From assembly GCF_030730945.1 (NCBI RefSeq), contig NZ_JAVAMS010000002.1, positions 930,001 through 994,000 of the forward strand: a stretch of 64,000 nt of DNA, given 5' to 3'. This document shows positions 1 through 64,000 of this stretch, piece after piece. The notes below the pieces were generated by a model. That model was given only the letters and a program-made list of their open reading frames with translations. It ran no database searches and was not told the origin of the DNA. This DNA is from Aurantiacibacter poecillastricola (GTDB taxonomy: Bacteria; Pseudomonadota; Alphaproteobacteria; Sphingomonadales; Sphingomonadaceae). Position 1 is the first letter of the stretch. The number at the start of each line of letters is the position of its first letter. A program made the position numbers and the translations under genes.

Positions 1-196
1 GGAACAGCTCTTCCGTGCTGGTGACGAGGAAGCCCTTGTCGTCCACCTCGGTCTGCAGCGCGTTGAAATAGTCGGCATCCGGCTGCTTGACCTCGCCGCC
101 ACGGGCGGTGGGCGCATCGGCCAGCATCGGGTTTTCGGAATCCTTCACCTGGTCCTGAAAAGGCGGGTAAAGGGCGGGTTCGTCGCGAGTGCTCAT
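1..196 (-). CDS. nuoB: NADH-quinone oxidoreductase subunit B (N-terminal part; 3' end outside the window)
   Basis: Only the first 65 codons are present, because the gene runs off the left edge. NuoB is the peripheral-arm subunit of complex I that carries cluster N2 next to the quinone site. What can be seen is a variable N-terminal extension followed by the conserved stretch DKGFLVTSTEELF, which in NuoB immediately precedes the Cys-containing core; the core itself is cut off. The start ATG overlaps the nuoA stop in ATGA (193-196), so the two are translationally coupled in the usual nuoA-nuoB order, and the rest of the nuo operon should continue to the left. The identification rests on that motif plus the gene order. 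I am confident of the family, but nothing can be said about the cluster ligands from this fragment. Confidence 0.93.
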   Translation of the reverse strand, partial: MSTRDEPALYPPFQDQVKDSENPMLADAPTARGGEVKQPDADYFNALQTEVDDKGFLVTSTEELF

Positions 197-567
197 TGCC
201 AGTCCAGAGCTCCCTTCTTCCATTCGTAAGCAAGGCCGATGGCGAGGATGGCGAGGAAGATCATCATGCCGATCCAGCCCGCCCATCCGGTAAGGTCCAG
301 GCTGACCGCCCAGGGGAACAGGAACGCGGCTTCGAGGTCGAACAGCAGGAAGCTGATAGCCACCAGGTAGAACTTGACGTCGAACTGGCTGCGCGGATCC
401 TCGAACGCAGGGAAGCCGCACTCGTATTCCGTCAGCTTTTCCGCCTGCGGATTGTGCGCACCGGTGAGACGCGAGACGCCCATCGGCAGGAAAACAAACG
501 CTGCGGACAGCACCGCCGCGATGGCGAGGAAGAGCAGAATCGGGAAGTATTGGCTGAGATCGACCAC
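193..567 (-). CDS. nuoA: NADH-quinone oxidoreductase subunit A
   Basis: Small membrane subunit of respiratory complex I, located where the peripheral and membrane arms join. Three hydrophobic helices are visible, one near the N-terminus and two in the C-terminal half. The family signatures YECGFPAFEDPRSQFDVKFY and LFDLEAAFLFPW are intact. I chose a GTG start that gives 124 residues beginning VVDLSQYFP, because relatives begin at this point. An upstream in-frame GTG at 603 would add 12 polar residues (MRLRNPQQSESV) and is preceded by a weak GGGCGGG, so the start is the least certain part. The gene is first in the complex I operon and overlaps nuoB by four bases. No clear promoter is visible in the short gap upstream. 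Confidence 0.92.
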   Translation of the reverse strand: MVDLSQYFPILLFLAIAAVLSAAFVFLPMGVSRLTGAHNPQAEKLTEYECGFPAFEDPRSQFDVKFYLVAISFLLFDLEAAFLFPWAVSLDLTGWAGWIGMMIFLAILAIGLAYEWKKGALDWQ

Positions 568-653
568 GACGGACTCGGATTGCTGAGGGTTTCGCAGGCG
601 CACCTAAGCAATGCCCGCCCATCATGCAAGGCAGTCGGAAGCCCTATGGACCG

Positions 654-1931
654 CTAATCCGTGGGATTCTTTGCAAGTTCGAGACGCCGGATGTGCGTCT
701 CGCGCGATTGCGCACCCTCCCTTGCCCTACCGCCCTCTTCGTAGAGGTCCCAGCTGCCATTGCCGATATAATACAGCGCGCCATCGCGAATGCTGCCGCC
801 CAGCGGTTCCGTCCATTCCGGATTGGAGCGCTCGAGCACGCGCATGGCCGTGATACGATTCCCTTCGTCCGACAGGCGCAAGGCGATGATGCGCATGGGG
901 CTGATGCCATTCTGCACAGCGATCAACTCGCCCTCATGCAGCCAGAGACCATCTATTCCATCCAGCAGGACGGGAACCTCCGTGCCGAGGCGGGAAACTG
1001 TGCCGGTCGCGGTATCGACGATGGCGATGCCGTAGCGATAGTCGCTGATATAGAGCCGCGACGCGTCTTCGGCGGGCGCGATACCCTGTGGCGAGCGAAG
1101 CGTCCCGGGCGCGACGAGGGTGGTGATCGTTCCATCGGGTGCGGTAAGGCGATACACTCCGCCTCCCGACGGATCGCTTGCATATACCGCCCCGTCGGCA
1201 CCAACCGCGATGTCGGAAAGGTTCGCGCCTTCGGGCGCCAGCAAATGTCGCTCCCCATCCTCTCCCTGGATCAGTCCGCTGAAAACTTCGGTCCCCTCCG
1301 GCACCATTCCCAGGTTGCCCGAAGCCATCCAGATCGAGCGCGCCGATCCTGGATGGCCCGGATCCTGCGCCAGACCGCTCACGTTGCCGAGGTCCGGGCG
1401 GGAATGGAATTCCCATGCGCCATCCTTGCCAAGCCACCGTCCACGCAGGATCACGTCCGTTACCATGTACCTTCCGTCGTCCAGTGAGAGCACGCTCTCG
1501 GGCAGGCGCGCTTCACGCGGCAGGGTCGCGACAACCGTGCTCGCTACCAGCGGGGCTGGATCCTCGGCGAAGGCCTGCAGCACCTGCGCGGCCTTTTCAC
1601 CGTCGAACAGGTCCGCAATCTGTCCTTCCGCTCCGCTAGAAAACTGATACCCGCGCCGGACCAGCCACATGACCTGGTCGAAGACCCCGTCCGCATCACC
1701 CTCGCCGAAATACACATTGAGCAGACGCAGGCGGACCGAAGCGGAATTGGGAAAGTCCCGCGCCAGCGCCTCCAGTCCGGCGGCGTCCGCAATCTGCCCG
1801 GTCTCGGCTTCCACCGCACGCCACGGCTCCAGCATTGGCGCCCTCACAGCGGTTTGCAGCGGCACCGCCGGTGAGGAACATGCGGGCGCTACAATCACTA
1901 TTCCCACGACGGCGGCGCATTTGCCAAACAT
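654..1931 (-). CDS. Exported NHL/SMP-30-like beta-propeller protein, function unknown
   Basis: A 425-residue protein with a hydrophobic N-terminus ending in a lipobox-like APAC (Cys18), so it is probably secreted and possibly lipid-anchored. The lipobox is imperfect, and cleavage by signal peptidase I is possible. Residues about 50-150 look helical and TPR-like. The C-terminal half has repeated short strands of the NHL/SMP-30 propeller type, such as LSDIAVGADGAVYASDPSGG, SPQGIAPAEDASRLYISDY and LDGIDGLWLHEGELIAVQNG. I chose the ATG at 1931 because it has GGGCGAGG upstream and opens directly into the signal peptide; longer versions would overlap the divergent thiolase promoter region. It is not obviously part of the nuo operon, although both run the same way with a 50-base gap. 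I do not recognise a specific function. Confidence 0.75.
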   Translation of the reverse strand: MFGKCAAVVGIVIVAPACSSPAVPLQTAVRAPMLEPWRAVEAETGQIADAAGLEALARDFPNSASVRLRLLNVYFGEGDADGVFDQVMWLVRRGYQFSSGAEGQIADLFDGEKAAQVLQAFAEDPAPLVASTVVATLPREARLPESVLSLDDGRYMVTDVILRGRWLGKDGAWEFHSRPDLGNVSGLAQDPGHPGSARSIWMASGNLGMVPEGTEVFSGLIQGEDGERHLLAPEGANLSDIAVGADGAVYASDPSGGGVYRLTAPDGTITTLVAPGTLRSPQGIAPAEDASRLYISDYRYGIAIVDTATGTVSRLGTEVPVLLDGIDGLWLHEGELIAVQNGISPMRIIALRLSDEGNRITAMRVLERSNPEWTEPLGGSIRDGALYYIGNGSWDLYEEGGRAREGAQSRETHIRRLELAKNPTD

Positions 1932-1995
1932 GTTGCCTCGCCCTAGATAGCGCTTGAAATTTCGCAGTTGCACAAAAGCAGGACGAAGAACCATC

Positions 1996-3192
1996 ATGGC
2001 CACTTTCAACGAATCCGATCCGATTGTCATCCTTTCCTACGCGCGCACGCCGATGGGCTCGATGCAGGGCGCGCTGGCCGATGTCTCGGCGACCGATCTA
2101 GGCGCTACCGCAGTGAAGGCCGCGATGGAGCGTTCGGGCGTCGCGGGCGAGGATGTGGATCGCATCTACATGGGCTGCGTGCTGCCCGCCGGCCTCGGCC
2201 AGGCCCCTGCCCGCCAGGTCGCGGTGAAGTCCGGCCTGCCGCTCTCCGCGCAGGCCACCACGGTTAACAAGGTGTGCGGCAGTGGCATGCAAACCGTTAT
2301 CATGGGCGCAGAAGCGCTCGCCACCGGCTCTGTGGATTACATCGTCGCGGGCGGGATGGAGAGCATGACCAATGCGCCCTACCTCCTGAAGAAGCATCGC
2401 AGCGGCGCGCGCCTTGGCCATGATACGGCATATGACCACATGTTCCTCGACGGGCTGGAAGACGCCTACGAGGAGGGCCGCGCAATGGGCACCTTTGCGC
2501 AGGACATGGCCGACAAGTACCAGCTGACGCGCGAGGAGATGGACGAGTATTCGATCGCTTCCCTCGACCGGGCCAACAGGGCCATCGAAAGCGGCGCCTT
2601 CGCCGATGAGGTGGTGCCGGTAACCTATTCGAGCCGCAAGGGCGAAGTAACGGTGGACACCGACGAAGCGCCCTCGAAGGGCCGCCCCGACAAGATCCCC
2701 ACGCTGCGCCCTGCCTTTGCCAAGGATGGCACCATCACCGCGGCGACCTCGTCCTCGATTTCGGACGGGGCGGCTGCCGTCGTGCTGTCGCGCAAGAGTG
2801 TTGCCGAGGCCAGGGGCCTGACGCCCGTCGCTACCATACATGGCCTCACGGCGCACGCGCAGGCGCCCGAGGAATTCACCATCGCCCCTGTCGGCGCGAT
2901 CGAAAAGCTGCTGAAGCAGACCGGCTGGAGCGTCGACGACGTGGACCTGTGGGAAGTGAACGAGGCATTTGCCTGCGTCGCCATGTTCGCCATGCGCGAC
3001 ATCGGTATCCCGCATGACAAGATCAATGTGAACGGCGGCGGCACGGCGCTTGGCCATCCAATCGGCGCCAGCGGCACGCGCATCATCGTGACACTGCTCA
3101 ACGCCCTCAGGCAGCAAGGCAAGAAGCGTGGCATCGCCAGCCTTTGCATCGGCGGGGGCGAGGCGACGGCAGTCGCTGTCGAGCTTTCCTGA
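1996..3192 (+). CDS. Acetyl-CoA C-acetyltransferase (thiolase)
   Basis: A 398-residue thiolase, catalysing reversible Claisen condensation or thiolysis of acyl-CoA in the cytoplasm. All catalytic elements are present: the nucleophile Cys94 in VNKVCGSGMQ, the NEAFA motif, the histidine in GGGTALGHPIGASGTR, and the second cysteine in CIGGGEA near the C-terminus. Length is normal for the family. The start ATG has AGGACGAAG upstream; an earlier in-frame ATG at 1954 would add 14 atypical residues. No beta-oxidation or polyhydroxyalkanoate partner is adjacent, so whether it works biosynthetically (acetoacetyl-CoA formation) or in degradation cannot be decided from context. It is transcribed divergently from the propeller protein, with a short shared promoter gap of about 64 bases. 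Confidence 0.93.
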   Translation: MATFNESDPIVILSYARTPMGSMQGALADVSATDLGATAVKAAMERSGVAGEDVDRIYMGCVLPAGLGQAPARQVAVKSGLPLSAQATTVNKVCGSGMQTVIMGAEALATGSVDYIVAGGMESMTNAPYLLKKHRSGARLGHDTAYDHMFLDGLEDAYEEGRAMGTFAQDMADKYQLTREEMDEYSIASLDRANRAIESGAFADEVVPVTYSSRKGEVTVDTDEAPSKGRPDKIPTLRPAFAKDGTITAATSSSISDGAAAVVLSRKSVAEARGLTPVATIHGLTAHAQAPEEFTIAPVGAIEKLLKQTGWSVDDVDLWEVNEAFACVAMFAMRDIGIPHDKINVNGGGTALGHPIGASGTRIIVTLLNALRQQGKKRGIASLCIGGGEATAVAVELS

Positions 3193-3291
3193 TTCGTGCC
3201 CTGCCAGGGTCTGGCCTTGCAGTCCGCCCTTGGCATTGGCGGTTGCCCTGTTACAGATGTTCGCCAAATGGATAGGGAGGAGACCGCCATC

Positions 3292-3735
3292 ATGAAAAAG
3301 CTCATCGCAATCAGTGCTGCCCTTGCTCTCGCCGCCTGCAACGGCGCGGAAACAAACGAGACCGAGGTGGAAAGTGACACCGCTGCCGATGTCGCCGCCA
3401 CGGAAGACGATTCCATCCTCGAAGGGGATGCACCCGGTTTCGAGGCAGTGGCGCCGGGCACCTACCAGGTCACCCGCGCGGGCGATCAGGTCGACTATAT
3501 CGAGATCCACCCCGGCATGACCTTCAGCCGCGTCGACGCCGATGGCGAAGCGACGGGCGGCGTCATCTTCATGAAGGACGGCATGACCTGCTTCCTCGTC
3601 GAAGGCGCGGAACAGGAGGACTGCTTCACCGATGGGCCCACCCAGGCGGATGGCAGCATGGAAACCACGTCCGAAGCTGGCGATATTTCCACTGTCATGC
3701 CCGTCGAGGGATCACTCGAAGATCATGTCGGGTAA
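3292..3735 (+). CDS. Small acidic lipoprotein (first of a tandem pair)
   Basis: A 147-residue predicted lipoprotein. It begins MKKLIAISAALALAACNG with a clean lipobox LAAC (Cys16), then an Asp/Glu/Ala/Thr-rich linker to about residue 45, then a compact beta-type domain containing GTYQVTRAGDQVDYIEI and a Cys pair in GMTCFLVEGAEQEDC. A strong ribosome site, AGGGAGGAG, lies eight bases before the ATG and fixes the start. The next gene has the same architecture: an identical signal-peptide pattern, a GTY strand start, and a late C-x(5-8)-EDC pair. The two therefore look like products of a tandem duplication that have diverged. Function unknown; the location should be the periplasmic face of a membrane. 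Confidence 0.8.
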   Translation: MKKLIAISAALALAACNGAETNETEVESDTAADVAATEDDSILEGDAPGFEAVAPGTYQVTRAGDQVDYIEIHPGMTFSRVDADGEATGGVIFMKDGMTCFLVEGAEQEDCFTDGPTQADGSMETTSEAGDISTVMPVEGSLEDHVG

Positions 3736-3778
3736 TCGCCCGGCACATCACAACCCACTCACCACAGGGAAACAGACC

Positions 3779-4156
3779 ATGAAGAAGATTATCGCAGTTG
3801 CCGCCGCTCTCAGCCTTGCCGCATGTGGCGGCAATGCCGACGAGGCAGGCGAGGAAGTCGCGGAAGACAGCGCCGCCGCCGAAGTCATCCCCAGCACCAG
3901 CGCCGGCACCTACACCTCCACCACCGAAGACGGCACCGAGGTTGCGGTCATGCTTAACGCCGATGGCACCTACGCCGTGACGCAGGGCGGAGAGCAGGTG
4001 GAGAGCGGCACCTGGGAAGACAACATCCGCGGCACCTGCCTCACGGCCGAAGGTGGCGATGGCGAGGATTGCTGGAACATCCAGCCCGGCGAAGCCGGCA
4101 TGATGGACGTTACCGATTCCACCGGCGAAACCATGAGCTACAGCTTCGAAGGCTAA
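3779..4156 (+). CDS. Small acidic lipoprotein (second of a tandem pair)
   Basis: A 125-residue predicted lipoprotein with signal MKKIIAVAAALSLAACGG (lipobox LAAC, Cys16), an acidic low-complexity linker, and a domain with AGTYTSTTEDGTEVAVML, GTYAVTQGG and a GTCLTAEGGDGEDC cysteine pair. It follows the first lipoprotein by 43 bases, has its own AGGGA ribosome site, and ends just before a strong terminator, so the two probably form a bicistronic unit. The resemblance to the upstream gene covers the signal, the linker type, the GTY strand and the paired cysteines. I cannot assign a function. The repeated GTW/GTY strands suggest a small beta-barrel or sandwich. Confidence 0.8.
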   Translation: MKKIIAVAAALSLAACGGNADEAGEEVAEDSAAAEVIPSTSAGTYTSTTEDGTEVAVMLNADGTYAVTQGGEQVESGTWEDNIRGTCLTAEGGDGEDCWNIQPGEAGMMDVTDSTGETMSYSFEG

Positions 4157-4171
4157 GCCTTTCGTCGGTCA

Positions 4172-4213
4172 GGAAAGGGCGGCGCGTCGCGGTTGCGGCG
4201 GCCGCCTTTTTCG
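4172..4213 (+). terminator. Rho-independent terminator after the lipoprotein pair
   Basis: The arms AAAGGGCGGC and GCCGCCTTTTT pair around a GC-rich loop and end in a T run on the plus strand. It lies between the second lipoprotein and the convergent SH3 gene. Confidence 0.75.
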
Positions 4214-4229
4214 TGCCCGACACCTAGCC

Positions 4230-4700
4230 TCAGGGCTCGCCCGGGCCCCACAGGCGCCGTTCCTCAACCCAGCCAATGTGGCCCTCGACATCGAACTCGC
4301 ACCAGCCTTCGGAACAATCGCCCAGAACGCCAACGACGCCGGGCTCCACCGTCCAGCGCAAGTCCGCCGCATCCGAGGGTTCGGCCCGCATGTCGGCCAG
4401 TCCCTCGCCTGTCACGATAGCGGTTCGCGACGCGCTGAGCAGGCTGGATGAGATCCAGCCCATCGTGCCGTCCGGCTCCTCCACATAGCGCCAGCCCGGC
4501 ATCAGGCGAACCACGCGAACCGGCAGGCCCTTCCGGCGATATACCCACTTGATCGGAAACTGCGCACCCGCCCCCACCCGCATGTAGACCTCTTCAGCAG
4601 AGATGCTGGCCCAGTAGGGAAGCTCGCGATCCTGTGCGGTTGCTGGGACTGACAGGGCAAGGGCGACACCAAGCAGGACGAGTCGAATGAGACTTTGCAT
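4230..4700 (-). CDS. Exported protein with two bacterial SH3-like domains
   Basis: A 156-residue protein with a cleavable signal peptide (about residues 1-22, ending in ATAQD). Two SH3b-type units follow. The first (about 28-90) has VYMRVGAGAQFPIKWVY, then GWRYVEEPDGTMGWISSSLL. The second (about 95-152) has ADMRAEPSDAADLRWTVEPG, a CSEGWCEF Cys pair, and GHIGWVEERRLWG. The repeated GWI/GWV endings mark each unit. Such proteins are usually periplasmic and thought to bind peptidoglycan or peptides; no catalytic domain is attached here. It is convergent with the lipoprotein pair and divergent from amt. Function beyond envelope binding is inference. Confidence 0.85.
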   Translation of the reverse strand: MQSLIRLVLLGVALALSVPATAQDRELPYWASISAEEVYMRVGAGAQFPIKWVYRRKGLPVRVVRLMPGWRYVEEPDGTMGWISSSLLSASRTAIVTGEGLADMRAEPSDAADLRWTVEPGVVGVLGDCSEGWCEFDVEGHIGWVEERRLWGPGEP

Positions 4701-4751
4701 GGCCCCGAATTAGCCGCTGGGCCCGCCCTCTCGCAACCGGCAAGAGAGGAC

Positions 4752-4780
4752 TTGCCCATCTGGAATACTCTGTCCTAACA
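4752..4780 (+). promoter_or_regulatory. Candidate sigma70-type promoter for amt
   Basis: TTGCCC (4752-4757) and CTAACA (4775-4780) are separated by 17 bases, which puts a start point about 45 bases before the amt ATG. The match is moderate. I saw no convincing sigma54 (GG/GC) site here. Confidence 0.3.
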
Positions 4781-4830
4781 GGCGCTCGACACGCAATCTC
4801 GCCACGAGAGCGGGACGGAGGGGAATTCAC

Positions 4831-6132
4831 ATGCTTCGCACCATTTCGACTGCGGCGATCCTCGCCGTGACGCCCTCGCTTGTGCGGGCACAGGATTTCA
4901 CCACCGCCGCGACGAATGATTCCGGCGATACCGCGTGGATCCTTACGGCAACGGCACTGGTACTGCTGATGACACTGCCGGGCCTCGGCCTCTTCTACGG
5001 CGGATTGGTGCGGGCGAAGAACTTCCTTTCGGTACTGGTACAGGTCGCAGCCGTGGCCGGGATCGCTTCCGTCCTGTGGGTGATGGTCGGCTACACCCTC
5101 GCCTTCGGCAATACCGCCGGCGGCTGGATCGGCGATGGCAGCCGTTGGATGATGATCGATCTCGGCAATGTCAGCCCCATCGCCACGACCTTGCCGGAAA
5201 GCACCTTCGCGATGTTCCAGCTCACCTTTGCGGCGATCACGCCCGCGCTGATGGTTGGCGCGTGGGTAGATCGCGCACGCTTTGGCTGGGTGGTGGCCTT
5301 CACCGCAATCTGGGGCTTGCTGGTCTATGCTCCCGTCGCGCATTGGATCTGGGGAGGCGGCTGGCTGGGCGAGCTTGGCGTGCTGGACTTCGCAGGCGGC
5401 ATCGTCGTGCATACCACGGCTGGCGTTTCCGCGTTGGTGGTGGCGCTGCTGCTGGGCAAGCGACAGGGCTTTCCTGGCTCGGCCCTCCTCCCACATGCAC
5501 CGGGAATGACCATGCTGGGCGCCATGCTGCTTTGGGTCGGCTGGTTCGGCTTCAACGGTGGCAGCGCGGTAACGGCGACCGACGATGCCTCGATGGCGAT
5601 CATCAACACCCACACCGCTGCCGCCACCGCCGCCCTCGCATGGGCGCTGATAGAGAAGATCGCATTCGGCAAGGCAACCACAATCGGCTTCGCGACCGGC
5701 GCCATCGCCGGCCTTGCCACGGTGACGCCCGCCGCGGGCTTCATCTCGCCCGGCGCGGCGATCCTGTTTGGCGTGCTGGCTTCGCTGGTCTGCTACTACG
5801 CGATTCAGCTGGTCAAGATGAAGTTGGGGATCGACGATTCACTCGATGTCTTCGCGGTGCATGGCGTAGGCGGCATGCTTGGAACATTGCTGCTCGGAGC
5901 ATTCCTCTCGGCAGACCTCGGAGGCGTGGGTTATGCGGACGGAGTGACGATGACCGGCATGATCGGCACACAGGCGCTCGGTATCGGAGTGGTCGCCATT
6001 TTCTCTGCCATCGTGACGGCCGTTATCGCGATCGGCGTATCGCTGTTCATCCCGATGCGCGTAAGCGAGGATGAAGAGACGCAGGGCCTCGACGTCACCA
6101 GCCATGGAGAGCGTAGCTGGCAGTTCGACTAG
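4831..6132 (+). CDS. amt: Ammonium transporter (Amt family)
   Basis: A 433-residue inner-membrane ammonium channel. An N-terminal signal-like segment (to about residue 20) precedes the 11-helix Amt fold. The two pore histidines are present: His194 in DFAGGIVVHTTAG and His344 in DVFAVHGVGGMLG. The signatures GLGLFYGGLVRAKN, FAAITPALMVGAWVDR and WVGWFGFNGGSA also match. The ribosome site GGAGGGG lies about seven bases upstream. In many bacteria amt is paired with glnK, whose PII protein plugs the channel; no glnK is seen on either side here, so regulation would have to come from a PII protein encoded elsewhere. The short C-terminal tail is acidic. Confidence 0.96.
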   Translation: MLRTISTAAILAVTPSLVRAQDFTTAATNDSGDTAWILTATALVLLMTLPGLGLFYGGLVRAKNFLSVLVQVAAVAGIASVLWVMVGYTLAFGNTAGGWIGDGSRWMMIDLGNVSPIATTLPESTFAMFQLTFAAITPALMVGAWVDRARFGWVVAFTAIWGLLVYAPVAHWIWGGGWLGELGVLDFAGGIVVHTTAGVSALVVALLLGKRQGFPGSALLPHAPGMTMLGAMLLWVGWFGFNGGSAVTATDDASMAIINTHTAAATAALAWALIEKIAFGKATTIGFATGAIAGLATVTPAAGFISPGAAILFGVLASLVCYYAIQLVKMKLGIDDSLDVFAVHGVGGMLGTLLLGAFLSADLGGVGYADGVTMTGMIGTQALGIGVVAIFSAIVTAVIAIGVSLFIPMRVSEDEETQGLDVTSHGERSWQFD

Positions 6133-6185
6133 CCTCACCCGACAGGGCTTGCGCGCCGATACCGTTCGGCTAGTGCCCCCTGCTT

Positions 6186-6614
6186 ATGGATACTTTCGCT
6201 GCCCGGCTGGAAACGCTCGAACACCAATGGATGCGCGCGTGGATGCGCGGTGATCGCAAGCTGATGAAGGAAGTCGCCGCGCGCGATTTCGTGTTCCTGC
6301 TAGGCGGTAGCAAGGCGACTATTCTCGATCGTGCCAGCTGGCTGGAAGCGGCTACCACGCGGCTGCGCTGTCACTCCTACCGGTTGGGTGACATCTATGC
6401 GCGGCGTCACGGGAATGCCGGGTTCTTCGCCTGTCAGATGGAGATCGAGGCTTCGATCGGCGACCACGACTGGAACGGCACCGTGTGGGTGTCCGACATC
6501 TGGCGCAAGTCCCGAATGCGGCAGAGCTGGAAACTGGTGGAACGGGTTGTTTCGCGCCCCGAAAGCGACGACGCACTGGGCCGCGAGCTCGCGACGTACC
6601 AACTCTGGCATTAA
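6186..6614 (+). CDS. NTF2-like (SnoaL/DUF4440-type) protein
   Basis: A 142-residue protein with the order typical of DUF4440/SnoaL-like folds: a long N-terminal helix (LEHQWMRAWMRGDRKLMKEV), the short segment ARDFVFLLGG, and then antiparallel strands ending in WKLVERVVSRPE. These small cone-shaped domains can be enzymes or ligand binders, and no catalytic residue can be named here. There is no clear Shine-Dalgarno sequence, but the start fits the family. It converges with the alpha/beta hydrolase gene, and the two share a single TTAA as both stop codons (6611-6614). Function unknown. Confidence 0.75.
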   Translation: MDTFAARLETLEHQWMRAWMRGDRKLMKEVAARDFVFLLGGSKATILDRASWLEAATTRLRCHSYRLGDIYARRHGNAGFFACQMEIEASIGDHDWNGTVWVSDIWRKSRMRQSWKLVERVVSRPESDDALGRELATYQLWH

Positions 6615-7258
6615 CCGGCGGTCGCAGCCTTCTCGGGGTCGAGTTCCGCCATCTTCGCCAGGATCTTCTCTATACAGGCGGCAGAGGTACCGAGCGTGAA
6701 ATGCTGCGCATCGATCCGCAGTGTCGCGTCGCTCTCGCCTTCCTCGCCGCGGCTGCAATAGGGCGCCACGATACCGTCCCGGGCGGACCATACGGCCAGC
6801 GTCGGCACGGGCGGCTTGGCGGAGACCTGCTCGGCGAAGGGTGGGTTGTCGACCGTGTGGTCGTTGATCGCTTCGTAGAGCTTCCAGGCGCGGTTCGCGT
6901 GACGGTCGCCGGAGAACGGGCTGGCGACGGTCACGACCATGTCGACACGCTCGGGCAGACGATGCGCCAGCACCCGGGCGTAAAGGCCGCCAAGGCTCCA
7001 CCCGATCAGCACGACCTTCTTCCCCGTCTGCCGGTGCAGTTCTTCGAGACGCGCTTCGAGCGTCTTCAGCTTCGCCGCATCGGCACCAAGGTTGATGCCC
7101 TGCCGCCACCCCTCGGGCTGGAAGCCGCGCCGCTTGAGCGTCCGGCGCAGCAGCGTCGTCGAAATATCACCGGTGGTAAGGCCAGGTATGACGATCACCG
7201 CCCTGCCCCTTCCGATACTTGGCCCGCGCTTCGGCAGGCGTAGCGGATTGAGCAGCAC
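6611..7258 (-). CDS. Alpha/beta hydrolase (lipase/esterase-like)
   Basis: At least 215 residues. The nucleophile elbow GWSLGG gives Ser88, and Asp161 (WSARDGIV) and His186 (DAQHFTLG) complete a plausible triad; numbering is from the GTG at 7258. The fold opens with the VIVIPGL strand and oxyanion loop. The start is uncertain. The reading frame stays open upstream without an ATG, and the residues there (KREDPPPLRNTLREGLAVPR) look like genuine protein, so translation may begin closer to or within the end of the upstream gene. It follows the nitronate monooxygenase gene on the same strand and is probably co-transcribed with it. Substrate unknown; the lid region is short. Confidence 0.82.
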   Translation of the reverse strand: MLLNPLRLPKRGPSIGRGRAVIVIPGLTTGDISTTLLRRTLKRRGFQPEGWRQGINLGADAAKLKTLEARLEELHRQTGKKVVLIGWSLGGLYARVLAHRLPERVDMVVTVASPFSGDRHANRAWKLYEAINDHTVDNPPFAEQVSAKPPVPTLAVWSARDGIVAPYCSRGEEGESDATLRIDAQHFTLGTSAACIEKILAKMAELDPEKAATAG

Positions 7259-7329
7259 GCGCGGTACGGCCAGCCCCTCGCGCAGGGTATTGCGCAGAGG
7301 GGGCGGGTCTTCGCGCTTGCCGGTCAGGA

Positions 7330-8736
7330 TCAGTCCCCGGTCAGGATCCGGTCGACCAGCTGCTTCACCGTGGGGGTGAAGTTGTTCGAGTAGAACGGGT
7401 CCGACTTGAAGCGATAGGCCGCGTGGCCGGCAAACATGAGATTGTCCTCCACCGGGGCGCCGTGAGCGATGTCCTGCAGGGTCTTCTGGATGCAGAAGCT
7501 CCGCGGATCGGCGAGGCGCCCGGTGGTGTAGTCGTCATGGTCCTTCCAACTGGAGAACCCGCAATGCGACAGGCAACCCATGCAATCGGCTTGGTCTTTG
7601 CGGATCTCGGCGCGCTTGTCGGGGGTGACGAAGATCACTGTGTCGTCCGGCGTCTTGAGCGCATCGGTATGGCCCTCCGCCACCCAGCCACGGGCGCGGT
7701 CGCGGTCCTTGGGCGTCACCCAGAAGTTCTTGCCTTTCACGCCAACATCGAGCTGCACGGTATGCTCGCCCGCTTCCACCTTGCTATAGGGGATCTGGCG
7801 CTCGGAGCGGTGCATCAGGTCGTACAGGAAGTCGTTCTTCACCGCGCTGGAGTAAAAGCCGGTGGGCGAGAAGCGGTGCAGCAGAACATCGCCTTCCTCG
7901 ATATCGCGCAGCGCGTCCTTCCAGCCCTGCGGGATCGGGCTTTCCTCGGTCAGCAGCGGCCGCGTGCCGTACTGGAAGGCGATCTGGCCAAGCTCGGGAT
8001 TGTCGATCCAGTCGTCCCACTCGCGCAGATACCAGACGCCGCCCGCCATGATGATCGGCACATCGTCGGAGATGCCTTCCTTGCGCATCGTCTCGCGCAG
8101 GGCGGCTACGCGCGGATAGGGATCTTCGGGCTTGGTGGGGTCTTCGGCATTGGAAAGGCCGTTATGCCCGCCCGCAAGCCACGGATCCTCGTAGACCACG
8201 GCGGCCATCAGCTCGCTCACCTTGTGATAGCTGCGCTTCCACAGCGCGCGAAACGCACGGGCAGAGCTGATGATGGGGAGGTAGTTCACCTCGAACCGCG
8301 CGGCGATTTCGGCTAGCTTGTAGGGCATGCCCGCACCGCAGGTGACACCGGTTACAAGGCCCTTGGTACGCTCCAGCACGCCTTCGAGCACTTGCTGCGC
8401 ACCGCCCATTTCCCACAGCACGTTGATGTTGATCGCGCCGTTGCCGCCGGCGATATCGTGCGCCTTCTTCACCTGCGCGGTGGCGCCGTCGATGGCGTAT
8501 TGCACCAGCTGTTCGTGCCGCTCCTTGCGGGTGAGCTGGTCGTAGACCTGGGGCACGATCTTGCCCTCGGCATCGTAGCTGTCGGCATTGACGGCGCTGA
8601 CGGTGCCGATCCCGCCCGCGGCGGCCCAGGCACCGGAACTGGCATGGTTGGTGGCGGAAACGCCCTTGCCGCCCTCGATCAGCGGCCAGACCTCGCGGCC
8701 ACCATAGGAAATCGGCTTAAGTCCCTTGAAACTCAT
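7330..8736 (-). CDS. Nitronate monooxygenase family protein with C-terminal Cys cluster
   Basis: A 468-residue FMN-dependent TIM-barrel protein of the nitronate monooxygenase/2-nitropropane dioxygenase type, which oxidises nitronates to carbonyl compounds. Seen in the sequence are an N-terminal SYGGREVWPLIEGGKGVSA, the glycine-rich TGVTCGAGMPYKLAEIA, and the flavin-phosphate region DVPIIMAGGVWYLREWDDW. Unusually, the C-terminal extension carries Cys385-x2-Cys388-x3-Cys392 plus Cys415, which resembles an iron-sulfur or zinc site. The protein is longer than classical members (about 330-380 residues). The start ATG at 8736 follows TGGGGA and overlaps the end of the upstream methyltransferase gene by 20 bases, which indicates coupling. 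True substrate unknown. Confidence 0.85.
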   Translation of the reverse strand: MSFKGLKPISYGGREVWPLIEGGKGVSATNHASSGAWAAAGGIGTVSAVNADSYDAEGKIVPQVYDQLTRKERHEQLVQYAIDGATAQVKKAHDIAGGNGAININVLWEMGGAQQVLEGVLERTKGLVTGVTCGAGMPYKLAEIAARFEVNYLPIISSARAFRALWKRSYHKVSELMAAVVYEDPWLAGGHNGLSNAEDPTKPEDPYPRVAALRETMRKEGISDDVPIIMAGGVWYLREWDDWIDNPELGQIAFQYGTRPLLTEESPIPQGWKDALRDIEEGDVLLHRFSPTGFYSSAVKNDFLYDLMHRSERQIPYSKVEAGEHTVQLDVGVKGKNFWVTPKDRDRARGWVAEGHTDALKTPDDTVIFVTPDKRAEIRKDQADCMGCLSHCGFSSWKDHDDYTTGRLADPRSFCIQKTLQDIAHGAPVEDNLMFAGHAAYRFKSDPFYSNNFTPTVKQLVDRILTGD

Positions 8737-9511
8737 CAGTGTCCCCAGAAGCATCCTCGTCTGTCAGGGAGAACTCGGTGGAGGTCTCGCCCGGTTGCAG
8801 ACACGGCTCTATGTCGCGTGGTTCGGGCCTCTCACCCACCACTTCGAATTGTGCATAATAGCCAGCAATTTGCGGCTTGCGCACGAACTCCACGAGCCGA
8901 TAGCCCACTCGCTCGAATTCGCAAAACAGAAGTTGCGGGTTGATCCCGTGCTGATCGGCCGGCCGGTCCACGTCCACGACGATGACCTGCCCACCCTCGC
9001 GTAGCGATGGACGCATGCGCCACAGCAGCGCGTAGGGCTCGGCAATCTCGTGGTACATGTGGACCATGAAGATGCGGTCGAAACTGTTCTCCGGCAGCCC
9101 CGGATCGTCGGGCTTGCCGAGCGCGATGGAAACATTGTCCAGCCTCTCGCGCTCCACACGGTTGCCCAGGCGGCGCAGCACGTCCTCGTTGATGTCCTGC
9201 GCCAGCACGCGCCCGTTCTCGCCGACCCGCGCGGCGAGGCGTACGGTGTAATACCCCTCGCCAGCGCCGATATCGGCCACCGTCATGCCGGGGCGGATGG
9301 CCGCCTGGTCCATGACGGTGGTGGCTTCCTGACGGTCATCGCGGATCTGCTCTGTCGAGAAGGCATTGCTGCCAAGGTCGGAAATCGGACGATACGGGCG
9401 TGGGAAGTCGCGCGCGGTGACCGGACGCTCGTCATCGGCCATGTCGCACGCTGCAAGGACCGCGCATGAAGCAAGCGCAGCGGCAGCGGATATGACGGCC
9501 CTGAAGGTCAT
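8717..9511 (-). CDS. Class I SAM-dependent methyltransferase with lipoprotein signal
   Basis: A 264-residue protein with a clear SAM-binding motif I, VADIGAGEGYYTV (about residues 78-90), a motif II aspartate in VLAQDINEDV, and MVHMYHEIAEP further on. This is the core of a Rossmann-fold methyltransferase. The N-terminus is, however, a textbook lipoprotein signal with lipobox LAAC (Cys22), predicting export. SAM is not normally available outside the cytoplasm, so either the signal is real and the domain has another use, or the signal acts only as a membrane anchor. The substrate cannot be inferred. The gene is first in a short minus-strand run with the nitronate monooxygenase. Confidence 0.82.
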   Translation of the reverse strand: MTFRAVISAAAALASCAVLAACDMADDERPVTARDFPRPYRPISDLGSNAFSTEQIRDDRQEATTVMDQAAIRPGMTVADIGAGEGYYTVRLAARVGENGRVLAQDINEDVLRRLGNRVERERLDNVSIALGKPDDPGLPENSFDRIFMVHMYHEIAEPYALLWRMRPSLREGGQVIVVDVDRPADQHGINPQLLFCEFERVGYRLVEFVRKPQIAGYYAQFEVVGERPEPRDIEPCLQPGETSTEFSLTDEDASGDTDEFQGT

Positions 9512-9576
9512 AAGGCCGCTCTAGCGGGTGCAATTCGGGTTGGCAAAGCGCGTTTGGCTCGGTCAGGAGGGGGTCG

Positions 9577-9604
9577 ATCCCGGTGGCTCGCCGCTCACCG
9601 GGAT
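9577..9604 (-). terminator. Hairpin downstream of prfB (terminator-like)
   Basis: A perfect nine-base stem, ATCCCGGTG/CACCGGGAT, with a ten-base loop lies five bases after the prfB stop. There is no T run on the minus strand, so it may end transcription weakly or protect the 3' end. Confidence 0.45.
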
Positions 9605-9609
9605 GCGAC

Positions 9610-10737
9610 TTACTCGACGTCCTCTACTTCGACAGCCTCGCCCGTCACGCGCTGGGCCAGCGCGGCGGCGATGAAATCGTCGATCTCGCCATCGAGCACG
9701 TCGCCCGGCGCCGTGGAGGTTGTGCCGGTGCGCAGGTCCTTCACCATCTGGTATGGCTGGAGGACGTAGCTGCGGATCTGGTGGCCCCACCCGATTTCGG
9801 TCTTCTCGGCATACTCGCCCGCGGCCACGGCCTCGCGCTCGGCCAGCTCCCGCTCGTACAGACGCGCTTTTAGCATGTTCATGGCCGTGGCGCGGTTCTT
9901 GTGCTGGCTGCGATCGTTCTGGCTGGCGACCACCACGCCGGTCGGCTTGTGGGTGATGCGCACGGCGGAGTCCGTCGTGTTCACGTGCTGCCCGCCCGCA
10001 CCCGATGCGCGGTAGGTGTCGATCTTGAGGTCGCCTTCGTTGATCTCGATATCGATATCGTCATCGATGACGGGGTATACCCACACGCTCGAGAAGCTGG
10101 TGTGACGGCGCGCGGAGCTGTCATACGGGCTGATGCGGACAAGGCGGTGTACGCCGCTCTCGGTCTTGGCATAGCCATAGGCATTCTCGCCCTTGATCAG
10201 CAGTGTCGCCGACTTGATACCGGCCTGCTCGCCAGCGGCATATTCCACCGTCTCCACCTTGAAGCCGCGGCGCTCGGCCCAACGGGCATACATGCGCATG
10301 AGCATTTCGGCCCAGTCCTGGCTCTCGGTGCCGCCGGCACCTGCGTTGACCTGCAGATACGTGTCGTAATTGTCGGCCTCGCCGGAGAGGAGCGCGTTCA
10401 CCTTGTCGCGGTCCGCCCTCTTTGCCAGGGCTTCCAGGCTGGCAAGGCCCTCGGCAACGACATCGTCATCACCCTCGGCCTCGCCCATTTCTACAAACTC
10501 TGTCGCGTCGGCCATTTCCTGGCTGATCTCGTTCACCGTGCCGATCGCGTCCTTCAGCTGCTTGTGCTCGCGGCTGATTGCCTGGGCCTGCTTGGGATCG
10601 TTCCACAGGTCCGGGTCCTGCACGCGGGCTTCCAGCTCGTCGAGACGGCGCAGCGCGTGTTCCCAGTCCAGCGATTTGCGCACCAGCGCCAGCGCGGCTT
10701 CGATACGGTCGATATGAGCCTGCCCTTCGGCACGCAT
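9610..10737 (-). CDS. prfB: Peptide chain release factor 2
   Basis: A 375-residue class I release factor that recognises UGA and UAA and triggers peptidyl-tRNA hydrolysis. The catalytic GGQ is at 248-250 (SGAGGQHVN). The stop-codon recognition tripeptide in this alignment is SPY at 203-205 ([15 protein letters not shown]), where E. coli RF2 has SPF. The reading frame is continuous from the first codon, so there is no sign of the programmed +1 frameshift used for autoregulation in E. coli. The N-terminus [19 protein letters not shown] matches alphaproteobacterial RF2. The gene follows the PBP1A gene by 78 bases on the same strand, an arrangement I believe is common in this lineage. Confidence 0.97.
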
Positions 10738-10815
10738 AGGGTATTCTCCAAGATTGAATGCGCGCGCCTAGCGCAATGGCGGGCCAGAGGAAAGTAGGTG
10801 CGGGGAAAGGGCGTA

Positions 10816-13338
10816 TCAGTAGATGCCGCCCTGCTCCTCGACGAAGTCGACGGGTTCGCTTGCCCGGCGCTGCGAGCGCGCCCCGTCCCTGCTGCGGCGC
10901 AGCTGGGCAAGGATGAGTTCACGCATTGCATCGACCTCGTCCTGGCGCTGGCTGCGGCGCGGTTCGGTGTCCGGTTTGAAGGCTTCCCAGATCACGGTCG
11001 ACGTGGGATCGTCCGTCGGCCAGGCATCGAACACGCGGCCGCCCGTGCGGCGGTTCACGCGCACCATGCGCACGCCATCGGGGGCGATGAAAGGTCGTCC
11101 GCTCCAGTGGTCGCGCGTCTGCTCCACGAACTGCTTGAAGATCGGCGCGGCCGTGTTGCCGCCCTGGATCCACCCGCCCATGTTCTGCGGCTGGTCGAAG
11201 CCGATATAAGTCGCCGCGACGATATCGGGCGAACCGCCGACGAACCACGCATTGGTCGGGCCCGAACTGGTGCCGGTCTTGCCGAACAGCGGAATGTCGA
11301 GATCGCGCAGGCGCGTGGCCGTGCCTCGTAAAACAACGCCGGTCAGCATGTTCACCGTCTGGAATGCCGTGCGCGGATCCATTACCTGGCGCCCGCTGCG
11401 CCCGAAGCGGGGCATCGGGCCGCCATCCCATTCGTCCATGTTACACCCGGTGCATTCGCGGTTGTCGGCTCGGTAGATGACCTTCCCGCGGCGATCCTGC
11501 ACGTAGTCGATTGTCGACGGCTTGTTGAGGCGACCGTGGTTCACCAGCATCGCGTAGGCCGCAGCCATGCGCTCCACCGTCGTGTCGCCGGCGCCAAGCG
11601 CGAAGGCGGGATAGGGCTCGAGAGCGCCCTCGTCCGCGATACCGACATTCTCGAAGGTCTCGATCACGTTTTCCATGCCGGTATCCATCGCAATATGGAC
11701 CGTCATGAGGTTCTTCGACTGCTCGAGGCCATAGCGCATCGGGTATTCGCCGCCACCACGGCTACCGCCGAAGTTGGTGAAGCACTTCTCGCCCAGGTTG
11801 GCACCCTGATAATAGCAGTACTGGCTGTCCGGAACCATCGTCGCCGGAGTCATGCCGTTGTCCAGACCGGTGGCGTAGACGAAGGGCTTGATGGTTGAGC
11901 CGGGTTGCCGGTTGGCCTGCGTCGCGCGGTTGAAACTGCCAAGCCGGTCGTCGAAGCCACCCTGCATGGCGAGCACGCGCCCGCTATCAGGTGCAATCGC
12001 CAGGAAGCCGCCCGAAACGCCCGGTACGGTCTCGAGACGCCAGCCATTGCCGCTCGGGGATGCGACGACGACGTCGCCAACCTCTGCGGCATCGGGAACA
12101 CCCGACAGCGGTGCTTCCTCGCCGTCGGAAAATCCGATCGTCGTCGAGCCGCCGCTGCGAGCGGTAATGACGCCGGCGCGCCAATCCTCGTAATTGATCG
12201 TGATGTAGGAACTACGCAGTTGCTCCGTCAGATCGCCATTGTCGGGATTGATCGTGGCGATGGGTCCGGACCAACCGCGATTGCCGTGATAGCGCAGCAG
12301 CGCCGTGCGCAGGGAGTCGCGCGCAGCATCCTGCAGCTCGGTATCAAGCGAGGTGCGCACCCACAGGCCGCCGGCATAGACGCTGTTCGGTCCGTCCTCC
12401 GCTTCTTCGCCGAAACGCTCTATCAGTTCGCGGCGGACTTCCTCGAGGAAATAGCCTGCATCGGCGCTGCGCTGCTGGCGCTGGCCCTGCACGATGCCGA
12501 GAGGCTGGGCCTGCGCGGTGCGCATCTCTTCGGGCGTGATGAACTCGTTGTCCTCCATCTGGGCAAGCACCCAGTTGCGGCGAGCCCGGGCAGTGTCGTA
12601 GTTCGCCTGCCGGCTATAGACTTCGGGCGCGCGCGGCAGGATGGCGAGATAGGCCATCTCGTGCAGTTCCAGCTCGTCAACGTCCTTGTCGAAATAGGCG
12701 CGCGCGGCTGCCTGCACGCCATAGCTGCGACGACCGAGCGGGATCTCGTTCAGGTACAGCGTGATTATCTGTTCCTTGGAAAGCACGTCCTCGATGCGGG
12801 TCGCGAGGATGATCTCGCGCAACTTGCGCGTCACCGAATATTCGTTGCCGACAAGGATATTCTTGGCGACCTGCTGGGTAATGGTTGAGCCGCCGACCGC
12901 ACGCTCGTCCGAGCCGATCTTGGAAACGTAATCGAACACCGCGTTCACGAAACCGCCGGCATCGATGCCGCCGTGACTCCAGAAGGTCTCGTCCTCGGCG
13001 GCGATATAGGCGTTCTGCAACTGCTCGGGCAGGTCGCGATATTGCAGTTCGACGCGCCGCTCCCGCTCGTAGCGATGCACGATCTCGCCATCGATCCCGC
13101 GCACCACGGAGGGCAGGTTCGGTTCGTAATCGAGCAGCGTCTCGGCATCGGGCAGGTCACGCGCAAGAAGGGCCCAACCGATGGCCCAGAACAGCAGGGC
13201 CGCGCCCAGCAGGTAGCCTAGGACGCGGACCCACCATTTCTCCCGCCACGCGCTGCGCAGGGGAGTACCGATATAGCGGGTGAAGGCTCGAAAGCGGTTC
13301 AGGCCGCCGCCGATGGATGATGTGGAACTGTCAGTCAT
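10816..13338 (-). CDS. Penicillin-binding protein 1A (bifunctional transglycosylase/transpeptidase)
   Basis: An 840-residue class A PBP that polymerises lipid II and cross-links peptidoglycan. One transmembrane anchor lies at about 37-58. The GT51 domain has its catalytic Glu in AAEDETFWSHGGID (Glu115). The transpeptidase has Ser481-x-x-Lys484 (PGSTIKP), SKN at 541-543 and KTGT at 687-690, so both activities appear intact. The start ATG at 13338 opens onto the short cytoplasmic tail; an upstream ATG would run into the amidase gene. It lies 55 bases after the N-acetylmuramoyl-L-alanine amidase gene and before prfB, so a cell-wall operon of amidase then PBP is likely. A tail rich in Arg and Gln follows the transpeptidase domain. 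Confidence 0.95.
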   Translation of the reverse strand: MTDSSTSSIGGGLNRFRAFTRYIGTPLRSAWREKWWVRVLGYLLGAALLFWAIGWALLARDLPDAETLLDYEPNLPSVVRGIDGEIVHRYERERRVELQYRDLPEQLQNAYIAAEDETFWSHGGIDAGGFVNAVFDYVSKIGSDERAVGGSTITQQVAKNILVGNEYSVTRKLREIILATRIEDVLSKEQIITLYLNEIPLGRRSYGVQAAARAYFDKDVDELELHEMAYLAILPRAPEVYSRQANYDTARARRNWVLAQMEDNEFITPEEMRTAQAQPLGIVQGQRQQRSADAGYFLEEVRRELIERFGEEAEDGPNSVYAGGLWVRTSLDTELQDAARDSLRTALLRYHGNRGWSGPIATINPDNGDLTEQLRSSYITINYEDWRAGVITARSGGSTTIGFSDGEEAPLSGVPDAAEVGDVVVASPSGNGWRLETVPGVSGGFLAIAPDSGRVLAMQGGFDDRLGSFNRATQANRQPGSTIKPFVYATGLDNGMTPATMVPDSQYCYYQGANLGEKCFTNFGGSRGGGEYPMRYGLEQSKNLMTVHIAMDTGMENVIETFENVGIADEGALEPYPAFALGAGDTTVERMAAAYAMLVNHGRLNKPSTIDYVQDRRGKVIYRADNRECTGCNMDEWDGGPMPRFGRSGRQVMDPRTAFQTVNMLTGVVLRGTATRLRDLDIPLFGKTGTSSGPTNAWFVGGSPDIVAATYIGFDQPQNMGGWIQGGNTAAPIFKQFVEQTRDHWSGRPFIAPDGVRMVRVNRRTGGRVFDAWPTDDPTSTVIWEAFKPDTEPRRSQRQDEVDAMRELILAQLRRSRDGARSQRRASEPVDFVEEQGGIY

Positions 13339-13393
13339 AGGGCAGGCCGCACCCTTACATGCCATCTGTGAATGGCGCCAGAATGAATACGCA

Positions 13394-14266
13394 TCAGGTT
13401 TCGGCAAGCTGCCGTGCGAAATATACGCGGATCGCTCGGGCCATCACCTCGGCGAAGCGTTGTTGCCCCTCCTCCGAGGCGAGGCGCTGGGCGTCCTCGG
13501 GGTTGGTAACGAAGCCTGATTCGAACAGCACGCCCGGCACGTCGGGTGCGCGAAGTACTGCCAGGGCGGCGGAACGGCGCGCCTGCGGGTGGAAGACCAA
13601 CGTGCCCTCCCCTTCCCGTTCGATCAACTCGGCGAATTCCACCGACCGTTCCGATGTGCGGCGCTGCGAAAGCTCGACGAGGATGGCGTTCACCGCCTCG
13701 TCCTGCCCGGAGAGGTCGATACCGTTGATGATGTCGGCATCGTTTTCGCGCTCGGCAAAGCGGGCGGCAGCTTCGGAGGATGCGGTTTCGGAAAGGGTGT
13801 AGATGGTCGCGCCCGCCACGCCCTCCAGATCGCCGGCGGAATCGGCGTGAATAGAGAGGAACAGGTCGGCCCCCAGTTCGCGGGCGATCTCAGCGCGTTC
13901 TTCCAGCACGATGAAGCGATCCTCGTCACGCGTCATGGCGACGCGCACGCCGCCTTCCTCCAGCAGCGCATCGCGTAGGGCGCGGGCGAGGCCGAGGACG
14001 ATGGTCTTCTCCATGTAGTCCTCGCTGGTGGCGCCAAGGTCCGGCCCGCCATGGCCGGGATCGATCAGCACCAGCGGGCGGGAGGCATCGTCTGGGCCCT
14101 CGATCTCGGGGAGGCCGATCGTCTCCGCCCCGTCCGCCAAGGCAACGCGCAACACGTAGTCGCGGCCGAGAACGGGCACCGGGATGGACGCTCCCAGCGC
14201 ATAGAGCCCGGCCAGCAACAGCACCGGAAAGGCGAACAGCAGGCCGATTTGCAATCGCTGCGACAT
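13394..14266 (-). CDS. N-acetylmuramoyl-L-alanine amidase (Amidase_3)
   Basis: A 290-residue zinc amidase that cleaves the bond between N-acetylmuramic acid and the stem peptide. An N-terminal signal anchor (about 8-28) places it in the periplasm. Zinc ligands and catalytic residues are visible: His72 (IDPGHGG), Glu86 (DYMEKT), His140 (LSIHADS) and Glu249 (VLFESGF). There is no N-terminal AMIN domain, unlike E. coli AmiC, so septal targeting would need another route. I chose the ATG at 14266 because it precedes the hydrophobic segment directly; the longer frame adds 47 charged, atypical residues. It is the first gene of the amidase-PBP1A pair and is divergent from rne. Confidence 0.93.
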   Translation of the reverse strand: MSQRLQIGLLFAFPVLLLAGLYALGASIPVPVLGRDYVLRVALADGAETIGLPEIEGPDDASRPLVLIDPGHGGPDLGATSEDYMEKTIVLGLARALRDALLEEGGVRVAMTRDEDRFIVLEERAEIARELGADLFLSIHADSAGDLEGVAGATIYTLSETASSEAAARFAERENDADIINGIDLSGQDEAVNAILVELSQRRTSERSVEFAELIEREGEGTLVFHPQARRSAALAVLRAPDVPGVLFESGFVTNPEDAQRLASEEGQQRFAEVMARAIRVYFARQLAET

Positions 14267-14362
14267 CCGAAAGTTCAAATCCCCATGCAGCGGGCACCGC
14301 GCCGGGTCTCGCGGTTTTCCCCTATCTCTCTCAAGAGATATTTGCCGGAATGCGCAACAAGG

Positions 14363-14391
14363 TTGCCGTGGCTTTCCCCCGATGCTAGCTA
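14363..14391 (+). promoter_or_regulatory. Candidate rne promoter
   Basis: TTGCCG (14363-14368) and TAGCTA (14386-14391) are spaced by 17 bases. A start near 14398-14400 would give rne a leader of about 340 bases. Confidence 0.4.
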
Positions 14392-14397
14392 TTCCAT

Positions 14398-14741
14398 GTC
14401 GGCGCAATATCGCGATCCGGCACCCGGCCAGCCCGTTTGCGGCGACCGGTCAATTTTACAGGTTGATGCCGCGATGCAAAGTTCAAGCCAGCAAACCGGA
14501 ATGCGCCCCGCGGGTCGCATGATGGGTGCAGGGCTTTCAGCGCAGATGCAAACCCTGCGCCTTCGCATCGCGTCAGACACGTTTCACGCATCCTTTTCGA
14601 ACCCGGCAAGCTGCCGCGAAGAGGACGCGTTGATTTTCGAAGCCCGCACATCATGCGGGACCCACACATATCGGCAAGTCTCTTTCCCCGGCCCGGCGCG
14701 CAAGCGCCTGCCTGCCGGGAAGCTTGCCCGGAGAATTATTA
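14398..14741 (+). promoter_or_regulatory. Long structured 5' leader of rne
   Basis: This stretch between the divergent amidase gene and rne holds no convincing gene. It contains two hairpins: a perfect six-base stem CCCGCA/TGCGGG with a five-base loop at 14643-14659, and CCGGG/CCCGG at 14715-14731, whose right arm overlaps the CGGAG ribosome site of rne. RNase E autoregulation through stem-loops in its own long leader is established in E. coli. That this leader does the same is inference from its length and the hairpin over the ribosome site. A frame beginning at 14396 runs through the region and into rne, but I do not believe it is coding. Confidence 0.45.
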
Positions 14742-17555
14742 ATGGCAACGCGCATGCTTATCGATGCGCGCCACCCGGAAGAAACACGGGTGGCGGTGCT
14801 CAAGGGAAACCGGATTGAGGAGTTCGACTTTGAATCTGCCGAACACAAGCAGATCAAGGGCAATATCTACCTAGCGAAAGTCACGAGGGTCGAACCCTCG
14901 CTGCAGGCGGCCTTCGTCGACTTCGGCGGCAATCGCCACGGCTTCCTCGCCTTCAGCGAAATCCATCCCGATTACTACCAGATCCCCGCAGCCGATCGCG
15001 AAGCCCTCCTTGCAGAGGAACAGGCAGCGGCCGAGGAAGAAGCCAAGCTCCGCGCCGAGGAAGACGAGGACGACGGCGCCCCCATGGACGACGCCGATGA
15101 CGGCGACGACGATGAAGAAGGCGGCCTCGAGGAGATCGACACCAGCGAAAAGGACGACGTGTCGACCATCGAGGACGGACACGTCGAAAACGGTGAGGAC
15201 GAGAACTCGGACGACGCTTCATCCGACGACGATCAGAACGGCGACGACGAAGATGAAGACGGCAACAATCGCGGCCAGCGCCGCGGTCGCGGCCGGGGCA
15301 AGCCTCGCGGCAGGCAAGGTCGCCAAGGCGGCGGCAGCCGGGCCAAGGAAATCGACGAAGCGCGGGCAAAGCGCCAGGCGCTGCGTCGCCGCTACAAGAT
15401 CCAGGACGTCATCCAGCGCCGTCAGGTGCTGCTGGTGCAGGTCGCCAAGGAAGAGCGCGGGAACAAGGGCGCTGCCCTCACCACCTATCTCAGCCTCGCG
15501 GGGCGCTATTGCGTGCTCATGCCCAATTCCAGCCATGGTGGTGGCATCTCGCGCAAGATTTCCAGCGGATCCGATCGCAAGCGCCTGAAGAACATCGTGG
15601 GCGAACTGCGCCTGCCCAAGTCGATGGGTCTGATCGTACGCACCGCCGGTCTCTCGCGCACCAAGCCCGAGATCAAGCGCGACTTCGACTATCTCGCCCG
15701 CCTGTGGGACGAGATTCGCGAGCGCACGATGAATTCCAGCGCGCCCAGCATGATCCACTCGGACAGCGACCTGATCAAGCGCGCCATTCGCGACATCTAC
15801 AATCGCGAGATCGAGGAAGTGATCGTCGAAGGCGAAGCGGGTTACAAGGCCGCCAAGTCCTTCATGAAACTGCTGATGCCCAGCCATGCGCGCCGGGTGA
15901 AGAGCTACAACGATCCCGTCCCGCTGTTCCAGCGCTATGGCGCGGAAGACCAGCTCTCGGCCATGTACGATCCAATGGTGCAGCTGAAATCGGGTGGCTA
16001 CCTCATCATCAACCCGACTGAGGCACTCGTGTCGATCGACATCAACTCCGGTCGTTCCACCAAGGAGCATGGGATCGAGCAGACCGCCCTCCACACCAAT
16101 CTGGAGGCGGCGAAGGAAATCGCCCGCCAGCTGCGCCTGCGCGACATGGCCGGCCTGGTGGTGATCGACTTCATCGACATGGAACGCACCGGAAACGTGC
16201 GCAAGGTCGAGCGGTGCATGAAGGATGCGCTCAAGAACGACCGCGCGCGTATCCAGGTGGGTCGCATTTCCGGTTTCGGCCTGATGGAAATGAGTCGCCA
16301 GCGGCTGCGCACCGGCGTGCTCGAGGCGACCACGTGTGAATGCCCGCACTGCGACGGCACCGGCCTGGTCCGCACGGCCAGCTCGGCGGGCCTTTCTGCC
16401 CTGCGCCTGATCGAGGATGAGGCGGCCAAGGGCAAGGGTACCACCATTACCCTGCATGCCTCCACCGAAGCCGCTGTCTACCTGCTCAATGCCAAGCGCG
16501 CCGACCTAGCCGAGATCGAACAGCGCTACGGCGTCACCGTCGAAGTGAAGCCGGAAGGCGAAGACGAAGGCGCGAAGATGCGCGTTGGCTCCTCCGGTCC
16601 GAAGCCCGCGCAGGCGCCCAGCTTCGAGCCCATCATCGATGACGATGATGACGATTACGACGACAGCTCCGATGCCGAGGGCGACGCGGACGACGAGAAC
16701 GAGGGTGACGACGAAAGCGTCGACGGCGATCGCGGAAATCGTGGCAGGAAGCGCCGCCGTCGTCGTCGCGGGGGTCGCGGCCGCAATAATAACGAAGGCA
16801 ACAACGAGAGCCGTCAACAGGATGATAGCTCGGACGACGATGCCGACGAGGACGAGGACGATAACGGCACCTCCTCCGACGACAGCGACCAGGATGGCGA
16901 GAACAAGCCGCGGCGCCGTCGCGGTCGTCGTGGCGGTCGGGGCCGTGGTCGCAAGCGTCAGGACGGCGACAGCCAGTCCGACGAGAAGGCCTCGGATGAT
17001 GGCGAACAGCAGTCCGAGCCCGAGACCGCCGAGACGGCCGAGGTTGCTCAAACCGCGGCGGAGCCGGCTGCCGAGGAAGTGAAACCCAAGCGCCGCACTC
17101 GTCGCAAGAAGGCCGAGGACGATGCCGAGGGCGAAGTCGCCAAGGTCGAGACCTCCGATACCGATGCCTCCACTACCGAGGCAGAGGAAAAGCCCAAGCC
17201 CAAGCGCACTCGTCGCAAGAAGGTAACGGAAGGCGAAGCGGAGAGTGCGGAGGCTACCTCTGGCGAGGAGGCAGAGGAAAAGCCCAAGCCCAAGCGCACC
17301 CGTCGCAAGAAGGTGGCCGATGCCGAAGCCGACGGCGCTTCTGCGGAAGAGAAGACGGCGGCAAAGGCCAAGGACAGCGACGGCGGCGACAATCCCGTCA
17401 TCTCCGAAGTCCTTACCGGCAACGAGACGCCGCTGGCATCCGAAGGGGAAGCACAGGCGGATGATGCCGGTGCTGGCGATCCCGACGAAACAGCAGACGG
17501 CAGCGACGACGGATCGCCACGTCGCGGCTGGTGGCAGCGCACATTCGGTAACTGA
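14742..17555 (+). CDS. rne: Ribonuclease E/G family, RNase E-type
   Basis: A 937-residue endoribonuclease for mRNA turnover and rRNA/tRNA processing. The catalytic half is intact: metal-binding Asp433 (VSIDINSGRST) and Asp476 (VIDFIDMERTG), and the zinc-link CPHC at 534-537. The S1 RNA-binding domain (starting about residue 38) is split by a roughly 130-residue insert (about 87-217), first very acidic (107-174) and then basic and Gly/Arg-rich (176-217). The C-terminal third (after about 600) alternates Asp/Glu blocks with Arg-rich blocks and Lys/Pro/Arg repeats. This fits a disordered degradosome scaffold, although partner sites cannot be named. CGGAG lies nine bases before the ATG. An RNase E-type rather than RNase G-type protein is indicated by this large tail. 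Confidence 0.96.
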   Translation: MATRMLIDARHPEETRVAVLKGNRIEEFDFESAEHKQIKGNIYLAKVTRVEPSLQAAFVDFGGNRHGFLAFSEIHPDYYQIPAADREALLAEEQAAAEEEAKLRAEEDEDDGAPMDDADDGDDDEEGGLEEIDTSEKDDVSTIEDGHVENGEDENSDDASSDDDQNGDDEDEDGNNRGQRRGRGRGKPRGRQGRQGGGSRAKEIDEARAKRQALRRRYKIQDVIQRRQVLLVQVAKEERGNKGAALTTYLSLAGRYCVLMPNSSHGGGISRKISSGSDRKRLKNIVGELRLPKSMGLIVRTAGLSRTKPEIKRDFDYLARLWDEIRERTMNSSAPSMIHSDSDLIKRAIRDIYNREIEEVIVEGEAGYKAAKSFMKLLMPSHARRVKSYNDPVPLFQRYGAEDQLSAMYDPMVQLKSGGYLIINPTEALVSIDINSGRSTKEHGIEQTALHTNLEAAKEIARQLRLRDMAGLVVIDFIDMERTGNVRKVERCMKDALKNDRARIQVGRISGFGLMEMSRQRLRTGVLEATTCECPHCDGTGLVRTASSAGLSALRLIEDEAAKGKGTTITLHASTEAAVYLLNAKRADLAEIEQRYGVTVEVKPEGEDEGAKMRVGSSGPKPAQAPSFEPIIDDDDDDYDDSSDAEGDADDENEGDDESVDGDRGNRGRKRRRRRRGGRGRNNNEGNNESRQQDDSSDDDADEDEDDNGTSSDDSDQDGENKPRRRRGRRGGRGRGRKRQDGDSQSDEKASDDGEQQSEPETAETAEVAQTAAEPAAEEVKPKRRTRRKKAEDDAEGEVAKVETSDTDASTTEAEEKPKPKRTRRKKVTEGEAESAEATSGEEAEEKPKPKRTRRKKVADAEADGASAEEKTAAKAKDSDGGDNPVISEVLTGNETPLASEGEAQADDAGAGDPDETADGSDDGSPRRGWWQRTFGN
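17178..17314 (+). repeat. Two copies of a 47-base direct repeat inside rne
   Basis: Copies at 17178-17224 and 17268-17314 differ by about one base and are 90 bases apart. Each encodes EAEEKPKPKRTRRKKV, a basic RNA-binding-like block in the RNase E tail. A weaker third version (KPKRRTRRKK) lies just upstream. In-frame expansion of the tail is the likely origin. Confidence 0.85.
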
Positions 17556-17584
17556 TAGTCCGTTCCTGGCAAGGAGACCCCGGC

Positions 17585-18415
17585 ATGGACCCGCTTCCGG
17601 TCACTGTCATCGTCTTGGCGGCGCAGCGCACCGGCGTGGTCAATCCCCTCGCCGCCCGCGCCGGGGTCAGCCACAAATGCCTCGTCCCGATCTGCGAGCG
17701 CCCGCTGATCGAGCATGTGCTGGAAGCGCTGACCACGCTTCCCGCCATCCGCGAAATCCGCGTGGTGCTGGAGCCGGACGGACAGGCCGAAGTCGACCGC
17801 GTGATCGAACCGTTCCGTTCGCGCGGGACGCCGATCACGCTGGTCGATTCCGATCCCAATATCGTGGAGAGCGTGCTTGAAGCCACGAAGGGCGAGGACG
17901 GGCCCTTCATCGTCACAACGGCCGACAACGTACTCCTCACCCATGACGGGCTCGAACAGGTCCGTACCGCCATGCGCCAGGCGGACGCGGTCATCGGCGT
18001 TACCACGCGGGAGCGGGTGTGGGCGATCCACCGCCAGGGCCAGCGCGGCTTCTACGACTTCAAGGATGCAGGCTACGCCAATTGCAACCTCTACGGCCTC
18101 GCCAACAGACGGGGTATGAAAGCGGCGGAGATCTTCCGCGAAGGCGGGCAGTTCCAGTCCAACAAGGGCCGCATGGTCCGCGCATTCGGTCTCTTCAATA
18201 TCCTGATGATGCGCTTCGGCCTCGTCACCCTGCCGCAGGGCTTGCGCCGTGTCGGCAAGCGCTTCGATGCACGGCTGGAACCGGTTATCTTCGAGGATGG
18301 CGCACTGGCCATCGACGTCGATAACGAGCGAACCTACGCCATTTGCGAATGGGTGCTTGGCCAGCGTCTCGGCATGGATATTCCCAAGCCCGAGATCGAT
18401 CCCGCAAGCAAATAG
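17585..18415 (+). CDS. MobA-like/sugar-phosphate nucleotidyltransferase family protein
   Basis: A 276-residue protein with the nucleotidyltransferase fold. It has an N-terminal strand VTVIVLAAQRTG, the following HKCLVPICERPLIEHVLEAL (the usual lysine and the pi-x-x-P-L-I pattern), and a metal-binding Asp in IVTTADNVLLT. The first loop reads AAQRTG rather than the common AAGxGxR, so the nucleotide loop is atypical. The C-terminal part includes FKDAGYANCNLYGL and a hydrophobic amphipathic stretch, FGLFNILMMRFGLVTLPQGL, suggesting membrane association. AAGGAGA lies nine bases before the ATG. It sits 29 bases after rne and beside a methyltransferase and an ATP-grasp gene. A role in making an activated headgroup or sugar is possible but unproven. 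Confidence 0.72.
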   Translation: MDPLPVTVIVLAAQRTGVVNPLAARAGVSHKCLVPICERPLIEHVLEALTTLPAIREIRVVLEPDGQAEVDRVIEPFRSRGTPITLVDSDPNIVESVLEATKGEDGPFIVTTADNVLLTHDGLEQVRTAMRQADAVIGVTTRERVWAIHRQGQRGFYDFKDAGYANCNLYGLANRRGMKAAEIFREGGQFQSNKGRMVRAFGLFNILMMRFGLVTLPQGLRRVGKRFDARLEPVIFEDGALAIDVDNERTYAICEWVLGQRLGMDIPKPEIDPASK

Positions 18416-18421
18416 CGGGGC

Positions 18422-19057
18422 CTACGCCCCCAAATGCTTGGCGGCGCCCCACTCCATCCAGCCAGCCCATTTCGGCGCCTTCTCGAAGTAGCCCTGACCG
18501 ATGGGCTCGATCTCGAAACCGGCCTTGCGGATGGTGCCGCTCACCTCGCGGGTGAGGCGGCAGTTTCCGGCGATATGCTTCCACACCGGCTCGATCCGCT
18601 GTTGCCAGCGCGCCGGGCCGGAATCGGGCGCCTTGCCGTGTTCGAGGAACAGGATTCGTCCTCCCGGCTTCAGCACGCGGCGCATTTCGGAAAGGACACG
18701 CGCCGGATCGTCGACCGAACAAAGCGTGTAGGTGCAAACGATCGTGTCGAACGCGCTGTCGGGAAAGGGAAGGTCTTCCCCCCTGCCCTCGCGGATATCG
18801 ACCTCCCAGCCCCTGTCCCGCGCACGCTTCCGGGCGGCTTCCAGCAGTCGGCCGTTGGGATCGATGCCCGCGTAACTCGTTACCGCGAGCGTATCGTAAT
18901 GTTGCTGGTTGAACCCGCCACCGCAGCCCAGTTCGAATACCGCGCCCTGGGCCAGCGGGACGACCTCGCGGCGCAGCTCGTCCACCTCCGGCGAACCGCA
19001 TCCAAGGCTGATCACCTTTGGCAGGATGGTCTCGTCATACCACCGGGCTATTCCCAT
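18422..19057 (-). CDS. Class I SAM-dependent methyltransferase (PE N-methyltransferase/UbiE-like)
   Basis: A 211-residue cytoplasmic methyltransferase. Motif I is VFELGCGGGFNQQHY, the acidic residue after strand 2 is in YAGIDPNGRLL, and motif III-like LKPGGRILFLEHG is followed by WQQRIEPVWKHIAGNC, which resembles bacterial phosphatidylethanolamine or quinone methyltransferases. I chose the ATG at 19057 because CGGAG is spaced eight bases upstream and the protein opens with GIARWYDETILPKV, as relatives do; a longer frame adds 26 residues. It is convergent with the nucleotidyltransferase gene (six-base gap) and divergent from the ATP-grasp gene. Lipid headgroup methylation is a reasonable guess; the substrate is not shown by the sequence. 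Confidence 0.8.
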   Translation of the reverse strand: MGIARWYDETILPKVISLGCGSPEVDELRREVVPLAQGAVFELGCGGGFNQQHYDTLAVTSYAGIDPNGRLLEAARKRARDRGWEVDIREGRGEDLPFPDSAFDTIVCTYTLCSVDDPARVLSEMRRVLKPGGRILFLEHGKAPDSGPARWQQRIEPVWKHIAGNCRLTREVSGTIRKAGFEIEPIGQGYFEKAPKWAGWMEWGAAKHLGA

Positions 19058-19197
19058 GCGCATCTCCGAACAGGAAAGGTCGTTCCGCTTCTTCCCCAAT
19101 CCCGGAAAATAGACAATCCATAATTGCCTCTCCATTGCGCCACCGCGTGATTGGGCCTAGTCGCGCATCCTTGTATTTCTCACGACAAGGCGCCCCG

Positions 19198-20208
19198 ATG
19201 AGCACAATTCGCCCCCTGCGCATTCCCGATGAAGCCAAGCAGCGCATTCGCACGCTGTTCATGGCCAAGCATGCCCTTTGGGGCGGCGGAATGCACCCCG
19301 AGGATGGCAACCACGCCATCTACCATCACGAGGTGCGCACCACCCTGGAAAACCTTGGCCTGAACCTGCAGTTCGCAAACAGTTACGACGTGCTGTTCAC
19401 GCGGCCGGAGGTCGATTTCGTGTTCCCGCTGCTCAACCGCGGCGGCTTCGTGAATTCGGAGATGCTGATACCCACGCTGTGCAACATGCACCGCCTGCCC
19501 TATGTCGGGGCGATGCCGTTCCTGCGCGGGTTGGGAGACGACAAGTCCGTCTCCAAGCTCGTGTGCACCCATGCCGGCGTGCCTACCGCGCCGTGGTTCT
19601 GCTATCGCCGCGGCGCGCAGGTGCTCGAGGCCGATCTTCCCCCGGCCCCGGACGGTCGCTGGGTCATCAAACCCAACGCCTCTTCCGCCAGCTGGGGCAT
19701 TTCCGATGCCTTCGATTTCAACGGCGTGGCCAATGCTGTGGCGGACATTCACGGCCAGGGCCACGATGCCATCGTCGAGCCTTACCTGGATGGCTACGAC
19801 GTCCAATGCGCCTTCATCACGCTCGACGGCACGCCGACTGCGCTGCCGATGCTGTGGTACGAGCGCGAGAACACGCAGAAGCTGTGGACCTATTACGAGA
19901 AGCGAGATCTCGTCCCGAATACCGAGAAGGCGGCGCTGAAGCGTTTCGACCATGCCGAGCTTGCCCCGAAGATCGAGCGGATGGCGACGCTCGTCGCGCG
20001 CGAGTTCACGCCCTTTGATTATGGCCGCATAGAATTCCGCGTGGACCTGAAAACCGGCGACATCAATTTCATCGAGATCAACCTCAACTGCAACCTTTGG
20101 AGCGAGAAGGTGATGGCCAAGGCCGCAGGGGTCGCGGGCTTCAGCCATGCCGACCTTCTGGAAACGATTCTCGCCGAATGCTGGCGGAGAAATGGCCTTA
20201 TTCCATAG
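19198..20208 (+). CDS. ATP-grasp (D-alanine-D-alanine ligase-like) protein
   Basis: A 336-residue protein with the ATP-grasp layout. The N-terminal domain contains NSYDVLFTRPEVDFVFPLLNRGGFVN and LPYVGAMPFLRGLGDDKSVSK. The central nucleotide-binding strand is WVIKPNASSASWGIS. The C-terminal metal-binding segment FRVDLKTGDINFIEINLNCNL corresponds to the E-x-N motif of Ddl enzymes and is followed by AAGVAGFSHADLLETIL. It is not the ordinary cell-wall Ddl, because the N-terminal substrate region differs and no mur genes are near. It probably ligates a carboxylate to an amine using ATP. Neighbours are the methyltransferase (divergent) and the RTX protease. ACAAGG precedes the chosen ATG at 19198. 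Confidence 0.8.
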   Translation: MSTIRPLRIPDEAKQRIRTLFMAKHALWGGGMHPEDGNHAIYHHEVRTTLENLGLNLQFANSYDVLFTRPEVDFVFPLLNRGGFVNSEMLIPTLCNMHRLPYVGAMPFLRGLGDDKSVSKLVCTHAGVPTAPWFCYRRGAQVLEADLPPAPDGRWVIKPNASSASWGISDAFDFNGVANAVADIHGQGHDAIVEPYLDGYDVQCAFITLDGTPTALPMLWYERENTQKLWTYYEKRDLVPNTEKAALKRFDHAELAPKIERMATLVAREFTPFDYGRIEFRVDLKTGDINFIEINLNCNLWSEKVMAKAAGVAGFSHADLLETILAECWRRNGLIP

Positions 20209-20321
20209 GCTTGATGCGACAAAGCGGCCACATTCCTGCCACTTTCAGGGCTGTCAGTAGGTAGAATTGTTGCCAAAGCGCGCGTAACGGTAGTTAATAC
20301 CAACTTTCCACTTGTGACTTC

Positions 20322-20337
20322 GGTATCAGTTGATACC
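20322..20337. promoter_or_regulatory. Palindromic operator-like site upstream of the RTX protease
   Basis: GGTATCA-GT-TGATACC has perfect seven-base arms. A related shorter dyad, GGTA-N5-TACC, lies at 20289-20301. A possible promoter is TTGCCA (20270-20275) followed by TTAATA (20294-20299, 18-base spacing), which would put this site just downstream of the transcription start, a usual place for a repressor. The rest of the 199-base gap shows nothing else. Confidence 0.45.
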
Positions 20338-20407
20338 GTTTGCGAATCTGGACTGGTCGAAGGGGCTGGGAACAGAGCGAATTACCATTTGGAAGGGACT
20401 ACCAGAC

Positions 20408-22022
20408 ATGGCACGCAGAAGCTGGACTGAGGACGGCGAAATCTACGCAGAAGAGTTCGCGCTCGAGGATCACGATTACGGCTGGCAGGACGAAAGCGAC
20501 CGCGATCACGACAAGGTCTTCAACCGCAACGACTTCAATCTCGACGACTATTCCGGTCTCGGCTTCACCTATCGCGGCAAGACCATCGCCGATCTCGAAC
20601 AGGTTGTGCAGCAGATTGATTCCGGCAACTCCGTGAACGTTTCGGGCGGCAAGATCACCTATACCTTCCTCAAGGAAGGCCAGGATCTCGTCGGCCTGTA
20701 CAACAACCCCGATTACGGCTTCACCGCCGGAGAAGGCCTTGCCGCCTTTACCGACGCACAGATCGCCGAAGCGCGCGATTCCATCGAGCTGTGGGACGAC
20801 CTGATCGCGCCCGAGTTCGTGGAAAAGAACGGCCGGGGCGCGGACATCCAGTTCGCCAACTTCAACGGATCCGGCGCAGGCCTATGCCTATTATCCGGAG
20901 TATTACCCCGGCAACAAGAACGGCTTCACCAAGGCGCAGGGCTACAAGTTCTTCAGTGACGTCTTCGTCGCCGACCCTTCCATCAACGGTTCGAACGCCT
21001 GGCTCGACTTCAACGGCTACGGCGCCACCACGCTGGTCCACGAACTGGGTCACGCCATCGGCCTCAGCCACCCCGGCGCCTATAACGGTGCGGGCGCGAC
21101 GACCTATGACGGCCAGGCCGAATACGCCCAGGATTCCGAGCAGTATTCGATCATGTCCTACTGGTCGCCCAGCGAGACCGGCGGCATCCTGATCAACTGG
21201 GACCTGCTGTTCTTCGGCAATGCCCAGACCCCGATGCTGCATGACATCCTCACCATCCAGCAGAAGTACGGTGCCGACGAGACGACCCGCACCGGCGATA
21301 CGGTGTACGGCTACAACTCGACGGCCGACCGTGACGTGTTCGACTTCTCGCAGAACAACTATCCCGGCCTCGCCATCTACGATGCCGGCGGCGAGGACAC
21401 GCTGGACTTCTCCGGCTTCTTCGGCGGCTCGGTCATCAACCTGAATGACGGCCAGTTCTCGTCGGGCGGCGAAGGCGCGCCCAGCGCGGCGGAAATCAAC
21501 GCCAACCGCGTCGAACTGTTCGAGACGACCGGTCTCACTTCGGGCGCAGTGACGGATGCCAGCGTCCAGGCGACCCTTGCCGCCTATCAGGACCGTGCCG
21601 AGACCGCGATCCTCAACGACTTCGGTTACGATGGCGTGCTGGCAACCCAGTACAACAACATCGCCATCGCCTACGGCACCGAGATCGAGAACGCCGTGGG
21701 TTCGGACTACCGCGACATCATCGTCACCAACGAGCAGGACAATATCCTGACCGGTGGTCTGGGCGATGACGTCTTCATCATCCAGGACGGCAGCAACTAT
21801 GCTGCTGGCGAGAGCTTCGGGAATGGCGGCAACGACACGATCACCGATTTCGAAGTCGGCTCGGACGTGCTCGACCTGAGCTATCTCGGCCTCGGCACCG
21901 ACAGTGTCCTCGATTTCGACGGTAACGTGCTGGCGATCGACATCGATGGCGATGGCGCGGTCGACCAGTCGGTAACCTTCGAGAACCTCGACTTCGTTCC
22001 GGTCGCCGATATCTTCGCCTGA
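20408..22022 (+). pseudogene. Serralysin-type RTX metalloprotease (M10), disrupted by a frameshift
   Basis: The first frame (20408 to about 20875) encodes the N-terminal part, ending ADIQFANFNGSG. The next frame continues seamlessly as QAYAYYPEYYPGNKNG and carries the zinc motif HELGHAIGLSHP (21039-21074), the Met-turn SIMSYW, and a C-terminal RTX region with LTGGLGDDVFII and GNGGNDTITDFEVGSDVLDLS. Together about 535 residues, a normal length for serralysins, which are secreted calcium-dependent proteases exported by type I systems. The frame change near 20872-20880 equals loss of two bases (for instance one GC from a GC run) or gain of one. A good ribosome site (GGAAGGG) and a terminator suggest a recently intact gene, so a sequencing error is also possible. 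No type I secretion genes are in the window. Confidence 0.85.
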
Positions 22023-22041
22023 TCGACGTAGCGTTCTAGCG

Positions 22042-22078
22042 AAAGGGGCCGCTCCGGATCATCCGGGGCGGCCCTTTT
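22042..22078 (+). terminator. Rho-independent terminator after the RTX protease
   Basis: AAAGGGGCCGC pairs with GCGGCCCTTTTT; the inner bases TCCGG/CCGGG extend the stem, and a T run follows. It runs up to the stop codon of the convergent SDR gene. Confidence 0.88.
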
Positions 22079-22795
22079 TCATTCCGGTACCCGCTCGCCC
22101 TTGTAGTCGAACACCTGCCCGCTGCCCTCGGGCGACAGGCCTTCCAGCACACGCAACATGCTGGCCGCGCTCTCCTCGGGCGAGGTCAGTTGTCCCTCGG
22201 GAAGGTTGCTCTGGAAGGGGGCGGAAAGGGGAGTGTCCACTGTGCCCGGATGCAAACCCGCCACGATGGCCTGCTTGTGCGTGCGGCCAAGCTCGATCGC
22301 GAAATTGCGCAGCAGCATGTTCAGCGCCGCCTTGCTGGCCCGGTAGGAATGCCAACCGCCGATCCGGTTGTCCGAGATCGAGCCAACGCGGGCGGAAATG
22401 GCTGCGAAGGTTGCAGGTGCATTGCGCGCAAACAGCGGCAGGGCATGCTTGGCCACCAGCGCCGGCCCGATCGTGTTGACGTGCAGTACCCGCGCCATTG
22501 CCTCGGCGTCGATGGACTTGAGACTGCGCTCCGGCCCGGTGCCGTCGGCCAGGGTCAGCACGCCGCTCGCTACGATCACGAGATCGGGGGGATCATCGCG
22601 CCAGTTCTCGGCAGCGGTAGCGATGGTGCGTTCGTCGTCGAAATCGAAGCGGAATGGCGTTACGCCAGGCCTGTCCGGCCCCTCCCCCGCGCGCGATCCG
22701 GCGAAAACCTTCACGCCCCTGTCCGCAAGGTCCGCAACCAGCGCCGCGCCTATGCCGCCGCTGCTGCCGAAGATCGCTGCCTTGTGCCAGGTCAT
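22079..22795 (-). CDS. Short-chain dehydrogenase/reductase (C-factor-like)
   Basis: A 238-residue classical SDR. The dinucleotide-binding motif is [15 protein letters not shown] near the N-terminus, LVIVASGVL stands for the NNAG strand, and the catalytic Ser and Y-x-x-x-K are in [26 protein letters not shown]. An acidic/Arg pattern after strand 2 (FAGSRAGEG) suggests NADP preference, but this is not certain. It resembles the C-factor/CsgA-like SDR subgroup, whose substrates are poorly known. It stands alone on the minus strand, convergent with the RTX protease and divergent from sdhB. The ATG at 22795 follows a weak purine stretch. Confidence 0.88.
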
Positions 22796-22842
22796 TGGAG
22801 GGTGCCTTTCCTACTGCAAGGCCCCGGAGATAGGAGCGCGGC

Positions 22843-23019
22843 ATGGCACGCAAAACACCCTCCGAAGCCCGTATTTCAGGCGCCTTCCACGATCCCTACA
22901 TGAGAAAGCGCTTTTCCGCTCCAGGACACTGTTCCATGTGTTCCAGGTTAGTTGGAAATCGGGCGCGCAGTCCGCGAATTTCGCAAGCTGCGCCTTGCCC
23001 TTGCCACCACGATGGTTAG
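22843..23019 (+). CDS. Possible small protein of 58 residues (doubtful)
   Basis: An ATG preceded by AGGAG at seven bases opens a 58-codon frame beginning [17 protein letters not shown] and ending with a Cys/His-rich tail (CPCHHDG). It occupies most of the gap between the SDR gene and sdhB. The good ribosome site is the only positive sign. The composition (Arg, Ser, Cys) is that of non-coding GC-rich sequence, and the likely sdhB promoter overlaps its last codons. I list it because nothing else explains the gap; I would not rely on it. Confidence 0.2.
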
Positions 23020-23022
23020 ATA
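22995..23022 (+). promoter_or_regulatory. Candidate sdhB promoter
   Basis: TTGCCC (22995-23000) and TAGATA (23017-23022) are spaced by 16 bases, giving a leader of roughly 23 bases before sdhB. Confidence 0.4.
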
Positions 23023-23051
23023 GACAGCCAAACGCTTTAGGGACTTATCGC

Positions 23052-23834
23052 ATGGCCACCTTCACTCTTCCCAAGAACAGCAAGATCCGTTCCGACGGAG
23101 AGGTTTACGAAGCGAAGACCAGCGGCCGGATCCGCAAGTTCCGGATCTATCGCTACGATCCCGACAGCGGCAAGAACCCGCGCTACGACACCTTCCATGT
23201 CGACCTGGACGAATGCGGCCCGATGGTGCTGGACGCGCTGTTCAAGATCAAGAACGAGATCGACCCGACGCTCACCTTCCGCCGCTCCTGCCGGGAGGGG
23301 ATCTGCGGGTCGTGCTCGATGAACATGAACGGCAAGAACGGGCTCGCCTGCACCACCGCAATCGAGGACGTGAAGGGCGATATCCGCATCACCCCGCTGC
23401 CGCATATGGAAGTGGTGAAGGATCTCGTCCCTGATTTCACCCATTTCTACGCACAATACGCCTCGATCCGCCCGTGGCTGCAGACCGTCTCCACCACGCC
23501 TTCGGGCAAGGAGCGGTTGCAATCGCCCGAGCAACGCGAGCAGCTCGACGGCCTTTACGAGTGCATCCTTTGCGCCTGCTGCTCCACCGCCTGTCCCTCC
23601 TATTGGTGGAATTCGGACAAGTTCCTCGGCCCGGCGATCCTGCTGCAGGCCTATCGCTGGCTCGCCGACAGCCGCGACGAGATGACGGGCGAGCGGCTTG
23701 ACGAGCTGGAAGACCCCTTCCGCCTCTATCGCTGCCACACGATCATGAACTGCGCCAATGTCTGCCCCAAGGGTCTCTCGCCCGCCAAGGCAATTGCCGA
23801 AATCAGGAAGATGCAGGCGGAGCGGCACATCTGA
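23052..23834 (+). CDS. sdhB: Succinate dehydrogenase iron-sulfur subunit
   Basis: A 260-residue electron-transfer subunit of respiratory complex II, linking the flavoprotein to quinone. All three cluster regions are intact: 2Fe-2S ligands in [16 protein letters not shown] plus the later Cys of GLACTT, then [12 protein letters not shown] and [14 protein letters not shown] for the 4Fe-4S and 3Fe-4S clusters. Length is normal. TAGGGAC precedes the ATG. The partner genes sdhC, sdhD and sdhA, which usually sit directly upstream, are absent here: upstream is a 256-base gap and a divergent SDR gene. The subunit therefore appears to have its own promoter. One base separates it from the GFA gene downstream. 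Confidence 0.96.
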
Positions 23835-23835
23835 G

Positions 23836-24270
23836 ATGGCGATTGCCGCAGGACAGACGGCAGAGGGCGGATGCCTGTGCGGCGCCATTCGCTATACGGT
23901 AACGGGGCCCGAACTCTTCACCTCGCAATGCGCCTGCAAGGATTGCCAGAAGGCTACCGGCACCGGCCACACCACCATCGTCGGCCTGCGCCGCGATCAG
24001 CTCGTGCTGCGCGGCGAGCCGAAGACCTACACCAATGACGGCGATACCGGCGGCAAGGTGACGCGGCATTTCTGCGGCACCTGCGGAGGCAGGCTCTTCA
24101 CCACCGGAGACCTTCCCGGCGAGGAGATGGCGATATTGCAGGCGGGTTCGCTGGACGATCCGAACATCGTCTCTCCCGAGAGCGTGATCTACGTGAAGGA
24201 CGCGCCCGCCTGGGATTTCTTCGACCCCGCCCTCCCCCGGTTCGAGGCGATGCAACCGCGCGAGCGATGA
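23836..24270 (+). CDS. GFA family (glutathione-dependent formaldehyde-activating-like) zinc protein
   Basis: A 144-residue GFA-fold protein. The zinc ligands are GGCLCGAIRY, then CACKDCQKATG, then CGTCGGRLF, the usual layout for two zinc sites. Despite the family name, most members have no proven formaldehyde-glutathione synthase activity, so I call only the fold. I chose the ATG at 23836, directly after the sdhB stop, because it opens on the short N-terminal strand before the first Cys pair; a longer frame inside sdhB has no support. The stop overlaps the zapE start in ATGA (24267-24270). Co-transcription of sdhB, this gene and zapE is likely. Confidence 0.88.
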   Translation: MAIAAGQTAEGGCLCGAIRYTVTGPELFTSQCACKDCQKATGTGHTTIVGLRRDQLVLRGEPKTYTNDGDTGGKVTRHFCGTCGGRLFTTGDLPGEEMAILQAGSLDDPNIVSPESVIYVKDAPAWDFFDPALPRFEAMQPRER

Positions 24271-25382
24271 GCCGTGTTCTCACCCGCTACGAACGCCTGA
24301 TCGCCGCCGGGGAACTTCGCCCCGACGCAGACCAGCGCCGCGCCGCACAGCGGCTCGACACCCTGCAGAGGGAGCTCGAGGCGGAGCAGTCGGGTGGACT
24401 TCTCGGCCAGCTCTTCAGCCGCAAGAAAGCACGGCCGCAGGGCGTCTACATGGTCGGCGGCGTCGGGCGCGGCAAGTCGATGCTAATGGACCTGTTCCAC
24501 GCCTCGCTCGACATTCCGGAAAAGCGCCGCGTGCATTTCCACGCATTCATGCAGGAAGTCCACGCCGCCTTGCGGGAAGCGCGCAAGAGCGAGAGCGGCG
24601 ATCCCATCCCTGTGGTTGCCGAACGCCTTGCACAGGACCTCAAGGTGCTCGCCTTCGACGAGATGGTGGTGAACAACTCGGCGGACGCCATGATCATGAG
24701 CCGCCTGTTCACCCAGCTCATCTGCCAGCGCAACGTGGCCATCGTCACCACCAGCAACAGGCGCCCGTCGGAGCTTTACAAGGATGGTCTCAATCGCGAG
24801 CATTTCCTGCCGTTCATAGAGCTGATCGAGACAGAGCTCGACGTCATCGAACTTGACGGTCCGACCGATTACCGGATGGAACGGATCGGCGGCCTGAAGA
24901 CATGGCACACCCCGCTGGGTGACGAGGCGACGGCGAAGGTGCGGGAGGCGTTCTTCCGGCTCACCGATTACCCGCCTGAAGATGCAGAACACGTCCCGAG
25001 CGCGGAACTGGATGTGGGCGGAGGTCGCACGCTGCATGTCCCCAAGAGTCTGAAAGGTGTTGCCGTCTTCAGCTTTAAACGGCTGTGCGAGCGGCCGCGC
25101 GGCGCTGCGGATTACCTCGCCATCGCACAGGCCTATCACACCGTGATCGTGGTCGGCATCCCGCAGATGGACAGGGATATGCGCAACGAGGCGAGCCGCT
25201 TTGTCACCCTGATCGACGCGCTGTACGAGAACCGCGTGAAGCTGTTCGCCACCGCCGCCGCCGAGCCTGAGGATCTCTATCCTTCAGGCGACGGCTCGTT
25301 TGAATTCCAGCGCACCGTCAGCCGCCTCAAGGAAATGCAGAGCGAGGAATACATGGCGCTGGGCCACGGCGTCGGCGACTAG
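24267..25382 (+). CDS. zapE: Cell division protein ZapE (AFG1-like ATPase)
   Basis: A 371-residue AAA-type ATPase. The Walker A is GGVGRGKS at 64-71 and the Walker B region is VLAFDEMVVNN. Downstream, TTSNRRPSELYKDGLNREHFLPFI is characteristic of the AFG1/ZapE family. In E. coli ZapE associates with the Z-ring and is needed under some stress conditions; mitochondrial AFG1 acts in respiratory-complex protein quality control. The position just behind sdhB in an apparent operon is suggestive of the latter kind of role, but that is inference. It converges with the amidotransferase gene, and the two share one CTAG as both stop codons (25379-25382). Confidence 0.94.
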   Translation: MSRVLTRYERLIAAGELRPDADQRRAAQRLDTLQRELEAEQSGGLLGQLFSRKKARPQGVYMVGGVGRGKSMLMDLFHASLDIPEKRRVHFHAFMQEVHAALREARKSESGDPIPVVAERLAQDLKVLAFDEMVVNNSADAMIMSRLFTQLICQRNVAIVTTSNRRPSELYKDGLNREHFLPFIELIETELDVIELDGPTDYRMERIGGLKTWHTPLGDEATAKVREAFFRLTDYPPEDAEHVPSAELDVGGGRTLHVPKSLKGVAVFSFKRLCERPRGAADYLAIAQAYHTVIVVGIPQMDRDMRNEASRFVTLIDALYENRVKLFATAAAEPEDLYPSGDGSFEFQRTVSRLKEMQSEEYMALGHGVGD

Positions 25383-27274
25383 CTGATCCCAAGCCGGGCG
25401 AGCGAACGGTCGAGCATCACGAGCTGCCAGAGCTGGCGCGAATGGTCCGCCCGTCCGGCGATATGCTGCTCCGCCATTTCGCCGATCCGTGCGTTGTCGA
25501 ACCATCCGGTACGCGCCAGCATCGCGCTGCTGGCAATACCGCGCGCCCTCCCCGCCAGCGGGCCGCGCAGCCACTCCGCGAGGGGCGTGACGAAGCCCTG
25601 CTTGGGTCGGTAGAGAATATCGTGGGGCAGATACCGCTCCATCGCTTTCTTCAGCAGCCACTTGCCTTGCAAGCCCTTCACCCGCAGCCCTTCCGGCAGG
25701 CCGGCCGCGAACTCCACTAGGCGATGGTCGAGCAGCGGTTCGCGCGCTTCGAGGCTGGTGGCCATGCTGGTGCGGTCGACCTTGGTAAGGATGTCGCCGG
25801 GCAGCCAGAACTTGAGGTCGGCATATTGCGCCATGTCGAGCCCGCTACGAAACTCGCCGCGACCCATCATTTCGAAAAGCGGATATTCGGCCCGGTAACT
25901 CCCGAGCTTGCCCTTGAGGTCGGGCGAATAGAGACCGAAGCGATCTTCCGGCGTCGTCACGCAAAGAGCACGCGCATATCCCGTCTCCGAACTCTCGGCG
26001 AGACCGAGCAGCGTGGCCCTAGCGCGCAGCGGACGCGGCGCCCAGTCGGCCTTGGGATAGATCCGCCCCAGTGGCCCCAGCACATTGCGGCGCAGCCCAG
26101 CGGGAACGAGGCTCCGGAGCCGATCCTCGTGATGGTGGAACACCTGCCGCCGATAGCCCGCCATCGCCTCGTCCGCGCCATCGCCCGAGAGCGCGACGGT
26201 GACGCTCTCGCGCGCCAGTTGGCACACCCGCCATGTCGGCAGGGCGGAGGCATCGGCGAAGGGCTCGTCGAACATGCCCGCGATGGTGTCGATGGCGTCG
26301 AACTGGTCGGCGCTGACGGTACGCGCGGAATGGTCGGTCGCGAACAGATTGGCGACCTTTTCCGCATGGCTTGTCTCGTCGGCGCTGGCGACATCGAAGC
26401 CGATGGAGCAGGTCTTCACCGGCTGGCGGCTAGCCTCCGCCATGAAGGCGACCACGCTGGAACTGTCTACCCCGCCTGATAGGAACGCGCCCAGCGGCAC
26501 GTTGGCCACCATGCGGCTGGTGACAGCCTGTTGCAGGTGATGCAGCAGTTCCGCTTCGAGGTCCTTCGTCTTCGCCTTGTGGCGCCGCGCAAAGCTGATG
26601 TCCCAATACTGCCGCGGCTCGGGGATGGGGCTGTCGTGCTTCAGGGTCAGCGTATGACCGGCGGGGAGCTTGCATACGCCTTTCAGGATGGAGCGATGAT
26701 CGGGCACATAGCCCCAGGCCATGAAGTCCTCGACCCCGCGCGGATCGACCTCACGCCGCAGCAAAGGATGCGCCAGCAGGCCCTTCAATTCGGAGGCGAA
26801 TGCGATCGAACCATCGGGCAGCCTGGTGTAGAACAGCGGCTTCACACCGAAGCGGTCTCGCGCCAGGAACAGCTCGCGCCGCTTGGCATCGTAAATGGCG
26901 AAGGCGAACATGCCGTTCAGCCGCTCCACACAGGCCGCGCCCCATTGCTCGTAGGCTTCGAGGATGACCTCGGTATCGCCCTCGGTGCGGAAGGATGCGC
27001 CGCGCTGCTCCAGTTCGCGCCGCAGCTCGCGGAAATTGTAGATCTCGCCATTGTAGCTGATGGTGAGCCGCCCGCTGGCCGAATGCATCGGCTGGGGCGA
27101 CCCCTCGACATCGATGATCGACAGGCGGCGATGGCCAAGGCCGACACCCGGCGCTGTCCAGACGCCCGAGCCATCAGGCCCGCGATGGGCAAGCACATCG
27201 GTCATCCGCTCGATCCGCGCGGGATCGACCGGCTTGATGGTGCCGCAATGGAAAAGGCCCGCGATCCCGCACAT
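25379..27274 (-). CDS. XrtA/PEP-CTERM system-associated asparagine synthase-like amidotransferase
   Basis: A 631-residue class II glutamine amidotransferase fused to an asparagine-synthase-type ATP domain. The catalytic Cys2 is exposed after Met removal (MCGIAGLF). The glutaminase half includes AHRGPDGSG, HRRLSIID and SYNGEIYN. The synthetase PPi-loop is SGGVDSS at 266-272, followed by LSGDGADEAMAGY. The closest named family I know is the exosortase A-associated amidotransferase, thought to amidate a sugar or acidic substituent of the exopolysaccharide. It is the last gene of the ten-gene XrtA operon, 11 bases after xrtA. The start was fixed by the need for Cys at position 2. The actual acceptor is unknown. 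Confidence 0.92.
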   Translation of the reverse strand: MCGIAGLFHCGTIKPVDPARIERMTDVLAHRGPDGSGVWTAPGVGLGHRRLSIIDVEGSPQPMHSASGRLTISYNGEIYNFRELRRELEQRGASFRTEGDTEVILEAYEQWGAACVERLNGMFAFAIYDAKRRELFLARDRFGVKPLFYTRLPDGSIAFASELKGLLAHPLLRREVDPRGVEDFMAWGYVPDHRSILKGVCKLPAGHTLTLKHDSPIPEPRQYWDISFARRHKAKTKDLEAELLHHLQQAVTSRMVANVPLGAFLSGGVDSSSVVAFMAEASRQPVKTCSIGFDVASADETSHAEKVANLFATDHSARTVSADQFDAIDTIAGMFDEPFADASALPTWRVCQLARESVTVALSGDGADEAMAGYRRQVFHHHEDRLRSLVPAGLRRNVLGPLGRIYPKADWAPRPLRARATLLGLAESSETGYARALCVTTPEDRFGLYSPDLKGKLGSYRAEYPLFEMMGRGEFRSGLDMAQYADLKFWLPGDILTKVDRTSMATSLEAREPLLDHRLVEFAAGLPEGLRVKGLQGKWLLKKAMERYLPHDILYRPKQGFVTPLAEWLRGPLAGRARGIASSAMLARTGWFDNARIGEMAEQHIAGRADHSRQLWQLVMLDRSLARLGIS

Positions 27275-27285
27275 GGCCGCCCGCG

Positions 27286-28842
27286 TTAGTCGAGCCCGGC
27301 GACAGCGTCCATCCACTCCGGCAGCGGAGCGGTGGATCGGACGAACGAGGACAAGGCATCCCTTGCCGTCCCCGCCGGTGTGTCTTCTGCCGAGATCAGG
27401 ATCATCATGGTGGGCTGCGGCGTGGACAGGAGGCGATCAGCCATGTTCCTGAGCTTGAGCCTTGCCCGGCTGCTCCCCGTCCACTCGCCATGGCGATACC
27501 ACGTATAGGCAACACGCTGATGGGAACCGAGCGCCTTAAGCCGCTCGCCATGCGCGCCGTCAGGGGCGGGCACCGCTTCCAGCCATCGCCACTCGGTGCC
27601 GGGAGGAAGCGCTCCCTCCCCAAAAGCGCCTGCTTCGCGCCCGTCCTCTTGTGCGCCATAAAGTGCGAACACGACGTCCACAAGTTGGCCACTTTCGTTT
27701 CGGTAACTTCCACTCACAAGCCGGTCCGCCCCTGTCACCTGCGGAACCCATGGGTAGGAGTGCTGGGGCGCCGCCCGTACCCATCCATTGACCTGCGGCA
27801 GGGCTATCTCGGAAGGCAGTCCTGCCTCGACACTGCGAGCATCGCCCGACCAGAGGAGGATGCCAAGCGCTGCCACGCCGATACCGGCGGTCACGCTCCA
27901 TCCCCGCGCTTTCCAGCGTTCAAGCCACACCGGCCACTTCGCCGCCACAATGCGCTCGCCATTGATGAACGGGTCGTCGACATTTCGGTCGAAGAAGCGC
28001 CAGCCCAGCGCCAGCAGGATTGCCATGACGATGGCGAAGAACACCCAGCCATAAACGATGTGGTCGACCCCGGCAGCAAAGGCGATACCCTGTGTCTGTG
28101 CGATATAGATCGTGCCCCAGGCGCGCACGCCATTGGCAAGTATCGGCAGTGTGACGGCCAGCGCCATGAAAGCCGCGCGGCGGATCCCGGAGCGGAAGCA
28201 TACGTGCGACACCAGAGCGCCCAGGGCGATCATCGCGATCAGGAACTTCACGCCCGAGCACGCCTCAGCCACCTCGAACAGGCCAACGGGCGTATCGATG
28301 AACACCCCTTCGATCAGCGCAGGTATCCCGCTTGCGTGGGTTAGTGCGATGGTGATCTCTGCCGTGATCATCTGCAACGAGGGCACCAGTTCCTCCCCCA
28401 GCGGGACGAGGAAAAAGGCGTAAGCCAGGGGAAACATCAAACCCGCACACACCCTGGGACCAAGCAGTGCGATGGTCGCCGCTTGCGCTGCCGCGACCAC
28501 GCCAAGGTGGCTGGCAGTAGCGGTCCCGGAAATGTCTCCGAGCAGCCAGAGGAAGAGCGCAGCCGCCACAAGGCCGATCCCCGGCCACCATGCCTGCGGT
28601 GTCAGCTTCGCAAGCTGCCCGGCGCGCTGCCACACGAGCCAGGCGATGATCGCCGGGACCAGCAGGATATGGTTGTAGGTGGAGATATCCCACCATTGCC
28701 TCGCCATTTCGGCCCATGTTCCGGCGAACAGGGCCAGCAGTACACTCCAGGCCATCGCCAGTTGCAGCAGGGGCCGACGCCAGGCGGGAGCGATGCTCTC
28801 GGCAACGATGGCGCGCCGGGGTGAGATGGCATCAAGCGGCAT
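27286..28842 (-). CDS. xrtA: Exosortase A fused to an EpsI-type domain
   Basis: A 518-residue polytopic inner-membrane transpeptidase-like sorting enzyme. Catalytic residues of exosortases are in place: Cys195 (EACSGVKF), Arg240 (ANGVRAW) and His261 (VDHIVYGW). About eight hydrophobic helices cover residues 25-300. From about 330 to the end is a soluble EpsI-like (DUF3485) domain with VNGWVRAAPQHSYPWVP and the later AYTWYRHGEW. Exosortase A recognises C-terminal PEP-CTERM sorting signals on exported proteins; EpsI is linked to polysaccharide production. The gene overlaps the glycosyltransferase gene upstream by 11 bases. I chose the ATG at 28842, since the longer frame lies wholly inside that neighbour. 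No PEP-CTERM protein is encoded in the window. Confidence 0.94.
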   Translation of the reverse strand: MPLDAISPRRAIVAESIAPAWRRPLLQLAMAWSVLLALFAGTWAEMARQWWDISTYNHILLVPAIIAWLVWQRAGQLAKLTPQAWWPGIGLVAAALFLWLLGDISGTATASHLGVVAAAQAATIALLGPRVCAGLMFPLAYAFFLVPLGEELVPSLQMITAEITIALTHASGIPALIEGVFIDTPVGLFEVAEACSGVKFLIAMIALGALVSHVCFRSGIRRAAFMALAVTLPILANGVRAWGTIYIAQTQGIAFAAGVDHIVYGWVFFAIVMAILLALGWRFFDRNVDDPFINGERIVAAKWPVWLERWKARGWSVTAGIGVAALGILLWSGDARSVEAGLPSEIALPQVNGWVRAAPQHSYPWVPQVTGADRLVSGSYRNESGQLVDVVFALYGAQEDGREAGAFGEGALPPGTEWRWLEAVPAPDGAHGERLKALGSHQRVAYTWYRHGEWTGSSRARLKLRNMADRLLSTPQPTMMILISAEDTPAGTARDALSSFVRSTAPLPEWMDAVAGLD

Positions 28843-30052
28843 TTTGCAGTGATCCGCTCTTGAAACCCAGCAAGAGGGGAAGATCGGCCAGCAGGGCGGA
28901 CCAGCCCATTCTCTCCTGCACGAAATGCCGCGCCGCCGTACCAAGGGCCACGCCCGTTTCAGGATCGTGGCTCAGGCCCACGAGGCTCTCCGCGAAAGCA
29001 GCATCGTCATGCGCGATGACGAACTCTGCCGGGCCGGCGTCGATACCTACCGCGGCGTCGGGTGAGAGGACTACGGGCCGGGCCATAGCCATCGCCTCGA
29101 GGACCTTGTTCTGCACGCCGCGCGCGATGGTCAGTGGCGCGACGACCGCATCCGCGCCCGCCAGCCAGGGCCGCGTATCAGGGACTTCGCCAACTACATG
29201 CGTGCCGTTGATCCCATCGAGTGCCATGACTTCGCGCGCCGGAGCGCGTCCGACCACGTGGAATCGAGCATCCGGCAAGGCGCGCAGGACTTCGGGCATG
29301 ATGCGGCTGGCCATGCGGCAGACTGCCTCCACGTTGGGTGCGTAGTCCATCTGGCCGGTGAAGACGTAATGCGGGCCCTTCCGGGATAAAGCGGGTTCCG
29401 GTGTGACAATGGAAGGGTCGAACCGCACATGGTCTATGCCGTTTCGCAATGCGCGGATCTCGTGCTCACTCCCAACCCGCCTGCGCAGGAGATCTGCCTC
29501 CGGCTCGCTGACGAGCAGAGTTGTATCCGCGCGCTCGACCAAAGACGCTTCGACCCGCCCCAACAATTTGCCTTCACGCGCGTGGATCCATGCCCGCGGG
29601 CCGCTCGCGCGTTGGCCATATGCCTCGAACTTGGCCGAATCTACGTCGACCAGATCGACGACCAAACGCCCACGGTAGCCCCCCGGGACATATTGCCCCA
29701 TCTGTCCTGAGAACACGTAAACCGCACCGATATCGCGCTCGCGGAGCGTGGTCTCTACCCAGCGGGCGAGCCGAGGCGCCCGAAATGCAGCAAGGCTCAC
29801 CGGCTGTCGTTCGAGAAGCGCCTGCACCCCCGCAAGGGCGAGCGGCTTCGAGCGGGGCGCTACGCACCAGCTGCCAGCGATATCGGCGAGAATGGGTTCG
29901 TAGCCTGCATCGGCGCGCGTATCGGCCAGGCAGCCGACATGCACAGGTGCGATCTTCGAGAGCGCCTGAAGGATGTTGTAAGAGCGTATCCGGTCGCCCC
30001 GGTCCGGCGGGAACGGCAGGCGATGCGCCAGGAAGAGGATCTCGCCGCCCAT
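28832..30052 (-). CDS. XrtA/PEP-CTERM system glycosyltransferase (GT4-like)
   Basis: A 406-residue GT-B-fold glycosyltransferase. The N-terminal domain opens ILFLAHRLPFPPDRGDRIRSYN, typical of the exosortase-associated family. The C-terminal nucleotide-sugar domain shows VFTGQMDYAPNVEAV, DARFHVVGRAP, and the acidic/sugar-binding loop DAVVAPLTIARGVQNKVLEAMAMARPVV. It probably adds a sugar to the growing exopolysaccharide repeat unit on the cytoplasmic face of the membrane; donor and acceptor are unknown. It sits nine bases after the FemAB gene and overlaps xrtA, so it is translated as part of one operon. Confidence 0.9.
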   Translation of the reverse strand: MGGEILFLAHRLPFPPDRGDRIRSYNILQALSKIAPVHVGCLADTRADAGYEPILADIAGSWCVAPRSKPLALAGVQALLERQPVSLAAFRAPRLARWVETTLRERDIGAVYVFSGQMGQYVPGGYRGRLVVDLVDVDSAKFEAYGQRASGPRAWIHAREGKLLGRVEASLVERADTTLLVSEPEADLLRRRVGSEHEIRALRNGIDHVRFDPSIVTPEPALSRKGPHYVFTGQMDYAPNVEAVCRMASRIMPEVLRALPDARFHVVGRAPAREVMALDGINGTHVVGEVPDTRPWLAGADAVVAPLTIARGVQNKVLEAMAMARPVVLSPDAAVGIDAGPAEFVIAHDDAAFAESLVGLSHDPETGVALGTAARHFVQERMGWSALLADLPLLLGFKSGSLQNAA

Positions 30053-30061
30053 AGTTCTGGC

Positions 30062-31120
30062 CTAGCCCAAGCCCCGCGCGACCATGGGGCCGATGCGATT
30101 GGTAACGAGCAACGGCAGGCGCTTCCACAGGGCGATTTGCGACTGGTGTTTCGCGCTGGTGGGATCGGCATCGCGGGCCTCGTGTCCGGGCGCTGTCCAG
30201 CTGGCGTAGGAAAGCGGTTGCGGAGCAAATCCCCAGTTCTTCTTGAAGTACCATGCGCCGCTTCCCGTCTTGCTGCGCCCGAAATCGAAGCGGGTGCAGC
30301 CGCGTTGGCGAGCATGCATCATCAACTCGTAATACATCCGGTCATTGGCGCGCAGGGCCCGGGCCTCCCATGTCCCTCCGCCCCAATAGGGCATCACCGC
30401 TCCGCCGTGGTAAAGCGAGAGGACACTGGCGACCGGCTTGTGCTGGTGACGGATCGTGAGGATATCGGCGTCGAGACTGTCCAGCACTGCATCGAACAGG
30501 CTGCGCGGAAAAACGGGCGTACCGAGGTTGCGAACGCTCTCGGCGTAGACGGCGTAATGCTCGTGCCGGTCACGTGGCGCCGTGCCGACGTGGATCGTCA
30601 GGTCGCTTTTCAATCCCTTGCGCACTTCGGCGCGCTGCTTGCGGGGAATCGCCTTGAGCTGGGCGTCGTCATCGGCGGCAAGAGCTTCGATGAACCCGCA
30701 ATGGCTGTCGGTCCGCACCTGCCATCCCTCGCCAGCCGGTCCGCCGCGCAGTTCGATCGTCGGACAGGAAAGACGTTGTGCAAGCTCGCACGCAGCAGCA
30801 AGCAGGATAAGCGCAGTCGCCTGGCTATTTGCGAGCACGCCGCCCTCTACCGCAAACCCCGAGGAAGCGAGCATTCGCCCGAAGAGCGGGGAATGTATCT
30901 CGTTCAGCGGAAGCCACCCCGTTATCTGCCCGGCCTTCTCAGCCAGGAGTCCTCGCGCCCGCTGGCCGGTGCCCGCCTCGATCGCCAGTAGCCATGCCGG
31001 CCGATGGAAGACCGAACCGCCATGCTCCGCGACGAAACCCTCGATCCGGGCAGCCTCGTCGGGCTGGCGCAAATCCACGAGGCTCACCGTGTCGCGCAAG
31101 AGGGCGAAGGGCGCATTCAT
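30062..31120 (-). CDS. FemAB-family protein, XrtA system-associated
   Basis: A 352-residue GNAT-fold protein of the FemAB type. Seen are an N-terminal lobe with FHRPAWLLAIEAGTGQ, the central KAIPRKQRAEVRKGLKSDL, and the C-terminal lobe with VASVLSLYHGGAVMPYWGGG and RFDFGRSKTGSGAWYFKKNWGF. In the XrtA context this family is thought to transfer an aminoacyl or acyl group onto a polysaccharide or lipid-linked sugar, analogous to FemX on cell-wall precursors; this has not been proved. Its start overlaps the deacetylase stop in ATGA (31117-31120). A second, different FemAB/GNAT-like acyltransferase lies at 40943-41929, so the locus has two candidate transferases. Confidence 0.9.
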   Translation of the reverse strand: MNAPFALLRDTVSLVDLRQPDEAARIEGFVAEHGGSVFHRPAWLLAIEAGTGQRARGLLAEKAGQITGWLPLNEIHSPLFGRMLASSGFAVEGGVLANSQATALILLAAACELAQRLSCPTIELRGGPAGEGWQVRTDSHCGFIEALAADDDAQLKAIPRKQRAEVRKGLKSDLTIHVGTAPRDRHEHYAVYAESVRNLGTPVFPRSLFDAVLDSLDADILTIRHQHKPVASVLSLYHGGAVMPYWGGGTWEARALRANDRMYYELMMHARQRGCTRFDFGRSKTGSGAWYFKKNWGFAPQPLSYASWTAPGHEARDADPTSAKHQSQIALWKRLPLLVTNRIGPMVARGLG

Positions 31121-32028
31121 CCCTGCACTGCCCTTTCAAGGCGAAGGCGCAAGTTCTCTCGCTTGGCGACACCGTCCATCCGGCCCCAGTGAAAGTCGCG
31201 CACGAGATGCTCGAGCTTGCCCGACATCCGCTCGAGATTGGTATAGTGCCGCAGGCGGGAACGTAGCGGCGCGCCGGCAACGCGCGGCTGTCCCGGATCG
31301 ATTTCCCAGGGATGGAAATAGAACACGGCCGGGCGTCTGTCGGTGCGGTTCACCTGCCGGATGGCCCAGCGGCTGAAGGCATAGGGCAACACGCGAAAGA
31401 ACCCTCCGCCGCCTGCCGCAAGCCGTTTCCCGCGGAAAATCGCAGTGGTTACCGGCAGTTCGATGAAGTTGCTGCCCTCGACCGGCTTGAACGCAAAGCG
31501 AGAAGCCTCAGGCCAGCCATAGTGATCATGCACAACCGGCGCGACGCTGGAGGAGTAGGAATATCCTTCCTCGGCCAGCACCTGGTGTGCCCACGGAGTA
31601 CGCGCATCGATGGAGAAGCTCGGCGCGCGGTAGCCGATTACGCTGGTGCCGCTCGCATCCTCCAGCACCTTGCGCGTTCGGGCGATATCCGCGGCAAAGC
31701 TCGCAGGATTCATGCGGAAGACGCGCTGGTGGTCCCAGCCATGACTGGCGATCTCGTGTCCGCGCCGGGCGATTTCGAGCAGCAAGGGGCCGTGGCGCTG
31801 CGCCACCCAGCCCAGCGTGAAGAATGTCGCCCTCGCAGCCGCCGCATCGAACAGGTCGAGGATCTGGCGGACGTTGCGATCCACCCGGTCATCCAGTCCG
31901 CTCCACTGGTCGCGTTCGATGACATCCTCGAACGCGCCCACCTGGAACCAATCCTCGACATCGACCGACAAGCCGTTGACGAGGGGCATGGCGCCGTGGG
32001 CCGTATGTCCGAAATTGACCGCGTTCAC
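31117..32028 (-). CDS. XrtA system polysaccharide deacetylase
   Basis: About 303 residues with the NodB-type deacetylase fold. The first catalytic motif is NGLSVDVEDWFQV, the metal-binding histidines are in HEIASHGWDH, and YRAPSFSID and FYFHPWEIDPGQPR complete the motifs. It likely removes N-acetyl groups from the exopolysaccharide. There is no obvious signal peptide, so the site of action is uncertain. The start is a GTG (VNAVNFGH) by analogy with relatives that begin MNAV; the ATG at 31989 is the alternative and would shorten the protein by 13 residues. Neither has a strong ribosome site. It follows the ATPase gene by 38 bases and overlaps the FemAB gene. Confidence 0.88.
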   Translation of the reverse strand: MNAVNFGHTAHGAMPLVNGLSVDVEDWFQVGAFEDVIERDQWSGLDDRVDRNVRQILDLFDAAAARATFFTLGWVAQRHGPLLLEIARRGHEIASHGWDHQRVFRMNPASFAADIARTRKVLEDASGTSVIGYRAPSFSIDARTPWAHQVLAEEGYSYSSSVAPVVHDHYGWPEASRFAFKPVEGSNFIELPVTTAIFRGKRLAAGGGGFFRVLPYAFSRWAIRQVNRTDRRPAVFYFHPWEIDPGQPRVAGAPLRSRLRHYTNLERMSGKLEHLVRDFHWGRMDGVAKRENLRLRLERAVQG

Positions 32029-32066
32029 GACGGCGGAACTCCTTGCAGGTGGACAGGGCGCGGGTT

Positions 32067-33221
32067 TCAGGCGGCCCGGCTTTGATCCATTTCGCTCTCG
32101 ATCCAGTCGATCAGCATGGTGAGGGTCTGGCGGATCGTGCGTTCCTGCTCGAAACAGCGCGCCTCGATCCGGGCCAGCTGCTCGCGCAAGGTCTCGATTT
32201 CCGGTCCAACAGTATCGGTCCTGTCTGCTTCGCGCTGCTCGGCAATATCGACTAACGCCTGCTGCAATTCGGCGATCTGCGCGTCGCGCTCTGCAAGGCA
32301 TGCTACCAGAGTCTGCATATCGACGCCCGTTTGGCTGGGCACGGGGGCGGCCGGCTCCGGCGCTGGTTCCACGCTGGGCATGGGAGCAGGAGCCGCTTCG
32401 GGGAAGGCGCGCTCGGCATCCATTTCCGCGAGCACGTTCTGCAACATCGCAGCATCGATGCGGCTGCGTTCTTCGACCGCGCCCAGCAGCAACAGGCGAT
32501 TGGCGATCTGGTTGACGCGGCGCGGAATACCGCCACTCGCTTCGTACAGCTCGGCAAAGACGCGCTGGTCGAAAGCGGGATTGCCATCCCAGCCCACCTT
32601 TTTCAGTCGATGCGTCATGTATGGCTCGATCTCGCCCTGCTGCATCGGTTCGAGATGGTGCGCCGCGATAACGCGCTGGCGCAGCTGTTCGAGGCCGGGA
32701 TCGCTCTGGATCGTGGCGCGGAATTCAGGCTGACCCAGTAGTAATGTCTGCAAGAGCGGATGATTGCCGAGCTGGAAGTTCGACAGCATCCGCAGCTCTT
32801 CCAGCGCAGGCACGGCGAGGTTCTGCGACTCGTCCAGCACCAGCAGGCACCGCCGTCCCTCACGCGCTTCCTCATGGAGGAAACTTTCGATCTCGGTCAG
32901 CGCGGTCGCCTTGTCATGCCCCTCGATATCGAGGCCGAAGCTGCGCGCGACGACGTGGACGATCTCTTCCTCGTCCAGCTTGCTGGTGACAACCTGCGCC
33001 ACCGTGACCTGCCCCGGGTCAAGGCTCTCCATCATGTGCGCGACCAGCGTCGACTTGCCGGAGCCCACTTCGCCGGTAATCACGATGAAGCCCTCGCCCT
33101 GCGCGAGGCCATAGCCGAGATAGGACAGCGCCTTGCGATGCGTGACGGAGCGGAAATAGAATTCCGGATCGGGCGTCAACTGGAAGGGCTTGCCGGTAAG
33201 GCCGTAGAAGTTGTCGAACAT
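32067..33221 (-). CDS. XrtA system-associated ATPase (ExeA/GspA-like)
   Basis: A 384-residue AAA-type ATPase of the ExeA group. It opens MFDNFYGLTGKPFQLTPDP, has Walker A GEVGSGKST at 50-58 and Walker B CLLVLDESQNL, and then the sensor/arginine region GIPRRVNQIANRLLLLG. From about residue 285 there is a Pro/Ala linker and then a coiled-coil-like tail (AERDAQIAELQQALVDIAEQ). ExeA-type ATPases help assemble envelope secretion structures through a peptidoglycan-binding domain, which is missing here. AAGGAGA precedes the ATG and fixes the start. The role in the polysaccharide machine is unknown; partners may be the outer-membrane protein encoded just before it. Confidence 0.92.
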   Translation of the reverse strand: MFDNFYGLTGKPFQLTPDPEFYFRSVTHRKALSYLGYGLAQGEGFIVITGEVGSGKSTLVAHMMESLDPGQVTVAQVVTSKLDEEEIVHVVARSFGLDIEGHDKATALTEIESFLHEEAREGRRCLLVLDESQNLAVPALEELRMLSNFQLGNHPLLQTLLLGQPEFRATIQSDPGLEQLRQRVIAAHHLEPMQQGEIEPYMTHRLKKVGWDGNPAFDQRVFAELYEASGGIPRRVNQIANRLLLLGAVEERSRIDAAMLQNVLAEMDAERAFPEAAPAPMPSVEPAPEPAAPVPSQTGVDMQTLVACLAERDAQIAELQQALVDIAEQREADRTDTVGPEIETLREQLARIEARCFEQERTIRQTLTMLIDWIESEMDQSRAA

Positions 33222-33246
33222 GGGTCTCGTCTCCTTGCTGACCCGG

Positions 33247-34887
33247 TCAGTCAAATGTGTAGCGCAGGCCCAAGAGGGCCGATGCGGCGGAATAGTCGGG
33301 AAGGTCGTCGCGGCTGATGCCGTCGACGCCGATGGCGGCGGTGCCGGTGAGGCCGCGCCAGAGGTCGCGGTTGTAGGCGAGCGAGGCGGACCAGGCGAAG
33401 CCGTCGCCGAAGGTGGCGGACCCTGAATCGAACCAGCTCGCCGAAGCGCCGGCATAAAGCGAGGAAGAACGGTCCAGCTGGCGCGAGATATTCGCGGCGG
33501 TCCAGAGCGTTTCATCGACCAGGCCGTCGATACCTTCCAGGACGGTATCGTCGGCGCCGAGGAAGCTGCGCCTGTCATAGCCTGCGCCGAGGCCGAGGGA
33601 CGTGCGACCACGCGTCCTGCCGAAGCTGGCGGCAACGCCCCTGTTGCGGAATACCGATGAACGCAGCGAGCCAAGCTGCGCCAGCGTGCAGTTATTGCCG
33701 TCCACTCCAACAACGCAGCCGCCGAGATCGCCCGAGATCGGATTGCGGAACGGCTCGAAGTCGGTCCCCAGAAGGTCGAGCGCGCCAGTGAGTTGGCCGC
33801 CGAAGCCGGTGATATTGTCATAGACGGTGATGTTCAGTCCGGTTTCGGGATCGGGCTGGTAGGATAGCGTGCCGTAATAGGTGGTCGAGCCGTAGCGCTG
33901 GCCGACATGGGCGGAGAGCGAGGTGCGGCGGTTGGGGCGCCACATGACGCCCACGTCCCAGATGAGACCATCGGTATCGTAGGCGATGCGGCGCGGTTCG
34001 CTCTCATCTGTGACGAAGCGGCCGTCATTGCCGACGACCGGGTCCCCATCGGCGTCGCGCAGCACGTCGCGGCTGGAAACCTCGACATCCTCGTATCCGA
34101 CGCCGCCCACCAATGCGAGGGTCGGCGTCACCGGCACGGTCACATCGACGCGCACATATTTGTCGTCGATACGCTGGTCGAGGTTGGAGATATCTTGCCG
34201 GTTCCACCCTGCCCCGACGCCCACGCCGACGGGAGCCATCGTATAGGGCGCGGCGCCCACGCGGACCGTGGCGCTCTGGGTGAGGGAATCGTCGAAGATG
34301 TCGACAGACGCTTCGCCGGGATTTGTCACCACGGCATCCAGCGCGTCCACACGAGTGTAGCCGATGCGGTAGGAGCCGCTCAGTTCGACAGGCCCGCTAC
34401 GGGACTGCACGGACGGACCGGCATAGACAGAGTAGATCTGGCTCGTCGCATCGTCGTCCCCGCCGAACGCGCCGATCGAAGTGAAGCCGCTGCTTTCCAC
34501 ACGGGTTCGCGCCGCAAGCGCGCCCGCCTCCAGCGTCACGCCCTGCCGGACGAGTCCCACCGAAGCGCGCGCGATTCCCGAGATCGTATCGCTGTCCGCC
34601 GCGTCACCCCAGCCAATCCGCCGCTCGTAGCGCAGTGAGCCGGAGGCCGCCGTGTAGCGACCCGCGATGTTGGCATCCACGCCTGCGGCAAGCTGGGTGT
34701 AGGTGAGGACGTCGCTGCCGGGCTCGAGCTCTGCGGTGAGGACCTGCGCCGCTTCGATATAGGGTGCGACGCGGACATTCGAGACGCGCGGTGAGGCGTC
34801 CTCGCCCTCCTGCGCGTGCACCACATGGGGAGCGATGGGGAACGCAAGTGCCATGAAAAGGACAGCAAGGGAGCGCAGAACCCTCAT
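33247..34887 (-). CDS. PEP-CTERM/XrtA system-associated outer-membrane beta-barrel protein
   Basis: A 546-residue exported protein with a signal peptide (residues 1-25, cleaving after HAQ). The rest consists of alternating amphipathic strands ending in aromatic residues, with a terminal LLGLRYTFD, typical of an outer-membrane beta-barrel C-terminus ending in Phe plus one residue. It matches the barrel family found in XrtA exopolysaccharide loci, which probably provides or supports the outer-membrane passage. Two Cys in one extracellular-type loop (DLGGCVVGVDGNNCTLAQ) may form a disulfide. Its start overlaps the kinase stop in ATGA (34884-34887). Function assignment is by family context only. 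Confidence 0.88.
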   Translation of the reverse strand: MRVLRSLAVLFMALAFPIAPHVVHAQEGEDASPRVSNVRVAPYIEAAQVLTAELEPGSDVLTYTQLAAGVDANIAGRYTAASGSLRYERRIGWGDAADSDTISGIARASVGLVRQGVTLEAGALAARTRVESSGFTSIGAFGGDDDATSQIYSVYAGPSVQSRSGPVELSGSYRIGYTRVDALDAVVTNPGEASVDIFDDSLTQSATVRVGAAPYTMAPVGVGVGAGWNRQDISNLDQRIDDKYVRVDVTVPVTPTLALVGGVGYEDVEVSSRDVLRDADGDPVVGNDGRFVTDESEPRRIAYDTDGLIWDVGVMWRPNRRTSLSAHVGQRYGSTTYYGTLSYQPDPETGLNITVYDNITGFGGQLTGALDLLGTDFEPFRNPISGDLGGCVVGVDGNNCTLAQLGSLRSSVFRNRGVAASFGRTRGRTSLGLGAGYDRRSFLGADDTVLEGIDGLVDETLWTAANISRQLDRSSSLYAGASASWFDSGSATFGDGFAWSASLAYNRDLWRGLTGTAAIGVDGISRDDLPDYSAASALLGLRYTFD

Positions 34888-35831
34888 TCGCCCTCGCCAT
34901 AATAGGCCCCGAAGCGGCGACCGCTCGGGCTGAAGTGGGCAGCGTTCAGAAGCAGCTTCAAGTCGGGGCAGGCCGACAGCAGGGTTAGCGCATCTTCCAA
35001 CGCGCTCTGCCCGGTGCGGTCGGCGCGGGCGACGACGATTGCCTGGCCGACATGGTTGGCGAGCTCGGCAGCGGGCGAGGCGGCGAGTGCGGGCGGGCTG
35101 TCGAAGATCACGATCCGCCCCGGCGCGGCGCGGGTCAGCCGGTCGAGCACCTCGGCAGTCCGGTGGCTGGCGAGGTATTCGCTATCTTGGGTAGTGTGAT
35201 TGCCCGCCGGCAGGACATACAGCCCGGCGATGTCCGTCGCGATCACACAGTCCTCGACCTTCAGGTCGTCGCGCGCCAGTATGTCCATGAAGCCGGGGCC
35301 CTTGGGCAGGCCCAGCATCTTGAGCAGCGAGGGCTTGGCGAAATCTGCGTCGACCAGCAGCACTTCGCTGTCCTTCTCGGCGGCCATTGCCAGGGCGAGA
35401 TTGGCGGCGCAGTAGCTCTTGCCCTCGTCGGGATGGGGCGAGCAGACCAGCACTCGCTGCGCCAGAGCGCCGTGCGAACCCTCCTGCGCCTTGCGCACCG
35501 AGGCGAGGACCTGGCGCTTGACGATGCGGAATTCCTCGAGCAGCGCCGTCACCTGCCCCTCGGGCTGGATCAGGCCATGGCGGGCGAGGCATTCGCGGTC
35601 GACCTCATGCACGGTGCCGGAAAATTCGACATCCTCATACACCGGCTCCGACCCCGCTTCCGCCTGCTCGACCGGCTTGCCTTTCGGCGTTGCACGCTTC
35701 GGACGGCGGTTCACGGGCTGCTTGAGATCCTTCGGGACCGGTGCAGGGCTGTATCCGCCGAGGCCGAACATGCTCTCTGCACGTTCCAGCAGCGTCTTGG
35801 GCGGTTCGGGCAATTTGCGTTGTTCGGTCAT
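34884..35831 (-). CDS. XrtA-associated tyrosine autokinase (BY-kinase cytoplasmic domain)
   Basis: A 315-residue BY-type kinase of the Wzc-C/CapB/EpsG sort. The N-terminal 85 residues are a disordered, Pro/Lys-rich linker. The Walker A is PHPDEGKS at 132-139 and the Walker A' is LLVDADFAKP at 158-167; FDSPPALA gives the Walker B. The C-terminus has only a Tyr-Tyr pair (GAYYGEGE) instead of a long tyrosine cluster. Such kinases control chain length through cycles of oligomerisation with the chain-length protein, which is encoded 11 bases upstream as a separate gene. The ATG at 35831 was chosen because the longer frame adds 16 Arg-rich residues that overlap the neighbour. Confidence 0.92.
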   Translation of the reverse strand: MTEQRKLPEPPKTLLERAESMFGLGGYSPAPVPKDLKQPVNRRPKRATPKGKPVEQAEAGSEPVYEDVEFSGTVHEVDRECLARHGLIQPEGQVTALLEEFRIVKRQVLASVRKAQEGSHGALAQRVLVCSPHPDEGKSYCAANLALAMAAEKDSEVLLVDADFAKPSLLKMLGLPKGPGFMDILARDDLKVEDCVIATDIAGLYVLPAGNHTTQDSEYLASHRTAEVLDRLTRAAPGRIVIFDSPPALAASPAAELANHVGQAIVVARADRTGQSALEDALTLLSACPDLKLLLNAAHFSPSGRRFGAYYGEGE

Positions 35832-35842
35832 GACTGCGCGCC

Positions 35843-37360
35843 TCAGGCCACCATGCCGCGCTGGACGAACTCGGCGCACATCAGCACCGCGAACAGGACG
35901 CCAAGCCCGCCTACACCGGCGGCGAAATACTTGAGGCGTTTGGCGCGAAGTTCGCGGCCAGCCTCGGTGAAAGTGTGCGAGATCGTGCCGATGACCGGCA
36001 GGCCGAAGGCGCGCTCCAGCTGGCCGGCCGTGGCGAAGGTCGAGCCCAGCTTGCTGAGCGCATAGGCCGAGCCTGCTCCCGCCCCCAGGCCGAGCACGAG
36101 AACGGCCAGCAGCAACAGCGGACGGTTCGGCGCGACGGGCGAGCGCGGGGTGGTGGGCGGATCGATCACCTCGAATTGCACGGCGCTGCGCTCCGTCTCC
36201 ACCTGTCCGCGCAGGCGGAGTTCCTCGCGGTCCTGCAGGAGCTGGTCGTACTGTTCGCGCAGCACGTCATAGTCGCGGCTGATGCGCTGGGCTTCGGCGG
36301 CTGCGCCCGGTTCGCGCGCCTGGCTGGCGGTGATCCCGGCGATCTCGGCGCTGAGAGCGGCCTTGCGCGATTGCAGCGCCTGCACGTTGGAGAGCCGTTC
36401 GACCCGCATCGACTGGAGCGAGCTGTAGGCCGGATTGATCTGTCCGGCAGGGGCGCCGGCTGCCTGCGCCTGCTCGCGAAGGTTGGCGACCGTTCGGCGC
36501 GCGGCGATGATATCGGGATGCTCGGCAGTCAGGCCGCGTGCTTCCAGCGCTGCCAGGTTGGCCTGGGCCTGCGCCAGCGAGGCCTGCGGACTGCCCGCAC
36601 CGGGTGTCACGATGGTGCGCGGCGTGCTCGAGATCTGTCCATCCAGCGCAGCCAGCGCGCTTTGCGAGGCGGCGAGGTCGGCCTCCACGCTGCGCAATTC
36701 GCTGCGGGTAGCCGCAAGCTGGGCAGCGATGGCCTGCGCCCCGCCGATCAGTTCGGGATTGGCCGCTTCGAACGCGAGACGACGCTCTTCGGCTGCAGCG
36801 AGTTCGGCTTCGCGCGCCTCGAGTTGTTGGTTCAGGAATTCGATGGAGTCGGCCATTTCCCCGCGCGCCCCGCCGAGGTTTTCCTCGCGAAAGATGTCGA
36901 TCATGCGCTGGGCGATGACCTGCGCCAGTTCAGCGTTCTCGTTATCCGAGAGGTCGGTGCGAGAGCTTGTGGCGGTGATCTCGAAGATGTTCTGGCCCTG
37001 GCTCACCACCTCGATATCATCTGACAGGCGAGCGATGGCGCTTTCCATCTGAGTGGGCGATGTCACGCTGTCGCCGATACGCGTCGTGCGAACGACCTTT
37101 TCCAGATTGACCGAGCTTGCCAGCGTTTGCCGGATGCGGTCGATATCGCGGGCCCGGCTTCCGGCACCGATGCCGATCTGTTCGGCCAGCACGTCGTCCA
37201 GCTGGACGAAGATGCGCGTCTCGCTTTCGTAGGTATTGGGCACGAGCGCCAGCAGGAGCCAGCCTGCAAGGCAGGTGGCCCATGCCACGCCGAGCGCCAG
37301 CCAGCGGCGGTTCCACACCGCCCACAGGCCTGCCCGCAATTCCTCGAGAAGCTGGTCCAA
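35843..37360 (-). CDS. XrtA system polysaccharide chain-length determinant (Wzz/PCP type)
   Basis: A 505-residue polysaccharide copolymerase. One transmembrane helix near the N-terminus (about 20-40) and one near the C-terminus (about 420-445) bracket a large periplasmic domain with long coiled coils (about 165-380), and the PxxP-type segment PTTPRSPVAPNRPLL precedes the second helix. It sets exopolysaccharide chain length together with the tyrosine kinase. The start is a TTG preceded by AAAGGGCGGA; no ATG or GTG fits better, and the first residues DQLLEELRAGLWAVWNRRW match the family. It begins 16 bases after the export lipoprotein gene, so the three genes form the core of a Wza-Wzc-like export unit. 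Confidence 0.92.
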   Translation of the reverse strand: MDQLLEELRAGLWAVWNRRWLALGVAWATCLAGWLLLALVPNTYESETRIFVQLDDVLAEQIGIGAGSRARDIDRIRQTLASSVNLEKVVRTTRIGDSVTSPTQMESAIARLSDDIEVVSQGQNIFEITATSSRTDLSDNENAELAQVIAQRMIDIFREENLGGARGEMADSIEFLNQQLEAREAELAAAEERRLAFEAANPELIGGAQAIAAQLAATRSELRSVEADLAASQSALAALDGQISSTPRTIVTPGAGSPQASLAQAQANLAALEARGLTAEHPDIIAARRTVANLREQAQAAGAPAGQINPAYSSLQSMRVERLSNVQALQSRKAALSAEIAGITASQAREPGAAAEAQRISRDYDVLREQYDQLLQDREELRLRGQVETERSAVQFEVIDPPTTPRSPVAPNRPLLLLAVLVLGLGAGAGSAYALSKLGSTFATAGQLERAFGLPVIGTISHTFTEAGRELRAKRLKYFAAGVGGLGVLFAVLMCAEFVQRGMVA

Positions 37361-37376
37361 CGCGTCCGCCCTTTGC

Positions 37377-38021
37377 CTAGAACATGCTCTCGGGGATGAT
37401 GATCACGTCGCCCGGGCGCAGCATCACGTTCGCCTCGCTCTCGCCCCGGCGCAGCAGGTCGGAAAGGCGCAGGGCGTATTCGACCTGCTCGCCGCTCTCG
37501 CGGTCGAAGCGGATGAGTTTTGCCCGGTTGCCCGCCGCATATTCCGACAGGCCGCCGACCGAGATCATCGCATCGAGCAATGTCATGTTTGCCCGGTAGG
37601 GGATCGAGGCCGGTTCCTGCGTAGCGCCGACGATGCGTACCTGCTGGCTGAACGTGCCGGCGAACTCGTTGACGATCACGGTCACCAGCGGCTCCTCGAT
37701 ATATTGCGAGAGCTGCTGGCGAATATCGTCGGCAAGCATGGTGGGCGTCTTGCCCACGGCGGGCATGTCGGCCACCAGCGGCGTGGTAATGCGGCCGTCG
37801 GGGCGGACCTGCACGGTCGCGCCGAGTTCGTCATTGCGCCAGACATGGATCGTGAGCTCATCGAGCGGACCGATCACATATTCCTCGCCCGGCCCCTCTT
37901 CCTCCGCAACGAAGCGCGCCGGTTCCAGCTGGGGGCCCGCCGCACCACCGCCGCAGCCGGACAGGCCGAGGGCGACACTCGCCGAAGCAAGGATGAGGGT
38001 AACGGTCTTGGGCGTACGCAT
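37377..38021 (-). CDS. Polysaccharide export lipoprotein (Wza/EpsD-like), XrtA-associated
   Basis: A 214-residue outer-membrane lipoprotein. The signal ends in the lipobox LSGC (Cys23). The polysaccharide export (PES/Poly_export) domain starts at about residue 45 with EYVIGPLDELTIHVWRNDEL and RPDGRITTPLVAD. An SLBB-like domain follows with VRIVGATQEPASIPYRANM and NVMLRPGDVIIIPESMF. It should form the outer-membrane part of the polysaccharide exit path. GAAGGACA precedes the ATG. It is the first gene of the ten-gene operon that ends with the amidotransferase at 25379. A large inverted repeat in its leader (38060-38114) may control the whole operon. Confidence 0.92.
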   Translation of the reverse strand: MRTPKTVTLILASASVALGLSGCGGGAAGPQLEPARFVAEEEGPGEEYVIGPLDELTIHVWRNDELGATVQVRPDGRITTPLVADMPAVGKTPTMLADDIRQQLSQYIEEPLVTVIVNEFAGTFSQQVRIVGATQEPASIPYRANMTLLDAMISVGGLSEYAAGNRAKLIRFDRESGEQVEYALRLSDLLRRGESEANVMLRPGDVIIIPESMF

Positions 38022-38059
38022 TTTGGATGTCCTTCGCGAACTTCTGGAGGATTGCGGGT

Positions 38060-38114
38060 GCAATTCACCCTTGGGATCCGGTCAGGGCTTCTCGCGAATA
38101 AGGGTGAACATTGC
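38060..38114. promoter_or_regulatory. Long dyad in the leader of the exopolysaccharide operon
   Basis: The plus strand reads GCAATTCACCCTT at 38060-38072 and AAGGGTGAACATTGC at 38100-38114. The inner nine bases are a perfect inverted repeat and five further bases pair after a two-base bulge, around a 27-base spacer. It lies 39-93 bases before the first codon of the operon, so it could be an operator with distant half-sites or an RNA stem. No clear -35/-10 pair was found. Confidence 0.45.
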
Positions 38115-38131
38115 GTTAGCCTTCACACGCG

Positions 38132-38154
38132 AAACCCCCGGGTTCGCGGGGTTT
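38132..38154 (-). terminator. Terminator-like hairpin after the ligase/decarboxylase pair
   Basis: AAACCCC pairs with GGGGTTT around a GC-rich loop, 40 bases past the PLP decarboxylase stop and before the exopolysaccharide operon. The plus strand has a short T run too, so it may act in both directions. This suggests that the ligase/decarboxylase pair is transcribed separately from the export operon. Confidence 0.5.
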
Positions 38155-38194
38155 TGCGGACCCGTCCTGTATTGGGACAGCTCGCGGCGTGGCC

Positions 38195-39421
38195 TCAGAC
38201 GAGGATCTCGCGCGCCTCGCCCTGGCCCAGAAAGGCGGACGGGCTGGCACTGGCGCCGTATGCCCCGGCGCAGAACACGGCGACGAGGTCTCCCACTTCG
38301 GCTCGCGGCAGGTGCGCGGCATCGGCAAGGCGGTCGAGCGGGGTGCACAGGCATCCCACCACATTCACCACTTCCTCGGGCTCGGCATCGAAGCGGCTGG
38401 CGATGGCGAGTGGGTAGTTGCGGCGCACCACGGTGCCGAAATTGCCCGAGGCGGCAAGCTGGTGGTGCAGACCGCCATCGGTGATGAGATAGGTGGTGTC
38501 GTGGCTCACTTTCCGGTCAACGATGCGGGTGAGGTAGACGCCCGCTTCGCCGACGAGATAACGCCCCAGCTCGATGGCGAATTGCGTGTCGCGAAGGGTT
38601 TCCGGAAGCTCGGCAAAGCGCGTCTCCAGCGCCGCTCCGATGACACCGATATCGAGCGGCGTGTCCTTATCGAAATACGGGATGCCGAAGCCGCCGCCCA
38701 TGTTGAGATGCGGGACGCCGACGCCTGCCTCTCGCGCGAGCGTGTCGGCAAGGTCGAGCGTGTGGCCTTGGGCTTCGACGATCGCCTCGGCATCGAGCGC
38801 CTGGCTACCGGAGTAGATATGGAAACCTCGCCAGTTCGCCCCGGCCTCGACTATGCGGCGAGCGAGGGCCGGCACCCGCTCCGCATCGACGCCAAAGGGC
38901 TTCGCGCCCCCGCCCATCTTCATGCCAGAGCCGCGCAGTTCGAAGCCGGGATTGACCCTTATGGCGAGGCGGGGAGCAACCTTGAGCTGCTTGCCGATGG
39001 TGAGGGCGCGCTCGGCTTCGTTCTCCGATTCAAGGTTCAGGGTAACGCCTGCGCGAATGGCGGCATGCAGCTCGCGGTCGCGCTTGCCGGGGCCGGCGAA
39101 GCTGATCTCGCGCGGCAGGTAGCCTGCCTCGCGCGCCCGTTCGAACTCGCCGACCGAGGCGATGTCGAGGCCATCCACCAGATCTGCGACGAATTCGAGA
39201 AGTGGCGCGTAAGGGTTTGCCTTCATGGCATAATGTATGTTGAGCCGCTTCGGCATGACATCGCGCAGGCTCTCGATCCTCGAAGCAATCATGTCGCGCG
39301 AATAGACGAAGAGCGGCGTGTCGCGCGCCTCCTTCACCAGCGCGCTGGCCGTGCGCCCGCCAATGGCGAGCTCGCCGTCCTTCGCCGTGAAACCGGGCGG
39401 GATCGGGCCGAGCGGTTTCAT
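38195..39421 (-). CDS. PLP-dependent decarboxylase, exosortase A system-associated
   Basis: A 408-residue fold-III decarboxylase related to DAP/ornithine decarboxylases. The PLP lysine is Lys67 in HYAMKANPYAPLL. The phosphate-binding glycines are in NMGGGFGIPYF, the C-terminal domain has the active-site Cys region GCLCTPLDRLAD, and the PLP-contacting Tyr is near GAYGAS. It should remove CO2 from an amino acid; the specificity helix cannot be read by eye. Its start overlaps the ligase stop in ATGA (39418-39421). In XrtA loci this decarboxylase is known to accompany the AMP-forming ligase, implying one pathway. Substrate and product remain unknown. Confidence 0.92.
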   Translation of the reverse strand: MKPLGPIPPGFTAKDGELAIGGRTASALVKEARDTPLFVYSRDMIASRIESLRDVMPKRLNIHYAMKANPYAPLLEFVADLVDGLDIASVGEFERAREAGYLPREISFAGPGKRDRELHAAIRAGVTLNLESENEAERALTIGKQLKVAPRLAIRVNPGFELRGSGMKMGGGAKPFGVDAERVPALARRIVEAGANWRGFHIYSGSQALDAEAIVEAQGHTLDLADTLAREAGVGVPHLNMGGGFGIPYFDKDTPLDIGVIGAALETRFAELPETLRDTQFAIELGRYLVGEAGVYLTRIVDRKVSHDTTYLITDGGLHHQLAASGNFGTVVRRNYPLAIASRFDAEPEEVVNVVGCLCTPLDRLADAAHLPRAEVGDLVAVFCAGAYGASASPSAFLGQGEAREILV

Positions 39422-40920
39422 GTCGCCTCCCGTAACAGGCGCGCGCGGTCGATCTTGCCGTTGGGATTTAGGGGCATGGCGTCGACCCAGCGGATAACGG
39501 CAGGTTGCATGAAATTCGGCAGCTCGCGCTTCAGCATGGCGCGCAGGCCCTCCTCATCACCGCCCCCGCGCACGACGAGGTGGATGGCGTGGCCCAGTTG
39601 CTCATCCGGCACGCCCAGCGCCACGGCCTCATCGGCAAATTCGCTCGCGATCACGACGTCCTCGATCTCCTGCGGACTGATGCGGTTGCCCGCGCTCTTG
39701 ATCATCGCATCGTCCCGCCCGACGAAATAGAGCAGCCCGTCCTCCGCCCGGCGCACGGTGTCGCCCGACCATACCGCCATGCCGCCATAGTGCGAGGCTA
39801 CGGGAGCAGGCTTGAACCGCTGCGCCGTGCGCTCGGGATCCTGCCAGTATCCTTGCGCCACTAACGGGCCGCAATGCACCAGTTCGCCCTCGCTAGCTAC
39901 CTCGCCATGCTCATCCACCACGAGGATTTCCGCGAAGGGAATGGCGCGGCCCATCGAGGTGGGGTGCGCGTCCACCAGCGCGGGGTCGAGATAGGTCGAG
40001 CGAAAGGCCTCGGTGAGGCCATACATCGGGAACAGCCGCGCATCGGGGAACAGGCGGCGCAGGTCGCGCACCAGCTCCTCGGTCAGCGCGCCGCCGCTAT
40101 TGGTGAGCCTTCGCATCGGAGCGACAGCCTCGGGCGGCCAGTCCTGTCCCGCCAGTTGCAGCCACAGCGGCGGTACGGCGGCAAGCGTCGTGATGGCGTG
40201 GCGCTGGCACGCCTTGATGACGTCACGCGGCGTGAGGTAATCGAGCGGCACCACCGAGCCGCCCGCATGCCAGGTGGAAAGCAGCTGATTCTGTCCGTAA
40301 TCGAAGCTGAGCGGCAGCACGGCCAGCGTGACGTCATCGGAAGCCAGCCCGAGGTAACGCGCCACGCTCACCGCGCCCAGCCACATATTGGCATGGCTTA
40401 GCATCACGCCCTTGGGCCGCCCGGTGGAACCACTGGTGTAAAGGATCGCGGCCAGTTCGTCCGGGTCGGCCTGCGAGAGATCGTCCAGAGGCGTGACTTC
40501 GCGCGCAGCGGCAAGCGCCTCCTTCTCTTCCACAATCGCGCAGACCGAGGGTACATCGCCTTCCTCCAGCGACGCGATCCGGGCGGAGTTCGCGACCAGC
40601 AGGCTCGCGCCGCTATCCTCCAAGATGTGCTTTACCTGCGCGTGCTTGAGGAGCGGATTGACCGGCACATGCACCAGCCCAGCCTGCGCCGCGGCGAGCG
40701 GCATCAGGCAGGTGAGCTCTCCCTTGGCCGCCCAGCTTGCAACGCGTGCGCCCTTCTGCGGCACCTGCGCCGCCAGCCATCCTGCCAGCAGCGCAACACG
40801 GCTTCTTAAGTCCTTCCAGCTAAGCGTTTCCCCGCGCAGCACCAGAGCCTGCCGCTCGTCCTCGCCGCGCACGGCGAGATGATCGAGCGGGAAAGGCGTG
40901 GGATCGGGCGCGGCGGACAT
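39418..40920 (-). CDS. AMP-forming acyl-CoA/acyl-ACP ligase, exosortase A system-associated
   Basis: A 500-residue ANL-superfamily adenylating enzyme. The P-loop-like core motif is LYTSGSTGRPKGVMLSH, the A5-type motif MYGLTEAF, the hinge YFVGRDDAMIKSAGNRISP, and the terminal lysine motif NPNGKIDR. It activates a carboxylic or amino acid as an adenylate and transfers it to a thiol. Because an acyl carrier protein gene lies only about 1 kb away on the other strand, the acceptor may be that ACP rather than CoA; this is inference. It is divergent from the acyltransferase gene at 40943 with a 22-base gap, so the two promoters must overlap coding sequence. It is coupled to the PLP decarboxylase. 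Confidence 0.92.
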   Translation of the reverse strand: MSAAPDPTPFPLDHLAVRGEDERQALVLRGETLSWKDLRSRVALLAGWLAAQVPQKGARVASWAAKGELTCLMPLAAAQAGLVHVPVNPLLKHAQVKHILEDSGASLLVANSARIASLEEGDVPSVCAIVEEKEALAAAREVTPLDDLSQADPDELAAILYTSGSTGRPKGVMLSHANMWLGAVSVARYLGLASDDVTLAVLPLSFDYGQNQLLSTWHAGGSVVPLDYLTPRDVIKACQRHAITTLAAVPPLWLQLAGQDWPPEAVAPMRRLTNSGGALTEELVRDLRRLFPDARLFPMYGLTEAFRSTYLDPALVDAHPTSMGRAIPFAEILVVDEHGEVASEGELVHCGPLVAQGYWQDPERTAQRFKPAPVASHYGGMAVWSGDTVRRAEDGLLYFVGRDDAMIKSAGNRISPQEIEDVVIASEFADEAVALGVPDEQLGHAIHLVVRGGGDEEGLRAMLKRELPNFMQPAVIRWVDAMPLNPNGKIDRARLLREAT

Positions 40921-40942
40921 CGAATTCCTGGAGTGCGGTTTG

Positions 40943-41929
40943 GTGACAGCGATCAGCTATCACGACACGATCGACGATCTGCAAGACCTGGATTGGTCCG
41001 GAAGCGGCCCTTTTGCCCGGCCCAGCTGGTTCGCCCTGCTTGAAAAGACTGTCGAGGCCCCGCTTTACGCCACCGCCCGCCAAGGCGTGCAGGCGGTCAC
41101 GCTACCCTTGCGCCAATCCGGCAGACATCTCGAAGCGCTGACCAACTGGTACGCCTTCACCTGGAGCGACCTGCACACTGGCGGACCGTCAGACGCAGCG
41201 TTGCTGGAAGACCTCGCCCGCGCCCTCGCAACCCGCACACCGCGTGTGACCCTTACCAAGCTGCCCGAGGAGGACCGCACGCTCGACCGGCTCCGGACCG
41301 CCTTCCGCGACGCAGGCTGGGCCGTGTTCGCGCAACCCTGCGACACGAACCATGTCCTCGAAGTCGGAGGGCGCAGCTTCTCGCAATACCTTGCAGACCG
41401 CCCCGGCCCTGTCCGCACTACGCTGCAACGCAAGGCGAAAAAGGTCGACGTAACCCTCTCGACCATGTTCGAGCCGGATGTCTGGTCTGCCTACGAAGCG
41501 ATCTACGCCGATAGCTGGAAGCCCAAGGAAGGCGATCCCGACCTGCTGCGCGCCTTCGCACAAAGCGAAAGCAAGGCAGGCCGCTACCGCTTCGCCCTCG
41601 CCCGGCACGAAGGAGCGCCGGTCGCCGCGCAATTCTGGACCGTGGACGGCGACACCGCCTACATCCACAAACTCGCTCACCGGAAAACCGCCGACCATCT
41701 CTCCCCCGGCACCACGCTGACAGCCGCCCTGTTCGAGCGCGTGATCGACACGGACAAGGTCGCCCGCGTGGATTTCGGCACGGGTGACGATCCCTACAAG
41801 CGCGACTGGATGGAGCAGGTTCGCACCCGTTGGCGGCTCGACTGCCTGCGGCCGGAAAACCCGCGCAACTGGCCAGTGTTTGTCCGCGCGATCGCGCGCA
41901 AGCTTGTTTCGCGCCGCCAGCGTGGCTAG
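40943..41929 (+). CDS. FemAB/GNAT-type acyltransferase of the exosortase-associated module
   Basis: A 328-residue protein of the acetyltransferase_6 (BioF2/FemAB-like) type. The N-terminal lobe has GPFARPSWFALLEKTVEAPLY. The C-terminal lobe has FALARHEGAPVAAQFWTVDG, TAYIHKLAH and VDFGTGDDPYKRDWM, the last resembling the conserved F-G-x-G-x-D-x-Y-K-x-x-W signature of these enzymes. It probably transfers an acyl group held on a thioester to an amine or hydroxyl. I chose the GTG at 40943, nine bases after TGGAG; a TTG three bases earlier is possible. It heads a four-gene plus-strand unit (acyltransferase, ACP, two hydrolases). It differs clearly from the FemAB protein at 30062. Confidence 0.82.
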   Translation: MTAISYHDTIDDLQDLDWSGSGPFARPSWFALLEKTVEAPLYATARQGVQAVTLPLRQSGRHLEALTNWYAFTWSDLHTGGPSDAALLEDLARALATRTPRVTLTKLPEEDRTLDRLRTAFRDAGWAVFAQPCDTNHVLEVGGRSFSQYLADRPGPVRTTLQRKAKKVDVTLSTMFEPDVWSAYEAIYADSWKPKEGDPDLLRAFAQSESKAGRYRFALARHEGAPVAAQFWTVDGDTAYIHKLAHRKTADHLSPGTTLTAALFERVIDTDKVARVDFGTGDDPYKRDWMEQVRTRWRLDCLRPENPRNWPVFVRAIARKLVSRRQRG

Positions 41930-41941
41930 GGCAATGGCGAC

Positions 41942-42235
41942 ATGGCTTCCGACCTTCCCGCTCCCACCGCAACGGCCGAGGATACAGACCTCATCCTGCG
42001 GCAGGTTCTCGCAGACGTGCTGGGCCTTCCGGCAGAGCGCGTGGCCGAATTCGACGAGGATTCCGGCCTGTTCGGGCATCTCCCCGAACTCGATTCCATG
42101 GCCGTCGCCACGCTGCTGACCGAGATCGAGGATCGGCTCGACATCGTTATCGAGGATGACGAGGTGGATGGCGAAATGCTGGAAACCTATGGCGGCCTCC
42201 ACACCTTCGTCATGACAAAGCGCAGCGACGGCTAA
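41942..42235 (+). CDS. Acyl carrier protein, exosortase A-associated
   Basis: A 97-residue acyl carrier protein. The phosphopantetheine serine is Ser52 in PELDSMAVATLL, which reads DSM rather than the common DSL. The surrounding helices are acidic, with ILRQVLADVLGLP before and EIEDRLDIVIEDDEVDGEML after. It is not the fatty-acid synthesis ACP, because of context and sequence. It probably holds the acid activated by the neighbouring AMP ligase. It is 12 bases after the acyltransferase gene and two bases before the GTG of the next gene, so it is tightly coupled to both. Confidence 0.92.
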   Translation: MASDLPAPTATAEDTDLILRQVLADVLGLPAERVAEFDEDSGLFGHLPELDSMAVATLLTEIEDRLDIVIEDDEVDGEMLETYGGLHTFVMTKRSDG

Positions 42236-42237
42236 GC

Positions 42238-42900
42238 GTGCAGACGGGTCTCTGGCCCTGCCCCGGCAGCAGCGAGGAATATGCCCTGTCTTTCGACCGG
42301 GGGCGCAAGCATCGCCTGCTGGTCGTACGTGCGCTGTTCGACGAGGGTAGCAGCCTGCGGCACTTCACGGTCGAGGTCATGCGGCAGCTCGATGCGCATG
42401 GCGTGGATACCTTCCTGCCCGATCTGCCGGGCACGAACGAAAGTCTCGTACCGCTTGAACTTCAAACCCTAAACGACTGGAAGGAAGCGATTAAAGCGGC
42501 ATCCGATCATTTCGGGCCGAGCCATATGTTCACCCTGCGAGGCGGCGCGCTTATCGCCTCCGACAGCTTGCCGGTGATCCAGTATGCCCCTGCCTCGGGC
42601 GCCAGCCTGCTGCGCGCGATGCTCCGCGCCAAGGTGCTTACGCTGCGAGAGGCCGGGCGCGACGACACGCGAGAGGATCTGTTCGAGCGTGGGCAGACGG
42701 AAGGCCTGCGCCTCGCTGGCTACAAGCTGGGCCCGGCCATGATCGCCGATCTGCAGAATGCCGAGATCCCGCATGAAAACGCCGTGGAGATCGCACAAGG
42801 CGACGTGGGCGGCGCGGGTCTCTGGCTCCAGGCGGAACCCGCTCACGACGCCCGCCAGGCGGAGACTCTCGCGCGCCTCGTGCTGGAGCGGCTTCGATGA
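42238..42900 (+). CDS. Alpha/beta-hydrolase-like protein lacking the usual nucleophile (hydrolase 2 of the XrtA module)
   Basis: A 220-residue protein with an alpha/beta-hydrolase outline: the strand LLVVRALFDEGSSLRHFTVEV and then DTFLPDLPGTNES. At the expected nucleophile elbow it reads FTLRGGALIAS (Leu100-Arg101-Gly102-Gly103), so the G-x-S-x-G serine is missing. It resembles the smaller of two hydrolases described beside exosortase A ligases. It may be inactive, structural or use other chemistry. It starts with GTG just after the ACP stop, and its own stop overlaps the next hydrolase in ATGA (42897-42900). The close coupling suggests the two hydrolases act together. Confidence 0.78.
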   Translation: MQTGLWPCPGSSEEYALSFDRGRKHRLLVVRALFDEGSSLRHFTVEVMRQLDAHGVDTFLPDLPGTNESLVPLELQTLNDWKEAIKAASDHFGPSHMFTLRGGALIASDSLPVIQYAPASGASLLRAMLRAKVLTLREAGRDDTREDLFERGQTEGLRLAGYKLGPAMIADLQNAEIPHENAVEIAQGDVGGAGLWLQAEPAHDARQAETLARLVLERLR

Positions 42901-43679
42901 CCCGCCGTCACCTCACCTTCAAATGCGCAGGGGAGACCGTGGTGGGCACGCTCGACGAGGCGCCCGGCAAGGTCGGCCTGCTGATCGTGAGCGGTGGCAA
43001 CATCACGCGTAACGGCGCGTTTGCCGGCATGTCGCGACTGGCGGCGCGCATGGCGGAAAGGGGATACCCCGTCTTTCGCTTCGACCGCCGGGGGGTCGGC
43101 GACAGCAGCGGCTACAATGCCGGCTACGAAGGCTCGTCCCTCGATATCGAGCGGGCGCTGGCACAGTTCCGCCGGGAGTGGCCGGGACTGCGCTCGGTCG
43201 TCGCCTTCGGCAATTGCGACGCCGCCAGCGCGTTGATGCTGGGCAATGGCTTTGGCTGCGACGGCCTCGTCCTCGCCAATCCGTGGACTTTCGACAATGA
43301 CGGCAGCGAGGAGCATACGCCCGGTGCCATCAAGTCGCGCTACATGCGAAAACTGCGCGATCCGCGCGAATTGCAGCGGCTGGTGACGGGCAAGGTGAGA
43401 CTGCGCAAGGTCGCGCGAAGTGTGCGCCGCGCGCTGCGGGGCGACACCACCACCACGCATCTGGGGGAGGATATGGCCGACGGTCTCGCCAGCTACAGGG
43501 GCGATGTCCTCATACTGCTGGCAGGCCGAGATCGTACCGCGCAGGCCTTCCGCACGAACTACCCGCTGGCAGAGGAAAACGTGATGATCTGCCCGGGTGC
43601 CGATCACGCCTTCAGCGAGCCCGAGCATGCGGACTGGATGACGGACAAGATCGCGGCGATGCTTGCCGCGCAGGACTAG
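42897..43679 (+). CDS. Alpha/beta hydrolase with Cys nucleophile (hydrolase 1 of the XrtA module)
   Basis: A 260-residue alpha/beta hydrolase. The nucleophile elbow is AFGNCDAASALML, which places Cys107 where serine normally stands. Asp212 (LLAGRDRTA) and His237 (PGADHAFSE) complete a Cys-Asp-His triad. A conserved early segment, FRFDRRGVGDSSG, resembles the family of exosortase A-associated hydrolases. A Cys nucleophile suits transacylation or thioester exchange, so the enzyme may take a group from the ACP; that is inference. It is the last gene of the plus-strand unit and converges with the RlmD-like gene, sharing one CTAG as both stops (43676-43679). Confidence 0.85.
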   Translation: MTRRHLTFKCAGETVVGTLDEAPGKVGLLIVSGGNITRNGAFAGMSRLAARMAERGYPVFRFDRRGVGDSSGYNAGYEGSSLDIERALAQFRREWPGLRSVVAFGNCDAASALMLGNGFGCDGLVLANPWTFDNDGSEEHTPGAIKSRYMRKLRDPRELQRLVTGKVRLRKVARSVRRALRGDTTTTHLGEDMADGLASYRGDVLILLAGRDRTAQAFRTNYPLAEENVMICPGADHAFSEPEHADWMTDKIAAMLAAQD

Positions 43680-44872
43680 CGGGTGAAGAAGCTGGCGAGC
43701 TCCACATGGGTGGACCAGCGGAACTGGCCCACGGGGCGAAGCTCCTGCAACGTGTAGCCTGCTTCCTTCAATTGCACGGCATCGCGCGCCCAGCTCGACG
43801 GGTTGCAGCTGATATAGACGACGCGCTCCACGCCACTTGCCGCGATCTGTTCGACCTGCGCCTTCGCTCCGGCCCGCGGCGGGTCGAGAAGCACGGCATC
43901 GAGCTCGGCCATTTCCTCGGCACGTAGGGGGTTGCGGAAGAGATCGCGATGCGCGCAATCGATTTGCAGCCGGGCGCGATTGGCCGTCAAGCGTAGGGCG
44001 TTGATGGCCGTGGCATCGGCTTCTGCGGCGAGAATTTGCGCGCTTTTCGACAGCGATAGCGCGAATGTGCCGAGACCTGCGAAGAGGTCGGCGATGCGTC
44101 CGGCCCCGTCCAGCCATTCGCGCGCCGCGCCGACCAGCGCGTGCTCACCTTGCTCTGTTGCCTGAAGGAAGGACGCGGGTGGGAAGGCAACCGGGTAGCC
44201 GCCGAGCGTTACCGTCACTGGCTCCGGCTCCCAGAAGCTTTCGGCACCGTAGCCCTGGTCCAGCGTGAGGCGAGCTAGGCTTTGGTCGCGGCAGAAATCG
44301 AGCAGTGTCTCGGTCTGCTCAAGCCCCTCGGGCGCGAAACCGGAGAGGTTCACGTCGACCCCCTGGTCGACCGCAGTCAACTCGATGGTGACCGCATATT
44401 TCCCCTTTAGAAGCGCGAAGTATGCACGGAGCGGCTCAAGGAGGGCGAACAGCTCCGGTCGCAGTACGTGACACTCCTGCATGTCGAAAACCTTGTGCGA
44501 CCCGGCGCTCGTGAAACCGATCAGGGGTCGCCCGCCACCGTTGATGGCGCGCAGGCTCGCCCGGCGGCGCGAGCGCGGCGGCGACATGGCGGGAGGGGCC
44601 ACGTGGGCGGCCTCCAGCCCCTGCCCGGCGGCAGCGTGGACTACGCGGTCGCTGACGAACCGAGCCAGTGCAGCCTCGTCGCAATGCTGGAGCTGGCAGG
44701 CGCCGCAAGTGCCGAAATGACGGCAGGGGGGCTCGACATGGTGGGGGCCGTGTTCCAGCGATCCATCGGCCAGCAGCGTGTCACCCGGCGCTGCGCGCGT
44801 GACGTGCTGGCCATCGGCAGTGACGCCGTCGCCCTTCGCGGCAAGGCGGATAATTTCTCGAGATTCGCTCAC
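43676..44872 (-). CDS. RlmD-like 23S rRNA (uracil-5-)-methyltransferase family protein
   Basis: A 398-residue TrmA/RlmD-family RNA methyltransferase. Iron-sulfur ligands are in CRHFGTCGACQLQHC. SAM motif I is ADLFAGLGTFALSL, LLDPPRAGA is the conserved proline motif, and the catalytic cysteine is in YISCNPSSWARD. The N-terminal TRAM-like domain is short. Whether it modifies U1939 or U747 of 23S rRNA, or another RNA, cannot be told. The GTG start overlaps the nnr stop in GTGA. It is transcribed with nnr on the minus strand. Confidence 0.9.
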   Translation of the reverse strand: MSESREIIRLAAKGDGVTADGQHVTRAAPGDTLLADGSLEHGPHHVEPPCRHFGTCGACQLQHCDEAALARFVSDRVVHAAAGQGLEAAHVAPPAMSPPRSRRRASLRAINGGGRPLIGFTSAGSHKVFDMQECHVLRPELFALLEPLRAYFALLKGKYAVTIELTAVDQGVDVNLSGFAPEGLEQTETLLDFCRDQSLARLTLDQGYGAESFWEPEPVTVTLGGYPVAFPPASFLQATEQGEHALVGAAREWLDGAGRIADLFAGLGTFALSLSKSAQILAAEADATAINALRLTANRARLQIDCAHRDLFRNPLRAEEMAELDAVLLDPPRAGAKAQVEQIAASGVERVVYISCNPSSWARDAVQLKEAGYTLQELRPVGQFRWSTHVELASFFTR

Positions 44873-46257
44873 AGGAATGTCGCATAAGCCGATGGAATCG
44901 AACGGACAAGATCACACGCAGAGAAAGCAGTTCCCGCCAGTCTCGCCGCTTCGGCATGAATGAAGACGGCCTGCTGCGCGGCGTCGAACGGCTCTACTCC
45001 GCAGGCCATGCGGCTGGCGGTGATCCCGGCCAGGACATCGCCCGTCCCGGCGGTGGAAAGCCATTCCGAAGTCGGCGGAAAAAGCAGGGTGCCGCTCGCT
45101 CCCGCCAGTATGTTGTCCGCCCCCTTGGCGAGGATCGTCATGCCGGTCGCCTCGTGCAGCGCGCGCGCCTTTTCGATCTTCGTTTCGGCGTCAATCCCGA
45201 AAGCCTTGCACATTTGCGCAAGCTCGCCCTCATGCGGGGTTGCAAGGATGGCTTCGGGCCGCGCGATTTCCGTGGCGCTGTCGAGGATGGCAAGCGCGTC
45301 CGCATCGAGGACCAGCGGAGTGTCGGCAGCCAGCACTTGCCGCAGTTTCGCATCTGTCCCTTCGCCTCGGCCAAGGCCCGGTCCCATCAGGACGGCGTCG
45401 AGGCGCGCATCCTCCAGCACATCGGAGGGATCGTCGCTGTCGACATGCACCAGGTCGGCAGGCATCGCCGGATGGGCATGGGGCGCGACCAGCTTCACAT
45501 ATCCTACCCCGGAATGTTGCGCCGCGGTGGCGGCCAGGATCGCCGCGCCCGGCATGTCTCCGCCGATCACGGCCAGCAGCCCGCGCGAATATTTGTGCGA
45601 ATTTGGGGCGGGAGGAAAAAGGCGGAGTCGCTGCGCGAGCTGCAGCGCATCGGGATCGGCACCTGCACCTATGTCAACGAGCCGACGTTCGCCCATCAGG
45701 CTCGAGGCTGGCATCAGCCAGTGCGCGCGTTTCCATGCGCCCAGCGCGATGGTGAGGTCGTAATGCGGTAAACCGTCGTTCAAGGCCGCGCCGGTGTCGC
45801 TGTCGATACCGCTCGGCATATCCACCGCGACCTTGAGAGCGTGGCCATTGGCGGTATCGCGCAGGCACTTCGCCAGATCGTCCGACAGGGGCCGCGACAG
45901 GCCGGTGCCGAACAGGCAGTCGACGAACACATACCCTCGCGCATCCGCGACAGGCTCTCCGCCCCATTTGCGCAGAGCATCCTGCGCGGCTTCCGTGCCG
46001 GGGTCGATCGGAGCAATCACCGAAACGTCCACGCGGCGCTCGGCCAGGGATCTTGCGATCACGTAGCCATCGCCGCCATTATTGCCGGGACCGCATAGCA
46101 CGGTAACTGGCCGACCTGCCGACATTCGCCACACCCAGTCGGCAGCGCCCTGTCCGGCGATTTCCATGAGGCTCTGCGAGGTTTCTCCGGCGTCGAACAG
46201 CGCCTGCTCGGCATCGCGCATCTGCTGCGCGGTGAGGATCTGGTGCGGGGCCTTCAT
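44869..46257 (-). CDS. nnr: Bifunctional NAD(P)H-hydrate repair enzyme (epimerase plus ADP-dependent dehydratase)
   Basis: A 462-residue fusion of the two domains that repair hydrated NAD(P)H. The N-terminal epimerase (about 1-210) has LCGPGNNGGDGYVIAR and VAVDMPSGIDSDTG. The C-terminal dehydratase (about 220-462) has HKYSRGLLAVIGGD, VLMGPGLGRGEG, ILATPHEGELAQM and STAGTGDVLAGI, the ribokinase-like ATP/ADP site. Both domains look complete. It lies three bases after a small lipoprotein gene and overlaps the RlmD-like gene. The ATG at 46257 agrees with the family start (ILTAQQMRDAEQ). Confidence 0.95.
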   Translation of the reverse strand: MKAPHQILTAQQMRDAEQALFDAGETSQSLMEIAGQGAADWVWRMSAGRPVTVLCGPGNNGGDGYVIARSLAERRVDVSVIAPIDPGTEAAQDALRKWGGEPVADARGYVFVDCLFGTGLSRPLSDDLAKCLRDTANGHALKVAVDMPSGIDSDTGAALNDGLPHYDLTIALGAWKRAHWLMPASSLMGERRLVDIGAGADPDALQLAQRLRLFPPAPNSHKYSRGLLAVIGGDMPGAAILAATAAQHSGVGYVKLVAPHAHPAMPADLVHVDSDDPSDVLEDARLDAVLMGPGLGRGEGTDAKLRQVLAADTPLVLDADALAILDSATEIARPEAILATPHEGELAQMCKAFGIDAETKIEKARALHEATGMTILAKGADNILAGASGTLLFPPTSEWLSTAGTGDVLAGITASRMACGVEPFDAAQQAVFIHAEAARLAGTAFSACDLVRSIPSAYATFL

Positions 46258-46260
46258 CGC

Positions 46261-46620
46261 TTACCCAGCGATCGGCAGCCGGTAACGATCCGAGCCCACG
46301 CGCACTTCGACATAGCTTCCATGATTGGTGACCTCGGCCTGGTCAGCTCCGTCGGCCGTCACCAGCCCGCGACCCGGCACGCCGAGCTGGAAGCGGCGGA
46401 AGGCCCCGTCGGGATGGCGCACGACGACGAAGCTCTCACCATCCTGCGACACGCGCTCCATGGTGCAGCCGGGCCCGAAGCCGCTGCCACCGTCGAGAGC
46501 ACATTCGATGGCCGTGCCCTCAGGCGGCAGGCTGTCGCCGCTTTCCGAGCATGCCAGAAGCAGGCCCGGCAGGAGGATTATCGAAAGCGCTCTAGTCACC
46601 CTGGTAGACTTGAGACACAT
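46261..46620 (-). CDS. Small lipoprotein, function unknown
   Basis: A 119-residue predicted lipoprotein with hydrophobic signal [13 protein letters not shown] (lipobox LLAC, Cys24). The mature part is a short beta-rich domain with [20 protein letters not shown] (a Cys pair), then [14 protein letters not shown] and [14 protein letters not shown]. The start ATG at 46620 lies inside the end of ilvD, with GAAGGG about ten bases upstream; a GTG at 46599 is possible. The overlap with ilvD and the three-base gap to nnr suggest one transcript. I do not recognise a function. Confidence 0.75.
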
Positions 46621-48451
46621 CGCGCACCGCGCCCTTCGCGGCGCTTGTCGTCATCGCAGCATAGGCCTTGAGCGCGGGCGTGACGCGGCGCTGGCGCTTT
46701 TCCACCGGCTTCCATGCAGCATCGCCCTTCGCTTCCATCGCCGCGCGGCGGTGGGCCAGTTCGTCCTCGCTGATATCGAGATTGATGGTGCGTCCGGGAA
46801 TGTCGATGATGATGGTGTCGCCCGTCTCGACCAGACCGATCGCACCGCCCTCGCCCGCTTCGGGAGAGGCATGGCCGATGGACAGGCCCGAAGTTCCGCC
46901 GGAGAAGCGGCCATCGGTCAGGAGGGCGCATTCGGCACCCAGCCCCTTCGACTTGAGGTAGCTGGTGGGATAGAGCATTTCCTGCATGCCCGGTCCGCCC
47001 TTCGGCCCCTCGTAGCGGATCACCACGACCTCGCCCGACTTCACCTCGTCGCCGAGAATCCCATCGACGGCAGCGTCCTGGCTTTCATAGACACGCGCGG
47101 GGCCGGTGAATTTGAGGATGCTGTCATCCACGCCGGCCGTCTTCACGATGCATCCGTCGCGGGCGATATTGCCGTAGAGCACGGCAAGACCGCCGTCCTG
47201 CGAGAAGGCATGGTCTTTGCTGCGGATCACGCCGCCCGCACGGTCGAGGTCCAGTTCCGCCCATCGCTTGGACTGGCTAAAGGCGGTCTGCGTCGGCACG
47301 CCGCCGGGGCCAGCCTTGTAGAATTCGTGCACCTTCGGATTGCCGGTGCGGGCAATGTCCCAATCGTCCAGCGCGTCGCCCATGGTCGGGCTGTGCACGG
47401 TGGGGAGCGCGGTGTGGAGCAGCCCTGCCCGGTCCAGTTCGCCGAGGATCGCCATGATGCCGCCCGCGCGGTGGACGTCCTCCATGTGCACGTCGGCCTT
47501 GGCCGGGGCGACCTTGGAGAGGCACGGCACCTTGCGGCTCAGCCGGTCGATATCCTCCATGGTGAAGTCCACCCCCGCCTCATGCGCGGCGGCGAGCAGG
47601 TGCAGCACTGTGTTGGTCGAGCCGCCCATGGCGATGTCGAGGCTCATGGCATTCTCGAACGCCTCGAAGGTGGCGATGGAGCGCGGCAGGACGCTGTCGT
47701 CGTCCTCCTCGTAATGTCGCTTGGCGAGCGCGACGACAAGGCGGCCCGCCCGCTCGAACAGTCCTTTGCGGTCCGAGTGCGTGGCGAGCTGCGAACCGTT
47801 ACCGGGAAGCGAAAGCCCCAGCGCTTCGGTGAGGCAGTTCATGGAATTGGCAGTGAACATGCCGCTGCACGATCCGCACGTCGGGCATGCCGAGCGCTCG
47901 ATCTCGGTTACTTCCTCGTCGGAATAGCTCTCGTCCGCCGCGGCGACCATAGCATCTACGAGGTCCAGCGCCCGCTCCTTGCCTTTCAGCACCACCTTGC
48001 CCGCTTCCATGGGGCCGCCGCTGACGAAGACGCAGGGCACGTTGATGCGCATCGCGGCCATCAGCATGCCGGGCGTGATCTTGTCGCAGTTGGAGATGCA
48101 CACCATCGCGTCGGCGCAGTGGGCATTGACCATGTATTCCACGCTGTCGGCGATGAGGTCGCGGCTGGGCAGCGAATAGAGCATGCCGTCATGACCCATC
48201 GCGATTCCGTCATCCACGGCAATGGTGTTGAATTCCTTGGCGACACCGCCTGCCGCCTCGATATTGCGGGCGACCAGCTGGCCGAGGTCCTTCAGGTGCA
48301 CGTGGCCGGGCACGAACTGGGTGAAGGAATTGACGACGGCGATGATGGGCTTGCCGAAATCGGTATCCTTCATGCCGGTGGCGCGCCACAAGCCTCGTGC
48401 GCCCGCCATGTTGCGGCCGTGAGTGGTTGTGCGGGAACGGTATTCGGGCAT
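46592..48451 (-). CDS. ilvD: Dihydroxy-acid dehydratase
   Basis: A 619-residue Fe-S dehydratase for the third common step of valine, leucine and isoleucine synthesis, converting 2,3-dihydroxy acids to 2-keto acids. Cluster and signature regions are [31 protein letters not shown], and [10 protein letters not shown], with [12 protein letters not shown] near the C-terminus. The length fits the longer (E. coli-like, 616-residue) class. It is followed on the same strand by the overlapping small lipoprotein and nnr. No branched-chain partner gene is nearby. The leader (48452-48608) shows no attenuator that I can recognise. Confidence 0.97.
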
Positions 48452-48572
48452 TTCGTGTCCTGTCAGCTATTCGGCGCGCAATCTAAAGCATGCGCGAGGC
48501 TATCCGAAAGAGGAAATGCTTGGGGACGGCAAATCCTCGCTGTTGTAGAGGGGTGGGTTGGCTTCGACGCAC

Positions 48573-48605
48573 GATCCTCCCTGTTGCGAAGCAATGGGGA
48601 GGATC
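48573..48605 (-). repeat. Strong two-part hairpin, REP-like or terminator
   Basis: Plus-strand arms GATCCTCCC (48573-48581) and GGGAGGATC (48597-48605) pair, and inside them TTGC-GAA-GCAA forms a second stem. It starts four bases after the stop of the N-formylglutamate amidohydrolase gene. There is no T run, so it may be an extragenic palindrome or a 3'-protecting hairpin. The rest of the gap up to ilvD shows nothing. Confidence 0.6.
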
Positions 48606-48608
48606 AAA

Positions 48609-49340
48609 TCAATCGTAGGTATCGAGCGCCAGTTTCACCCGCCCGGCAACGTCGGCAATGATGGCGGCCCAGCGGGCCTGGCCGGTTTCGGTCGCGATCA
48701 GGTCGTTGCGGATCTCGATGGCGCAATAGGCGCGGCCCTTCGCCTCCGCATGCCGGTTCATCGTGGCGTTGAGCTGTTTGCCCGAATAGGGCTCGTTGTC
48801 GCCCACATTCACGCCCAGTTCGCCGAACAGGCGGATCGCGTGCTGCGCGGCGCGCTCGTCCTGGTTGTAGAGCAGGCCGATTTCCCACGGACGCTCCTTA
48901 TCGGGATCGCTCTCCAGCTCAGGCGTGAAGCTGTGGATGGCGAGGATGAGGCCGGGGTCGATATCCTCGAACCACTTGGCCATCGCGGCGTGATAGGGCT
49001 TGTAATAGTCCGCCACCCGCGCCTCGCGATTGGCGCCGATATTGCCGGGCACGAGGATGCCGTCGGTTCTGACAGGGATCAGCGCCTCGTGATCCTCCTC
49101 GCGGTGCATGTCGATGACGAGGCGGCTGACGTCGCACAGCATCGCGCCGATGCCGTGGCGCCGCGCCAGCCGTTCGCACACGCCGCCGGCGCCGATGTCC
49201 CAGGCGACATGCTTGTCCATGACATCTGCGCCCACGCCCAGCTCGATACCCTCCGGGACGCGGTTGGAGGCATGGTCGCACACGGCCACGATCCCCCCGG
49301 GGCGCGCGTCGCCGATAAAGCGGAAGACGCTCTCGCTCAT
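48609..49340 (-). CDS. N-formylglutamate amidohydrolase family protein
   Basis: A 243-residue zinc-hydrolase-type protein. Typical segments are VAVCDHASNRVPEG near the N-terminus, ACERL-like HVAWDIGAGGVCERLARR, CDVSRLVIDMHRE, ILAIHSFTPEL, and IEIRNDLIATETGQ near the C-terminus. The family hydrolyses N-formylglutamate in one histidine-degradation route, but many members stand alone, as here, with no hut genes nearby. I chose the ATG at 49340 (AAAGGAC upstream); an in-frame ATG eight codons earlier lies inside ispE. It overlaps the ispE stop in ATGA (49337-49340). Confidence 0.88.
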   Translation of the reverse strand: MSESVFRFIGDARPGGIVAVCDHASNRVPEGIELGVGADVMDKHVAWDIGAGGVCERLARRHGIGAMLCDVSRLVIDMHREEDHEALIPVRTDGILVPGNIGANREARVADYYKPYHAAMAKWFEDIDPGLILAIHSFTPELESDPDKERPWEIGLLYNQDERAAQHAIRLFGELGVNVGDNEPYSGKQLNATMNRHAEAKGRAYCAIEIRNDLIATETGQARWAAIIADVAGRVKLALDTYD

Positions 49341-50161
49341 CGCAATTGTCCTTTCATCTGCCACCAGCCGGAATTGCTCTCGGCCAGCGTTTGCGCTGCC
49401 CTATCGCGATTTTTCGTGGTTTCATACAGGGCGAAGCATGTTGCGCCGGAGCCGGACATCTCGCGCATGAACGGATCGGTATCGCCAAGCGCTGCGAGGA
49501 TCTCGCCGATCTCGGGACAGACGGCGATGGCCGGATCGCGCAGGTCGTTGCGGCCGTTGCTGGCGATCTCGCGGGCCGAGCCTTCGGGTAATGGCCCGCG
49601 ATCCTTACCGTCCCATGCCTTGAACACAGGGCCGGTAGGCACGGGCTTTCGCGGATTGACGAGCAGCACTGGCGTTCCCGCCATGTCGTTCACGACTTCG
49701 CGCCGCTGCTCTCCTGCGCCGAGCCCTATATGCATGTCGCTGTCGACACAGGCAGGCACGTCCGCGCCCAGCTTCGCGGCCCGCTCGCGCCAGTCATCCG
49801 GCAGGCCATAGGCCTCGCGCACCATTCGGAAGATCGCGCCTGCATCGGCGGAGCCTCCGCCAAGGCCCGCTGCGACCGGGAGGTTCTTCTCCAGCGTCAC
49901 GTCGAGCCCGTCAGGGCGTAACAACGCGGAAAGCGCCTGCATCACGATATTGTCGAAGGGATTGTCCAGCGCCGTGGCGAATTCGCCGACCGTTGTCAGC
50001 CGATCCTGCTCCGCCGCCCGCGCAGTCAACCTGTCGCCCGCATCGACGAAGGCGAACAGCGTCTCGAGCTCGTGATAACCATCCTCGCGCGCCTTGCGGA
50101 CATGCAGCGCGAGGTTGATCTTGGCATAGGCAGTCTGGCTGAGCCGCAAGCTGAGGCTCAC
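49337..50161 (-). CDS. ispE: 4-diphosphocytidyl-2-C-methyl-D-erythritol kinase
   Basis: A 274-residue GHMP kinase of the MEP isoprenoid pathway, phosphorylating CDP-methylerythritol. Signature sites are AYAKINLALHV at the N-terminus, the ATP loop LPVAAGLGGGSADAGA, and the C-terminal MSGSGATCFALY. The start is GTG, overlapping the ETF-QO stop in GTGA (50158-50161); a longer open frame runs back into that gene in a different frame and is not protein. The order ETF-QO, ispE, N-formylglutamate amidohydrolase, all coupled, suggests one operon. Confidence 0.96.
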   Translation of the reverse strand: MSLSLRLSQTAYAKINLALHVRKAREDGYHELETLFAFVDAGDRLTARAAEQDRLTTVGEFATALDNPFDNIVMQALSALLRPDGLDVTLEKNLPVAAGLGGGSADAGAIFRMVREAYGLPDDWRERAAKLGADVPACVDSDMHIGLGAGEQRREVVNDMAGTPVLLVNPRKPVPTGPVFKAWDGKDRGPLPEGSAREIASNGRNDLRDPAIAVCPEIGEILAALGDTDPFMREMSGSGATCFALYETTKNRDRAAQTLAESNSGWWQMKGQLR

Positions 50162-51801
50162 ATGTTCGGATAGTTCGGACCGCCGCCGCCTTCGGGCGTC
50201 GTCCATTCGATGTTCTGGTTCGGGTCCTTGATGTCGCAGGTCTTGCAGTGGACGCAGTTCTGCGAGTTGATGACGAATTGCGGCTCCTCGCCTTCCTCCT
50301 TCACCCACTCGTAGACGCCTGCCGGGCAATAGCGCGCCGAGGGCCCGGCATAGACTTCCAGCTCGCTTTCGCGCTGGAGTTCCATGTCCTTCACCTTGAG
50401 GTGATTGGGCTGGTTCTCGGCGTGGTTGGTGAAGCTGTAGGAGACGCTGGTGAGGCGGTCGAAGCTGATCGTGCCATCGGGCTTGGGATAGTCGATCGGG
50501 CGATGCAGGTCCGCGCGCTGCGTCGCCTCGTAATCGCGGTGATGGCCCATCGAGCCGAGCCCGAGGCCCAGCGTGCGCAGCCACATGTCCGCGCCTGCCA
50601 GTACCGTGCCGATATCGCCGCCGAACTTGGCCACCAGCGGCTGCGCGTTCTGTACCTTCTTCAGCTCGGTCGCGATCCAGCTGTTGCGCAAGTTCGCGTC
50701 GTAATCGGCGAGCTCGGTATGCTCATGCCCCTCGGCAATTGCCGCCGCCACGCTCTCTGCTGCCAGCATCCCGCTCTTCATGGCGGTGTGGCTGCCCTTG
50801 ATGCGCGGCACGTTCACGAAGCCCGCCGCGCAGCCGATCAGCGCGCCGCCGGGGAAAGCGAGTTTCGGCACCGACTGCCAGCCACCTTCATTGATGGCGC
50901 GCGCACCGTAGGCGACGCGCGTTCCGCCTTCGAGAACCGCGCGAATTTCCGGGTGGTGCTTCCACCGCTGGAATTCCTGGAAAGGCGAGACGTAGGGATT
51001 CTTGTAATCGAGCGCCGTCACAAAGCCCAGCGCCACTTGGCCGTTCGCCTGGTGGTAGAGGAAGCCCCCGCCCCATGTATCGCTTTCCGAAAGCGGCCAG
51101 CCCTGCGTGTGGATCACCCGGCCAGGCACGTGCTTCTCGGGATCGATGTCCCACAATTCCTTGATGCCAAGGCCGTAGACCTGCGGCTGGCACTCCGCCT
51201 CCAGGTCGAAGAGCGCCTTCATCTTCTTGGTGAGATTGCCGCGCGCGCCCTCTGCAAACAGTGTGTATTTCGCATGGATTTCCATGCCGGGCTGGTAATC
51301 GGGCTTGTGGCTGCCGTCGGATGCAACGCCCATGTCCTGCGTGATGACGCCCTTTACCGCGCCATCCTCGCCCACGATCACTTCCGAGGCTGGGAAGCCG
51401 GGGAACACCATCACGCCTGCCGCTTCCGCCTGCTCTCCCAGCCAGCGCGAGAGATTGGCGAGCGAGCCGGTGTAGCAGCCCTTGTTGCTCATCAGCGGGG
51501 GCATCATCGCGTGCGGAAGCGCCGTCTTGCCGCCCTTGGACAGCATCCAGTGGAGGTTGTCCGTCACCGGCGTCTGCGCCATCGGGCAATCCATGTCGCG
51601 CCATTCGGGCAGCAACTCGTCGAGCGCCTTGGGATCGACCACCGCGCCGGAGAGGATATGCGCCCCGATCTCGGAGCCTTTCTCCAGCACCACCACTTCG
51701 AGATCTTCGTTGATCTGCTTCAACCGGATCGCGGCAGAAAGACCGGCAACACCGCCGCCCACGATTACCACGTCTACGGGCATCGATTCCCGTTCACTCA
51801 T
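50158..51801 (-). CDS. Electron transfer flavoprotein-ubiquinone oxidoreductase
   Basis: A 547-residue membrane-associated flavoprotein that passes electrons from ETF to ubiquinone, draining fatty-acid and amino-acid oxidation. The FAD-binding motif is VDVVIVGGGVAGLSAAIRL. The 4Fe-4S ligands are in NCVHCKTCDIKDPNQNIEW near the C-terminus plus an upstream Cys in ARYCPAGVYEW, and the ending GGGGPNYPNM is typical. Two ATG codons are adjacent (51804 and 51801); the second has better spacing from TTGGGA. It is divergent from the UDG-like gene. ETF subunit genes are not in the window. Confidence 0.96.
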   Translation of the reverse strand: MSERESMPVDVVIVGGGVAGLSAAIRLKQINEDLEVVVLEKGSEIGAHILSGAVVDPKALDELLPEWRDMDCPMAQTPVTDNLHWMLSKGGKTALPHAMMPPLMSNKGCYTGSLANLSRWLGEQAEAAGVMVFPGFPASEVIVGEDGAVKGVITQDMGVASDGSHKPDYQPGMEIHAKYTLFAEGARGNLTKKMKALFDLEAECQPQVYGLGIKELWDIDPEKHVPGRVIHTQGWPLSESDTWGGGFLYHQANGQVALGFVTALDYKNPYVSPFQEFQRWKHHPEIRAVLEGGTRVAYGARAINEGGWQSVPKLAFPGGALIGCAAGFVNVPRIKGSHTAMKSGMLAAESVAAAIAEGHEHTELADYDANLRNSWIATELKKVQNAQPLVAKFGGDIGTVLAGADMWLRTLGLGLGSMGHHRDYEATQRADLHRPIDYPKPDGTISFDRLTSVSYSFTNHAENQPNHLKVKDMELQRESELEVYAGPSARYCPAGVYEWVKEEGEEPQFVINSQNCVHCKTCDIKDPNQNIEWTTPEGGGGPNYPNM

Positions 51802-51898
51802 CATTCTGTCCCAATCTTCGGCCAAATCTTCGTAAAGTCGTCGGGAGAGGACTTGATCACTGGCTGCAAGGCCGTCAAGACCGGCGAAAGTCCGAACC

Positions 51899-52621
51899 AT
51901 GGAAAACCGCGCGAATATTCCGCTTGGCGAACAGTTTGCCGCTACCATGGACTGGTGGCGCGATGCGGGCGTGGATTGCGTGTTCACGGATGAGGTTGCG
52001 CCCCTCCTGCGCGAGGAGGAAGAGCGCCCCGCCGCAGTCCGGCCCACCCGGAAGGAAGCCGAGGTCGAAGCTCCCCCCGAACCCGCGATCCGCGCGGTGG
52101 ACCTGCCGGCAGACCTTGCAGGTTTCCGCGACTGGTGGGTGGGGCCGGACAACCCCTTCGCCTTCGGCAGCGGCGTGAAGATCGCTCCCGTCGGCACGAA
52201 AGGCGCGCCCCTCATGGTGCTCGTCCCCATGCCCGAGGCGGAGGATCGCGACACGCTGCTATCTGGCCCGCAAGGACGGCTGACGTGCAATATCCTGCGC
52301 GCGATCGGGATCGACCCGAACCTCACCTATTTCGCCAGCGCACTGCCCAGCCATGCGGCGCTGCCCGACTGGGACGACCTCAACAGGCAGGGCCTCGGAA
52401 CGGTACTCTCGCATCATCTGAGGCTCGCCGAACCGCAGCGGCTGCTGGTTTTTGGCAGCAAGCTGCCTGCCCTGTTCGGCCACGATTCATCTGCCCGGGT
52501 GGAGACCTTCACCTCCACCGGCGAAATCGCGACCCTCGCAACCTTCGCTCCCGACCGCCTTCTCGACCACGCCCGCCAGCGAGCGCGGTTGTGGAAGCGG
52601 CTTTGCCAATGGACTGCCTGA
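51899..52621 (+). CDS. Uracil-DNA glycosylase-superfamily-like protein, catalytically degenerate
   Basis: A 240-residue protein whose C-terminal 150 residues follow the family-4/5 UDG layout: PLMVLVPMPEAEDRD at the place of GEAPG, SGPQGRLTCNILRAIGIDPNLTYFASALP, then PQRLLVFGSKLPALFG. The catalytic and cluster features are missing. There are no paired cysteines for an iron-sulfur cluster, and the late H-P-S motif is replaced by FAPDRLLDHARQR. The N-terminal 70 residues are charged linker. It lies two bases before the lytic transglycosylase gene and is probably co-transcribed. It may bind nucleic acid without excision, or have another role; I cannot say which. Confidence 0.65.
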   Translation: MENRANIPLGEQFAATMDWWRDAGVDCVFTDEVAPLLREEEERPAAVRPTRKEAEVEAPPEPAIRAVDLPADLAGFRDWWVGPDNPFAFGSGVKIAPVGTKGAPLMVLVPMPEAEDRDTLLSGPQGRLTCNILRAIGIDPNLTYFASALPSHAALPDWDDLNRQGLGTVLSHHLRLAEPQRLLVFGSKLPALFGHDSSARVETFTSTGEIATLATFAPDRLLDHARQRARLWKRLCQWTA

Positions 52622-52623
52622 CT

Positions 52624-54390
52624 ATGAAGCGCATCACGCTGACACTCTCCACCCTGCTTGCTGCCGGACTGATGGCCCAGCCCGCCCTCGCCCAGCAGGA
52701 GCCGCGGGATTCACGTACCTATTTCACGGCGCGCCTCTACGACCGGCCCGCGCCGCAGCAATTGTCGAGCGAGGACCGCGCCTATTACGACGCCGTCTTC
52801 TCCGCCATAGAGGGCGGGCAATGGGGCCGGGCGGACGAATTGCTGGCCCAGCGCGATCGCGGCCTGCTGCATGACGTGGCGAAGGCCGAGTATTACCTCG
52901 CCGCCAATTCCCCGCGCGTGGAGCTTGGCCAGATACTCGCCTGGCTGGAAACAGGGGCAGAACTGCCACAGGCTCCGCAACTCGTCCGTCTCGGCCAGAC
53001 GCGCGGGCTGGAACGCGAGCCGAGCCTGCCCTACGCCCGCGATTTCGTCGCCCAGCGCGAGGTGCCGCGCCGCACGCGACCACGCTCAGTCGATGACGGC
53101 ACAATGCCTTCGGACATTCGTGCACAGATCCTCGAGCATATCACCAACGACGACCCGACCGGCGCGCGTATCCTGCTCGACGGGGTGGATGCCTCGCTCA
53201 GCCCGGAAGCGCGAGCGGAATGGCGCCAGCGCATTGCCTGGAGCTATTTCATCGAGAACATGGACGCGCAGGCCCTCGCCATGGCGCAGACCGTTCCGGC
53301 AGGACGCGGCGAATGGGTGGCCGAGGGCGAGTGGACCGCGGGCCTTGCTTCGTGGCGGCTTGGCGATTGCGAGACCTCGTCGGCAGCTTTCCAGCGCGCC
53401 GCGCAACAGGCGATCAATCCGACCTTGCGCGCAGCGTCGCTCTTCTGGGCCTCGCGCGCGGCCATGCGGTGCCGCCAACCGGGCCTGAGCGAAGACCTGT
53501 TGCAGGACGCCGCCCGGCTCGACGAAACCCTGTACGGGATGCTTGCGCTGGAACAGCTCGGCAGAGCCTTGCCCGATCGGGTGGAGAGCGCCGATTTCAC
53601 TGACGAGGACTGGCGCGCCATCGGCGGCAATCAGAACACCAGAGTCGCCGTCGCCCTATCCGAGATCGGTCGGGACGTGCTCGCCAGCCAGGTGCTCTTG
53701 CACCAGGCCCGCATCGGCAATCCGCGCGATTACGATGCCTATTCGCGCCTTGCCCGCGACCTCGGCTTCCCGCGCACGCAGATCTACATGGCGCTGTATG
53801 CGCCCCCGGGTGGCGAGGCGGACCCGGCCTCGCACTATCCCGCGCCCAAGATCGCGCCTCCCGGCGGGTGGGAGATCGATCCCGGCCTCGCCTTCGCCCA
53901 TATCCTGCAGGAATCGGTCTTCCGCGCTGACGCGGTCAGCCCGGCCAATGCGCAGGGCCTGATGCAGATCACCCCGCCCACGCTGCGCCAGCATGCTGGG
54001 TGCGTGGGACGCCCGGCAGGCTCCATCGACCCCTTCGATCCCGGTACCAATCTCGTGCTAGGACAGTGCAACCTGCAAATGGTGGCACGCAATCCGGCGA
54101 CGGGTGGGCGGCTGCCGCAGATCATGGCGGCTTACAATGCCGGGCTCACGCCCGTTTCACGCTGGGTGAGCGAGGTGAACGACCAGAACGATCCGCTCCT
54201 TTACATGGAGGCGATCCCCTATTGGGAGACGCGCGGCTATGTCTCCATCGTGATGCGCAATTACTGGATGTACGAGCGGCAGGCGAACTCCCCCTCGCCC
54301 ACCCGCGTGGCGCTGGCTCAGAACGCCTGGCCGATGTTCCCCGGCACCAGCAGCAACGACGGACGCGTCTACATGTCGGGCGGTCAGTAA
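52624..54390 (+). CDS. Soluble lytic murein transglycosylase (Slt70-like)
   Basis: A 588-residue periplasmic enzyme that cleaves the glycan backbone of peptidoglycan with 1,6-anhydro product formation. The signal peptide (1-23) ends in ALAQ. Residues about 45-420 form helical superhelix repeats as in Slt70. The catalytic domain has Glu in HILQESVFRADAVSPANAQGLMQI, then MAAYNAGLTPVSRW and the final IPYWETRGYVSIVMRNYW. It starts two bases after the UDG-like gene, and its stop TAA shares its last base with the moaB ATG. Length is a little below E. coli Slt70 (645). Confidence 0.93.
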   Translation: MKRITLTLSTLLAAGLMAQPALAQQEPRDSRTYFTARLYDRPAPQQLSSEDRAYYDAVFSAIEGGQWGRADELLAQRDRGLLHDVAKAEYYLAANSPRVELGQILAWLETGAELPQAPQLVRLGQTRGLEREPSLPYARDFVAQREVPRRTRPRSVDDGTMPSDIRAQILEHITNDDPTGARILLDGVDASLSPEARAEWRQRIAWSYFIENMDAQALAMAQTVPAGRGEWVAEGEWTAGLASWRLGDCETSSAAFQRAAQQAINPTLRAASLFWASRAAMRCRQPGLSEDLLQDAARLDETLYGMLALEQLGRALPDRVESADFTDEDWRAIGGNQNTRVAVALSEIGRDVLASQVLLHQARIGNPRDYDAYSRLARDLGFPRTQIYMALYAPPGGEADPASHYPAPKIAPPGGWEIDPGLAFAHILQESVFRADAVSPANAQGLMQITPPTLRQHAGCVGRPAGSIDPFDPGTNLVLGQCNLQMVARNPATGGRLPQIMAAYNAGLTPVSRWVSEVNDQNDPLLYMEAIPYWETRGYVSIVMRNYWMYERQANSPSPTRVALAQNAWPMFPGTSSNDGRVYMSGGQ

Positions 54391-54917
54391 TGGCCATCGA
54401 CGAGAGCCGCACCTTCCGCCCCATCAACATTGCCCTGCTCACCGTGTCCGACACGCGCGGGCCGGATGAGGACACGTCCGGCGACATCCTCGCCGCGCGG
54501 ATCGAGGGGGCAGGCCATACCCTTGCCGCACGCGCGATCGAGAAGGACGATGCCGACGCGATCACCGCCTTGCTGCACAGCTGGATCGCGGACCCGCAGA
54601 TCGACGCGGTTGTCTCGACCGGAGGCACCGGGCTTACCGGCCGCGATGTCACGCCCGAGGCGCTGGAGCGCGTGAAAGACAAGGACATTCCCGGTTTCGG
54701 CGAGTTGTTCCGCTGGGTGAGCTACCAGACCATCGGAACCTCAACCGTCCAGTCCCGCGCCCTCGCCGTGCTGGCGGGCAAGACCTACATCTTCGCGCTG
54801 CCGGGCTCCAACGGTGCGGTGAAGGATGGCTGGGACCGCATCCTTGCCGAGCAGCTGGACAACCGCAACCGGCCCTGCAACTTCGTCGAACTGATGCCGC
54901 GGCTCGCTGAAAAATAG
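54390..54917 (+). CDS. moaB: Molybdenum cofactor biosynthesis protein B
   Basis: A 175-residue MogA/MoaB-fold protein that binds molybdopterin, usually adenylating it before metal insertion. The key motif is VSTGGTGLTGRDVTPEAL, with the N-terminal LLTVSDTRGPDEDTSGD and the C-terminal ALPGSNGAVKDGWDRIL. The ATG overlaps the last base of the previous stop (TAATG). No other molybdenum cofactor gene is in the window. The gene converges with the VOC gene; nine bases separate the two stops. Confidence 0.93.
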   Translation: MAIDESRTFRPINIALLTVSDTRGPDEDTSGDILAARIEGAGHTLAARAIEKDDADAITALLHSWIADPQIDAVVSTGGTGLTGRDVTPEALERVKDKDIPGFGELFRWVSYQTIGTSTVQSRALAVLAGKTYIFALPGSNGAVKDGWDRILAEQLDNRNRPCNFVELMPRLAEK

Positions 54918-54926
54918 GGCCGAACG

Positions 54927-55265
54927 CTAGGCCGGCTCGTAAACCGCCATTTCCCGCCCCTCGGGATCGGTGAAATGGAAGCGCCTGCCGCCCGGATAAT
55001 CGAACACGCCGAGAGTGATCGCCCCGCCCGCATCTTTCACGCGTGTCAGCGCCGCCTCGATGTCCTCCACCCGGACCACCGGCAGCGCCGCCGCGCCCTG
55101 ATGCGCGCCCGTACCGTTTAGCGCGAACTGGCAAGGCCCGTCTTCATGCGCGGCATAGGTTTCGCCATAGGCGGTGAAATTCCAGCCAAACGCCTGTGAA
55201 TAGAACGCGCTTTGCGTCGCGACCGAAGTGACCGGCAGTTCCACATAGTCGAGCACCGCCATCAT
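54927..55265 (-). CDS. VOC family (glyoxalase/bleomycin-resistance-like) protein
   Basis: A 112-residue vicinal-oxygen-chelate fold protein with two beta-alpha-beta-beta-beta repeats: VLDYVELPVTSVATQSAFYSQAFGW begins the first and LPVVRVEDIEAALTRVKDAGG the second, ending in GRRFHFTDPEGREMAVYEP. The metal-ligand pattern looks incomplete at the first site, where Glu in YVELPV may replace His. Relatives include lactoylglutathione-lyase-like enzymes and binding proteins, and the substrate is unknown. AAGGAG precedes the first of two ATG codons. It is divergent from the radical SAM gene. Confidence 0.85.
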   Translation of the reverse strand: MMAVLDYVELPVTSVATQSAFYSQAFGWNFTAYGETYAAHEDGPCQFALNGTGAHQGAAALPVVRVEDIEAALTRVKDAGGAITLGVFDYPGGRRFHFTDPEGREMAVYEPA

Positions 55266-55276
55266 CGTCTCCTTGC

Positions 55277-55304
55277 TTGCCTCCCGCCATGTATGTTCTA
55301 TATA
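55277..55304 (+). promoter_or_regulatory. Promoter that may give a leaderless mRNA
   Basis: TTGCCT (55277-55282) and TATATA (55299-55304) are 16 bases apart. The predicted start falls at or next to the ATG at 55311, which has no ribosome site. A second short element repeats ATGTTC around the -10 box. Confidence 0.4.
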
Positions 55305-55310
55305 TGTTCC

Positions 55311-56393
55311 ATGCGCAAGACAAATCCTCCCCAGCGCGGTCGCGGCGCGCAGTCGGCCGTGGTGCCGGATCGTTTCGGTCTTGCGCAGCGGGAGGCGGAT
55401 GGCGATTGGCGCGACGCGATGGAGGCGCTTGACGGTCCGCCCCTCAAACTGCGCACGACGGTGACGGAGGAACATCCCAAGACGATCCTAACCTTCAACC
55501 AGTCCCCCGACATCGCCTTCGACCGGTCGGTGAATGCGTACAGGGGGTGCGAGCATGGCTGCGTCTACTGCTTCGCGCGTCCGACGCACGCCTTTCACGA
55601 CTTGTCCCCCGGCCTCGACTTCGAGACGAAGCTGTTTGCCAAACCGCATGCAGCCGAGCTGCTGCGCAAGACGCTGTCGCGCCCGAAATACCGCCCTCGC
55701 CCTATCGCGATGGGCACCAATACCGATCCCTACCAGCCTATCGAGGGGCGCTATCGCATCACGCGCGACCTGCTGGAAGTATGCCTGGAGGCCCGGCACC
55801 CAGTCACCATCACCACGAAGTCAGACCGCGTGCTGCACGACCTCGATTTGCTGGAGGAGCTTGCCCGGCACCGCCTTGTCGCCGTTTCGATCTCGGTCAC
55901 GAGCCTCGATCCAGTGCTGTCGGGAAAGCTTGAACCGCGCGCAGCTGCGCCTGCCAAGCGACTGGCGGCACTGGGAAAACTGGCGGAACGCGGAATCCCT
56001 ACCCATTGCTCCGTCGCGCCGGTGATCCCCGCGATCACCGACGAGTTCATGGAGCAGATCGTGGCGAGAGCAGCAGCCCTCAGGGTCGCCAGCTGCGGTT
56101 GGATACCTCTGCGCCTGCCACATGAAGTCGCCCCGCTGTTTCGCGAATGGCTGGAGGTGCATTATCCCGACCGGGCGGGAAAGGTGATGAGCATCGTACG
56201 CTCGATCCGCCAGGGCCGCGACAACGATCCCGACTTCTTCACGAGGCTGAAGCCCAGCGGCGTGTGGGCCGACCTGTTTCGCGCGCGCTTCCGCATCGCC
56301 TGCAAGCGCGCCGGAATCGGCAAGCCCGGTTTCGAACTGGATACCGTTGCATTTCGACCACCACAAAGCGGCGACCAGTTGCAATTGCTATGA
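55311..56393 (+). CDS. Radical SAM protein, PA0069/spore photoproduct lyase-related family
   Basis: A 360-residue radical SAM protein. The cluster motif is Cys80-x3-Cys84-x2-Cys87 (GCEHGCVYCFARP). Family signs are LTFNQSPDIAFDRSVNAYRGC just before it, and later PIAMGTNTDPYQPIEGRYRITR and ISVTSLDPVLSGKLEPRA. The family is common in proteobacteria and related in sequence to spore photoproduct lyase, but its reaction is unknown. There is no Shine-Dalgarno sequence before the ATG, and a promoter lies right against it. It is followed by a 119-base gap and ompA. A DNA-repair role is only a guess from the name of the superfamily. Confidence 0.88.
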   Translation: MRKTNPPQRGRGAQSAVVPDRFGLAQREADGDWRDAMEALDGPPLKLRTTVTEEHPKTILTFNQSPDIAFDRSVNAYRGCEHGCVYCFARPTHAFHDLSPGLDFETKLFAKPHAAELLRKTLSRPKYRPRPIAMGTNTDPYQPIEGRYRITRDLLEVCLEARHPVTITTKSDRVLHDLDLLEELARHRLVAVSISVTSLDPVLSGKLEPRAAAPAKRLAALGKLAERGIPTHCSVAPVIPAITDEFMEQIVARAAALRVASCGWIPLRLPHEVAPLFREWLEVHYPDRAGKVMSIVRSIRQGRDNDPDFFTRLKPSGVWADLFRARFRIACKRAGIGKPGFELDTVAFRPPQSGDQLQLL

Positions 56394-56512
56394 AAAGCTT
56401 CGCTTCTCCGCCAGTTTGCGTTAGTGCCGTCTCGGCTTTGTCGCATTGGCGGGGTATCCGCCTGCGTGACGTTGCGCGTAAATTCGCACTCCTTTTTATG
56501 GGGGAATAATAA

Positions 56513-57661
56513 ATGAAGAAGTTCACAGTCGCTCTGATGTCGGCGACGGCGTTCGTCGCCACACCGGCAATCGCCGGAGACAAAGAGTTCTATGTCGGCG
56601 TCGGCGGAGGACTCTCGCTCGGCGAAGATATCGACATGGTGGAAGTGGAGTCCAACGACTCGCTCTCCATCGAGACGGATCTCGGCTGGGAAGCAGAAGC
56701 CGTTATCGGTTACGATGCCGGTCCCGTCCGTTTCGAGGCCGAAGGCTCCTACCGTCAGTTCAACATCGACACGATCGATGCCGGTACCGCTGGCCTGCCG
56801 GTCGATTTCATCGACGGCCCCGTGCCGTTCCAGAATGGCGTCGAGGATTCGCTGGAAGGCGATTTCAGCGAGATCAGCGGCATGATCAATGCACTGCTCG
56901 ATTTCGGCGGCAATGATGGCCTCGGCTTCTCCATCGGCGGCGGCGTGGGCATCACCAACGCCCGCTTCGACGAGATCACTGCCTACAACCTCGGACCGGG
57001 CTTCCTTGACGATAACGACGTGCGTTTCGCCTACCAGGGCATTGCACAGGTGCGTGCTCCGCTCACCGACAACATCGATACCTCGGTGAAGTACAAGTAT
57101 CACCGCGTCACCAGCCCGACGCTGATCGATCAGGTCGGCCGCGATCTGGAGCTGGATGACGTAGTCACGCACTCGCTGCTGGGCACGATCATCTTCAACT
57201 TCGGTGGCGAAGAAGCGGCACCGCCGCCGCCCCCTCCGCCGCCTCCGCCGCCTCCGCCCCCGCCGCCTCCTCCCCCGCCGCCCCCGCCGCCGCCTCCGCC
57301 GGCGCCGGTTTGCGAGCAGGGTCCGTACATCGTGTTCTTCGACTGGGACGAGTCGACGATCACTCCGGAAGCGGCCACCGTGCTGAACTCAGCGATCACC
57401 GCCTATGGCGATTGCGGCTCGGCGTCGATCATGCTCGCCGGTCACACCGACCGTTCGGGCTCGGTCGAGTACAACATGGGCCTGGCAGAGCGTCGTAACG
57501 ACTCGGTGCAGGAATACCTCACGGGTCGCGGCGTCCCCGGCTCGCGCATCTCCACCGAAGCCTTCGGCGAGAGCATGCCCCGCGTACCGACTGCCGACGG
57601 TGTGCGTGAGCTGCAGAACCGTCGCGTCGAAATCACCTACGGTCCGGGTTCGGGCATGTAA
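56513..57661 (+). CDS. OmpA-family outer-membrane protein with a 27-proline linker
   Basis: A 382-residue porin-like protein. A signal peptide (1-21, ending AIA) precedes an eight-stranded barrel (about 22-230) with the end strand GTIIFNF. A run of 27 consecutive prolines (237-263) bridges to the peptidoglycan-binding OmpA domain (about 268-380), which has IVFFDWDESTITPEAATVL and AGHTDRSGSVEYNMGLAERR. The GGGGG ribosome site is nine bases before the ATG. It ties the outer membrane to the wall. Translation through so many prolines should need EF-P. The gene is strongly bounded by a terminator, which suggests high expression as a single gene. Confidence 0.95.
   Translation: MKKFTVALMSATAFVATPAIAGDKEFYVGVGGGLSLGEDIDMVEVESNDSLSIETDLGWEAEAVIGYDAGPVRFEAEGSYRQFNIDTIDAGTAGLPVDFIDGPVPFQNGVEDSLEGDFSEISGMINALLDFGGNDGLGFSIGGGVGITNARFDEITAYNLGPGFLDDNDVRFAYQGIAQVRAPLTDNIDTSVKYKYHRVTSPTLIDQVGRDLELDDVVTHSLLGTIIFNFGGEEAAPPPPPPPPPPPPPPPPPPPPPPPPPPPAPVCEQGPYIVFFDWDESTITPEAATVLNSAITAYGDCGSASIMLAGHTDRSGSVEYNMGLAERRNDSVQEYLTGRGVPGSRISTEAFGESMPRVPTADGVRELQNRRVEITYGPGSGM
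57221..57301 (+). repeat. Poly-proline tract, CCN x 27
   Basis: 27 consecutive proline codons in frame in the OmpA-like gene, using CCG, CCC and CCT in mixed order with no CCA. The mixing argues against simple slippage of one unit. Confidence 0.95.
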
Positions 57662-57683
57662 GGCGATCGACATCGCAAACGTC

Positions 57684-57716
57684 AAAAGGGCCGGGAGCGA
57701 TCCCGGCCCTTTTTCT
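57684..57716 (+). terminator. Strong Rho-independent terminator after ompA
   Basis: AGGGCCGGGA and TCCCGGCCCT form a perfect ten-base stem around a GCGA tetraloop, with A and T runs on the two flanks. The A run on the 5' side makes it usable from the dnaE side as well. Confidence 0.93.
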
Positions 57717-57771
57717 TTGTTCGAAGCTTAATGGCAGTGAGACAATCTCGTCGCCAACTTCGGGAAAATTC

Positions 57772-60700
57772 TCAGGCCACGAGGCGCAGGTGGCCAACTC
57801 CGCGGATGGGCGTAAGCGTAGCGTTGCTAACGCCCGGAATGCGCGAGACCTTGTCCACAAGGTCTCCGCCAAGGGCGAAGTCCCGGCCGAGCAGGACGAC
57901 CGGCATCTCATCTTCACCCATACGCAAACGCAGTACGACCTCGCCATGACCGGCCCTGCCTGGGCGTAGCAATTCGGCCAGCGCCGCGATGGCGTCCTGG
58001 TCGGTGACATCGGCAGAGAGCTTCATCTTCGCAGAGCTCTTCACATCCACTAGAGGACGCGCCCCGCGCACGGTCACGCGCGGCGGATCGTCCGGGCTGG
58101 GCGAATCCAGCTCAACATTGAGGAGTACGCAGGTATTCTCCTGCGCCCACTGCACGAAGCTGTCGACCAGCGTTTCCTCGAAACACGCAGCGCTGAACTG
58201 CCCCGAACTGTCGGAGAAATCCGCGCGCACGAATTCCGCGCCGCGCTTGGTCCGCCCCTTGCTCACGCTCTCGACCATCGCCGCCATCACGGCAGGCTGG
58301 CGACCGCCCTCCACGCCCCCATCCATGATCGCAGCGTAGGTGCGCGCGCCATTGCTTGAGGCGACATCGCGAAATTCCTGCACCGGATGCTCGGCGAAAT
58401 AGAAGCCGAACACGTCGCGCTCGACTGCCATCTGCTCCGATCGCGGCCAAGGATCCGCATCGACGAGGCGCAGCGACTGCTCCTCCATGTCTTCGCCGCC
58501 GAACAAGCCGACCTGTCCGCTGCTGCGCTCGCGATTGGCGGCGTCGGTGACGGCAAGGAGCATGTCGGCATTGGCGAGCACTTTCGCCCGGTTCGGTTCG
58601 AACACGTCGAACGCACCCGCCCCGGCGAGGCCTTCCAGCTGTTTGCGGTTCATCGAACCTGCGGGCAGGCGCTGGAACACGTCCTCCAGGCTCTCGAACG
58701 GGCCATGCGCCTCGCGTTCGGCGACCACCATCTCCATCGCCCGCTCGCCCACATTACGGATGCCCGCCATGCCGTAGCGCACCGCGTGGCCGGCATCGGT
58801 CGCCTCAACCGTGAATTCCGCTTCCGAGCGGGTGATATCGGGACCGAGCAGCACGACGCCATTGCGTCGCAGGTCGTCGACGAACACCGCCAGCTTTTCC
58901 GACTGGTGCATGTCGAAGCACATGGAAGCGGCGTAGAATTCCTCGGGATAATGCGCCTTCAGCCACGCGGTCTGGTAGCTGAGCAGAGCGTAGGCTGCCG
59001 CGTGCGACTTGTTGAAACCGTAGCCTGCGAACTTGTCGATCAAGTCGAACAGGCGGTTCGCCTCGTCCTTCTCGATGCCACTGACCTCAAGACAGCCTTC
59101 GCAGAATCGCAGACGTTGCGCGTCCATCTCGGCCTGGATCTTCTTGCCCATGGCGCGGCGCAGGAGGTCCGCATCGCCGAGCGAGTAGCCCGCGAGGATC
59201 TGCGCGGCCTGCATCACCTGTTCCTGGTAGACGAAGATGCCGTAGGTTTCCTCGAGAATGCCCGCCAGCTTTGCGTGCGGGTAGACGATCTCCTCCTCGC
59301 CCGCCTTGCGCTTGCCGAAGCTGGGGATGTTGTCCATCGGGCCGGGCCGATAGAGCGAGACGAGCGCGATGATGTCCTCGAACTTGGTCGGCTTCACCGC
59401 GGTCAGCGTGCGGCGCATGCCTTCCGATTCCAGCTGGAACACGCCCACCGTGTCACCGCGCTTGAGCAGCTCGAAGACGCCCGCATCGTCCCATGGCAGC
59501 GTGTCGAGATCCACCGTGATGCCGCGCCGCCCCAGCAGGTCCACCGCCTTGCGCAGTACGGACAGCGTCTTGAGGCCGAGGAAGTCGAACTTCACCAGCC
59601 CCGAATCCTCGACATGCTTCATGTCGAACTGCGTCACCGGCATGTCCGACCGGGGATCGCGGTAAAGCGGTACCAGCTGCGAGAGCGGCCTGTCGCCGAT
59701 CACTACTCCGGCGGCATGGGTGGAGGAATTGCGCGGATACCCTTCCAGCTTCATGGCAAGGTCGACGAGGCGCTTCACCTGGTTGTCATTGTCGTATTCG
59801 CGCTTGAACTCGGCCATGCCGTTGAGGGCGCGCGGCAGCGTCCACGGATCGCCGGGATGGTTCGGCACCATCTTGGTGAGGCGGTCCACCTGGCCATAGG
59901 GCATCTGCAGGATGCGGCCCGTATCGCGCAGAACGGCGCGTGCCTTCATCTTGCCGAAAGTGATGATCTGGGCGACCTTGTCCTTGCCGTAGCGTTCCTG
60001 CACGTAGCGGATCACCTCGCCGCGCCGCGTTTCGCAGAAGTCGATGTCGAAGTCGGGCATGGACACGCGTTCCGGATTGAGGAACCGCTCGAACAGCAGG
60101 CCGAGGCGAATGGGATCGAGGTCGGTGATCGTCAGCGCCCATGCCACTAGCGAGCCCGCACCCGAACCGCGGCCCGGGCCCACGGGAATGCCCTTGCCCT
60201 TGGCCCACTTGATGAAGTCGGCAACGATCAGGAAGTAGCCGGGAAAGCCCATGTTCTTGATGATGCCGACCTCGTATTCGAGGCGGTCGGTATAGACCTT
60301 CAGTTCCTCGTCCGAGAGCGCATCGTATTGCTCGAGCCTTGCGGCGAGCCCGCGCCGCGCGTCTTCCTCCAGCATCCGCTCCTCGCCCTCGAGATCGCCG
60401 GCAAGGCTGGGGAGGATGGGCTTGCGACGTGGCGGAGCAAAGGCGCAGCGCTGTGCGATGACGAGCGTGTTCTCGGTCGCTTCGGGCAGGTCGGCGAACA
60501 GATCGGCCATCTGCGCGGCGGACTTCACATAGGCTTCGGCGTTGGAGGTGGGACGATCGTCGCTGTCGATCTGGCTGGAATTGGCAATACAGAGCATGGC
60601 ATCATGCGCGCTGTGCATGTGCGGCTCCGCGAAATTGGCCGGGTTCGTGGCGACGAGCGGAAGGTCCTGCGCATAGGCAAGATCGAGCAGGCCTTCCTCC

Positions 60701-61239
60701 GCCGCCTCCTCGATCGGATTACCGCGCCGGGCGAGCTCGATATAGAACCGACCGGGAAACAGCGCTGCATATCTCTGCGCGAGATCATGCGCGCGGCGTT
60801 CCTTGCCATCGGCCAGCAATCGGGTGAGCGCACCCTCGCTTGCGCCCGAGAGTGCGATCAGGCCGTCGGTGCGACCCTCGAACTCCGCCATGCCGACATG
60901 GGGATCGCGCTCCAGCGGCCTGTCGAGATGCGCGGCGGAAACGAGATGGCAAAGATTGTTCCACCCGTCCTCGTCCTGCGCGAACAGTGGCAGGTGGTCC
61001 ACCGTCTCGCCATCGTCGGCCAGCACGCCGAGCAGCGTGCCCACGATTGGCTGGACGCCCTCCCCCATGCATGCGCCTGCGAACATAGTGGAGCCGTAGA
61101 GGCCGTTGCGGTCGCAGATGGCGATGGCAGGAAACCCCCGCGCCTTGGCGAGCTTGGCAATTTCCTTCGGGTCGATCGCACCTTCGAGCATCGAGTAGCT
61201 CGATAGTACGCGCAGGGGAACGAAAGGCGAAAACGGCAT
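57772..61239 (-). CDS. dnaE: DNA polymerase III alpha subunit
   Basis: A 1155-residue replicative polymerase. The polymerase active site shows SMPDFDIDFCETRRGEVIRYV around residue 400, with GRGSGAGSLVAWALTITDLDP before it and GIKLP-like palm/finger segments LVSLYRPGPMDNIPSF and YGFNKSHAAAYALLSYQTAWL after. The N-terminal PHP domain is degenerate: FVPLRVLSSYSMLEGAI lacks the metal-binding His pair, and ICDRNGLYGS replaces the usual DHG. Proofreading therefore presumably depends on a separate DnaQ. The C-terminal OB and tau-binding regions are present but shortish. It converges with ompA through a shared terminator region. No imuB-type neighbours are seen, so this looks like the main DnaE rather than DnaE2. 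Confidence 0.97.
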   Translation of the reverse strand: MPFSPFVPLRVLSSYSMLEGAIDPKEIAKLAKARGFPAIAICDRNGLYGSTMFAGACMGEGVQPIVGTLLGVLADDGETVDHLPLFAQDEDGWNNLCHLVSAAHLDRPLERDPHVGMAEFEGRTDGLIALSGASEGALTRLLADGKERRAHDLAQRYAALFPGRFYIELARRGNPIEEAAEEGLLDLAYAQDLPLVATNPANFAEPHMHSAHDAMLCIANSSQIDSDDRPTSNAEAYVKSAAQMADLFADLPEATENTLVIAQRCAFAPPRRKPILPSLAGDLEGEERMLEEDARRGLAARLEQYDALSDEELKVYTDRLEYEVGIIKNMGFPGYFLIVADFIKWAKGKGIPVGPGRGSGAGSLVAWALTITDLDPIRLGLLFERFLNPERVSMPDFDIDFCETRRGEVIRYVQERYGKDKVAQIITFGKMKARAVLRDTGRILQMPYGQVDRLTKMVPNHPGDPWTLPRALNGMAEFKREYDNDNQVKRLVDLAMKLEGYPRNSSTHAAGVVIGDRPLSQLVPLYRDPRSDMPVTQFDMKHVEDSGLVKFDFLGLKTLSVLRKAVDLLGRRGITVDLDTLPWDDAGVFELLKRGDTVGVFQLESEGMRRTLTAVKPTKFEDIIALVSLYRPGPMDNIPSFGKRKAGEEEIVYPHAKLAGILEETYGIFVYQEQVMQAAQILAGYSLGDADLLRRAMGKKIQAEMDAQRLRFCEGCLEVSGIEKDEANRLFDLIDKFAGYGFNKSHAAAYALLSYQTAWLKAHYPEEFYAASMCFDMHQSEKLAVFVDDLRRNGVVLLGPDITRSEAEFTVEATDAGHAVRYGMAGIRNVGERAMEMVVAEREAHGPFESLEDVFQRLPAGSMNRKQLEGLAGAGAFDVFEPNRAKVLANADMLLAVTDAANRERSSGQVGLFGGEDMEEQSLRLVDADPWPRSEQMAVERDVFGFYFAEHPVQEFRDVASSNGARTYAAIMDGGVEGGRQPAVMAAMVESVSKGRTKRGAEFVRADFSDSSGQFSAACFEETLVDSFVQWAQENTCVLLNVELDSPSPDDPPRVTVRGARPLVDVKSSAKMKLSADVTDQDAIAALAELLRPGRAGHGEVVLRLRMGEDEMPVVLLGRDFALGGDLVDKVSRIPGVSNATLTPIRGVGHLRLVA

Positions 61240-61275
61240 CGTTCCACTATGGGGTCGGCGAGAAGATTCGCCAAG

Positions 61276-61629
61276 CTAGCGCGTGGTGCTGTCCCCCGGT
61301 GTGTCCGGATCGCCCGCCGCGATTTTCCGGCGCGTGTCGCGGATCGTGGAGATAGCCCCGTACACCACCAGTGCGGCAAGGAAGAGCCATACCCATACCG
61401 GGATATCCTTCCCGAAGATCGCGAGGTAAATATAGGCTGACACGAAGAAAAGCCCTGCCACCATGGTCGGCAGGACGGTAGAGCGTCCGGCCCGGGCTCG
61501 CTTCACAAGCCATGCGATGGAAGCGAGGAAGAAGGGGATGGCACCGATATAGATGGCCGCAAAGACATAAGGGTTCACGCCGTATTGAGCGCCGAGCGAC
61601 AGGATCCAGTCATTGAGCGATTCGAACAT
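61276..61629 (-). CDS. Small membrane protein, function unknown
   Basis: A 117-residue integral membrane protein with three hydrophobic helices: PYVFAAIYIGAIPFFLASIAWL, TMVAGLFFVSAYIYLAIF and VWVWLFLAALVVYGAIS. The charged loop VKRARAGRS follows the first helix, and the C-terminal tail is polar (TRRKIAAGDPDTPGDSTTR). No motif that I recognise. It lies 36 bases upstream of dnaE on the same strand, so it may share the dnaE transcript. The start ATG has no strong ribosome site but opens onto a plausible N-terminal helix. Confidence 0.75.
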   Translation of the reverse strand: MFESLNDWILSLGAQYGVNPYVFAAIYIGAIPFFLASIAWLVKRARAGRSTVLPTMVAGLFFVSAYIYLAIFGKDIPVWVWLFLAALVVYGAISTIRDTRRKIAAGDPDTPGDSTTR

Positions 61630-61657
61630 CGTGGTTTCCTGCGGCCTTGCCTACCCG

Positions 61658-61675
61658 TTCGCCGCCCCCGGCGAA
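61658..61675. other. Short perfect hairpin between two small genes
   Basis: TTCGCCG-CCCC-CGGCGAA, a seven-base stem with a four-base loop, lies between the two small hypothetical genes, about 33 bases past the stop of the upstream one. There is no T run on either strand. Confidence 0.4.
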
Positions 61676-61707
61676 TGGTTACGCCTGTCGCGGCAGGAGG
61701 GCCGCTT

Positions 61708-61989
61708 TCATTCCTTGGCGGGAAAATCGCTGCGATTGTAGAGAGCGGCGACCTCGTCATAGGTGAACTTCCGGTCGCCCGCCTTCTGGATGTAGTAATC
61801 CGAGCGGTTCTCTTCCGGCAGCATCATGATGTGGCGGATGAGGTCGGCGAAGGTGCCGTCGCGGATGGATTTTGCACCGTCCAGCAGGCCGCCGCCATCG
61901 CCCACATGATGCAGGAAGGCCCGGTCGTCCCACTGGATGCCGGGGCGATGCGAGTCTTCGGCCTTGTAGGTGCTGGGATGGTCGGTCAT
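61708..61989 (-). CDS. Conserved-looking small soluble protein, function unknown
   Basis: A 93-residue hydrophilic protein with MTDHPSTYKAEDSHRPGIQWDDRAF at the start, a glycine loop (HVGDGGGLLDGA), and a helix DLIRHIMMLPEENRSDYYIQ, ending in a short acidic/basic tail. A perfect AAAGGAGG ribosome site eight bases before the ATG strongly supports that it is translated. It lies between lolD and the small membrane protein, all on the minus strand. I do not recognise its family. The composition suggests a compact helical protein. Confidence 0.75.
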   Translation of the reverse strand: MTDHPSTYKAEDSHRPGIQWDDRAFLHHVGDGGGLLDGAKSIRDGTFADLIRHIMMLPEENRSDYYIQKAGDRKFTYDEVAALYNRSDFPAKE

Positions 61990-62039
61990 GCAAAATTCCT
62001 CCTTTGCCTCGTCAACGCCCGGACCCTTGCGGAGTTTCC

Positions 62040-62720
62040 CTATTCGATGCGCCCGTCATGCAGGCGGACCACGCGGTCCATGCGGGCAGCGAGGCGTTCG
62101 TTATGCGTGGCTACCAGCGCCGAACTGCCCTGGCCGCGCACCAGCTCGAGGAACTGGCCGAGCACGCGGTCGGACGTTTTCTCGTCGAGATTGCCGGTAG
62201 GCTCGTCCGCCAGCACCAGATGCGGCCGGTTGGCGAGCGCGCGGGCGACGGCAACGCGCTGCTGCTCCCCGCCCGAAAGCTGGCTGGGACGGTGGCCGAG
62301 GCGGTGTTCGAGACCAAGCGCGCCGAGCAATTCGTCCGCTCGCTGGATCGCCGCGGGGCGCTTCGTGCCCAGCAGCAATTGCGGCAGGACGACGTTCTCG
62401 CGCGCAGTGAAATCGGGCAGCAGGTGGTGAAACTGGTAGACGAAGCCGAGATGATCGCGCCGCAGCGTGGTCCGGTCGGCCGCGTCGAGCGCGCTCGCCT
62501 CGGTCCCCGCGAGTTCGATCTGGCCGGAGAAGCCGCCTTCCAGCAAGCCGACAGCCTGAAGGAGCGTAGACTTGCCGGAGCCCGAGGGGCCGAGCAGCGC
62601 CACGATCTCTCCGGGCGCGATCTCGAGGTTGACGCCGCGCAGCACGTCGATGCGTACCCCGCCCTGCTCGAAACTGCGAGCAAGGTTGCGAAGGCGGATG
62701 ACGGGGGCCACGTCACTCAT
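62040..62720 (-). CDS. lolD: Lipoprotein-releasing ABC transporter, ATP-binding subunit
   Basis: A 226-residue ABC ATPase. Walker A is GPSGSGKST, the Q-loop region is [16 protein letters not shown] (a MacB/LolD-type pattern), the signature is [15 protein letters not shown], and Walker B is [12 protein letters not shown], with His in ATHNERL. It powers extraction of lipoproteins from the inner membrane and transfer to LolA. The ATG at 62720 lies within the last codons of the permease gene, so the pair is translationally coupled; a longer frame adds 23 shadow residues. Confidence 0.94.
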
Positions 62721-63954
62721 AGCGAAGCACCTCCACCGGATCGGTATTGGCCGCGCGGTAGGACGGGTAAAGCGTGGCGAGGAAGGCAAGGCCCATCGTC
62801 ATGCCGGCAATGGTGAGAACCTCCAACGGATCGGTTCGCGCCGGAAGCTCGGTCAGGAAACGGACGGAGGGATCCCACAATTCCACGCCGAGCACCGCGC
62901 TGATGCCTTCCACAATGGGCTGCCGGAAGAACAGCACGATCAGACCCAGCGCAACGCCTGCCCCGGTGCCGATCACGCCGACGATGGAGCCGGTGGTCAC
63001 GAAGATCTTGAGCAGGCTCCGCCGCGTCGCGCCCATGGTGCGCATGATGGCAATGTCGCGCGTCTTGGAGCGTACCAGCATCACCAGCGAGGAGAGGATG
63101 TTAAACGCTGCCACCAGCACGATGATGCCGAGCGCAAAGGCCATCGCCACGCGCTCCACCTGCAGGGCTTCGAACAGCGAGGCGTTCATCTGCTGCCAGT
63201 CCGTAACGACGGCGCGGCCCGACAGGCGCTCCGCGACGGGGGCGAGGATCTCGTTCACCCGGTCCGCATCTTCTGTCTGCACCTCGATCATGGAGATGGT
63301 GTCGCCCGTCATCAGCAGCGTCTGCGCCGAGGGGATGGGCATGACGACGAAGCGCTCGTCGAAATCGTACAGCCCCACCTCGAACACCGCTGTAACGGTA
63401 TAGCCGATCTGGCGCGGGACTGTGCCGAAAGGCGTCGGGCGGCCCTGCGGATTGATGATGGTGATCGTCTCGCCGAGACGGATGCCGAGATTTTGCTGCA
63501 GGCGGGAGCCGATGGCGACGTTGCGCGCCCCGGGTTGCAGCGTCGACATGTCGCCGACCAGCACGTTTTCCGCCATTTCCTCGATGTCGCCCGGCGTGTT
63601 CCCGCGTACGAAGATACCTTCGGCCCGCCCGTTATAGGTCGCGAGCAGCGGCTGCTCGATCAGCGGCGAGGCCTCGACGACGCCGGGCGTCTGCCGCACT
63701 TCCTCCAGCACCTCTTCCCAGTTCTCGAGCCGACCGCCATAGGCCTGCACGACGGCGTGGCCATTGAGCCCGGTGATACGGTCGAGCAATTCGGCGCGGA
63801 AACCGTTCATCACGCTCATCACGATCACCAGCATGGCGACCGAGAGCATGACGACGGTGATGGAGATGCCCGCCACCAGCGCTATCACGGCCTCGCTGCG
63901 GCCGGGCAGCATGTAGCGCTTGGCAATGGACCATTCGAATGAGGAGAGGATCAC
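62713..63954 (-). CDS. Lipoprotein-releasing ABC transporter permease (LolC/LolE family)
   Basis: A 413-residue FtsX/MacB-type permease. An N-terminal helix (about 20-48, with [21 protein letters not shown]) precedes a large periplasmic domain, and three C-terminal helices follow from about 275 on. The motif [23 protein letters not shown] at the start and the coupling segment [20 protein letters not shown] mark the Lol family. Only one permease gene is visible, which fits the single LolC/E-type (LolF) arrangement of alphaproteobacteria. The start is GTG at 63954. In the remaining 46 bases upstream, one frame ends ALQS-stop at 63977 and another overlaps the GTG as GTGA, so an upstream gene probably abuts, but I cannot identify it. 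Confidence 0.93.
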
Positions 63955-64000
63955 GAGAGTAACTGGGGCCTTGTCATCAGGATTGCAGAGCCGTGTAGGC

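Follow-up and report, generated by a model that had tools for sequence, protein, structure and literature searches.

Organization of the six-gene region

The window, which is the whole stretch of 64,000 nucleotides of Aurantiacibacter poecillastricola analysed here, shows six ORFs at the positions given in the preliminary description, distributed in two head-to-head units whose divergent start codons are separated by exactly the 22 bases reported there (40921-40942). The unit on the minus strand contains a gene encoding a PLP-dependent decarboxylase of the TIGR03099 family (38195-39421) and a gene encoding an AMP-forming ligase of the TIGR03098 family (39418-40920), whose ORFs overlap by 4 bases. 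The unit on the plus strand contains four genes: one with a GTG start, encoding a FemX-fold acyltransferase (40943-41929), one encoding a standalone acyl carrier protein (ACP; 41942-42235), one encoding a hydrolase-2-like protein (42238-42900) and one encoding hydrolase 1, of the TIGR03100 family (42897-43679). The neighbour of the decarboxylase gene, also on the minus strand, encodes an exopolysaccharide export protein of the exosortase A (XrtA) system (TIGR03027, 37377-38063). NCBIfam matches in the same cluster and strand correspond to a second FemAB protein (TIGR03019, 30062-31120), outside the six-gene module, and to exosortase A with an EpsI domain (TIGR03109 and TIGR02914, 27286-28944). 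The six genes had been placed beside exosortase A; they belong to the same cluster, but XrtA is about 9 kb away and is not adjacent. As the preliminary description says of the exosortase-associated families, NCBIfam names the ligase, the decarboxylase and the last hydrolase without a reaction. The gene set is therefore largely known by family name, and what is new is the reading of its reactions and its separability from exosortase A.

Decarboxylase and ligase

The decarboxylase shows the PLP lysine and matches TIGR03099 with 579.9 bits (NCBIfam cut-off 478.45). Among PDB sequences, the closest solved structures belong to BtrK (two entries, E 3.3e-67 and 4.5e-67, 230 bits), followed by diaminopimelate decarboxylases (best 136 bits), which leaves BtrK ahead by about 94 bits. 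In the tree, BtrK is inside a clade of 69 tips with the TIGR03099-type family and looser relatives (local support 0.89), and the LysA of the same genome (TIGR01048, 420 bits) is outside it. Identity is 36% to BtrK and 28% to LysA. The catalytic-Cys loop has CT in 147 of 148 relatives, being CTPLD in the window protein and CTPED in BtrK, versus CETGD (CE) in the LysA of the genome. By the CT versus CE distinction, chosen in this analysis with BtrK and not VinO as the comparison, and by its greater nearness to BtrK than to diaminopimelate decarboxylases, the protein falls with the BtrK/VinO type. Its score against TIGR01048 (236.7 bits) is below the cut-off (297.9) and the CE of the loop is absent; from score, tree and Cys-loop residues, the reading as a diaminopimelate or other free-amino-acid decarboxylase was rejected. 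The substrate of BtrK is glutamate bound to a carrier protein (an ACP) and, judged by this kinship, the decarboxylase of the window most likely takes an ACP-bound amino acid.

The ligase matches TIGR03098 with 628.1 bits (NCBIfam cut-off 592.35) and, below their cut-offs, many acyl-CoA ligase models and DltA models. The preliminary description had proposed a comparison of its specificity residues with known A-domains, and this comparison places the pocket nearest to VinN: the pocket segment matched nine PDB sequences, of which the two VinN sequences are at the top (5e-13 and 7e-13) and the next non-VinN protein follows at 6e-9. In the alignment, D207 of the ligase corresponds to the VinN Asp, and R307 to the VinN Arg of the YGxTE region. 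The residue counts, for this and the other proteins, include a few genomes present twice (L046 = L101, L050 = L109). Among ligase relatives above 450 bits, the Asp is conserved in 127/127 and the Arg in 126/127, the remaining one being a gap. Six lower-scoring A-domain-like ORFs of the same loci, with the motif YGP(T/S)E and both sites readable, show the Asp in all six and the Arg in none. We take the VinN Asp to be the contact to the substrate amine, and the VinN Lys and Arg to be the contacts to the carboxylate. The Lys is replaced in the ligase relatives, mostly by Phe, and since only one of these two presumed carboxylate contacts is kept, a different substrate is possible. On 3-methylaspartate as the specific substrate, a glutamate mutase profile (TIGR01503) was uninformative, with no match in 39 genomes and none in the control genomes either.

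Carrier protein, FemX-fold protein and hydrolases

The ACP matches PF00550 (Pfam), and its phosphopantetheine Ser52, located in the DSM motif as previously indicated, is conserved in 108 of 108 relatives. The FemAB-like protein matches PF13480 (Pfam) and shows no NCBIfam match; its assignment to the exosortase FemAB family TIGR03019 was ruled out, the member of that family being the protein encoded at 30062-31120. Its AlphaFold model (pLDDT 95) gives FemX and other aminoacyl transferases as top Foldseek matches (7z6a, E 3.7e-13, TM 0.60), with identities of 7-16% to FemX, FemA, MprF and the related aminoacyl-transferase matches listed. FemX relatives normally take aminoacyl-tRNA and not aminoacyl-ACP, and the donor here could be aminoacyl-ACP instead.

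Hydrolase 1 matches TIGR03100 with 211.3 bits (cut-off 168.45) and has a predicted Cys107 nucleophile together with Asp212 and His237, at invariant positions; Cys occupies the nucleophile position in 89 of 91 relatives. The fold of its predicted model (pLDDT 90) resembles feruloyl esterases and lipases, a resemblance shared by hydrolase, thioesterase and acyltransferase functions without separating them. The hydrolase-2-like protein reaches 31.6 bits against TIGR03101 (cut-off 202.75), without a Pfam match, and shows an Arg in place of the expected nucleophile in 92 of 92 relatives; it is a predicted pseudo-hydrolase.

Distribution of the genes and separability from exosortase A

All six genes are present in 60 of 80 named loci, which are the best 80 among the matches listed and close relatives of the window, and 10 of these 80 loci contain the ligase, ACP and decarboxylase genes alone. 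None of the 10 core-only genomes shows exosortase A above the cut-off, and none shows an XrtA-type exporter above the cut-off, other exporters being found at 56-101 bits; according to their titles, four of the 10 are MAGs or bins from uncultured organisms, completeness not being given for genomes reached by name. Erythrobacter sp. SD-21 is one of the core-only species. In the core-only loci the core genes are under purifying selection. Conversely, the decarboxylase family is below the cut-off in 19 of 63 XrtA genomes. These counts depend on curated cut-offs and on genome lists compiled by hand, and XrtA was searched in 14 named genomes and two samples; tip labels in the tree of these loci follow the presence of hydrolase 1 in the locus. 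The idea that the six genes form one unit tied to exosortase A is not supported in either direction.

In the wider sample, the locus views reach at most about 20 kb and a missing gene is one that is not nearby. The six genes are together in 12 of 39 genomes with XrtA and the decarboxylase, and their reading as a single unit was rejected; the five genes without the FemAB-like gene are together in 31 of 39; joint conservation therefore holds for the five and not for the six. The ligase is missing from view in three of the 39 loci and the ACP in six. The FemAB-like gene is present in 12 of the 39 and is an optional member of the set, and the core-only genomes show no homologue of the FemX-fold protein of the window above 51 bits. 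At least one of three acyltransferase types is present in 22 of the 39 XrtA loci and missing in 17, and a DegT aminotransferase is present in nine. In G107, a genome without XrtA, the genes around the core encode a polysaccharide deacetylase, GT2 glycosyltransferases and a DegT aminotransferase, and the ORF adjoining the ligase has no Pfam match. Together, the ligase, the ACP and the decarboxylase make up a core that can be separated from the other genes and looks like a pathway of its own.

Hydrolase 1 shows a different distribution. It is above the cut-off in 39 of 44 genomes with XrtA and the decarboxylase family, in two of 19 XrtA-only genomes, in none of six decarboxylase-only genomes and in none of the 10 core-only named genomes, one of which is also among the six; in the 299-genome sample it was searched in 29 XrtA genomes and two decarboxylase-only genomes. 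Its presence tracks the pair of XrtA and core, like a logical AND. The counts for hydrolase 2 refer to the retrieved loci.

Discussion

The cassette probably makes an omega-aminoacyl (beta-alanyl- or GABA-like) thioester, with a glycan or glycolipid of the cell surface as the recipient. We infer the reactions, the substrate and the acceptor from the families, residues, gene order, co-occurrence and separability described above. The substrate of the ligase would be an alpha-amino dicarboxylic acid resembling aspartate or glutamate, activated at the distal carboxyl and then loaded on the ACP, and the BtrK-like decarboxylase would remove the alpha-carboxyl from the ACP-bound acid to give the omega-aminoacyl thioester. 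An acyltransferase, here the FemX-fold protein and elsewhere perhaps a GNAT or a TIGR03694 enzyme, would transfer this unit. The accepting group would be an amine or a hydroxyl, most likely one carried by a glycan or glycolipid of the surface. The DegT and acyltransferase genes of the XrtA loci and the surroundings of the core in G107 favour a glycan; against the transfer step stand the 17 XrtA loci with none of the three acyltransferase types, the core-only genomes with no FemX-fold homologue above 51 bits and the usual aminoacyl-tRNA donor of FemX relatives. Where XrtA is present, hydrolase 1 and the inactive-looking hydrolase 2 may hand over or proof-read the carrier-bound unit. In the core-only genomes the acceptor would not be an XrtA-type exopolysaccharide, because no XrtA-type exporter is above the cut-off there. 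The kinship to BtrK and VinN supports, at the level of sequence, an activating ligase, a carrier and a decarboxylase acting in series, as first suggested.

In the known systems of the VinN/VinL/VinO and FlvN type, according to the accessible parts of the source, VinN loads 3-methylaspartate onto VinL and VinO then decarboxylates it on the carrier, and FlvN takes aspartate (PMC11284099). A standalone A-type ligase, an ACP and a PLP decarboxylase for an ACP-bound amino dicarboxylic acid are common to these systems and, by prediction, to the cassette, whose ligase shares the pocket Asp and Arg of VinN but mostly has Phe for its Lys. Unlike the vicenistatin starter system, the six genes include neither a polyketide synthase nor a second, protecting ligase, and their context is exopolysaccharide/exosortase or neither. 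The BtrI/BtrJ/BtrK system of butirosin has a decarboxylase akin to the one described here and also an ACP, but BtrJ has a different ligase fold and none of the six genes corresponds to the later butirosin steps. The butirosin unit is transferred to an amine of the aminoglycoside, which parallels the acylation of an amino sugar (PMC11405602, in the part available). The NCBIfam set TIGR03098/TIGR03099/TIGR03100/TIGR03101 shares this neighbourhood, with three of the four above the cut-off and no substrate or pathway named; here, the hydrolase-2-like protein is below it and the three-gene core also occurs where XrtA is below the cut-off. In D-alanylation, DltA and DltC are likewise a ligase and a carrier protein supplying an envelope polymer; in comparison, the ligase of the window matches DltA models below the cut-off, a decarboxylase is added, and Pfam shows no MBOAT acyltransferase of the Dlt system among the six genes and two flanking genes.

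Other functions were weighed against this pathway. The ligase and the decarboxylase could act independently, as an ordinary acyl-CoA or fatty-acyl ligase and as an enzyme releasing a free amine by decarboxylation of an unbound amino acid, as the 237 bits of the decarboxylase to the lysA model TIGR01048 (cut-off 298, not reached), the many acyl-CoA ligase models matched by the ligase under their cut-offs and the three of 39 loci without a ligase close to the decarboxylase might suggest. The lead of about 94 bits of BtrK over free-substrate enzymes in the PDB list, CT and not CE in 147/148 relatives, the A-domain Asp kept in 127/127 ligases, the 4-base overlap of both genes in the window and the persistence of both, together with the ACP, in the 10 loci that have only the core make this quite unlikely. 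A role of the set in the synthesis of N-acyl amino acids or aminolipids is also unlikely; in that case the product would be a surfactant or signal, and a TIGR03694 synthase would draw on an ACP loaded with a fatty acyl or aminoacyl chain. TIGR03694-type genes are present in six of 39 XrtA loci by a profile built in this analysis (L044, L055 and L056 confirmed by NCBIfam), one adjoins the ligase/decarboxylase pair in L179, whose genome lacks XrtA above the cut-off, and the accessible part of one study reports that disruption of such a gene in Methylomonas LW13 led to the loss of a polysaccharide band (PMC11072679); the other 33 loci show no such gene, however, and the pocket residues suit an amino acid and not a fatty acid.

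FemABX makes the pentaglycine amine used by sortase A in Gram-positive bacteria, and the cassette might similarly supply an amine for exosortase A, which would attach cleaved PEP-CTERM proteins to it. The AND-like distribution of hydrolase 1 (39/44, 2/19 and 0/6) and its absence from the 10 core-only named genomes point in this direction, and for an archaeosortase system an amine lipid from decarboxylation is the proposed acceptor, in the part of the source available (PMC7157517). This explanation is highly improbable, since 19 of 63 XrtA genomes do not show the decarboxylase family above the cut-off and the core is kept in genomes without XrtA above the cut-off; the occurrence of XrtA without the core and of the core without XrtA led to its rejection as the main one. 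In its more specific form, which is very unlikely, the Cys hydrolase and its Arg partner would move an omega-aminoacyl group from the ACP to a lipid or glycan and so create the long-sought acceptor of exosortase A, comparable to the decarboxylated serine lipid proposed for archaeosortase A; XrtA genomes without the cassette would then use another amine, and core-only genomes would give the same unit to another acceptor.

The gene set is not treated in the accessible parts of PMC2907700 and PMC7157517, the main text of PMC1569441, as far as accessible, does not mention decarboxylase, ligase, hydrolase or FemAB, and the available part of PMC9850573 does not mention decarboxylase or acyl. No published work on this gene set was found in a search outside which most subscription literature lay, and an assay could be missed.

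The preferred reading, a VinN/BtrK-type formation of an omega-aminoacyl unit, gives a concrete substrate class to family names which had no reaction, and a reason to examine exopolysaccharides or PEP-CTERM proteins for groups of the beta-alanyl or GABA type. Separability changes the question: the core is more than an exosortase accessory, and it is hydrolase 1, with hydrolase 2, that follows the pair of core and XrtA. To our knowledge, carrier-bound decarboxylation belongs only to antibiotic pathways; if the reading is right, it also has a part in the biology of the cell envelope in common bacteria of water and soil.

Gene organization of the region

The region 38195-43679 shows six ORFs, and their coordinates confirm the layout of the preliminary description. 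The decarboxylase and ligase genes are on the minus strand and overlap by 4 bases. A gap of 22 bases separates them from a plus-strand run encoding, in this order, a FemAB-like protein, an ACP (Ser52 in DSM) and two hydrolase-like proteins, whose ORFs overlap by 4 bases. NCBIfam models were matched above cut-off by the decarboxylase (TIGR03099, 580 bits), the ligase (TIGR03098, 628 bits) and the last hydrolase, hydrolase 1 (TIGR03100, 211 bits). The hydrolase-2-like protein reached 31.6 bits against TIGR03101, below the cut-off of 203, and the FemAB-like protein matched no NCBIfam model, its sole Pfam match being PF13480. Hydrolase 1 and an RlmD-like gene are convergent and overlap by 4 bases (43676-43679). 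The adjacent cluster contains an exosortase A (XrtA) fused to an EpsI domain in a single ORF (27286-28944), the exosortase FemAB TIGR03019 (30062-31120), the amidotransferase TIGR03108, a TIGR03087 glycosyltransferase, the deacetylase TIGR03006 and the ATPase TIGR03015. Two distinct FemAB-type proteins are thus in one cluster (30062-31120 and 40943-41929), and only the first matches TIGR03019.

Co-occurrence with exosortase A

Among 299 Pseudomonadota genomes, 29 have XrtA above cut-off, 26 have the decarboxylase and 24 have both (Fisher p 2e-28); among 150 genomes of the order of genome G240, the counts are 38, 28 and 24 (p 3e-14). Merging the two samples without duplicates gave 63 XrtA genomes: the decarboxylase is present in 44 and absent above cut-off in 19. 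Six genomes have the decarboxylase without XrtA above cut-off, with weaker exosortase matches in G146 and G435. Of the 44 genomes with both genes, 39 have hydrolase 1 above cut-off, as do two of the 19 with XrtA only; none of the six with the decarboxylase only does, nor any of the 108 second-sample genomes having neither. The five misses are one genome slightly below cut-off (G124, 166.0 vs 168.45), two with short pieces only (G381 and G397) and two with no near match (G400 and G408). In G264, hydrolase 1 is about 24 kb from XrtA and the decarboxylase is about 3.9 Mb off in the coordinates of a 4.4-Mb, possibly circular contig.

Gene neighbourhoods of about 20 kb were counted in 39 of the 44 genomes with both genes, leaving out the window's own and four others. 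Of the 39 loci, 36 have the ligase, 33 the ACP and 32 both hydrolase 1 and hydrolase 2. Co-occurrence with xrtA, which the preliminary description proposed to survey for all six genes, held for the core (ligase, ACP and decarboxylase) plus both hydrolases (31/39) but not for the complete set (12/39). At 22 loci there is an acyltransferase belonging to any of three types (FemX-fold, TIGR03694 type or other PF13480 GNAT), and nine loci have a DegT aminotransferase. In the order of G240, six loci (L186, L188, L189, L190, L191 and L193) show a DegT aminotransferase, a PF13480-type GNAT and an amidotransferase-like ORF accompanying the ligase-decarboxylase pair.

The nucleophile position of hydrolase 1 is Cys in 89 of 91 sequences and Arg in two; its Asp and His are each kept in 87, with gaps in the remainder. 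In hydrolase 2 this position is Arg in 92/92, so this protein is probably a catalytically dead partner. The predicted model of the FemAB-like protein (pLDDT 95) gave as best Foldseek matches FemX, aminoacyl-tRNA-dependent peptide synthases and aminoacyl-phosphatidylglycerol synthases.

Relationships of the decarboxylase and ligase

The closest named relatives of the decarboxylase, among the matches listed, belong to Aurantiacibacter odishensis and an uncultured Erythrobacter bin (86% identity). The solved structures closest in sequence are two entries of BtrK, from the butirosin pathway (230 bits; E 3.3e-67 and 4.5e-67), one of them titled L-glutamyl-[BtrI acyl-carrier protein] decarboxylase; the top diaminopimelate decarboxylase structure reached 136 bits. 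Identity is 36% with BtrK and 28% with the genome's own LysA (TIGR01048, 420 bits). In a 72-tip FastTree tree, BtrK falls within a 69-tip clade of the decarboxylase family and looser relatives (local support 0.89) and LysA falls outside; within the clade the branching order is poorly supported, with one node at 0.50. The catalytic-Cys loop is CTPED in BtrK, whereas it is CETGD in LysA; among 148 decarboxylase relatives above 300 bits it is CT in 147 and CE in one. In diaminopimelate decarboxylases the Glu of the CE loop, as we read their structures, contacts the far amine of the substrate; its absence therefore fits a substrate with a thioester as its far end. Looser decarboxylase relatives adjoin at least two A-domain-like ligase ORFs at L074, L077 and L078, where carrier-bound decarboxylation of the same kind may feed peptide-type products. 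Four further loci (L081-L084) encode relatives that score 283-304 bits against TIGR03099 and stay below its cut-off. Relatives of this kind are frequent in family f32 of the sample, and no ligase of the TIGR03098-type family was found within the stretch covered at the four loci.

PDB relatives of the ligase include NRPS adenylation domains, the vicenistatin ligase VinN and beta-aminoacyl-ACP synthetases. The full-length query placed a two-module gramicidin synthase first; the pocket segment (residues 190-350; nine PDB matches) placed two VinN sequences first (E 5e-13 and 7e-13), the next non-VinN protein having E 6e-9. In the alignment, D207 corresponds to the VinN Asp and Phe306-Arg307 to its Lys-Arg pair; these are Asp230, Lys330 and Arg331, which we take to be substrate contacts, their position offsets being consistent with the alignment. 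All 127 relatives scoring over 450 bits keep the Asp, and 126 keep the Arg, the other being a gap. Thirteen lower-scoring matches were also read. The Arg is found in three truncated family members; it is missing from six A-domain-like ORFs that carry a YGP(T/S)E motif and retain the Asp, and from two more divergent ones, and the last two are gapped. The comparison with known A-domains that the preliminary description had called for places the pocket closest to VinN, with D207 and R307 conserved. A published account supplies an explicit precedent: VinN puts 3-methylaspartate on the standalone carrier VinL, decarboxylation by VinO needs prior thioester formation, and the substrate of FlvN is aspartate (PMC11284099).

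The core without exosortase A

The best 80 named loci among the matches listed (74 titled Sphingomonadales, six by class or phylum only) show all six genes in 60, the core plus the FemAB-like gene in one, the core only in 10 and fewer genes in nine, several of them on short contigs. By title, the core-only genomes are six isolates and four MAGs or uncultured bins, including G146, rated 100% complete. XrtA is above cut-off in none of the 10 (seven without any match), compared with four of four controls. Hydrolase 1 and the XrtA-type exporter are likewise each above cut-off in none of the 10 and in four of four controls, lower-scoring exporters being present in all 10. The FemAB-like profile had no strong match in the 10 (one at 50.5 bits), compared with over 430 bits in all four controls. 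Homologues of the flanking genes RlmD, ZapE and SdhB were found at seven, nine and nine of the 10 loci (one representative per cluster scanned), and in most core-only genomes the core occupies the same site as in the window. In a 111-tip ligase and decarboxylase tree, 12 tips labelled as lacking XrtA are scattered, with at least nine changes by parsimony; the separate placements of L109, L118, L170 with L173, and L111 with L119 have local supports of 0.946 to 0.995, and support is low at the nodes near L110 and L128. All 10 core-only loci have intact ligase, ACP and decarboxylase motifs. Ten of 12 pairwise comparisons between core-only loci give a dN/dS of 0.05-0.25 (dS 0.8-2.2), the other two being saturated. 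Since these genomes lack XrtA above cut-off and keep intact motifs and low dN/dS, the core has a use independent of exosortase A. In G107, with no XrtA match, the core is among two GT2 glycosyltransferases, a WsaF-type protein, a polysaccharide deacetylase and a DegT aminotransferase, and the ORF adjoining the ligase has no Pfam match. Three genomes of one genus (loci L180, L181 and L182), with no XrtA above cut-off, contain the decarboxylase and ligase, the ACP being found in two.

Proposed pathway

From the families and residues observed, we infer every step of the following reactions. The ligase would activate an amino dicarboxylic acid as aminoacyl-AMP and attach it through its distal carboxyl to the phosphopantetheine on Ser52 of the ACP, the decarboxylase would take the alpha-carboxyl off the ACP-bound acid, and a transferase would pass the resulting omega-aminoacyl group to a hydroxyl or an amine. 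Of these steps, the acceptor is the least secure. We favour a glycan amino group, from the DegT, GNAT and polysaccharide neighbours; however, core-only genomes have neither the XrtA-type exporter above cut-off nor a strong match to the FemX-fold transferase. The family names are already known, as is the chemistry, by precedent in antibiotic pathways. Three points were not found in the open-access literature searched: the joining of these families to that chemistry, the finding that the core can be separated, and the AND-pattern shown by hydrolase 1.
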